From positions 1 through 31,529 of IMG/VR virus record IMGVR_UViG_3300044530_001673: DNA of 31,529 bases; one strand, written 5' to 3'. How positions within the stretch are numbered: the first letter of the stretch is position 1; each line of letters starts with the position of its first letter. A model generated the notes under the pieces. It was not told the DNA's origin. It ran no database searches and saw only the letters and a program-made list of their open reading frames with translations. The DNA is from a virus. Of this stretch, positions 1 through 31,529 are shown in pieces. The translations under genes and the position numbers were made by a program.

Positions 1-2293
1 TTTGAGTTCTTTCTTTTGCTGGCGTGAGAGCAAATCCTCGCTGACTTGAATTATTTTCTTTTTCTGTCTCAAGGAATTCTTGAAAAGCAATCGCATCATC
101 AACCAGCTTCTTGTCTTCAGGAGACAAGTTTTCCTGGCCACCAAGAGTTTTGATAACTTCATCAGCAGCTTGCTTCTGACCAGCATACATTTCATCAATG
201 GCAGCTTTTATTTCATCTGTGCTTAGCATTCGCACATCAATGTCGCCACCAATTCCAGATTGATCAGCAACAGCTTTCAAGTTGCCGAGAGAGTCCATGA
301 ACTCTTTGTTAATTATGAACTCGATTTCTTTCTGGGTCTTTGGATCAGTTTTTGATGCACTTGTGATACTTGAATTTATCTTTGGCAGAATTTCATTCTC
401 AATGTGATCTATTTCAGCTTGAGCATCACGAGGAGTTATTGTTGTATTGCCAATTGTGCGTTTTTTGGCAGAATTGACAATGTCTTTAAGAAGACCAAGT
501 CTTGAATCTACGACCTCTTTGCGTTTGTTCAATTGATTAACAAAATTAACAGGATCAGCAAGAGACTTTAATTTGTCCTTTGTCGAATCGTCAAGATCCT
601 GCATCATCCTGTTGATGTCAGCTTCAGCAGCAACACGCTGGTCTGCACGAACACGATCAACGAGCAAGCTCTTTGGCGAAGAAGCTGAAATGAATCCCAT
701 GCCACCTCCATAACCAGTGGCCTCGCCAACATCACCCCATGTTTCCATGTTTGGCAATCCAAGCATAACTTGAACTGCTGCACCATTGATGCCAGCTTTG
801 GCATAATACTGAGCAAGCCTTGAAGCAGAATCGACAGCACGCGCACGAGCCAGCCCTTGGCGTGCTCCTTTTTCCATCTTTTCAGCAGCCTTTTCAGCCT
901 CTGCAGCAGCCTCGACAGGCGACATCTCACCAAGTTTTTTACGCAATCCTTGGCTTCCGTCTCCGAAAAGGACATTGCCAAGACGGCCAGTTGTTGGACT
1001 TTGACCAAGACGCTCAGCAATACCTTTGCGTCCAGCAATACCAGTGTCGATGACGCGACCAATGTCTGTGCCAAAACGACCAACACCTTCAATCAAACCA
1101 GAACCTCTGCCAAGGAAATTTGATGTTTTTCCAACAGCATTGCGGAAAATCCAATCGTCACTTCCGCTGATTGCTCGATCTATGTTTGCAGAATATTCAT
1201 TTATTTTTTCTCCAAGACGACGACCAGCCCAGCCAACTTTCTCAACTGCTGGAGCAACACCAATGCGACGATTGCCAACTTGGACACCTGTGAGACCTTT
1301 TAAAGCTACTTCCCCAATCTTTCCTGTAGCCTTTGCTGTCAGAGGAGCAACTCTGTTCATCAATGGAATGTCAGGAGCGACAATATCGCCAAGTGTTGCA
1401 ACTTCAGGAATCAATTGCTCTTTCGTGAGAGCTCGCTCTCTGAATTGCTGAGCAAGACCTTCAGAAAATGTTTTATCAAGAGCTCCAATTTTTCCAAGGC
1501 CAAGAGAAACATTCTCAAGAAGAGCAGAACTGCGCTCTGGCATCCGCTCTTGCTCTTTGGCAAATTCTTCGCCAACAGCTTTGCGTTTTAAATAGTTCTG
1601 ATACGATTCTTCTTCTGTCTGTGCACCGACAAGCTCCTTTGCCCAATCAGTGATTGGTGTGCCACCTTTGTAAACAGTCTTTGGCAATTTATAAACAATA
1701 TCTTCAATTCCTCCTACAGCACCAGAACCAAATGATCTTGCCACTTGCTCAGCTTTCTTAAGTGCTTTAGCCTCTTCTTCTGGAGATGCATCCATTGCAC
1801 CAATCGGATCAAAAACTCCATACTTGACACCTTTATAAATTCCAACTGGAATGTCTGTCGCTATATCCTCAAGACCTTTTCCTGCACGACGCATAAAGTC
1901 GCCAACTTTACGAGTAGCTGGCATGTCTCGCTCATACTTCCATGCAATCTTTTCTTGCTCCTTGTCTAATGGAACTCCTTCTTCTTTGTATTGCTTTAGC
2001 TTTGAAGGATCTTTCTCTGTCTGAATTTCTGCAATCTTCTGAGCATCTGCCAAGTCTGCTTCGTCCTGCTTACGCTTTTCTTCAGCCTCTTTTTTAGCTT
2101 TGCGAAGAAGAGCATTTTCTTCTTTTGTAAAAATAGGATCATCATCCAACTCATCAGCAATTTGCTGCTCTTCTTCTGGCGTCAATGGAGATCCAGTTGG
2201 CACTGGAACTTCATCTTCTTTTAGCTTATCAGAAACTCTCTTTCCCCAGTTTAGCATCGACTGAGGAACCATCGGGATTGACGGAAGTGTCAT
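1..2293 (-). CDS. Very large virion protein, N-terminal part (internal virion/ejection type)
   Basis: The frame is open from ATG 2291-2293 to the left edge: 764 codons with no stop, so the gene continues outside. Residues 1-120 are acidic and Lys/Glu-rich (ALLRKAKKEAEEKRKQDEAD). Residues ~125-330 hold Gly-containing amphipathic segments (RKVGDFMRRAGKGLEDIATD, PVGIYKGVKYGVFDPIG), and ~330-480 similar 'GRFGTDIGRVIDTGIAGR' stretches; the remainder is long charged helix. No lysozyme or protease motif is visible in this part. A giant helical protein last in the virion block fits the internal core proteins of T7-like phages (gp15/gp16 role), which are ejected and form a channel for DNA. Function is inferred from size, composition and place. 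Confidence 0.68.
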   Translation of the reverse strand, partial: MTLPSIPMVPQSMLNWGKRVSDKLKEDEVPVPTGSPLTPEEEQQIADELDDDPIFTKEENALLRKAKKEAEEKRKQDEADLADAQKIAEIQTEKDPSKLKQYKEEGVPLDKEQEKIAWKYERDMPATRKVGDFMRRAGKGLEDIATDIPVGIYKGVKYGVFDPIGAMDASPEEEAKALKKAEQVARSFGSGAVGGIEDIVYKLPKTVYKGGTPITDWAKELVGAQTEEESYQNYLKRKAVGEEFAKEQERMPERSSALLENVSLGLGKIGALDKTFSEGLAQQFRERALTKEQLIPEVATLGDIVAPDIPLMNRVAPLTAKATGKIGEVALKGLTGVQVGNRRIGVAPAVEKVGWAGRRLGEKINEYSANIDRAISGSDDWIFRNAVGKTSNFLGRGSGLIEGVGRFGTDIGRVIDTGIAGRKGIAERLGQSPTTGRLGNVLFGDGSQGLRKKLGEMSPVEAAAEAEKAAEKMEKGARQGLARARAVDSASRLAQYYAKAGINGAAVQVMLGLPNMETWGDVGEATGYGGGMGFISASSPKSLLVDRVRADQRVAAEADINRMMQDLDDSTKDKLKSLADPVNFVNQLNKRKEVVDSRLGLLKDIVNSAKKRTIGNTTITPRDAQAEIDHIENEILPKINSSITSASKTDPKTQKEIEFIINKEFMDSLGNLKAVADQSGIGGDIDVRMLSTDEIKAAIDEMYAGQKQAADEVIKTLGGQENLSPEDKKLVDDAIAFQEFLETEKENNSSQRGFALTPAKERTQ

Positions 2294-3684
2294 TAGAATT
2301 TAGGAGATTGTCCAGTTTTCTGGATATATTCTTTAGTTTTTGCAGCAATAGATTGAATGAGTGCTGGACGAGTTGTATCAACAAGCCCAGTTGTTTTTAC
2401 TTTTTCTCTTAGTGCTTTGATTTCATCAAGAAGCCCAGCCTGCTCTGTTGTTTTGTCTGTTGCTGCTTTTTCTTTTGCTTGTCTTGCTCTAAATCCAGAG
2501 ACATCAATTTTTGCATCCTCTGCTGCATTAAGAGTTGATTCGTATCCAGAAGCTATTTTTTTATTTAGCATATCCAGCAATCCATCGGCAAGCTCAGCCT
2601 CTGTTTTTACATTTGGAACCATAGCTTTATATCTAAGAACATCTGCATCGGTAAGAACACCAACTTCATTAAAAACAGTTTTTGCCAATCCAGGCACAAC
2701 ACTTTCAACTAGCTTATTCAATTTTTGGGCAGCAACATCATAAGGATTTTTTTCTCTTAAAACGCCAACTATTGGACCACGAGTCATGTCTTTTACCTGC
2801 TCTTCAATGTCTTTAATAGAATCTTTTAATGATGAATATGCAGCAAGTTTTGTCACCATCGTATCTGACATTTGACTTCCTGATCCCTCTTTCTCATAGG
2901 TCTCAGTGCCTGTCTTTGTTTTCTTTGTGAATCCTTTTCTTGTGAATCCTTCTGGAGTTGGAACTTCAGCTGAAGTTTCTTTATCAGAAATTGTCCCAGG
3001 AACTATCTGTCTATTTAAATTATCGTAAATTGCAACTTTTCCTCCTCCAATTTCTTTTTCAGAATACCTCGTTCTTGTCACAGCAGCAGGAGCAGCATCA
3101 GAGAATTCTGCTGTGAGCTGTTGTCCGTCAGTTGCTTGATCTGGAGATTTTAAATCAGAAAGTCTCATTGAAAATCTTCCTCCTGTCCCTGTGCCTGCCC
3201 CAAATCCTTTTTCTGGGGAAGGAGCTCCTGCCAGTGGAACTCCGGTTGTATCAGTCTCTGGAAGAGGATCGTATAAATTAGCAGCAGCAAGCTCGCGTTT
3301 TTTCTCAGCTATTTGAAGTCGTGTAAAATCATCTTTTAGCGTATTATCCTCAGACTTCAAATCAGCGAGATAGACGTCTTGCAAAAATTTGTTAAGATCC
3401 TCTGCTTCTTCTAATTTTGCTTCTTCTTTTAACAGTTCTTTTTCGTTTTCGTACTCGAATCTTTTGGATATTCCTTCCGAAAGACCTTTAACGCCAATAT
3501 TTATGCCAGACAAGAGATTTTCAGATGCTTGCTGCTGACCTTTAAGCCAAATGTCAATTCCTGGATCAACAAGTGCTGGAGCTGCAACGAGACTCGCACC
3601 GCTCACAAAATCGAATTTTGGAGCTTGAATATTTTCAAGTCTTGCTGCAGCAGGAGCATTAAACTGAAATCCTCTTGTTTCCAT
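2293..3684 (-). CDS. Internal virion / DNA-ejection type protein
   Basis: A 463-residue protein. Residues 1-60 are apolar (FDFVSGASLVAAPALVDPGI), 60-130 a charged coiled coil, and about 130-290 a Gly/Thr/Pro-rich linker. The conserved part is about 285-400: 'GPIVGVLREKNPYDVAAQKL', then ESVVPGLAKTVFNEVGVLTD and ADVLRYKAMVPN, matching the 'GE-x-GVLTDxDIxRYxxxLPN' module seen in large virion proteins of many podoviruses (from memory). The end is helical. It is preceded by GGAGGG within the previous gene. Its TAA overlaps the start of the giant left-edge protein by one base. A role in the ejected internal-protein complex is inferred. Confidence 0.7.
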   Translation of the reverse strand: METRGFQFNAPAAARLENIQAPKFDFVSGASLVAAPALVDPGIDIWLKGQQQASENLLSGINIGVKGLSEGISKRFEYENEKELLKEEAKLEEAEDLNKFLQDVYLADLKSEDNTLKDDFTRLQIAEKKRELAAANLYDPLPETDTTGVPLAGAPSPEKGFGAGTGTGGRFSMRLSDLKSPDQATDGQQLTAEFSDAAPAAVTRTRYSEKEIGGGKVAIYDNLNRQIVPGTISDKETSAEVPTPEGFTRKGFTKKTKTGTETYEKEGSGSQMSDTMVTKLAAYSSLKDSIKDIEEQVKDMTRGPIVGVLREKNPYDVAAQKLNKLVESVVPGLAKTVFNEVGVLTDADVLRYKAMVPNVKTEAELADGLLDMLNKKIASGYESTLNAAEDAKIDVSGFRARQAKEKAATDKTTEQAGLLDEIKALREKVKTTGLVDTTRPALIQSIAAKTKEYIQKTGQSPKF

Positions 3685-3687
3685 AAT

Positions 3688-4281
3688 TTACATCCCTCCA
3701 ACTCTTGCTTCTGGATTTGAGAAGGTTAAATTTGCAGCACGATTAATTGATTCGCCAAATTTTGTGAATTGTCGCGAGTCTTTAGGAATTCCAAGAATAC
3801 TTTTCTGCGGAGAGACTATATTGATTGAAGGTCTTGGTAATTTTTGGCCCATTGCTCCAGTTGCCCTTGAAGCAGCCGCCGAAGACTTTGATTCGAATTC
3901 TTTGCGCCTCTGCTCTCCTTCTTTGCCGCTGACTCTTTGATACCTATTTTTCTCTATATCGGCAAGGCGAGCAGTTTCTCGCGCACGATTCTCAGCATCA
4001 ACACGATCTTGCTCTTCTGCTGCTGCTCTGTCTGCTCCAGAAGGAACATTGGCAGAAGGAGGTGGCGTGAAAGACTGAGGTTTTGGCTGAGATTGAGATT
4101 GAGGTTGTGACCAATTGCCAGAAACACTTCGTTGTGCAAGTTCTTGTGCGCTTGCGCCAGGAGCTTGACCGGATTGTTTTTTTACCCAATCTGGCCCTTG
4201 TCCAGTGTTCTGATAGTTTTGAAAATCTCTTGCACGAGTCTTCTCTAAAATGGCAAGTTGCTCTTTGACAGATTTTCCCAT
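3688..4281 (-). CDS. Gln/Ser/Pro-rich virion protein ending RVGGM
   Basis: A 197-residue protein. The frame is open upstream to an ATG at 4353, but those 24 residues overlap the preceding gene and lack a binding site; the ATG at 4281 follows GGGAGG by eight bases and gives MGKSVKEQLAILEKTRARDF. Residues 60-95 are Gln/Ser/Pro repeats (WSQPQSQSQPKPQ), 95-135 a charged helix (AAAEEQDRVDAENRARETAR), and the C-terminus reads NLTFSNPEARVGGM. It resembles the preceding protein in layout (polar linker, charged helix, xGGM end), so the two may be diverged paralogues. Probable minor virion/ejection component; function unknown. Confidence 0.66.
   Translation of the reverse strand: MGKSVKEQLAILEKTRARDFQNYQNTGQGPDWVKKQSGQAPGASAQELAQRSVSGNWSQPQSQSQPKPQSFTPPPSANVPSGADRAAAEEQDRVDAENRARETARLADIEKNRYQRVSGKEGEQRRKEFESKSSAAASRATGAMGQKLPRPSINIVSPQKSILGIPKDSRQFTKFGESINRAANLTFSNPEARVGGM
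3694..3699 (-). promoter_or_regulatory. Coding-embedded ribosome binding site GGAGGG
   Basis: GGAGGG falls on the Gly-Gly codons that end the upstream gene and lies nine bases before the ATG at 3684. It repeats the arrangement at 4290-4295. Confidence 0.72.
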
Positions 4282-4282
4282 A

Positions 4283-4762
4283 TTACATTCCTCCCATTCT
4301 TGCTTGTTGAGCTTGATAAATTTGATTTGCTGGCTTAACGATATTTGTTCCAAATGGCGTCAAGCCAGGAGCAGGAGCAGAAGACTTAGACTTGTCTCCT
4401 ATGCGCTTGTTGATTGCAGAAGTTGTCGAGTCTTCCATTGAAATATCCATTGGTGCCGATCCAACTTGCTGTGCATAATTTTCTGTTGCTCCTTTATACT
4501 GGTCCAGTGCCGCTGCATCTTTTACCATTTGTTTCTCATTCCAGAGCTCTTGCTCGCGCTTTGCATTATCAGCGGCAATTTTGGCTTGCTCTTCTTTGCG
4601 AAGATCATCATATCTTTTGGTCTGCGCGTCGTATTGCTCTGTTTGATACTTGCGCTGTTTATCCATTTCAGCAGCCCAAAGTTGCATTGAATTATCAACT
4701 GGCGCCGGAGCCGGAGCTTGCGGCTTGCTGCTACTACTTCTGCGTCTTCCTCCTCCACCCAT
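4283..4762 (-). CDS. Helical virion protein ending RMGGM
   Basis: A 159-residue protein. It starts MGGGGRRRSSSSKPQAPAPA, has a charged coiled-coil helix at about 28-95 (WAAEMDKQRKYQTEQYDAQT..., KIAADNAKREQELWNEKQMV) and a polar tail ending NQIYQAQQARMGGM. Such short Pro/Ala-headed coiled-coil proteins occur in the ejection-protein block of podoviruses. The end RMGGM-stop is nearly repeated in the next gene (RVGGM-stop); in both the GGAGG of the Gly-Gly codons serves as Shine-Dalgarno for the following gene. No enzymatic motif is visible. Confidence 0.68.
   Translation of the reverse strand: MGGGGRRRSSSSKPQAPAPAPVDNSMQLWAAEMDKQRKYQTEQYDAQTKRYDDLRKEEQAKIAADNAKREQELWNEKQMVKDAAALDQYKGATENYAQQVGSAPMDISMEDSTTSAINKRIGDKSKSSAPAPGLTPFGTNIVKPANQIYQAQQARMGGM
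4290..4295 (-). promoter_or_regulatory. Coding-embedded ribosome binding site GGGAGG
   Basis: GGGAGG falls on the Met-Gly-Gly codons at the end of the upstream gene and lies eight bases before the ATG at 4281. It decides that start over an in-frame upstream ATG at 4353. Confidence 0.78.
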
Positions 4763-4769
4763 AATTATT

Positions 4770-4776
4770 CCTCCTT
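4770..4776 (-). promoter_or_regulatory. Strong ribosome binding site AAGGAGG
   Basis: AAGGAGG, seven bases before the ATG at 4762, is the best Shine-Dalgarno in the window. It lies in the 32-base gap after the Ala/Gly-rich gene. Confidence 0.8.
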
Positions 4777-4794
4777 ATTTTGTTTTTTGTTATA

Positions 4795-5136
4795 TCAAAA
4801 CCTGCGTTGTGCAGGATTTGAAAAATCTGTTCCAGAATACATTCTGCCACGAAGATCTGCGTCGGTCGTAGCACCGAATTTATATTTATAGGGAGCAATA
4901 ACAGGCATATTTATTTTTTGAGGTTGAAACATGCCTGGAGAGTATGCTGATTTTTGATTTGCAAATCCTTCTCCGATTTTGCCAAATGCGTCTGTCACTC
5001 CTGACGCGAGTGCTTGTCTTTGCGCTAATTGCGTGGCGGCTTGTTGCGTGGCTTGTTGCGTGGCGGCTGATGACGCGGCTGACGCTCCGGCTGCTCCCGC
5101 TGCTCCTGCTCCCGCTGATGCTCCTGCTCCTCCCAT
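4795..5136 (-). CDS. Ala/Gly-rich small virion protein
   Basis: A 113-residue protein. Residues 1-45 are low-complexity Ala/Gly/Ser/Gln (MGGAGASAGAGAAGAAG, then ATQQATQQAATQLAQRQ); 46-65 may be a helix (GVTDAFGKIGEGFANQK); the end is aromatic and polar (APYKYKFGATTDADLRGRMY...NPAQRRF). AGAAGGA about ten bases upstream acts as binding site. Its neighbours are all virion-like, so it is probably a minor virion component; the Ala/Gly helix could be membrane-active during ejection. A 40-base A/T-rich gap precedes it. No family recognised. Confidence 0.62.
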   Translation of the reverse strand: MGGAGASAGAGAAGAAGASAASSAATQQATQQAATQLAQRQALASGVTDAFGKIGEGFANQKSAYSPGMFQPQKINMPVIAPYKYKFGATTDADLRGRMYSGTDFSNPAQRRF

Positions 5137-5175
5137 ATTTTTATTTCCTTCTAGTTTATTGTTATTTTCAAACTT

Positions 5176-5418
5176 TTATTTCATGGATTTGCTTCCTCGG
5201 CATTTCCATTTTTTACGTGAAAGATTGTTAGGAGAATTTGGATCAGATTTCCAATCTCCTTTTATTTTTGCAGACCTAGCACAATACGAATCGCCTTTGG
5301 CAGTCCCTGGACGAATTCTGTCTTTTCCATCTGATGCTTTTCCAGATTGTCCAAATTTAACTGTATTCATTCTGCCAGTTTCAGGATTCTTAAATATTTT
5401 TGCGAAGCGAGTTGCCAT
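5176..5418 (-). CDS. Small basic phage protein (YCARSAKI family)
   Basis: An 80-residue basic protein. It has KNPETGRMNTVKFGQSGKAS, 'DGKDRIRPGTAKGDSYCARS' (about 29-49) and 'DPNSPNNLSRKKWKCRGSKS' near the end, with two cysteines. Similar Lys/Arg-rich small proteins with 'YCARSA...LSRKKW.C' occur in many phages, often next to the 48-residue type found just upstream here; this is from memory. It has no membrane or signal segment. The start overlaps the previous stop (TAATG). The conserved Cys, Lys and Trp suggest a compact nucleic-acid- or metal-binding fold. Function unknown. Confidence 0.75.
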   Translation of the reverse strand: MATRFAKIFKNPETGRMNTVKFGQSGKASDGKDRIRPGTAKGDSYCARSAKIKGDWKSDPNSPNNLSRKKWKCRGSKSMK

Positions 5419-5564
5419 TACAATTTTTTTGCTGTTTTGAGTGCTTCACGAAATGCACTCGCCTTTGGTGCTCCTTTTGCTCCTTTGGGTCTCATCTTTT
5501 CTCCACTGCCAGCTTCAATCCGCTCTCGCTTTGCATGTATGTTGGCATAAAGTCCTTTTTTCAT
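5418..5564 (-). CDS. 48-residue basic phage protein (KKGLYANIHAKR family)
   Basis: ATG 5562-5564 to TAA 5418-5420. The product begins MKKGLYANIHAKRERIEAGS and continues GEKMRPKGAKGAP, then ends in a Lys/Ala helix. The pattern 'KGLYANIHAKRxRIxAGSGExMRxPGxKGAP' recurs in small proteins of many tailed phages, as I remember it; its function is unknown. The protein is very basic (more than 10 Lys/Arg), so it may bind DNA or sit in the virion. Strong AAGGAG upstream and a TAATG overlap with the next gene support it. Confidence 0.82.
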   Translation of the reverse strand: MKKGLYANIHAKRERIEAGSGEKMRPKGAKGAPKASAFREALKTAKKL

Positions 5565-5565
5565 T

Positions 5566-6369
5566 TTAGCTCCTTAGTCCACAATATGGAATTTTAGGCT
5601 CACAGGTCTGAACTGACTCTGATATGTTTGGGATTACCATGCCATTTAACTTTGGGCATTTGACATATTCAGGTGAATTTTTATTTATGCAATTTGTGCA
5701 TGTGTGATAATAGTCGCTATTCAGGTGCTTGTCTTGCTTTGTCTTGATGATGCCATCAATCACTTCATATCTATTTCTGTCAAATGGAATATCATTATTC
5801 AGCGTATAGTCTGAAATGTTTTTCTCAGTCCACTCCTTCAAAGGGAACCAAATGTCTGCAGAATTTGGAATTCTCTGAACATCGACCTGAAGTGGAATTG
5901 GCCCACTCAACGGATCAACATCGCAGCTTTTGTGGCCACAGATCAAACTATCCCAAACAAACTCTGTGTTGTCAATTTTAGGACGCAACAGCCATTCAAC
6001 ACCACATACATAATCTTTTTCAGCTTCGTGTGGTTCTGTCCCACGAGCGATGATGATATTTTCTTGTCCTATGGAGTATGATTCCATGAAATCGATGCGA
6101 TCATTACCATAGCAAAGTGATATTGATTTTGGTGAAGAATCATATGCTGTCAAATTAAAGTCTTGAGAAATTTTATTCTGAAAAGCCCATTTTGCTTTCA
6201 TCCACGGCAGCGTCCACTGAATGCAGTCGATGTCTTTTTTAAGAACATCTTTTATCATGAAAAACAAAACAGTGCTGTCTTTTCCTCCAGACCAAAGCAA
6301 TGCAGGTCGTTTTGATTTCTCAAAAACTAAAAGCAAAGACTCGATTGTTTTTTCTATTAATGTTATCAT
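5566..6369 (-). CDS. PAPS reductase-family (adenine nucleotide alpha hydrolase) protein
   Basis: A 267-residue protein with the PP-loop SGGKDS at residues 27-32 after strand 'RPALLW'. GHKSCDVDPLSG (145-156) forms the second phosphate-binding region, and WFPLKEWTEKNISDY (174-188) plus NNDIPFD (191-197) match the 'PL-x-x-W-T-x-x-D/N-I-x-x-Y...N-x-I-P' helix of PAPS/APS reductases. Cysteines C224, C227, C238, C256 and C263 cluster at the end and could bind metal or an Fe-S cluster; the classic C-terminal ECG motif is absent. It would handle an adenylated or sulfated nucleotide. Such genes are common in environmental phages with no settled role. It lies inside the virion genes and is coupled to both neighbours. 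Confidence 0.82.
   Translation of the reverse strand: MITLIEKTIESLLLVFEKSKRPALLWSGGKDSTVLFFMIKDVLKKDIDCIQWTLPWMKAKWAFQNKISQDFNLTAYDSSPKSISLCYGNDRIDFMESYSIGQENIIIARGTEPHEAEKDYVCGVEWLLRPKIDNTEFVWDSLICGHKSCDVDPLSGPIPLQVDVQRIPNSADIWFPLKEWTEKNISDYTLNNDIPFDRNRYEVIDGIIKTKQDKHLNSDYYHTCTNCINKNSPEYVKCPKLNGMVIPNISESVQTCEPKIPYCGLRS
5570..5575 (-). promoter_or_regulatory. Ribosome binding site AAGGAG
   Basis: AAGGAG lies five bases before the ATG at 5564 and within the last codons of the reductase-family gene. It supports the short 48-residue gene that follows. Confidence 0.75.
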
Positions 6370-7181
6370 TAGAAAATAATCGCTGCACCTGCTAAAGCTC
6401 CAGCGGCACCTATTCCCGCGCCCATCAATGCCGTTTTGTTTCCTTCTCCAGCTGCCGAACCCGCATTCTTAGCTTGAAGATTTTGAGAACGCCTATTGGC
6501 TTCAATTTGTGCGTTATTGGCTCTCCGCTGAGCATCCATTTGAGCAAACTGCTGAAAACCACCCATTGCATTTTCAGCTTGGTTTGACATCAAGCCCAGA
6601 TTCCTTGTTTGGTATCCTTCTCGTGCGTTTGCATTTTCTGCACCCATTTGTGCCTCATAGCTTGCAATTGCTCCAGGATCAAGCCCTGCGAGTTGCATTG
6701 GATTTGCAGCCAAAAGCCTAGCTGCACGATCCTGAGCAGCTGCACGGGCCAGGTAATAGTCTTCGCGAGTTCTGTCTGCAAGTGCAGAACGAGCAAATCC
6801 AGAGCGAAGATTGGCTCCTGTCGAAACGATATCAGCCAAACCTTGTTTTAGCCACATATTTGACAACTCTTTGCTTGGGCCACCTTCAAGATCTTCAGCT
6901 GTCTGTCGTGAAAGTGCTTTCCTTACCTGTGCCAAACGAGGATCCATCCTCTCTTCAAGACCTCTAGATTTCAGAGCATTTATTTCTGCCTCGCGTGCAG
7001 CAGTCCTCTGAAGAGCATCTGTTTGCTGCGCTCGCATTTCTGGCGTCATCTTGATTGATAGGTCGGTTATTCCTTTTCCTAAACCTAAACCCGCAATCAT
7101 ATTTTGTGTAAGACGTGGGTCTCCTGGATCAGCAGGTCCAGTTGTCTTGTCAAGATGCACTTTTGGTGTTCCTCCTCCCAT
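6369..7181 (-). CDS. Ala/Gln-rich virion protein (internal virion type)
   Basis: A 270-residue protein starting MGGGTPKVHLDKTTGPADPG. Residues 45-130 are a charged helix (MRAQQTDALQRTAAREAEIN...), 130-240 an Ala/Gln/Asn-rich helical region with 'DYYLARAAAQDRAARLLAAN', and the last 20 are a Gly/Ala hydrophobic end (GAGIGAAGALAGAAIIF) that could insert into a membrane. This composition recalls the small internal core/ejection proteins of T7-like phages (gp14 type). A good AGGAGA precedes the ATG. The TAA overlaps the next start by one base. Role in DNA ejection is inferred from composition and place. Confidence 0.62.
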   Translation of the reverse strand: MGGGTPKVHLDKTTGPADPGDPRLTQNMIAGLGLGKGITDLSIKMTPEMRAQQTDALQRTAAREAEINALKSRGLEERMDPRLAQVRKALSRQTAEDLEGGPSKELSNMWLKQGLADIVSTGANLRSGFARSALADRTREDYYLARAAAQDRAARLLAANPMQLAGLDPGAIASYEAQMGAENANAREGYQTRNLGLMSNQAENAMGGFQQFAQMDAQRRANNAQIEANRRSQNLQAKNAGSAAGEGNKTALMGAGIGAAGALAGAAIIF

Positions 7182-7183
7182 AA

Positions 7184-7567
7184 TTATTCTCCTGTGGCTG
7201 TGTATATTTCTCGTTGCATTTTTTGAAATCCTTGTCCCTCTATCATTGATTTTGGAAATGTGATCCTTGTCTCATCAAGCGGCACACCGATAAATCCTTC
7301 GCCAGCACTAACAAATTGGCAGTGCGCTTTAAAACCTTGAACAACTTCAATAACACCTCTTGGCGTCGTGACTTCCGGATGAAAAGCGGGAAAAGCCACC
7401 GGAAGATAAAATATGTCTGCATACCCGAATGTTTTATCGTCGCGCTCAAATGCGAATAGCTTGGCATTGCGTTGTGGCACGATAACATGATCAAAGCTAG
7501 CCGCAAATTGCTGCATCCTAACAAAGTCGTCACTAAATGTAGATACTTCTACGAATTTCGTTTTCAT
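7184..7567 (-). CDS. Unknown small protein coupled to the tail fibre
   Basis: A 127-residue protein whose ATG overlaps the fibre stop as ATGA. It begins MKTKFVEVSTFSDDFVRMQQ; the middle (RNAKLFAFERDDKTFGYADI, 'YLPVAFPAFHPEVTTPRGVIEVV') is strand-rich; the end is charged. I know no family. Translational coupling directly downstream of a tail fibre is the usual place for fibre-assembly chaperones, so that role is a possibility by position only. Its final codons encode AGGAGA, which acts as Shine-Dalgarno for the next gene. Confidence 0.62.
   Translation of the reverse strand: MKTKFVEVSTFSDDFVRMQQFAASFDHVIVPQRNAKLFAFERDDKTFGYADIFYLPVAFPAFHPEVTTPRGVIEVVQGFKAHCQFVSAGEGFIGVPLDETRITFPKSMIEGQGFQKMQREIYTATGE
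7188..7193 (-). promoter_or_regulatory. Ribosome binding site AGGAGA
   Basis: AGGAGA lies six bases before the ATG at 7181 and within the last sense codons of the upstream gene, which ends GGA GAA TAA. It fixes the start of the MGGG... protein. Confidence 0.7.
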
Positions 7568-8796
7568 CGCGTGGCGGTAACTACAATTGAGATATCATTC
7601 ATAATATTCGTAGAAACAGTTGCCGTTGCAGAAACAGCTCTGAATCTAAGGGAGGAAGGAGTTTTCCATTGGTTATACGGAAGAGCCGGACTTCCAATCC
7701 ACAACGATCCTGTTGATGCCGTTCCAACAGATCCTGTCCAGGAATAAGAAGTATCTGTGAATGGCGTTGTGAATGTCAATCGATAATCAAATGCTGCCAA
7801 CCTTGTTAACGCGCAACCATAAATTGATCTAATGCCATTAGAATTTAGAATAAATGTGTTTACGCCAGTTTGAGTTGTGATGGCTGCTCCAGAAAGCATT
7901 TTAAACTCAAGTTGTGTTGCCGAAATTGCGCGTGTTATTTGAACGCCAAGCGTCGAAACATTCACTCCACCAAGCGTCGCATTCGCCACACCTGAGATGC
8001 TAGTTATTTTAAAAATCATGCCGACAAAACGATCTCCTTCAAATGTTGTCGCATTTGTCATTGTCCAAGTTCCAAGGTCACTTAACGCAGTCACAGCAAG
8101 TGTTGATCCTGCTGCAGCAACAATCGTTCCATTGACAGGAATTACTCCAGCAGTGCAAGTTAAATTTCCAGCTTCAAGAAATGCAGGATCAAAATTTATT
8201 GAAGCTGAATTTACACGCTTGCGGGTATTTTTCGTGTAGTCGGCATCATTGCTTAAATTTGAATATTCTACGCTATATGTTCTATTGCGAAGTGTTGCTG
8301 GCGTTACAACTTTTAAAGTATCTGTTCCTAAATTTACTTCTGCTTGTGTCGCAAGAAATGAAACACCTTTCACTGTTTCAGAAGCTGGTGGATATGAGAA
8401 TCCAGTTCCGCCAAGCGTATACGATCCTGGAGGTATTCCAGTTATCACCAAGTCTATAGCAAAGAATGCTGCAGTAGTGCTAACTTTAACAAGGATTGGA
8501 CTTGGTTGAGAATAAACTGCAAATAAAATTCCGGTGCTTGTTATGATGCCAATCTCTTGACACGTGTAGGTATCGGTTGTCTCATCAGAAACTGTAAAAT
8601 GAATTGTTTCTGGAGTTGGATTTGAAAATCCAGAAGGAGTTATGGACTTGATTGGGGCTTGAAGTGCTGTCTGTGTTGGAGACGGAGTGTAACCAGCATT
8701 GCCGAGTTGAATCGTAGAAAGGACAACTGGCCCAAGTGTTCCGGCTTGCGCAATTGCAGCTTTTCCGACATTTGTTATTACGAAATTTAGAGCCAT
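7564..8796 (-). CDS. Tail fibre protein, collar-type N-terminus
   Basis: A 410-residue protein. The start MALNFVITNVGKAAIAQAGT with 'STIQLGNAGYTPSPTQTAL' is the N-terminal domain of tail-collar fibre proteins (DUF3751-like, P2 gpH type). Residues 139-172 (ASETVKGVSFLATQAEVNLG and following 'VVTPATLRNR') are the common fibre repeat 'GVVxLATxAExxxGTDxxxAVTPATL'. After that the protein is beta-rich and Thr/Ser/Ala-rich and ends in a Trp-containing tip (SWTGSVGTASTGSLWIGSPA...) that probably recognises the host. It is preceded by a 44-base A/T-rich gap with no Shine-Dalgarno. Its TGA overlaps the next ATG, so a small partner protein is coupled to it. Confidence 0.8.
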   Translation of the reverse strand: MALNFVITNVGKAAIAQAGTLGPVVLSTIQLGNAGYTPSPTQTALQAPIKSITPSGFSNPTPETIHFTVSDETTDTYTCQEIGIITSTGILFAVYSQPSPILVKVSTTAAFFAIDLVITGIPPGSYTLGGTGFSYPPASETVKGVSFLATQAEVNLGTDTLKVVTPATLRNRTYSVEYSNLSNDADYTKNTRKRVNSASINFDPAFLEAGNLTCTAGVIPVNGTIVAAAGSTLAVTALSDLGTWTMTNATTFEGDRFVGMIFKITSISGVANATLGGVNVSTLGVQITRAISATQLEFKMLSGAAITTQTGVNTFILNSNGIRSIYGCALTRLAAFDYRLTFTTPFTDTSYSWTGSVGTASTGSLWIGSPALPYNQWKTPSSLRFRAVSATATVSTNIMNDISIVVTATR

Positions 8797-8840
8797 GTTA
8801 TTTTGATAATTTGTTGTATAATTTTAAAAAGAAAACAGAA

Positions 8841-9362
8841 TTAAATAATTGTTTTTGAGAAAGGAACTCCGGATGTTATCGCCAAAGGAGTCGTATTGTC
8901 TCCCCAATCTATGGAATTTTGCTGCCCGTCTGTTGTAAAAATCATATTAGATATTAAAGTTCCTGCTGCAGCATCGAATGTCCAGAATATTTGAGATGAA
9001 ACAAAGTCAAATCTCTCCCATGTTATTTGTTGCAATAACCCGAAGTTATTTATCTCCCCTTCAAATTCTACTGTGATGCTTTCAAGCGATCCTGAAGGAA
9101 TAGGCGGTATGATAGGAGTTTCCGAAGAAGTCGAGATAGAATTTTGAGGGAGTATTATTTTTTCTTCTGCAAGTTGAATTACGAACCGCAGCAATTTGTT
9201 CGAATTTAAAGACGTCAACGAGCAAGGAAGACAATCGTCATCATTTATCCCTTTGATTGTGAGAGAAGAATATAACGCAATTGGAGGTTTGTCAGAAAAT
9301 GGACTTATAAATGCACTTGGAAAAGTTTTTTTATAATTTTTTATGTCTATTGCAGAAGGCAT
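8841..9362 (-). CDS. Unknown small virion protein with WGD motif
   Basis: A 173-residue protein that starts one base after the nozzle stop. Residues 1-60 are mixed with a pair of cysteines (DDDCLPCSLTSL). Then a Pro/Ser linker (SISTSSETPIIPPIPSGS) leads into a beta-rich half ending in SIDWGDNTTPLAITSGVPFS. The 'DWGD' before a turn is characteristic of PKD-like immunoglobulin-fold strands, but one motif is not proof. It has no signal or membrane helix. Placed between nozzle and tail-fibre genes, it probably belongs to the tail, possibly as a fibre connector. No family recognised. Confidence 0.55.
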   Translation of the reverse strand: MPSAIDIKNYKKTFPSAFISPFSDKPPIALYSSLTIKGINDDDCLPCSLTSLNSNKLLRFVIQLAEEKIILPQNSISTSSETPIIPPIPSGSLESITVEFEGEINNFGLLQQITWERFDFVSSQIFWTFDAAAGTLISNMIFTTDGQQNSIDWGDNTTPLAITSGVPFSKTII

Positions 9363-9363
9363 A

Positions 9364-12300
9364 TTATTCGCAAATTACTCCCGAGTTTACATAATCCTGT
9401 GCTATAATCAATGCTTGCGCATCAGCATCAGCTTGGCTTATCTCACTCCGATAAACACCGCCAATTGAATAAGAAAAAAATGAATCTATAAAAGTGCCAT
9501 TGAAATCTAATCTTGCGAATCGACTTGAAGCCTCTCCGTCGTATTCAGTGAATTTTCCAACAACGATTAATTTTGCGCTATTTATAATTATCTGGTTCGC
9601 GACATCATCAAATCCAGACCCGACAATAAATGAAGAATCGATAGCTCCATTTGGAAGAATTTTGACAATCCTATTTCTTGGAGTTCCATTGTATGAAATA
9701 AAAGATCCAACAGCATATACATTCCCAGTTGCGTCAATTGTTATAGATCTTGCCGCAACACCAGAGCCAAATCCAGAGCCAACATTGAATGTGGAGTCGA
9801 CTGTGCCATTTGCAAGTAACCGAACTATGTTCTTGTTTGAATTTATGCCAATGGAAGAAAATATTATTTTTCCGTCTGCTTGGAGAGCTAAAGCATAAAA
9901 ATTATTGTCTGGAGCATTGTGTTCATAGTGTGTAAATGAAGAATCGTCTGTTCCATCTACATTCAAACGCCGGACGGATATTTTAGAATTCGTCGTAAAT
10001 CCAGCAATTACCAGTTTTCCGTCTGGTTGCTCAATAAAATCTCTAATAGAAACAAATGGGATGCTATATGTTTTTGCGACTGTCCCATTGGCATTTAATT
10101 TTATAATTGGAGAAATTCCTGAATTTCCATCGTAGCTCGTAAAAGTTCCAGAAACAAAAATTGACTGGCCATCATTTGCTATTTTTACTTTTCTGGCAGT
10201 CCCAGAAGGAAATCCTGCTCCAAAAGTTACAGCTGTGGATAGTGTTCCACTTGATGTTATTTTTACTATCCCAATCCTATTTTCTCCAGCGTATTTCTGA
10301 AAATCACCGACACATATTGAAGACCCATCAGAATAGCTGGCAATTGAATATACATTGTAACTTGCAGAAGGATCCAACGGATTGAATGGTGTATTTACAA
10401 ATCCATTTGAAACAATATTCACAGGAGTAAAATTAGTAAGTCTTCCGCCATTTACTAATTCTTTTGCTGTTATTTTTCCTTGGAGCCTTGTGTTGTCAAA
10501 CCAAAAGTTGCCAACTAAAACAAATTTGTCTGAAATTGCGGCTATTGAATTAACTTCTTCATTTAACACACTTGAGCACGTCCCAGGAGCAAATTTTACA
10601 GAATCGTAGTAACAAGGATACCCTTGAGAAACGACCGCAAGTTGATCTTCTGCAGCTTTTTGTGCTATAGCAAGGGCTTGCAAATCTGCGTCATCTTGCG
10701 AAACTTTTGATCTGTATGTTGCCACGGCATTAACAACAACTGGCCCAGTAACAGAAGGAGAAGGACAAAGTCTTTCTGCTCTATAAGACTGCGTGGAAAT
10801 AAAAATCGAAGCCACTGATTTTTCGTATCTATCTCTTGTTGTTATAAAATCGTCTGCTCTTTTATAAGAATGGTTTACGCCTTGCTCATCGACGATGCAA
10901 ACTTTTGTTTCATTTTCTTCACATCTTCCGTCTGAACGCTCTGGATGCGGTTCCATAAAAAGTCTTATGGATTCAACAGCAAGTTGTCCACACCACCTTA
11001 TAAGAAGACTAAATGCTTTATCAATACTTTCTACATTTTCATTTTCACAAGTTGGGCAATTTTTTTCTAAGTTGCCATATTCAGTAATGACTCTGCGACT
11101 TTGTTTTCTTAATTCGCCAAGCTCTTGACTTAAGTCTTCTGTTATGTTTGCTCCTGCATCCTCAATTGAAATTGGCGCAATGATTTCTTTGCATAAAACA
11201 TTTTTGTAAGAACCGCGCAGTCCCCTATAATCGACCCTTAAAGAAACATCTCCGGCAATTTCAATTAAATTTATGTCGGAGTATAGAAAAACTTTTAAAT
11301 CGTGGCCATCGCCCATCAACCTTGTTTCAAATTCACAATAAATTGGACGACGAAAGTTCTGCAATTCATTATCAGCCCCAAGTTCAAAAAATGAATCCTC
11401 TCGCTCTGGCATGAACGCTTCCCAGATATGATTGTGACTTCCGTCGGATAGTGCGCTGTAGTCCACAGAAGCTGCAAATGCCCTACGTCTGTTTGCTATG
11501 TTTGCAGAAACCCATTGCACAGGTCTTATTCCTGTCCACACACTTGACCACGCTGGTATTTTTTCAGCAGAAGCTTCGCTCATTGTGGCATAGTCAAGAA
11601 CGAATGTTTCTGAATTTAGATTCTCATTGACAGGTGCAGAAACCAGCAAATAATTCTCAAAACTTAAAGAGCATATTCCAGACTGGTCAGAGGCAAGTGA
11701 TTGTTTGCTGAATGCCATCTCCGCGTCTCTAAAATTAATCTGACTAGTTAAATTTGAAGAGGCTGCAGCATCAGAAGAAACAAGACCACCAGAACTATAC
11801 CACCACATTAATCCGGATTGAAATGTTATGCTTCTCCCAGCTACGCATCCTGTGCTTGGGAAAAGAATTGATTGAAAATTAGGAGTTGACGCCCACTTTG
11901 TCCTGTCTCTTATTCCAGCTTGTATAACTTCGCTCCTGCTTTCAGTAAAAACAGTAAGAATTTCAGCTCTATTGTCGCCAACGAATCCAACAAGACCAGT
12001 CACATCTTTTGAAAAAAGAAAATCTCCACGACTGGATCCAGTTGTTCTTTCTGCAAATTTTAGTGGATCAAAAAGATCTGAAGCAACAACAACTTTCCCT
12101 CTCGCAACCCACAATCTTCCTCCTGAGAAAGCCATCCACGTTCCTCTTGGAGTTTGAAGACTCGGTTCTGCTTCTTTTAAATGTCCTCCTTGAAATCCAT
12201 CCCAATATCCAGCTTCATTTATGCCATCTTGCACCATTAATATATTGTAACTTGGAACAAGTTGAATTGCTTGATTCGAAAGAGTTGTCACAGTTTTTTC

Positions 12301-12684
12301 TGCAACACAAAAATAAACCATGCTTACATTTGGATCAAAACTTAAACTTTCAATTTTAAAAAAATCCCAGTCTTTTGGTTGAGCAAGTGGGAATGGCGCG
12401 GCATACACAGAACCATTGACGGCAAAAACAAGATAGTCAGTTTCATCATCACTTTCTTTTGTTGATGTGAAGTGACACATTCCTTGAAGATTTCCTGAAG
12501 GCAGTGTTAACTGGTGTGCAAATCCTGGCCTTGTCTGTGCAACTCCGCCACGATTAACAACATTTACAGCTCTCCTGTATTGGTCTGGCCTTAAAAGCCA
12601 AGGATGGCGAACTGTATTCATCCCTGCAGTCCATCCTGCATCAACACTAACAAGTCTTCCGGCTGCTATATTTGGCGCTTGCAT
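9364..12684 (-). CDS. Tail nozzle (gp12-like) with delta-60 propeller extension
   Basis: An 1106-residue protein starting one base after the adaptor stop. Residues 1-500 (DAGWTAGMNTVRHPWLLRPD, 'NRGGVAQTRPGF', 'GRLWVARGKVVVASDLFDP', 'GLMWWYSSGGLV') match the beta-propeller layout of T7 gp12-type tail tubular B/stabilisation proteins. About 656-680 is YRSKVSQDDADLQALAIAQK; a second copy, YRSEISQADADAQALIIAQD, lies at about 1076-1095; both match the DUF5977 motif. Between them, about 690-1070 is a delta-60 repeat region (DUF5122-like): 'RIVKILPNGAIDSSFIVGSG', 'RLLANGTVDSTFNVGSGFG' and similar. The core closes the tail and the extension may bind the cell surface. Confidence 0.78.
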   Translation of the reverse strand: MQAPNIAAGRLVSVDAGWTAGMNTVRHPWLLRPDQYRRAVNVVNRGGVAQTRPGFAHQLTLPSGNLQGMCHFTSTKESDDETDYLVFAVNGSVYAAPFPLAQPKDWDFFKIESLSFDPNVSMVYFCVAEKTVTTLSNQAIQLVPSYNILMVQDGINEAGYWDGFQGGHLKEAEPSLQTPRGTWMAFSGGRLWVARGKVVVASDLFDPLKFAERTTGSSRGDFLFSKDVTGLVGFVGDNRAEILTVFTESRSEVIQAGIRDRTKWASTPNFQSILFPSTGCVAGRSITFQSGLMWWYSSGGLVSSDAAASSNLTSQINFRDAEMAFSKQSLASDQSGICSLSFENYLLVSAPVNENLNSETFVLDYATMSEASAEKIPAWSSVWTGIRPVQWVSANIANRRRAFAASVDYSALSDGSHNHIWEAFMPEREDSFFELGADNELQNFRRPIYCEFETRLMGDGHDLKVFLYSDINLIEIAGDVSLRVDYRGLRGSYKNVLCKEIIAPISIEDAGANITEDLSQELGELRKQSRRVITEYGNLEKNCPTCENENVESIDKAFSLLIRWCGQLAVESIRLFMEPHPERSDGRCEENETKVCIVDEQGVNHSYKRADDFITTRDRYEKSVASIFISTQSYRAERLCPSPSVTGPVVVNAVATYRSKVSQDDADLQALAIAQKAAEDQLAVVSQGYPCYYDSVKFAPGTCSSVLNEEVNSIAAISDKFVLVGNFWFDNTRLQGKITAKELVNGGRLTNFTPVNIVSNGFVNTPFNPLDPSASYNVYSIASYSDGSSICVGDFQKYAGENRIGIVKITSSGTLSTAVTFGAGFPSGTARKVKIANDGQSIFVSGTFTSYDGNSGISPIIKLNANGTVAKTYSIPFVSIRDFIEQPDGKLVIAGFTTNSKISVRRLNVDGTDDSSFTHYEHNAPDNNFYALALQADGKIIFSSIGINSNKNIVRLLANGTVDSTFNVGSGFGSGVAARSITIDATGNVYAVGSFISYNGTPRNRIVKILPNGAIDSSFIVGSGFDDVANQIIINSAKLIVVGKFTEYDGEASSRFARLDFNGTFIDSFFSYSIGGVYRSEISQADADAQALIIAQDYVNSGVICE

Positions 12685-15672
12685 TTATATTAGCAAATCG
12701 TCTGGATTTGACATTATGTCAGCATTTACTTGAATTGGAGTTATCCTTGCACCATCAATAGCTCTATTCCTCTTATTTAAATATTCAACAGCGATTGCTC
12801 GGTAGCGTTCAGACTCATCCGCAAATTTCCTCAGCAACAACTCTTGAGATTGGACCATCATCAATATCGCCATCTTCGAGTCAAGATTAATAAAGTCGTA
12901 TTCTGTCGTTAAATCGTAACCGCGACGGCGGTATTTCATCCGAATCCACTTAGCATTCTCACGAATTTGTATCCGGCGATACGCAGGATTGGTCTCAAAA
13001 TAAGGAGAATTTCCTAGAAATGCTATATTTTGATCCCTTCCAGTGTCCCAAGCGTAAAGTCTTTTAAAGCCATCAGTAATCGGGTGTTGCACATTGTAGA
13101 CTTCGGCGACGTTCTCTTCATTCACGTTAAAAACTAATCTCTGTGTGCCAGATCCTGTCGAAAAGAATACGAATCTTCCTACAGTAGATGCCGTATTTTC
13201 GGCTTCGGCTTTACTTCCGTATAGTTCTATGGTGTCTGACGATGCCGACCTTACAAAATACGTGGTATTAGGTAAAAGTGGATCTGGCAGATCTACTTCA
13301 GTTTCAGTTGTCACTTCTGTGCCAGTAGAAAATGCTTGATTTGCGACATCTAGGGTTGTCGCGGCGTCGACAGCAAAATTATTTTCAATTCTTAGTTTGT
13401 GTGCTCCGGATCCAATTCCTGTAAACGAGACTGGCACGCTGGCTGTCGTAAATACTTCTATCTGGTCGTTGACTACAGAAACTAGATACGGAAAAGATGG
13501 GACTAAAGGTTGCGGGAGCGTTCCGGTTGTGGTAAATGTCGCAGGAACAAGATTTCCAAGGAATGCCGAAAACTCTACATCTAATTGATTGTCTCTCGGA
13601 ATTATTTGAGCAGATCTCTCTGTAAACGCATAAAGATCTCCTATGCCAAGAGAAATTGCAGAAATTATTCCTGTTGTAGATGCCGTTGCTATGGCTTCAA
13701 GAAAAGTCCTGTAAAGTTGAATTCGGGTGTCTCCTAACTTTCTTATGTAAAAGAAATTCTGTGTATCTATTTGTGGAGATGTGACAGGGACAGCTCCTGT
13801 TGTAAATATTTTTATGGCAGATCCTGTAGAAAATGAATTTGCATTTAGCTGCCAGTCTTGTGAAAATCCAACGGAGAAAGCTCTATTTATTAAAAGGAAA
13901 AGAGAGCCTGACCCTGTTGATGTAAGACTTATCGCTTCTGGTATTGATGAATTTACAGTGAATGTTGTGCCAGTCATCGGAGCACCAATGGCCGCTTCTG
14001 CTCTATAGACAGCGTCTGCATTCAACGGAGTGGGAAGTGTTCCTGTTGTTGTGAACTGAATAAAACTACCACTTGCTGGCTCAAACTGAATTGTCGGGAC
14101 TGTTGTATATCCCGTACCTCCTGTAATAACATTAACAGAAACAACTTTACCTCCAGAAACAGTGGCTGCAGCTGATGCTCCAGTTCCTCCACCACCAGTT
14201 ATTCTAACAATCGGAGAAACATTGTAACCAGTTCCTCCGCCACCACCTATTGCTATTGATGTGACTGTTTGATTTGTTAGAGTTGCCGTTCCAGTTGCTC
14301 CACTTCCAGAAGGATTGCTCAAGTTATGCGGAACACTTGTTGTTACATTGGCAGAATTTCCAAGTGTTATTGCCGAAATTGGAATAACTTTTGAAACAAC
14401 ACTTATTCCAGACCCCAATGAAACAAAAACTATCGAATTTAAATTTCCAGTCGCATCTGAAGATGTGTTGTGAAGTGTTATTCTGTAATCGTCTATTTTC
14501 CTAACAAAATATGTCGTATTTTCAACGAGTGGCTCTGGCATGTCTCCGCCAGAATTTTTTATAGTTACACTGTCCCCAGTTATTAAATTATGAAATACTT
14601 GGAAATTTAAAGTCGTTACAGGAGCAAGATTTAGAAGTTTGCGAAGTTGAAGTCCTGATCCTGGGTCTGTAACATTTACTGGGTCTGAATTAAATTTTGC
14701 ATCTTGAAATTGTCTATAGATATTAAAATTTTCAGTTCCAAGAGTCTTGACATAAAAGACATCGTCTTGTTTTATCTCAGGAGGATACATTGTTGCTCCG
14801 AATGAAACAATATCCAAATCATTAAGCCCATTTGCTCCAGATGTTTTAACCATCGTCCTTGCAGTTACGATTCTTTCGTCAATGAGAGAAATTGAAGAAG
14901 TTGACGATAATTTTGTTATTTGGATTGGGCTCTGATTTAATTGTGCGTCAAGTCTTGTATTATGAATTGTAACAGTGTTTGAATCTGTTGCTTGAATATA
15001 ATAATAGAATCCATTATTAAGAGGCTGTGGAAATAATCCAGTATTCGCAATTGCTTGCATTCTGACGCCAGTTATCAACTTATGGTCTGCAGATGAACTA
15101 AAATATTTCATCACAGAAGTTGCAAAGATTCTTTTTTGAATTCTAGTTAAAGGTTTTACCGTTGGAATTAACGTAGAAAATTGAAGTGGAAGAAATATTC
15201 CGTCTAACCAGAGACCATCTTCGGTTTGTTGCCGGAGTTGATTCCCGAATTCGTCAATTCCCATTATTCTAGTCAGCAATCCTTCGTCGGACCTAAGGTC
15301 GCACCTTGCTATGATTGGGCCAGGAACCTTTATGTTCATTGTCGTTGAAACAATTCCAACATCATCCCAGACCCAAGGAACTGTGCGCTCATCTGTCAAA
15401 CCATCGCCGTTAAGATGAAAGCGCGAAAATTCATCTCTACCGAATACCGGAATACCATCGATCGTTACCGCTAATGGAGTTTCAACCTCTCGCGGCAAAG
15501 TTACGGTATTCCCATCATTGAAGGTCCGTATATCGAGGACGCCAATGTTGGCATTCCAGTCGCCTTCATCTTGGAGGGCTCTTACCGCGTCCGTAAGACG
15601 CTTAAGTGCTTTCTCACGATCGCATCTTCCAAGAATTTCTATGACGTCGTCAAGTATCTCAGAAACGAACAT
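12685..15672 (-). CDS. Tail-tube adaptor (gp11-like) enlarged by beta-repeat insert
   Basis: A 995-residue protein. The N-terminal part (VSEILDDVIEILGRCDREKALKRLTDAVRALQDEGDW in outline, then 'VTLPREVETPLAVTIDGIPVF') is the helical adaptor start of T7 gp11-like tail tubular A proteins, and residues about 850-995 return to helical adaptor-like sequence (SPYFETNPAYRRIQIRENAK, 'LLLRKFADESERYRAIAVEYL'). Between them, residues ~200-850 hold about seven related units with aromatic 'P-L-x-N-x-x-x-Y-Y/F-V...I-x-L/I-x-x-T' strands (near 217, 305, 380, 555, 645, 730, 805) and a Gly-rich GGGGTGYNVSPIVRITGGGG segment near 475-520. The core would join portal to nozzle; the insert may project from the tail. 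T7 gp11 is only 196 residues. The gene pairs with the nozzle gene that follows directly. Confidence 0.76.
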   Translation of the reverse strand: MFVSEILDDVIEILGRCDREKALKRLTDAVRALQDEGDWNANIGVLDIRTFNDGNTVTLPREVETPLAVTIDGIPVFGRDEFSRFHLNGDGLTDERTVPWVWDDVGIVSTTMNIKVPGPIIARCDLRSDEGLLTRIMGIDEFGNQLRQQTEDGLWLDGIFLPLQFSTLIPTVKPLTRIQKRIFATSVMKYFSSSADHKLITGVRMQAIANTGLFPQPLNNGFYYYIQATDSNTVTIHNTRLDAQLNQSPIQITKLSSTSSISLIDERIVTARTMVKTSGANGLNDLDIVSFGATMYPPEIKQDDVFYVKTLGTENFNIYRQFQDAKFNSDPVNVTDPGSGLQLRKLLNLAPVTTLNFQVFHNLITGDSVTIKNSGGDMPEPLVENTTYFVRKIDDYRITLHNTSSDATGNLNSIVFVSLGSGISVVSKVIPISAITLGNSANVTTSVPHNLSNPSGSGATGTATLTNQTVTSIAIGGGGGTGYNVSPIVRITGGGGTGASAAATVSGGKVVSVNVITGGTGYTTVPTIQFEPASGSFIQFTTTGTLPTPLNADAVYRAEAAIGAPMTGTTFTVNSSIPEAISLTSTGSGSLFLLINRAFSVGFSQDWQLNANSFSTGSAIKIFTTGAVPVTSPQIDTQNFFYIRKLGDTRIQLYRTFLEAIATASTTGIISAISLGIGDLYAFTERSAQIIPRDNQLDVEFSAFLGNLVPATFTTTGTLPQPLVPSFPYLVSVVNDQIEVFTTASVPVSFTGIGSGAHKLRIENNFAVDAATTLDVANQAFSTGTEVTTETEVDLPDPLLPNTTYFVRSASSDTIELYGSKAEAENTASTVGRFVFFSTGSGTQRLVFNVNEENVAEVYNVQHPITDGFKRLYAWDTGRDQNIAFLGNSPYFETNPAYRRIQIRENAKWIRMKYRRRGYDLTTEYDFINLDSKMAILMMVQSQELLLRKFADESERYRAIAVEYLNKRNRAIDGARITPIQVNADIMSNPDDLLI

Positions 15673-15680
15673 TTTATTTT

Positions 15681-15914
15681 TTAAAGGCCAAGATTCGAAT
15701 TTGACATTCCAGACAATTCTTGTCCGAATCCTTCAAGACCTGGAGCTTCTGCTCCAAGGCCAAGTGCTGCCATTTTCTCAGCTGCTTTTGCACCTTTCAT
15801 GTCGGCTTTGATTTTTGCTTCTGCACCATCAAGAGCTGTGCCAAGTTGAGCGATGAATTCTTTTGCCATTTCAAATGTGCTCATTGGCATTGTGATTGTA
15901 ATTTCTTCTTCCAT
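15681..15914 (-). CDS. Small unknown protein, helical
   Basis: A 77-residue protein. Residues 1-12 (MEEEITITMPMS) look like a beta-strand, 13-50 form a helix rich in Ala and Lys (EMAKEFIAQLGTALDGAEAK...), and the C-terminal 25 residues are Gly/Leu-rich and probably flexible. GAGGA eight bases upstream serves as Shine-Dalgarno and lies in the end of the preceding gene. It sits between the acidic protein and the tail adaptor gene, so it may be a minor virion or assembly protein. I recognise no family. Confidence 0.6.
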   Translation of the reverse strand: MEEEITITMPMSTFEMAKEFIAQLGTALDGAEAKIKADMKGAKAAEKMAALGLGAEAPGLEGFGQELSGMSNSNLGL

Positions 15915-15916
15915 AA

Positions 15917-16252
15917 TTAATCCTCTTTTTCGTTTTCCATTTCTTTTTCAGAGTCAGACAATCCTTTTTCTATATCGTCATCTTCTGAGGTTATTTTGCT
16001 TTTTGAATCAAATTCGATCCCTGTAACATCAATGTCTACGGCATATTTTTCTTTAACTTTGCCATCTTGCTCTCGTTCACTTTCATTCTTTGAAACAACA
16101 CGGAATTTTATTTTTGCAGTTCCTTCTGTTCCAACTTCTGGAGCCTCGTCAAGACCTTCAATGTCGCTGAGATAAAGTTTGGGATAATATTTTTCAGATC
16201 CAATTTCTTGAATCATGTCAATTGTTTCTTGTTTTTTCCCGAGATCGATCAT
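15917..16252 (-). CDS. Small acidic protein, possible capsid staple/decoration
   Basis: A 111-residue protein. Residues 22-34 (YYPKLYLSDIEGL) followed by a 'GTEGTAKIKFRVVS' strand and a run to VDIDVTGIEF resemble the 'YPSLYL...G..G.a..k..V' layout of small phage capsid staple/decoration proteins, as I remember them. The last 30 residues are extremely acidic (SEDDDIEKGLSDSEKEMENE). It starts at an ATG in an A/T-rich stretch without Shine-Dalgarno and is followed after two bases by the next small gene. The role is inferred from pattern and from being in the virion gene block; a scaffold-like helper is an alternative. Confidence 0.5.
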   Translation of the reverse strand: MIDLGKKQETIDMIQEIGSEKYYPKLYLSDIEGLDEAPEVGTEGTAKIKFRVVSKNESEREQDGKVKEKYAVDIDVTGIEFDSKSKITSEDDDIEKGLSDSEKEMENEKED

Positions 16253-16294
16253 ATGTTTATTATTTTTAGTTTATTGTCAATGGAAACATTATTA

Positions 16295-16834
16295 TCATTT
16301 ATTTTCCAAAAGAAGATATGGAATTGTTTTTTGTCCATAGCGATCCATTTCAGAATATACAAGATTTATGAATCCTTGCCATTGGTCTGGATAGATCGTC
16401 TGACATCCTTCACTTGAGGTTGTTTTGTAGCCTCCTTTGTGGATGTTTATTGCAATGCCAAATGAATTACCTTTCCCATCGCGAAAAACAGGAAGCTCTT
16501 CATTTTTTGTTGCTGGGCGAAGAGCTGGATATCCAGGACCACGACTGATTCCGTGTTTACCTTTTTTGTAAAGATGAAGTCCTGGATTTAGCGATGCAAT
16601 TCCTTTTTTAAATATGCTCGGGTCTGTGTTGGCATTGAATGAAGCATGCACATTTTCTGAAACAACGATGATTGCATCATCATAAATTCCACGATCGTTT
16701 TTGCCAATCTCGCCAAGTGTGTCAAGGTAGTATCCTCGGACGCCAACGATGGCAACTCCAGAATCAATTCCTGCTTTTCTCAAAGCATTCCTTGTCACAG
16801 ATTCTTTTTGTTTTGGCCTGGAGCTTGGAACCAT
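16295..16834 (-). CDS. Putative cell-wall hydrolase / L,D-transpeptidase-like lysin
   Basis: A 179-residue soluble protein two bases after the holin-like gene. Residues 34-70 (GYYLDTL...NDRGIYDDAI...FNANTDPS) and 85-96 (GLHLYKKGKHGI) are conserved-looking. The core INIHKGGYKTTSSEGCQTIY (129-148) has a His at 132 and a Cys at 144 in a Ser/Gly setting, like the H...(S/T)xGC active site of YkuD-type L,D-transpeptidases, although spacing and the absent 'HGC' differ. Proteins of this type occur in the lysis region of phages, so I infer peptidoglycan cleavage. There is no signal peptide, so export would depend on the holin. A different hydrolase chemistry is possible. Confidence 0.62.
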   Translation of the reverse strand: MVPSSRPKQKESVTRNALRKAGIDSGVAIVGVRGYYLDTLGEIGKNDRGIYDDAIIVVSENVHASFNANTDPSIFKKGIASLNPGLHLYKKGKHGISRGPGYPALRPATKNEELPVFRDGKGNSFGIAINIHKGGYKTTSSEGCQTIYPDQWQGFINLVYSEMDRYGQKTIPYLLLENK

Positions 16835-16836
16835 AT

Positions 16837-17007
16837 TTAGTTTTTATAATCTTTGGCAAAAATCAAACCAATGCCAGCTGTAATGGCTGCGATGTGAGTT
16901 GAAAGATCGCCAATATGTCCTTCTTCAAGGAAAGATTTTGCGATCGTCCCTAGACTTGTTATGATTGTTACGATTCCGAGTGCGGTTGTTTTCCAGTTCA
17001 TTTTCAT
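16837..17007 (-). CDS. Holin-like small membrane protein
   Basis: A 56-residue protein. A longer in-frame version would begin at 17169, but its first 54 residues lie over the lipoprotein gene in another frame. The start chosen is ATG 17005-17007, overlapping the lipoprotein stop as ATGA; ATG two codons later is also possible. Residues 7-24 (TTALGIVTIITSLGTIAK) and 39-51 (IAAITAGIGLIFA) form two hydrophobic segments with a short polar loop, and the end reads AKDYKN. The 'AGIGLIFAKD' ending is frequent in small two-helix phage holins. It would form holes in the inner membrane that let the adjacent cell-wall enzyme out or trigger lysis. Confidence 0.7.
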   Translation of the reverse strand: MKMNWKTTALGIVTIITSLGTIAKSFLEEGHIGDLSTHIAAITAGIGLIFAKDYKN

Positions 17008-17159
17008 TTTTTTGTTCCTGTTGGTTCGGGCAGCTCGTAAGTGAACCGACCGTATTGTGTTTCTAGGGAGATTCCGAGCGTAGTGCATCCAGCTAGAAAA
17101 ATAGAACCCAAAGCTAAAAATAAAAGAGATATAATTCCTAGTGCCATTTTCTTTTTCAT
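17004..17159 (-). CDS. Small lipoprotein, possible outer spanin (Rz1-like)
   Basis: A 51-residue protein. The frame runs from ATG 17157-17159 to TGA 17004-17006. It begins MKKKMALGIISLLFLALGSI and continues to FLAGC, a clear lipobox with the lipidated cysteine at 25. The mature part is only 27 residues (CTTLGISLETQYGRF, then YELPEPTGTKK). Signal peptidase II would cut before C25 and the product would sit in the outer membrane. It overlaps both neighbours by ATGA junctions. Placed between a membrane/coiled-coil gene and a holin-like gene, it is a candidate o-spanin; it is short for that role and not markedly Pro-rich, so 'phage lysis-region lipoprotein' is the safer name. Confidence 0.72.
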   Translation of the reverse strand: MKKKMALGIISLLFLALGSIFLAGCTTLGISLETQYGRFTYELPEPTGTKK

Positions 17160-17470
17160 AAAGTGTCAAGCCTTTTCTCGATGCGCTCCATTATTGTTGT
17201 GTTTTTTGATATAGTTGAATGTGCAGTTGCAATAACATCAAGAAGTTCTTTGTTGTTTTGCTTAAGATGGCTAACAAATTCGTTATTCTGACGCTCAAAC
17301 TTTTCTTGCTGGTTATCTATTCTATTCTGAAGATCGTCAAATCTCCTCGTAAAGAATTTTGCCATCATCACTACAAAAATAATTCCTATCCCTAGCAATG
17401 CCACAAACATCCATCGGTCATTTTGATTTGATGCGTAGGTTATTGCTTCCGCAAACTGATCCATATTCAT
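17156..17470 (-). CDS. Membrane/coiled-coil protein, inner-spanin-like
   Basis: A 104-residue protein with one membrane helix at residues 20-40 (WMFVALLGIGIIFVVMMAKF), followed by positive residues (TRRF) and a long charged coiled coil to the end (DDLQNRIDNQQEKFERQNNEF...). One membrane helix plus a coiled coil resembles i-spanins (Rz), which link inner and outer membranes at the end of lysis. The positive charge after the helix, however, would favour a cytoplasmic C-terminus, opposite to Rz, so a role as lysis regulator or holin partner is also possible. Its stop overlaps the start of a lipoprotein gene (ATGA), the Rz/Rz1 arrangement. A second ATG at codon 3 is an alternative start. Confidence 0.6.
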   Translation of the reverse strand: MNMDQFAEAITYASNQNDRWMFVALLGIGIIFVVMMAKFFTRRFDDLQNRIDNQQEKFERQNNEFVSHLKQNNKELLDVIATAHSTISKNTTIMERIEKRLDTL

Positions 17471-17471
17471 T

Positions 17472-20400
17472 TTAGCTAATTGTCAAAGTTGATGTTGTTT
17501 TGTTGTAAGACCCTGTTCTTCCTGTTGCACCAGTTAGTGCGACAGTTGTGTATGTGTTTGTCGTATCTGCAGGGAAGAATTTCCAAGTTGATCCAATGGC
17601 AGGGATTCCTCCTGTAAAAGTTACATTGAGTGTAGTTCCTGCTGTAAAACTTCCTGTTGCAGTTATTGCTCCGCTTACTACAGACCTTGTGAGCGTTCCT
17701 GCGCTTATCGTCGTAGAGCCATTATAGACATGCGCAAGATTGCCAAGATTTAGCGTTCCTGCATCAACTTTTGTAAGAGAAGAAAGCCCAGAAGTCCCTG
17801 TTGTTGAAATTACACCAGTAAGTGTTATTATTCCTGCACCTCCAAATGTAAGTGGTGCAGCAGCACCCGCAAGAAGCGATTCGTTTCTTGTTATTCCATT
17901 TATGGTCAAAGTTAATGTTGATGCGCTTGCTATTCTGTTTGATGTGCTGCTGCCAACTCGAAGCACTCCAGACCCTATCGTGTTGCTTAATGCCGTGTTA
18001 TTCAGTGCGCCTTGATTTGAAACTCCATCACCAGAAATTGTTGTGAGTTTTGAGAATGTTCCGGCAACTGCAGGTTGAATTTGGAGAGTTGCTCCACTGC
18101 CAACAATAACTTCAGATGATGTTCCGAAAGACAACAGGGATGTAATTCTTAAAATTCCTTGCAGGACGGATGCCGATCCTGTGTAGTTGCTCGTTGTTCC
18201 AGAAATAGTCAAAGTTCCTGCACCAGTCTTTTGGAGAGTTCCGGTTGTTAGTGCTATTTGCCCACTAGAAACAATTTCTGCTCCCGCCGCAGTCGTTAAA
18301 ATTAAATTCCTTGTTGCTCCAGTGATTGTTCCTGAAATTGTAAAAATTCCAACAGAAGAACCTATCGTTGAATCTGCATTAAGCGTTATTGCTCCAGAAA
18401 ATGTGTTATTTCCAGAACGATTAAGCAATGATCCTTCAGCAGTTGACCCAATTCCACTGATGGCAATGGCTCTTGCAAATGTTATTGCTCCTGAAATTTC
18501 AAGTTGTCCACTTGGTGCAACAGTTATTGCTCCTGCTGTTCCCAAAGCTGAAGCATTTGAAATTCTAACAGCTCCAGAATTTACTGAAGTGGCTCCAGTG
18601 TAAGCATTCGCAGCACTAAGGATTATTGTCCCTATTCCAGAACAAATAATTCCACCAGTTGTTAGTGTGATTATTCCAGAGAGAGTTAAATTTCCAGCAC
18701 CAAGGAGCGTAAGAGTTCTTGTGGCGCCATTAACAGCTCCTGAAATTGTTAATGCTCCTGCTATGCTATTGATGCTCGCGTTTGCAGCCATCGTGATAGC
18801 TCCTGACATTGAATTTGTGCCAGATAAATTGGCAATGGCACCATCGCTGGCAGGACCAGTTCCGGAAATTGTCAATGGCTCGGCAGCAAGCGTAATTCCA
18901 CCTTGAATTTGAAGTGATCCGCCAGAATTTACAGTCGTTGCAGTGGCTATTGTTCCGAGTGCTGCAGCATTAGCAACTATAAGGTATCCTGCATTGATCG
19001 AGGTGGTGCCTGTAAATGTGTTTGCTCCACTTAGAGTCCAAATCCCTGCCTCAGACTTTACGATTGATATAGTGGCTGTTCCTGTGGCAGGAGCTGTGAC
19101 TAAATTATCTCGAATTATCCCAGAAATTACTCCTTGGCCTGTCCCAGCAAGAGTTAAAGTTCTGTTTGCGCCTGTGCCTGAAGTTTTATTTGTCTGGGTA
19201 TTAAAATTAGTCGCGGCGAATGTCAAAATTCCAGAGCCATTAGCTTTAATTATAGCTCCGCCAGTGTCCCCCGACGCGCCTACGTCTGCACCTATCTGGA
19301 CTGTTCGATTTGAAGAATCTCCAGATCCAACATAAATTAAGGCAGCTGTGACTCCAGCATGCCCAATTTGAATCGCTCCAGCAAAACCCGCTCCAACAGA
19401 AGAAGGTACGCCGTAATTTTTTATCGACGAGACCACGCAATTTGCATCTCGCAACTGAAGTCTTCCGGTATAGGAATTTAAATTATTTAACAAGAATAAA
19501 GTTCCATTTCCAGTATTTTGCAAAACGTCGGTTGCGCCAGAAATCAAACCCGTTATAGCTACTGTGGAATTGTTAGAAAGTCGGAAATCAATATTGCCGT
19601 TATTGCCACTTGTCACATTTCCTTGAATCGTTAAACTACCTAACGCGCACAAAAATCTAAATCCAGTAGACGAAGTTATTGCTCCTTGAATTGTGCTCGT
19701 TCCAGATGCACTTCTTATTGCTCCTCCTGCAGACAACCCAACTCCTTCAGCAGAAATATTGTTTGCGAGTATAACATTGTTGATAATTTCAAGAGTTGCT
19801 CCTGAAGAGACCGCAACATTTGAAGTTCCAAGAGACGAGGAATTGGTAATTTTAATTGTCCCAGCTTGAATAAGCAGATTCCCAGAAAATATGTTTGTTG
19901 CAAACAACTCGATAAGTCCTGGCCCTAATTTTCTAAATTTTCCTGCTCCAGAAACAACTCCATTTAAAGCAAGTGTTGCTGCGGAGTTAGAAACATCAAT
20001 AGCTCCACCTTGATTGTCGAAAAGGATTTGTTTGTTAGTCGTGTTGCCTGCTCCAGTATAAAGCAAAGTTCCTTCAGTTGTGCTTCCAATTTTTATTGGC
20101 TGAATTCCTGGACCAAGTTGTCCATTGACTCCTTCGGAATTGAAATTTGAGACGGAAATAGTTCCTTCATCTATTGAAACTTGACCTGTAAATGTATTCG
20201 TTCCAGAAAGGACAAGAATATTTACTCCTAATTTTTTAAGCCCTATGCTTCCTGCTCCTGTCCCTGTAGAGTCAGGAATTACATTTGAAAGAGTAAATGT
20301 TCCACCAGCAGCATTTTTTGTGTCAAATGCTATAATTGATCCGGCTTTAAAACCATTATTGGAGATTGATGTAAAAAGATTTGTAACTATGGAAGAAATT

Positions 20401-21287
20401 TCAGAAGATGTAAATTCGCCTGTCCCTCCAACAAACAAACAAAGTGTTGCTGCAGAATTTACGATTATTTTTTCTTTTAGCCAATTTATTGTTTGGCCAT
20501 TATACAAGGAAACAATTTTTTCAAAAGTGATGTTTCCAGACGACACTTGTATTATGCCAGAATTTATATTCGTCCCAGCCAAAAATGTTCTGTTTGTTCC
20601 AGACTGGAAAATGTTTCCTGATCCTGAAATTGGACTTGGGACTCTTATGTTCGTGGATCCTGAAAAAGTTAAAATTCCAGCATTGACAATGGCCGATGTT
20701 GTTAAATCAGCAAAGGTGAGTTGAGAAATGTTTAATTTTCCGCCAGAAATGACTATCGTCTGTCCAGTATAAGTGTTATTTTTATTCAGAATAACGTCTC
20801 CAGAGACGCTAAGGATGCCTGTCCCAGAAATTATTCCAGAAAATGTCTGTTGTGTTGGCGTTGCAACAGAAAATGTTGCTGAGTTTATTACATTTGCCGA
20901 ATAATTCCCATTTCCAAGCGATCCGGTTGCAATTTCAAGAACACCTTCGGTAATTTCTGTAATTCCAGAGTACGAATTTATTGCTTTTAGGGATAATTTT
21001 CCAGTTCCAATTTTTTTGAATGTTCCGGCTCCTATTATTTTTTGCTGTATATCGGAATCCAGCGCGTATCCGGATATAAACGATATAGGAACTCCATTTG
21101 CATTTGTCAGATTCAATGACTGGCCAGCAAATCCATTGATAAATGTCATCAAATTTGTATTCCGAATTGTCAACTCGACAAGATTGCGGAATATTGAAAC
21201 ATCGACAAATCCACCTATTGAAGTAGAGAAGGATCCGAAATCAATTTTGAGAATTCCATTTGGATTTTGAATTGAAACGGATTGCAT
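17472..21287 (-). CDS. Giant autotransporter-type beta-repeat virion protein
   Basis: A 1271-residue protein made almost wholly of repeats. Residues 1-95 form a distinct non-repetitive head without a signal peptide. From about 96 onward come many copies of a unit such as GTGKLSLKAINSYSGITEI, ISGTNTFTGQVSIDEGTISV-like and GANTFTGTTSINAGYLIVA-like strands, matching the autotransporter-associated beta-strand repeat (PATR, TIGR02601) by pattern. The C-terminus (GSTWKFFPAD...YNKTTSTLTIS, about 1230-1271) is the usual capping end of these passengers, but there is no outer-membrane barrel. It should fold as a long beta-solenoid, probably an adhesive fibre. It follows the LamG protein and precedes lysis genes. 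A bacterial passenger domain taken over as a virion fibre is the likeliest origin. Confidence 0.78.
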   Translation of the reverse strand: MQSVSIQNPNGILKIDFGSFSTSIGGFVDVSIFRNLVELTIRNTNLMTFINGFAGQSLNLTNANGVPISFISGYALDSDIQQKIIGAGTFKKIGTGKLSLKAINSYSGITEITEGVLEIATGSLGNGNYSANVINSATFSVATPTQQTFSGIISGTGILSVSGDVILNKNNTYTGQTIVISGGKLNISQLTFADLTTSAIVNAGILTFSGSTNIRVPSPISGSGNIFQSGTNRTFLAGTNINSGIIQVSSGNITFEKIVSLYNGQTINWLKEKIIVNSAATLCLFVGGTGEFTSSEISSIVTNLFTSISNNGFKAGSIIAFDTKNAAGGTFTLSNVIPDSTGTGAGSIGLKKLGVNILVLSGTNTFTGQVSIDEGTISVSNFNSEGVNGQLGPGIQPIKIGSTTEGTLLYTGAGNTTNKQILFDNQGGAIDVSNSAATLALNGVVSGAGKFRKLGPGLIELFATNIFSGNLLIQAGTIKITNSSSLGTSNVAVSSGATLEIINNVILANNISAEGVGLSAGGAIRSASGTSTIQGAITSSTGFRFLCALGSLTIQGNVTSGNNGNIDFRLSNNSTVAITGLISGATDVLQNTGNGTLFLLNNLNSYTGRLQLRDANCVVSSIKNYGVPSSVGAGFAGAIQIGHAGVTAALIYVGSGDSSNRTVQIGADVGASGDTGGAIIKANGSGILTFAATNFNTQTNKTSGTGANRTLTLAGTGQGVISGIIRDNLVTAPATGTATISIVKSEAGIWTLSGANTFTGTTSINAGYLIVANAAALGTIATATTVNSGGSLQIQGGITLAAEPLTISGTGPASDGAIANLSGTNSMSGAITMAANASINSIAGALTISGAVNGATRTLTLLGAGNLTLSGIITLTTGGIICSGIGTIILSAANAYTGATSVNSGAVRISNASALGTAGAITVAPSGQLEISGAITFARAIAISGIGSTAEGSLLNRSGNNTFSGAITLNADSTIGSSVGIFTISGTITGATRNLILTTAAGAEIVSSGQIALTTGTLQKTGAGTLTISGTTSNYTGSASVLQGILRITSLLSFGTSSEVIVGSGATLQIQPAVAGTFSKLTTISGDGVSNQGALNNTALSNTIGSGVLRVGSSTSNRIASASTLTLTINGITRNESLLAGAAAPLTFGGAGIITLTGVISTTGTSGLSSLTKVDAGTLNLGNLAHVYNGSTTISAGTLTRSVVSGAITATGSFTAGTTLNVTFTGGIPAIGSTWKFFPADTTNTYTTVALTGATGRTGSYNKTTSTLTIS

Positions 21288-21295
21288 TTTTTAAA

Positions 21296-22108
21296 TTAAG
21301 GAGCCGAATTTTTATACGGATGTCCTGCTGGAAGGTCTGCTTGCATTCCCCACTTCCAAGCCAAATATCCTTCGACAATCTCGGCATTAGAATTGCTGGC
21401 AAATGCAACAATCTCAGCAATAAAACCAGTCATGTCCAAACTTTCAGTTTCATTGTGTCCGAATTGCATAGTTGTGAAAGAATTTGTTCCGACATTGCCA
21501 GAATTCCTTTGAGTTCCATTCACTCGCCACAAACTCTGTGGCCCATTAAATCTGGGCAAAAGCAAATGCGCCTGATCTCTATTTGATATTGTGCCAGAGG
21601 GAAGTGTTTGATTAACTCCAGCACTTGATCCGCCAAGAATCTCAAATATATTAGAAGCATTTAATCGCAAAGACATTCTTTGTCCAGTAGTTGATGAATT
21701 TGTTCCAGCCAAAAGGAATGATCCTGAAGCGGAAGCCGCATCAAATCGAGCAATGATTGCAATGTTTAATGGCGTTGTAGATTGACTATAGGTAAATGAA
21801 TTGTTGTCAAGACAATTATTCCCAGTCCATGCAAATACATTTCGGCCATTTAGAGTTCTTGTTCCTGTCAATGGGCCAGGATTTGCGCCGTCTCTTGTAA
21901 GTGTCCGATTGTTGCCAGACTTGTCTAAAACCTGCGTGACTTGAGTTCCTGAAGCAGTGATTGTTGATGCGTCTGACGGATCATACCAAAAAACTGTAGA
22001 AATCTCAGATGGGCTCCATAGCGGCCAGACTCGAGTGTTGCCGAGAAAAGCTCTCGAAACAGAAGTTGAGCCAATTTTTAATTGCGTTGCATCGATTAAT
22101 TTTGGCAT
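21296..22108 (-). CDS. LamG-like jellyroll virion protein
   Basis: A 270-residue protein. Residues 1-30 (LIDATQLKIGSTSVSRAFLG...VWP) form the short phage tag 'KIGsxxVxKxYLGxxxVWP' found at the front of many fibre and adhesin proteins. The rest is beta-rich, beginning FWYDPSDASTIT with 'LDKSGNNRTL', and ends with EGYLAWKWGMQADLPAGHPY (246-265), the conserved end of LamG/concanavalin-like jellyroll domains in phages and marine bacteria. Such domains bind glycans. No signal peptide is present, as expected for a virion protein. Gene order (after capsid, before the large repeat protein) suggests a surface adhesin on head or tail. Confidence 0.75.
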   Translation of the reverse strand: MPKLIDATQLKIGSTSVSRAFLGNTRVWPLWSPSEISTVFWYDPSDASTITASGTQVTQVLDKSGNNRTLTRDGANPGPLTGTRTLNGRNVFAWTGNNCLDNNSFTYSQSTTPLNIAIIARFDAASASGSFLLAGTNSSTTGQRMSLRLNASNIFEILGGSSAGVNQTLPSGTISNRDQAHLLLPRFNGPQSLWRVNGTQRNSGNVGTNSFTTMQFGHNETESLDMTGFIAEIVAFASNSNAEIVEGYLAWKWGMQADLPAGHPYKNSAP

Positions 22109-22413
22109 TACGGGATGACTATATAAAGAGTGTTTGGATCAGGCGATCCTGGCATGGCCGTAACTCTTTCAATTTTAGCAACACCACTCACATTTTGAAC
22201 TGCATTAACATCTGCAGCAGTTAGAACAACTGCCCCAGTCTTTGTGTTAACAGAACTTACAGTCCCACCACCTCCAGCAGTAGCCTGTTCGATGGCTACA
22301 ATGAGCAACCTTCGCCACTCAGCAGTGTCCAAAATGGGAGGAATTTCAGACGGATCAATACCTGCAGCAAGCAGTGTAAGTTTGCGGAATTCAGCTGTGT
22401 CGATAGCACTCAT
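22108..22413 (-). CDS. Small head-fibre-like protein
   Basis: A 101-residue protein. Residues 4-42 contain a short internal repeat (DTAEFRKL... and DTAEWRRL...) about 25 residues apart, probably helices. A glycine hinge (GGGG, 47-50) leads to VSSVNTKTGAVVLTAADVNA (52-71), the 'SVNGKTGxVxLTAxDVGA' motif found in many phage fibre and head-fibre proteins (Phage_fiber_2-like). The C-terminus, PGSPDPNTLYIVIP, is the short strand often seen at fibre joints. It is the first gene after the capsid terminator, so it may be a head fibre or decoration protein. The TAA overlaps the next ATG by one base. No Shine-Dalgarno is visible. Confidence 0.62.
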   Translation of the reverse strand: MSAIDTAEFRKLTLLAAGIDPSEIPPILDTAEWRRLLIVAIEQATAGGGGTVSSVNTKTGAVVLTAADVNAVQNVSGVAKIERVTAMPGSPDPNTLYIVIP

Positions 22414-22428
22414 GTTGTATATAAAATT

Positions 22429-22461
22429 TAGCCACAGAGAGGTTTGAACTCTCTGTGGCTA
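22429..22461 (-). terminator. Terminator-like hairpin after the capsid gene
   Basis: A perfect 13-bp stem, TAGCCACAGAGAG paired with CTCTCTGTGGCTA, encloses a 7-base loop. It begins 12 bases after the capsid stop. On the transcribed (minus) strand the stem is followed by AATTTTATATAC, a short U-containing tract. The position mirrors the T7 Tphi terminator behind gene 10. The U-tract is imperfect, so it may be a partial terminator that lowers expression of downstream tail genes, or an mRNA-stabilising 3' hairpin. Confidence 0.75.
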
Positions 22462-22473
22462 GTTTGATTTAAC

Positions 22474-23685
22474 TTACAGACCAGTCGAAGAGCTGCCTAC
22501 GCATTCCTCAAGACCAGTGTTGAAGGTGCAACGCTTGTAAGCAAACGGAACAACAGCATGTGGACGGATCGGCTGATAAGCACGGCTGATCTGGTAGATG
22601 TGTTGACCGAAGTCAAGGAACAAGTTGCAATCGTTATCACGCTGAGCAACCCACTCGAGTTCACCCATCGCGAGCTGCGGAGCGAACTTGAAAGTTCCTT
22701 CGCCAGAGTAACGCTCAGGAGTCAGACGCGAGAAGCTGTCACCAGCAACCACAAATCCAATCTCATAGTTAGCGTTAATCCAAGCTGGATTGCGACGAGC
22801 TCCACGGCCATTGGAAACAGTAACACCAATCTCAGGCTCGATAAGGACAGGACGTCCTTGGCCATCAAAGGTATTAAAGCGCAGTGGCTGAGAGTCAACG
22901 CCGAAAGCAAAACCGCGATAACCTTGGAACTGATAGCCAGTCAAAGCATCGTTTCCGAGCTTGAACGAACCAGCAGTAACATAGTTGAGGTCTTCTTTGA
23001 CATCGGCATCATTGCGGAAAGCCTCAACTTGGTCAATCGAAGCGATCACCATAAAGAAGTCACCAGCAGAGGTGCCAAATGGCTCAGCAAGCAGATCTTC
23101 GCGAAGGAGCGATCCGAGCTTGTAGAGAGTTTTGAAATTCATCTGCGCATCAGGGAGCGCATTGTAGAATTTCGTGTCAATGGCCTGAGACTCGCCAGTG
23201 ACAAGAGTGTCAAAGGAAAGACCCTTTTTGGCCAAGAACTTTACACCAGAGCGATTCAAAAGAGTCGCACGGATATCAGAGTTCATGATTTGGAGGATGC
23301 CTTTTTCCAAAGCCATCTGGGCTTGGAGATATGCACCTTTGAACGCAGTGCGCGAAGTTTTTACGCAGACACGAGGACCACGACCACGCAGAGACTGCAG
23401 TTGGTAGGTATACTCGGTAGAGCCAACTTCGTCAGCATCAGCACCAGTTCCACAAAGCGTGACATCATCGCTGAATGTCGGATTTGCGAGGCTGGACTGA
23501 AGAACTGCTCGTTCTTGAACAACAGAGCGGACAACATCCGAGACATTCGGAATCGTTCCACCCTTGAGGATATTCATGTAAGGAGATTTGCGAGCAAGAA
23601 CCTTGCCAATCTGTCCTACAATTCGGTTTGTGTCTTTTGCGGCGAAATTTTGAACCGCAGACAAGTCAATACAATCGTTTGCCAT
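22474..23685 (-). CDS. Major capsid protein
   Basis: A 403-residue protein without membrane or signal segments, downstream of the portal and scaffold genes and isolated between a long leader and a strong terminator-like hairpin, as expected for the most abundant virion protein. The N-terminal 40 residues (LSAVQNFAAKDTNRIVGQI...) are helical and the body is mixed, consistent with an HK97-type shell protein, but I cannot show the fold from sequence. Codon use is strongly biased: from 22558 to the start no TTA, CTA or TCA codon occurs, which leaves a 396-codon open frame on the opposite strand. That fits high expression. Cysteines near both ends (C5, and C388/C397 region) are notable. The function call rests on position, size and bias. 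Confidence 0.82.
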   Translation of the reverse strand: MANDCIDLSAVQNFAAKDTNRIVGQIGKVLARKSPYMNILKGGTIPNVSDVVRSVVQERAVLQSSLANPTFSDDVTLCGTGADADEVGSTEYTYQLQSLRGRGPRVCVKTSRTAFKGAYLQAQMALEKGILQIMNSDIRATLLNRSGVKFLAKKGLSFDTLVTGESQAIDTKFYNALPDAQMNFKTLYKLGSLLREDLLAEPFGTSAGDFFMVIASIDQVEAFRNDADVKEDLNYVTAGSFKLGNDALTGYQFQGYRGFAFGVDSQPLRFNTFDGQGRPVLIEPEIGVTVSNGRGARRNPAWINANYEIGFVVAGDSFSRLTPERYSGEGTFKFAPQLAMGELEWVAQRDNDCNLFLDFGQHIYQISRAYQPIRPHAVVPFAYKRCTFNTGLEECVGSSSTGL

Positions 23686-23904
23686 AATATTTACAATTTG
23701 AGTTTGTGCTTTGTGATGCTGTTAGGCATCGTTGAGGTTGAATTTTGATGGAAAATTCCATCACTACTTTTCGTCCTCGGCACGCTAGGACTTTGTTGCG
23801 GCCAGTCTGCAGCAGCAGGTCTGATGCTCACCAATTGCTATCGGCAATCACTCGTAATCATCGAATCGTCCTATATTTTGATATCGTCAAGGAAAATATT
23901 TAAT
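23686..23904 (-). promoter_or_regulatory. Capsid gene leader with several inverted repeats
   Basis: This 219-base gap is the longest non-coding stretch in the window. It precedes the most expressed structural gene. I see four short inverted repeats: 23715-23730 (GATGC/GCATC), 23747-23762 (GATGGA/TCCATC, loop AAAT), 23773-23791 (GTCCT/AGGAC) and 23834-23848 (ATTGC/GCAAT). TAGGAC at 23786-23791 can alternatively pair with GTCCTA at 23868-23873. A TTGACG (minus strand, 23885-23890) could be a -35 box, but no good -10 is at the right distance. There is no Shine-Dalgarno before the capsid ATG. A capsid promoter and/or structured 5' leader is inferred. Confidence 0.45.
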
Positions 23905-24612
23905 TTATAAAATCTTTTTTCTAACAAGATCAATTGCTGTGTCGTCTTTTACGCCATGCAACCAAACGCAGTGTGTTTTTACAAGGCCATCAAATTCTTT
24001 TTCTGTTAAATCTTTTTTTCTGTAAAGATTCTGTATTGTTTTTATTTTTTTCCATCCAGCCTTTTCAAATTCATCTGCGAACCAAGTGTCCCAAGCACGT
24101 GTTTCAGAACAACCAATAATCTTTGGGCTTATTCTTGAGACCATAGGATGGAACATTGCATTGCCATTGATGTGTCCAATTTCGTGCTCTCCACTATCGT
24201 GCCAGCACCCTGCGACAGAATAATCCTTGTCCCATTCTGCGATTAATTTTTCTTGCCAGTCTTTTGCGATCGGCAAAGCATCAACCTCAGTTGTTAAAAT
24301 AAATTTATAGTTCCATTTCTTCTTCGTGTGCTGATTTGCTGAATGATCCATAAGATCGCACCAAACTCCATTAGACCCACCAGGAAAACCAACCTCACGA
24401 CGTGCAGACCTATGCACGTGGACTGTCTCGAAACTCTCAGCCAATATATTTTCTAATTTTTTGTTCGCTGGACAATCCCTGCGATAAACAACACAGCAAT
24501 CTGCATGATCAAAATGCTGGTCTCCTGCAAAATCAGAAAGCAATCTTGCTATCTTTATTGCTTGTGGGATTTCGTCTTGATAAACTTGCAGTGCGTATAG
24601 GAATGTTTTCAT
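23905..24612 (-). CDS. Putative glycosyltransferase-like protein
   Basis: A 235-residue protein starting MKTFLYALQVYQDEIPQAIKI. YKFILTTEVDALPIAKDW (residues 102-119) looks like the DxD strand with the variant E-V-D; GHINGNAMFHP (146-156) resembles the acceptor loop of GT-A enzymes ('NGNaaY/F'), AWDTWFADEF (173-182) would be the catalytic acidic helix, and CVWLHGVKD (215-223) has the late His. It is the last gene of the modification cassette; its ATG overlaps the upstream stop. A weak AAGAAA precedes the start. After its stop comes the 219-base capsid leader. Similar proteins are common in environmental phages, but the substrate is unknown. Confidence 0.7.
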   Translation of the reverse strand: MKTFLYALQVYQDEIPQAIKIARLLSDFAGDQHFDHADCCVVYRRDCPANKKLENILAESFETVHVHRSARREVGFPGGSNGVWCDLMDHSANQHTKKKWNYKFILTTEVDALPIAKDWQEKLIAEWDKDYSVAGCWHDSGEHEIGHINGNAMFHPMVSRISPKIIGCSETRAWDTWFADEFEKAGWKKIKTIQNLYRKKDLTEKEFDGLVKTHCVWLHGVKDDTAIDLVRKKIL

Positions 24613-25289
24613 TTTAGTATTTCTTCAATTTTGTTTATGTGATCTGCAATTCCTCCCCATGACCAATGTTGAATTGCGTATGTTTCTTTTTCTTCTGATT
24701 TTAGCCACGAGAATTTATCATTGTGATATCTATATGCCCATTGACCGAGTGTGTTGAACTCGCTATAGGTGCGGTATGGTTGTGAACAGATCCAAGTTTC
24801 AAGCTCGTGCTTCTGGTTTTGTTTGACCCATTTCCTGAAATCTTTGTATATCCAGCGTGGATAAATTATTGGCAGTCTCCGCATGTATTCTTTTTCATCA
24901 AGCCAACCAAGTGTTATCCTTGCTATTGGTGGCCAAGGAGACACAACATCTGTATCATAAAGAATTATTGGCTTTCCATATTCGAAAAAGTTTTCAGGAT
25001 GTGTTTCTTTAAAAAATACACAATCGCTGTCAACATGCAAAATAAAATCTGCATCACAGTAATTGTCAGCATACATTTTTGTCACCTGTTGTGCAAGATA
25101 CCCTTCACAACTATCGCAAACTCCATGGACAATTTCTCCATCTAAAAAATCTATTTTAGAAACATCTTCATTTGGAACTGCAATATGGACATTATTAAAA
25201 CCTTTGCAGAACTTTCTTATGCTCTTTAAACAATATTTTAACCACTCAAAATCATTGCTGTATGAACGAATAAATATGTCAGTTTTCAT
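24609..25289 (-). CDS. Putative glycosyltransferase (GT-A, DSD motif)
   Basis: A 226-residue protein beginning MKTDIFIRSYSNDFEWLKYC, typical of small GT-A enzymes where the first strand binds the nucleotide. ADFILHVDSDCVFF at residues 80-93 carries the DxD motif (D87-S-D89). Downstream features include YPRWIYKDFRKW and, near the C-terminus, the aromatic stretch YAIQHWSWGG, where His and Trp could close the active site. It resembles the DUF6492 glycosyltransferase-like family as I remember it. It is coupled by a four-base overlap with the methyltransferase upstream and with the next glycosyltransferase downstream. Donor and acceptor are unknown. Confidence 0.74.
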   Translation of the reverse strand: MKTDIFIRSYSNDFEWLKYCLKSIRKFCKGFNNVHIAVPNEDVSKIDFLDGEIVHGVCDSCEGYLAQQVTKMYADNYCDADFILHVDSDCVFFKETHPENFFEYGKPIILYDTDVVSPWPPIARITLGWLDEKEYMRRLPIIYPRWIYKDFRKWVKQNQKHELETWICSQPYRTYSEFNTLGQWAYRYHNDKFSWLKSEEKETYAIQHWSWGGIADHINKIEEILK

Positions 25290-25933
25290 TTAGTTGTGCA
25301 AAGAATATCATACTGGTCTCCTTTTTCTGGGAATGGTTGAGTTGTGTAGCCAAGCTCCGCCAAGAAGTTTTCAATTTCCTGTGGGGTAGTGTTGTTGGCT
25401 TTCAAAGCTCCCACATTGATCTCAATCCACATTTTGGGTTTGAACTTCTGGATTGTTTTCAGTGCGCCACGCAGGACGTTCAATTCAAAGCCCTCAACAT
25501 CAATCTTGATAAATGAAACAGCCTTGATTGCCAAAGTGTCCAAACATATTGTTTGAACCTTGCTGGTGCCAGTGCCAGTGATCCTGCCAGCACCAGCATT
25601 CGGATTGGTTTCATACGACAGGAGTTCTTCCTTGTCCGACAAGCCGACATTGAAAACCACAGCACCACGACAGTTGTGCTTGAGACAATCAAATGCTGCA
25701 TTGTTAGGTTCAAACGCATACACGTGACCATCCTTGCCAACCTTGTTCAAGTAGGCAAGGGTGTGATCGCCGATGAATGCTCCAACATCAATCACAGTCG
25801 CTCCCGCCTCAATGTGGCTTAGGATTGTCGGAAGTGCATATTGATCATGGTCAAGTCGGCCAGACTCCTCAACCCATTTTGAGATGTGAGTGTCGCCATC
25901 AATGACTGCGATGTTGCCATGAACAAATTTCAT
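25286..25933 (-). CDS. FkbM-family SAM-dependent methyltransferase
   Basis: A 215-residue class I methyltransferase. Motif I is VIDVGAFIGDHTLAYL at residues 47-62; the acidic end of strand 2 is YAFEPN (72-77). The FkbM hallmark FIKIDVEGFELNVLRGA lies at 141-157, followed by MWIEIN (168-173). FkbM enzymes O-methylate sugars or polyketides, often on glycans. Sitting between glycosyltransferase genes, it most likely caps or decorates a glycan made by its neighbours. It overlaps both: start with the upstream stop and stop region with the downstream start, each by four bases. No Shine-Dalgarno is evident, so coupling may drive translation. Substrate is inferred from context only. Confidence 0.85.
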   Translation of the reverse strand: MKFVHGNIAVIDGDTHISKWVEESGRLDHDQYALPTILSHIEAGATVIDVGAFIGDHTLAYLNKVGKDGHVYAFEPNNAAFDCLKHNCRGAVVFNVGLSDKEELLSYETNPNAGAGRITGTGTSKVQTICLDTLAIKAVSFIKIDVEGFELNVLRGALKTIQKFKPKMWIEINVGALKANNTTPQEIENFLAELGYTTQPFPEKGDQYDILCTTK

Positions 25934-26703
25934 AACACTTTGCTCAGATTCGAGGTGTGAACTCCGTATGTTCCATAGCCAACATGGATGGCCTGTAGCT
26001 TGGTATCAACATATGGCTGAAAACCACACTCACGAGCTCGTCGACAAAATGCAATGTCTTCTCCAGCACCATCGGTATCAGGTTGAAAGAAGTTCCATGG
26101 CAACTCGTCATTTGCTGGTGCCAATTCAGGGAACTGAGTCATCATTGTTTCAAACACTTCGCGCTTGATCAACATGCAGCCAGTGCCGAGCCAATTGCAT
26201 GGCATGGCAGAGTCGGCGAATGAATTCACTCGCTCTCGATATTCAGAATCATTGTGCAAACTATTTATGGCACGACCATCAATGTGGCGGCCAAAATAAG
26301 TTGCACCGACAATTGGCTTGTCGTGAGCGATCAACCGATGAATTGTGTGAAGTTCCAAAGCTGAATCCGGATAATCGTTTGGCAATCGGCACATCTGGCG
26401 CATGAACTGCGGACGACCAATTGGCAATATCATATCATCATCAATAAACAAAAGCCATTTTGCTTCTGTCTTCATGAATTTCATTGCAAGGTTATTGCGA
26501 GCATGATAGATCATGGCATCGCCAATTTCCATATCAAACCGAATTTTTTCCTTGCCAATGTCAAGAGCCATTGCCAAAAGACACCAAGCTGTGACAGGAT
26601 TGGTTTGCTTGTAGCAAGGAAACCCAACAAATAAATCACGACCGAGCCATTCCGAGGAGCAAGCCATTGCTGGTTGCTCCTTCTTCTTTTTTGTTTGTTT
26701 CAT
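25930..26703 (-). CDS. GT-A type glycosyltransferase
   Basis: A 257-residue protein. After a basic N-terminus (KQTKKKKEQ) comes a GT-A core: residues 81-93 read AKWLLFIDDDMIL, where the Asp triad at 88-90 is the metal and nucleotide-sugar binding DxD motif. Residues 170-180 (NWLGTGCMLIK) and 213-220 (AGEDIAFC) match the acceptor-side loop and the catalytic 'ED' motif of family-2-like enzymes, and IHVGYGTYG (239-247) supplies a late His. It would move a sugar from a nucleotide donor to an unknown acceptor. AAGGA lies six bases before the ATG, inside the scaffold gene's end; TAATG junction. It is the first of a four-gene cassette between scaffold and capsid. Sugar and target cannot be told from sequence. 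Confidence 0.8.
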   Translation of the reverse strand: MKQTKKKKEQPAMACSSEWLGRDLFVGFPCYKQTNPVTAWCLLAMALDIGKEKIRFDMEIGDAMIYHARNNLAMKFMKTEAKWLLFIDDDMILPIGRPQFMRQMCRLPNDYPDSALELHTIHRLIAHDKPIVGATYFGRHIDGRAINSLHNDSEYRERVNSFADSAMPCNWLGTGCMLIKREVFETMMTQFPELAPANDELPWNFFQPDTDGAGEDIAFCRRARECGFQPYVDTKLQAIHVGYGTYGVHTSNLSKVL

Positions 26704-27971
26704 TAGATTCCTTCAGCAGCAAGAAGACCTTCTTCAATTGCATCCATGTCAGACAATTTGAGAGGATCAGCTGATTCACTAGCCTTGCGAACACCACCCC
26801 TTGGCGATGGTGTGCGACCTGCCGAACGAATTGCTTCAAGTTCTTTGGCAAACTTTGCAGATTGTTGTGTTGCTGCCTGAAGTTGTGCTTGAAGATGATC
26901 AATTTCTTTCGCGAAATAAATGCTCGCAACTGCAGCCATGGCAACCTCAGTGCGATCTTGTGGATCGCTTGCATTCATTGCGTCATGGAAATGACTTTCC
27001 ATTTCTGCAACTGCATTATTGTGGTTCTGAATTTGAGCAAATTGTTCAGGACTTGCATTCGCTGGAACTTCAAGATATCGAGCCTGTGGCAGATCCTTTG
27101 TCATCACATCAAGATGAGTGTGGATTGTTTCCTGGACTTGTTCCTGGAACTGCTGCATTTTTTGTTCCTGTTCGGCAAAAAACTCATCTTTGCGAGAACT
27201 AAATTTCTCTAGCTCTTTTTGCTTAGCATCTACAACATCAGAACGCTCTGCCAATTTTTTCTGAACTCGTTCGCGATCCAAGAAGTTCAACTTCGGAAGA
27301 ACATTTTCCTCCCACCATTCTGCAGGAACTTGTTCAAGACCCATCGCACGAAGTTTTCCTTCTGTTTCCTCAGGAAGACCATTCTTTTTTAGGATATCGA
27401 TAACATCAGAATCAAGTGTTCCGATTCTATTATTAAATTGCTGTTGGAATTCAGGATCATTTTCAGCGTCGAAAATTTTGCGGAATTTGCGATGGTCCTC
27501 CAACTCAGCCAGCAGATCTTGAGGAGGCTCTGGTTGCTGCTGCTTTAGATAATCAATGTATTGCTCATATTGAGCAACCTTATCAGCTTGCTCTTTGTAA
27601 TGCTTGGCAACTTCACGTAGCTTGTTAAAGTTTACAAGATTCCTTGGGCTAATGTCAGCAGGAGGTTGGATCTTATCAAGATCTATTGTCGATGGATCTT
27701 CAACTTTAGGGATGTCTTTGGCTTCAGCTGGCTGCTGAGGTGGCTGCTGTCCATCAGGAGCTGTTTGATCTTCGCTTGGTTGAGCTTGATCTTCTGGCTG
27801 TGTCGTTGTGGCTTCATTTGGCGCTACTGGCTGTGCTGAGTCATCTTGATTGAAAACTCCTGCAGCATCCAGTGCTTTGTCCAAGTTATTCAGATCATCA
27901 TTGCTTGGCGCTTCAACATTACCAAGATCGAGCTCGTTGGGAACTCCTTCATCAGTTACTGATTTATCCAT
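26703..27971 (-). CDS. Capsid scaffolding protein
   Basis: A 422-residue protein of strongly polar, low-complexity composition. Residues 1-110 are acidic with Gln/Pro-rich runs (QPEDQAQPSEDQTAPDGQQP). Residues about 120-400 are rich in Glu, Gln, Lys and Ala with long predicted coiled-coil helices (KQKELEKFSSRKDEF, EQEQKMQQFQEQVQE). This composition and the position after the portal are typical of scaffolding proteins, which direct assembly of the capsid shell and are absent from the mature head. No protease domain is visible. The leader is A/T-rich (AAAAATAAAAATAAT) with no Shine-Dalgarno. Unusually, the capsid gene does not follow directly: four sugar and methyl transferase genes intervene. 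Its TAA overlaps the next ATG by one base. Confidence 0.8.
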   Translation of the reverse strand: MDKSVTDEGVPNELDLGNVEAPSNDDLNNLDKALDAAGVFNQDDSAQPVAPNEATTTQPEDQAQPSEDQTAPDGQQPPQQPAEAKDIPKVEDPSTIDLDKIQPPADISPRNLVNFNKLREVAKHYKEQADKVAQYEQYIDYLKQQQPEPPQDLLAELEDHRKFRKIFDAENDPEFQQQFNNRIGTLDSDVIDILKKNGLPEETEGKLRAMGLEQVPAEWWEENVLPKLNFLDRERVQKKLAERSDVVDAKQKELEKFSSRKDEFFAEQEQKMQQFQEQVQETIHTHLDVMTKDLPQARYLEVPANASPEQFAQIQNHNNAVAEMESHFHDAMNASDPQDRTEVAMAAVASIYFAKEIDHLQAQLQAATQQSAKFAKELEAIRSAGRTPSPRGGVRKASESADPLKLSDMDAIEEGLLAAEGI

Positions 27972-28006
27972 ATTATTTTTATTTTTGTTAGTTTGTATTT
28001 AGACTA

Positions 28007-28267
28007 CTACGACATGTCGCGATAGCCAGATTCCTGCTGACTCTTGCGATTGACTTCTGCCAATGCAAGAAATGCTTTCATGCACCCAACCCATCCTGCC
28101 TGCATTGCTGCAGTCCTGGCGATTGATTCTGCATCATTTGATAGTATTATATCAGATGTTACTTTTGCTGGGCACAACTCACTCAATATGCTTTCGATTT
28201 TTTGCACAGGAACGCGAGCAAGAAACTCTCTCAGTGCAACGCCATCTTCATTTTCCCAGCTTGTCAT
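28007..28267 (-). CDS. Small unknown protein between portal and scaffold
   Basis: An 86-residue protein whose ATG overlaps the portal stop as ATGA. It has no signal peptide or membrane segment. Residues 1-30 are acidic and helical, and the C-terminal half (RTAAMQAGWVGCMKAFLALAEVNRK) looks like a helical pair. Position and coupling argue that it is real and structural or packaging-related, since many phages have a small helical protein here. I recognise no family. A 35-base A-rich gap separates it from the scaffold gene. Confidence 0.62.
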   Translation of the reverse strand: MTSWENEDGVALREFLARVPVQKIESILSELCPAKVTSDIILSNDAESIARTAAMQAGWVGCMKAFLALAEVNRKSQQESGYRDMS

Positions 28268-30522
28268 AAATTACGCGGAGGCTGTGGCCTTGTTGGGTTT
28301 GCCACACTATCGATGATGCCTTGTGGAGTTGCTGCTGCCATTGGATCAATTGCAATTTCAGTTGCTGGAATGGCTGCACCAGAAAGGACTGGCTGCATTG
28401 CTTCATTGGCAGCTGCTTCAGTTGTTGGTTGCTGCAACATTTGCATTGCTTCACCAATCATTGCTTGAAATTGTTTGAGATCTCCTGGCTTGACTCCTTT
28501 TTGTGTCGCTGATTCAATGTGCTTCTGTGCATGCCCAAGTGCACCAGTCATGAATCCTTTGCTCATCTCGTATGGGATTGGCCCACCTTGAAGCAGTGGC
28601 GCCATGCGATCCATGATTGTTTTAAGATGAACCATATCATCGTCTGAAATGTCAACAGGAACTTCCTGCCCATTCATGATTGAAGACAATTCAAGAATCT
28701 GTTGTCGTTGTTGCTTGACTTGAGACATTGGGCTAAGATCAACATTCATCAAACGATTTGCAGCATCAGCTCCAAGCTTCGAGGAAAGATCACGACGCTT
28801 AAGTTCAACTGTATCGATGATTGGGTCTGCAGCATAGCGCATCATCACAGCATCAATCAATCCAGACTGAGAAGCAATCGCATCATCAACACTTGAACGG
28901 GACTTTGAGTTGGCAAGAATTATAATCTGAGAAGGAGTTAGTCCTTCATTAATCATTTTAAGAATGCAATCAAAAGCATCTGATTCGATGTATTCTGGCA
29001 ATTCAATAAAGACAAAATCTTTATCAATTCCAAGCTCTGTCATTTTGTTAAAAAGCGACAAGTTGTAAATTGGAACTTTTCCAAGATTTTTAATCTGCTC
29101 AGCAACAGTGTTCGCATACTCAACAGTCTCAGAGTTGCAGATTCGTTTTTGAATCTCATCAATGAGTTCGAACATCTGATCTGCAAACCTAGCAAGGACG
29201 CCAGCCCTAATTTGAGCATCAATGCTTGCAACATAATTTACTTCAGAAGCTGTCCTTGTCTGTCCACCTTGCTGAACTTGTCCTGGCATAAATGCGCCAA
29301 CTTGTATTTCAGCAAGTGTTGTCGCATGTTTGTCAAGATTGAAAAATGCTTCAGCATCAATTTCGAACCTAACTTTGTCCAGAACTTCAAATCCATCACC
29401 TACTACTGCAAATGGATGCATGACTGTAAGACCAGGAGTTTCAAGCACTCCAGTTCCGACTTTTGTCGTTCGCTTCATCAAAAGCAATCCACTGAGATGG
29501 AGTGCATCTTGAACAAGATTGCGAGCTTGCTCAACAGACACGTGAGTGTTGTAAAGTGCACGACCAGCACCACGACTTCCATGCAGAGTTCGGTCGCCAA
29601 TCTCAGCACTGAAAAGTGTTAAGCATTCTGTCATCTTGTCATACCTTGAACGACGGAAGAAAAGAGCTGTGCCATCGTCACGATCAAATATGTAATGATC
29701 AATGCCGCCTGCTGGATTCAAAGCAAATATATGGCCAGCCTTGACCACACGAATGCTGGATGTGAAAGAGCTAGCAAGATTATTTTCACGAATCAGATCC
29801 TCATAAACTCGACTGTTGGCTTCATCTGAGCGATCATCAAATTGTTTTCCAGACGTGTTGAGCTTCTTGACAAGATTGTCAACTCGCCATCCAGCTGAGG
29901 CAGCAATCTCGGAATCACGCAGGATTTCCGTTATCTCATCAACAAAGTAGTCTTGCTTCAGTCCCCAAATTTTAACCTTCTCTGCTTGCTGCGGACATCC
30001 GACATAGAACATTGCCTCATCAGAACGATGGAGTTTTGGCTTCCAACTAAACTCGTCTTCACGACCGACAGCAGCATATCCATAACCAATGTCCTCGTCG
30101 ATAAGTTGCGTGACGAAGTCAGACCATCCTGACCAGTTACGAATGCAATCAGTAATGTTCTTTCTGAAGACGTCTTGCTGGGCTTCTGAGCCAAGAGACT
30201 TTTCAGAGAAATGGCTATATGTTAGCAATGGAAGTTGATCAACCATTTGCTTGTATGGTGGCGTCAATCGCTTCATCAACGAAGACATGAAGCCAGTTGG
30301 ACGATTGCTACGCCAAGATTGTCCGGATGATTTTAGTTTCTTCGGATTCCATGGCTGCTCGCCATTCAACTTACGAGCGATTGCAGCATTTTTGGAGTTG
30401 CGCTCGCGATTGTCGCTGACGAAATTCTTGTATGTCTGGTATGCTTGCTGGAATGTTATTGTTGATGGAACCACCTCGCCTGTCGAGGGATTCACAATAT
30501 CGTTCATTGTTGCATCATTCAT
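28264..30522 (-). CDS. Portal (head-to-tail connector) protein
   Basis: A 752-residue protein placed between terminase and scaffold, the usual position of the portal. Its size fits large podovirus connectors (T7 536, P22 725 residues). Near residues 419-432 it has GGQTRTASEVNYVASIDAQI, like the 'T-x-TA-x-EV' helix conserved in many portals, followed by the long helical stem region. The last ~130 residues are Gln/Met/Pro-rich (QAMIGEAMQMLQQP and so on), as in portals with an extended barrel or crown. Twelve copies would form the DNA channel at one capsid vertex. An AAAGGA lies about ten bases before the chosen ATG; a second ATG at codon 6 (MND repeat) could also be used. The stop overlaps the next start (ATGA). 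Confidence 0.85.
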   Translation of the reverse strand: MNDATMNDIVNPSTGEVVPSTITFQQAYQTYKNFVSDNRERNSKNAAIARKLNGEQPWNPKKLKSSGQSWRSNRPTGFMSSLMKRLTPPYKQMVDQLPLLTYSHFSEKSLGSEAQQDVFRKNITDCIRNWSGWSDFVTQLIDEDIGYGYAAVGREDEFSWKPKLHRSDEAMFYVGCPQQAEKVKIWGLKQDYFVDEITEILRDSEIAASAGWRVDNLVKKLNTSGKQFDDRSDEANSRVYEDLIRENNLASSFTSSIRVVKAGHIFALNPAGGIDHYIFDRDDGTALFFRRSRYDKMTECLTLFSAEIGDRTLHGSRGAGRALYNTHVSVEQARNLVQDALHLSGLLLMKRTTKVGTGVLETPGLTVMHPFAVVGDGFEVLDKVRFEIDAEAFFNLDKHATTLAEIQVGAFMPGQVQQGGQTRTASEVNYVASIDAQIRAGVLARFADQMFELIDEIQKRICNSETVEYANTVAEQIKNLGKVPIYNLSLFNKMTELGIDKDFVFIELPEYIESDAFDCILKMINEGLTPSQIIILANSKSRSSVDDAIASQSGLIDAVMMRYAADPIIDTVELKRRDLSSKLGADAANRLMNVDLSPMSQVKQQRQQILELSSIMNGQEVPVDISDDDMVHLKTIMDRMAPLLQGGPIPYEMSKGFMTGALGHAQKHIESATQKGVKPGDLKQFQAMIGEAMQMLQQPTTEAAANEAMQPVLSGAAIPATEIAIDPMAAATPQGIIDSVANPTRPQPPRNL

Positions 30523-30753
30523 TTACCATTTTCCTTTCGGGCAATTTTCTGTAACGAGCATTGCTTTAGCTCTGATTAAACATTCGCATATTTGACATTG
30601 GTTGGCAACATTGTGTTCACAAATTTTGCACAGATCAAGCCTCTTGTTCTTTATTGACGAGTCAACAAGTATTTGATCACCTGATGAAGCTGCATCGACA
30701 ACCCGACCTGCTGCATCGATAAAATTAAACAATCCTTGCTTTGTTATTTTCAT
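30523..30753 (-). CDS. Small zinc-finger-like protein ending CPKGKW
   Basis: A 76-residue protein with two knuckles, C42-K-I-C45 and C53-Q-I-C56-E-C58, and a final cysteine in the C-terminal CPKGKW. The pattern CxxC...CxxCxC...CPxGKW is the signature of small phage zinc-ribbon proteins of the DUF6171 type as I remember them; this name comes from memory, not a search. The first 38 residues are probably helical and carry no cysteine. The gene is coupled to the previous one (ATGA overlap) and its TAA directly abuts the portal ATG, so it is probably co-translated with the packaging proteins. Function unknown. Confidence 0.68.
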   Translation of the reverse strand: MKITKQGLFNFIDAAGRVVDAASSGDQILVDSSIKNKRLDLCKICEHNVANQCQICECLIRAKAMLVTENCPKGKW

Positions 30754-31352
30754 TTTGCCCAGCAGTGGTTTGGAACATCATTGCTCCTCATGATCTTTTC
30801 TTTCTTCAGCCAGACTGCTGCTCGATTTTCGTGCTTGAGGATTTGACATGCTTTTAATTTGTGGCCACGAGGAACATCATTACCCAATCGCAGAATATTG
30901 CTCATGCGACCAACTGCCTCTGAGCAAGACCCGCAGTTGCTGTTCCACTTCGTGTTGTAACGACATCCTAGGCAAATGTCGGCACGTCTCAGTGCCTCTG
31001 TGCGCATCTCAAGATTGTCAATGGAGTGATGGTCGATTGTTTTGTCAAGCCACTGAAGCATGTGATCTGTCAGCGTTTTGATCTCGTTCGATTTATTGTC
31101 CACATAAACTTCAACAGTGTATGGCAACTCAGGATGGCACATGTGCGAGAAGTTCGCGCAAATGTATTCATCAACATCAGCCTTTGCATCACCGATTGGG
31201 ATCACATTGTCAGCTCTGAATTTGATAACTGCTTCAATCAATTGTTTGTATGTGTCGGCTCGTATTGGTGCAGGCATATCCAATCCTGCTCGATTCTTTT
31301 CAGGTTTGTGCCAGCCTCCTGGCATAACGACAGATTCAATTACTTCTCTCAT
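30750..31352 (-). CDS. Cysteine-rich (zinc-ribbon-like) phage protein
   Basis: This 200-residue protein starts at an ATG that overlaps the terminase stop (ATGA). Near the C-terminus it has a CxxC pair (C127, C130) followed ten residues later by a second CxxC (C140, C143), then isolated cysteines at 169 and 197. The four clustered cysteines could hold one zinc ion. The N-terminal 120 residues show no motif I know; the segment GGWHKPEKNRAGLDMP suggests a conserved head. Its place between terminase and portal suggests a packaging-associated or DNA-binding role, but no function is established. It overlaps the next gene, which is also cysteine-rich, by four bases. Confidence 0.7.
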   Translation of the reverse strand: MREVIESVVMPGGWHKPEKNRAGLDMPAPIRADTYKQLIEAVIKFRADNVIPIGDAKADVDEYICANFSHMCHPELPYTVEVYVDNKSNEIKTLTDHMLQWLDKTIDHHSIDNLEMRTEALRRADICLGCRYNTKWNSNCGSCSEAVGRMSNILRLGNDVPRGHKLKACQILKHENRAAVWLKKEKIMRSNDVPNHCWAK

Positions 31353-31529
31353 GTTGACATGTCTAAGAACTCAAGCACATCGACAACTCCATGCTGTTGC
31401 TTGCTTGAGGATTGTTTTATTTGTTTTGGGTTTTCGACCATCCTGCCTGATATGCCTTCATTCATCCTCACTCCATGGACAGCGATGATTAATGAGTCGA
31501 ACCTATCAGGTGAACTGCCAGAATTGCGT
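31349..31529 (-). CDS. Terminase large subunit, C-terminal end (partial)
   Basis: The reading frame is open from the right edge to a TGA at 31349-31351 and gives about 59 residues. It contains the stretch GSSPDRFDSLIIAVHGV, which matches the 'SPDR-x-DALV-x-A' segment that closes the RNase H-like nuclease domain of many phage large terminases. The last 40 residues are a polar tail (KQIKQSSSKQQ...). The enzyme cuts concatemeric DNA and drives it through the portal; the ATPase part lies outside the window. The stop overlaps the next start as ATGA, and the portal gene follows two genes later, which fits a packaging module. Identification rests on a short tail and on context. Confidence 0.72.
   Translation of the reverse strand, partial: RNSGSSPDRFDSLIIAVHGVRMNEGISGRMVENPKQIKQSSSKQQHGVVDVLEFLDMST

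Follow-up and report, generated by a model that had tools for sequence, protein, structure and literature searches.

The sequence data point to an enzyme-acceptor pair in an uncultured phage lineage: GT1, the first enzyme of a gene cassette that is the rule throughout the lineage, and the C-terminal tail of the major capsid protein (MCP). Our main reading, to which we give a probability of roughly two in three, is that the cassette glycosylates the capsid. GT1 would act on Ser/Thr residues of the MCP tail and the later genes would extend and O-methylate the sugar, yielding a phage-specific glycan. The window, that is the whole stretch of DNA analysed, is a fragment of viral DNA from IMG/VR, 31.5 kb long, whose main genes are encoded on the minus strand. 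The order of transcription is portal-like gene, 86-aa ORF, scaffold-like gene, GT1, FkbM, GT2, GT3, a 219-nt gap, MCP, then tail and fibre genes (Table 1).

Table 1. Features of the cassette and of its flanking genes in the window.
Feature	Position	Strand	Basis
Portal-like protein, 752 aa	28264..30522	-	Inferred from position after the TerL-like gene in relatives
Scaffold-like protein, 422 aa	26703..27971	-	Inferred from position between the portal-like gene and MCP
GT1, predicted GT-A glycosyltransferase, 257 aa	25930..26703	-	AF2, Foldseek/VIA-align, phrog_1574
FkbM-family methyltransferase, 215 aa	25286..25933	-	PF05050, TIGR01444; substrate inferred
GT2, putative GT-A-like glycosyltransferase, 226 aa	24609..25289	-	DUF6492, DSD 87-89; activity inferred
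GT3, putative glycosyltransferase, 235 aa	23905..24612	-	EVD 109-111; homologues in many cassettes
Major capsid protein (MCP), HK97-like, 403 aa	22474..23685	-	Foldseek on weak model, conservation, gene order
MCP C-terminal tail ...CVGSSSTGL + stop codon, proposed O-glycosylation site	22474..22503	-	Conservation, link to GT1 residues

The first-pass annotation had described four cassette ORFs on the minus strand, and all four lie where it placed them, with the DDD, DSD and EVD motifs at the residues it gave. It had also described coupled starts between the scaffold and capsid genes. Coupling holds within the cassette, where start and stop codons overlap by 1 nt at the scaffold/GT1 junction and by 4 nt at the other three junctions, but it does not extend to MCP: because 219 nt separate GT3 from the MCP start, MCP is without translational coupling to the cassette. 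A promoter and terminator scan returned nothing beyond what shuffled sequence gives.

The flanking genes fit scaffold and capsid by gene order, although their identities are less certain than had been claimed, since no convincing sequence-family match was found for MCP, scaffold or portal in Pfam and PHROG. The structural model of MCP was weak (pLDDT 52). Nearly all of its best 30 PDB matches were HK97-fold capsid chains, with a best E of 1.2e-3. The protein is highly conserved (77% mean column identity), and the gene order in relatives is TerL-p200-portal-scaffold-cassette-MCP. On the strength of the HK97-type matches, the conservation and the gene order, we regard it as the major capsid protein. 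The lineage is uncultured and no cultured relative was found: tblastn matched MCP, portal and TerL to none of 50,697 phage records, the MCP profile had no match in bacterial genomes, and literature searches on this lineage or gene arrangement found nothing. PDB profile searches with MCP, as well as with GT1, returned nothing useful.

Some further observations concern the rest of the structural module. A 396-aa antisense ORF lies over the MCP gene (window 22558-23748, plus strand), and some dozen relatives (cluster c31) have similar long antisense ORFs over MCP; the probable cause is the codon usage that accompanies high expression. At window 5566-6369 (minus strand), an ORF has a weak PAPS reductase/CysD match confined to an N-terminal loop. 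Its counterpart is kept in a relative, adjoining tail genes (L172:9353-10162). Very large ORFs of 3,936 aa (G020:14389-26199) and 3,468 aa (G012:2261-12667) end the structural module in relatives, and the partial edge ORF at window 2-2293 may belong to such an ORF.

The claim of three GT-A-like enzymes is borne out for GT1, whose GT-A model is confident, while for GT2 and GT3 the resemblance to glycosyltransferases lies in their motifs only. The AF2 model of GT1 reached a pLDDT of 86 and aligned with GT-A proteins at Z scores of 16-18 (VIA-align). Its best structural matches (Foldseek/VIA-align) were the LH3 accessory domain, A197 of STIV (Z 17.1), mimivirus R699, yeast Mnn9 and COLGALT1, the viral A197 being the nearest stand-alone fold. 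The motifs of GT1 are DDD 88-90, GTG 173-175 and GED 214-216. In GT-A enzymes of the GT2 type, the DXD motif binds metal and nucleotide sugar, and the ED motif belongs to the catalytic base region. GT1 is thus predicted from its model to be a GT-A glycosyltransferase with a DXD and a downstream ED motif; its acceptor cannot be read from the shared fold alone. The family phrog_1574 was matched by 47 of 48 GT1 homologues. Phage relatives retrieved by tblastn were less than 60% identical, and the two that were inspected both lie in other contexts. Homologues of the second clade (for example L058:7085-8098 and L065:8203-9183) carry about 100 extra low-complexity N-terminal residues with a conserved peptide like SPxExxTxxALDSxNPFxTPxxP, missing from the window GT1; this extension may serve to dock on scaffold or capsid.

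Concerning the partner enzymes, the FkbM methyltransferase named by the first-pass annotation is certain, with 87.7 bits against PF05050 (cut-off 22.7; 1.3e-24) and 92.4 bits against TIGR01444 (cut-off 37.7; 3.4e-26). Its role is probably O-methylation of a sugar. GT2 exceeded the Pfam cut-off for DUF6492 only (3.7e-6) and matched Stealth_CR2 weakly. As GT3 matched no family in Pfam, PHROG and TIGR profile searches, its identity as a glycosyltransferase rests on its motif and context.

Relatives were searched for the same cassette at the same site, a check that had been put forward with the original claim. The sample consisted of the loci of 80 MCP relatives, among which 62 locus records, several of them from the same contig, had both scaffold and MCP called. 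All 62 have a GT1 homologue between these two genes, in 61 of them directly after the scaffold gene, and such constancy shows that the arrangement is not due to chance. The same arrangement is found in L117, where MCP is 59% identical, and extends to a deep group (L337-L351) with MCPs about 45% identical to that of L117. Four loci called without GT1 (L341, L346, L347 and L351) reflected a gene-calling artefact; GT1 is present in them.

The space between scaffold and MCP ranges from 1.2 to 5.7 kb in these loci. Further cassette genes include c6 (with an SDYD motif), the GT-B-like c10 and the GT-like c37, whose labels rest on motifs read by eye, as well as a class I methyltransferase (c22), a GDP-fucose-synthase-like epimerase (c128) and an FGE-sulfatase-domain protein (c28). 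Since contigs with near-identical MCPs carry different enzyme sets (L012, L015, L016, L019), GT1 is the core of the cassette and the other genes are exchanged. Enzyme swapping beside conserved capsids suggests diversifying selection on capsid sugars. In part of the lineage, the c28 protein, which combines a signal-peptide-like start with an FGE-sulfatase (SUMF1-like) domain, is encoded immediately before MCP (L058:8944-9927, L057:8972-9955 and 12 others). A diversity-generating retroelement behind this FGE-like gene was considered and rejected, no reverse transcriptase having been found in 22 contigs.

The link between GT1 and the capsid came from the C-terminal end of MCP. There, an invariant Cys is followed by a short Ser/Thr-rich tail (VGSSSTGL, LTSSTGL, STSSTGL, STSATGL) that is kept across clades despite a diverged core, and no other protein in the four genomes checked has this C-terminal motif. 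In an initial table of 116 records, MCPs without the tail adjoined GT1s with altered active-site motifs. On a tree of MCP cores built with the tail excluded, the two changes coincided three times. Among the GT1 columns conserved in tail-bearing phages, those altered in all three lineages were Glu215, of the GED motif, and Thr174, changed to Ser. The co-variation appeared perfect in the initial table; wider sampling, which brought the set to 121 distinct MCP/GT1 pairs, added the exceptions L404/L407, a fourth lineage in which Glu215 is lost and Thr174 is Ser while a minimal ATGL tail is left. In the 121 pairs, Glu215 is lost in 24 rows belonging to four independent lineages, all without a Ser/Thr-rich tail. 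Ser replaces Thr174 in all of these 24 rows but never in the remaining 97, and neither change was seen beside a Ser/Thr-rich tail.

The relation is not one-to-one, because L404/L407 keep ATGL with an altered GT1 and because the tail is shortened beside an intact GT1 in two lineages, L161/L324 (VTGL, ETGL) and L062 (DTGL). If four GT1 changes are placed at random according to branch length, the probability that every one of them lands where the tree has lost the tail is 2e-4 to 6e-4, values that are slightly too small as L062 was not counted as tail-lost. With only four independent losses, a phylogenetic sign test is unable to reach significance, and some of these data had already served to frame the tail hypothesis. 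The next enzyme, c6, provided a control: its DxD-like motif is intact in 14 of 15 cases in the tail-less lineages, showing that the change in GT1 is not a general decay of the cassette. The retention of GT1 and c6 in tail-less phages implies that at least c6 must have another role. We infer that the Ser/Thr tail may be the acceptor rather than a docking site of GT1.

Under the capsid glycosylation reading, GT1 would be produced together with the scaffold and capsid proteins and would transfer the first sugar to Ser/Thr of the MCP tail. GT2, GT3 and FkbM would then extend and O-methylate the same glycan, as gene order, cassette composition and precedent suggest. Each phage would thereby gain its own capsid glycan, and loss of the acceptor would relax or redirect GT1. 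As to the purpose of the glycan, capsid shielding or surface binding is our guess. A broader version, in which an assembly-coupled glycosylation island occupies a fixed site lineage-wide, with GT1 priming the tail and rapidly exchanged enzymes varying the glycan, is more tentative, and we rate it somewhat short of an even chance. If true, phages with near-identical capsids would wear different sugar coats.

Several of these observations can be read otherwise. The cassette might glycosylate another virion protein, such as a fibre, tail or decoration protein, with the MCP tail only docking GT1. This would suit the intact c6 found where the MCP tail is lost, and two articles describe cluster O mycobacteriophages as modifying the tail tube besides the capsid (PMC11600133, PMC12619734). 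Such a target is nevertheless rather improbable, since the cassette genes are fixed at MCP, not at the fibre genes, and MCP alone has the C-terminal motif in the genomes checked. Still less probable is an action on the surface glycans of the host, which might for instance prevent superinfection. Temperate phages can have glycosyltransferases that alter the serotype of their host (PMC12619734), but the cassette sits inside the structural operon and the link of GT1 to the MCP tail argues against a host-glycan role. The retention of GT1 as an intact 300-aa ORF in L075 (8756-9658) and L190, where its DXD is destroyed (GEQ) and the entire partner cassette is gone, would suit a GT1 serving chiefly as an assembly factor for the MCP tail, with catalysis secondary. 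We consider this very improbable, because nearly all other GT1s retain both DXD and GED and because an assembly role leaves the partner enzymes unexplained.

The first-pass annotation had favoured the virion over DNA as the target. For GT1 this is supported by the link, across the 121 pairs, between its active site and the MCP tail, and by the retention of a cassette of varying content between the capsid genes; for GT2, GT3 and FkbM the rejection of DNA is less safe. The phage might make 5-hydroxymethylcytosine, and some or all of the cassette enzymes might glycosylate and methylate it before packaging. Clade-1 relatives have a gene of the thymidylate-synthase family, and in the PDB its product is best matched by the CMP 5-hydroxymethylase MilA. 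The gene is present in G020 and G024 (MCP 93% and 97% identical, respectively) and in other clade-1 contigs; the carriers are G020 (L171:8493-9314), G024, G001-G004, G027 and G030 (L354:767-1690). The clade-1 protein has Asp where thymidylate synthases have Asn, at what we take to be the cytosine-recognition position, and a dCMP deaminase and a thymidylate-kinase-like gene lie nearby. The MilA match and the Asp at the Asn position make hydroxymethylcytosine DNA likely in clade 1, and because close relatives encode this CMP-hydroxymethylase-like gene, DNA hypermodification is possible for GT2, GT3 and FkbM. However, hydroxymethyl-pyrimidine synthesis was found in clade-1 relatives only, and not in every cassette-bearing phage: none of the second-clade contigs searched (15, then 20, most of them near full length) yielded the gene. 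These gene-negative contigs include G032-G034, with GT3 in their cassettes, and GT2 and FkbM in L295, GT1 being present in all. TET/JBP enzymes occur in only 2 of 22 contigs and a C5-methylase in 3 of 22. In G030, a separate locus groups a dNMP kinase, the hydroxymethylase, a primase, an AGT-like glycosyltransferase (just below cut-off) and a C5-methylase, so that this phage has a distinct glycosyltransferase beside its hydroxymethylase. Given the absence of the gene from the second-clade contigs searched and the separate locus of G030, DNA is a minor rival for the partner enzymes. As the residues of GT1 follow the MCP tail, we hold DNA modification by the cassette to be unlikely, and glycosylation of the capsid remains the preferred reading.

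To our knowledge, glycosylation of phage particle proteins has been shown in few systems. As with T4-type AGT and BGT, the phage glycosyltransferases of the lineage are found in genomes that can also carry a hydroxymethylase-like gene; AGT and BGT are however of the GT-B fold whereas GT1 is a predicted GT-A enzyme, and the AGT-like match in G030 is located outside the cassette. The window cassette proteins gave no match to the AGT/BGT families, in searches where the BGT positive control was also without a match. PHROG_1574, matched by GT1 homologues, is given no function. In STIV, A197 is an essential GT-A enzyme and the capsid protein B345 is glycosylated, the acceptor of the enzyme being unproven (PMC10551542). 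Like GT1, A197 is a small stand-alone viral GT-A enzyme. Unlike the window phage, STIV is an archaeal virus with a double-jelly-roll capsid and a single enzyme.

The closest parallel in layout is provided by the cluster O mycobacteriophages, which temper the claim of an unusual capsid-decoration system: the placement has a precedent in their enzymes lying between portal and MCP. In Idergollasper (cluster O), the order is portal-O-methyltransferase-hypothetical-GT-GT-protease-hypothetical-MCP. According to articles citing Freeman et al. 2023, the cluster O enzymes modify capsid and tail tube (PMC11600133), and mycobacteriophage glycans are carried at the C-termini of the capsid and tail tube proteins (PMC12619734). 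Cluster O and the window both have a methyltransferase and glycosyltransferases placed ahead of MCP in the head operon. The methyltransferase is however TylF-type in cluster O and FkbM in the window, the cassette follows the portal gene in the former and the scaffold gene in the latter, and glycosylation, proposed for the window, is proven by experiment in cluster O. Comparison of the cluster O enzymes and MCP with the window families gave no profile match at E up to 10. The system would thus work like known virion glycosylation, yet it is no homologue of the mycobacteriophage cassette. Overall, a system of this kind is already known; what is new is the lineage, the enzymes and the co-variation between enzyme and capsid tail.
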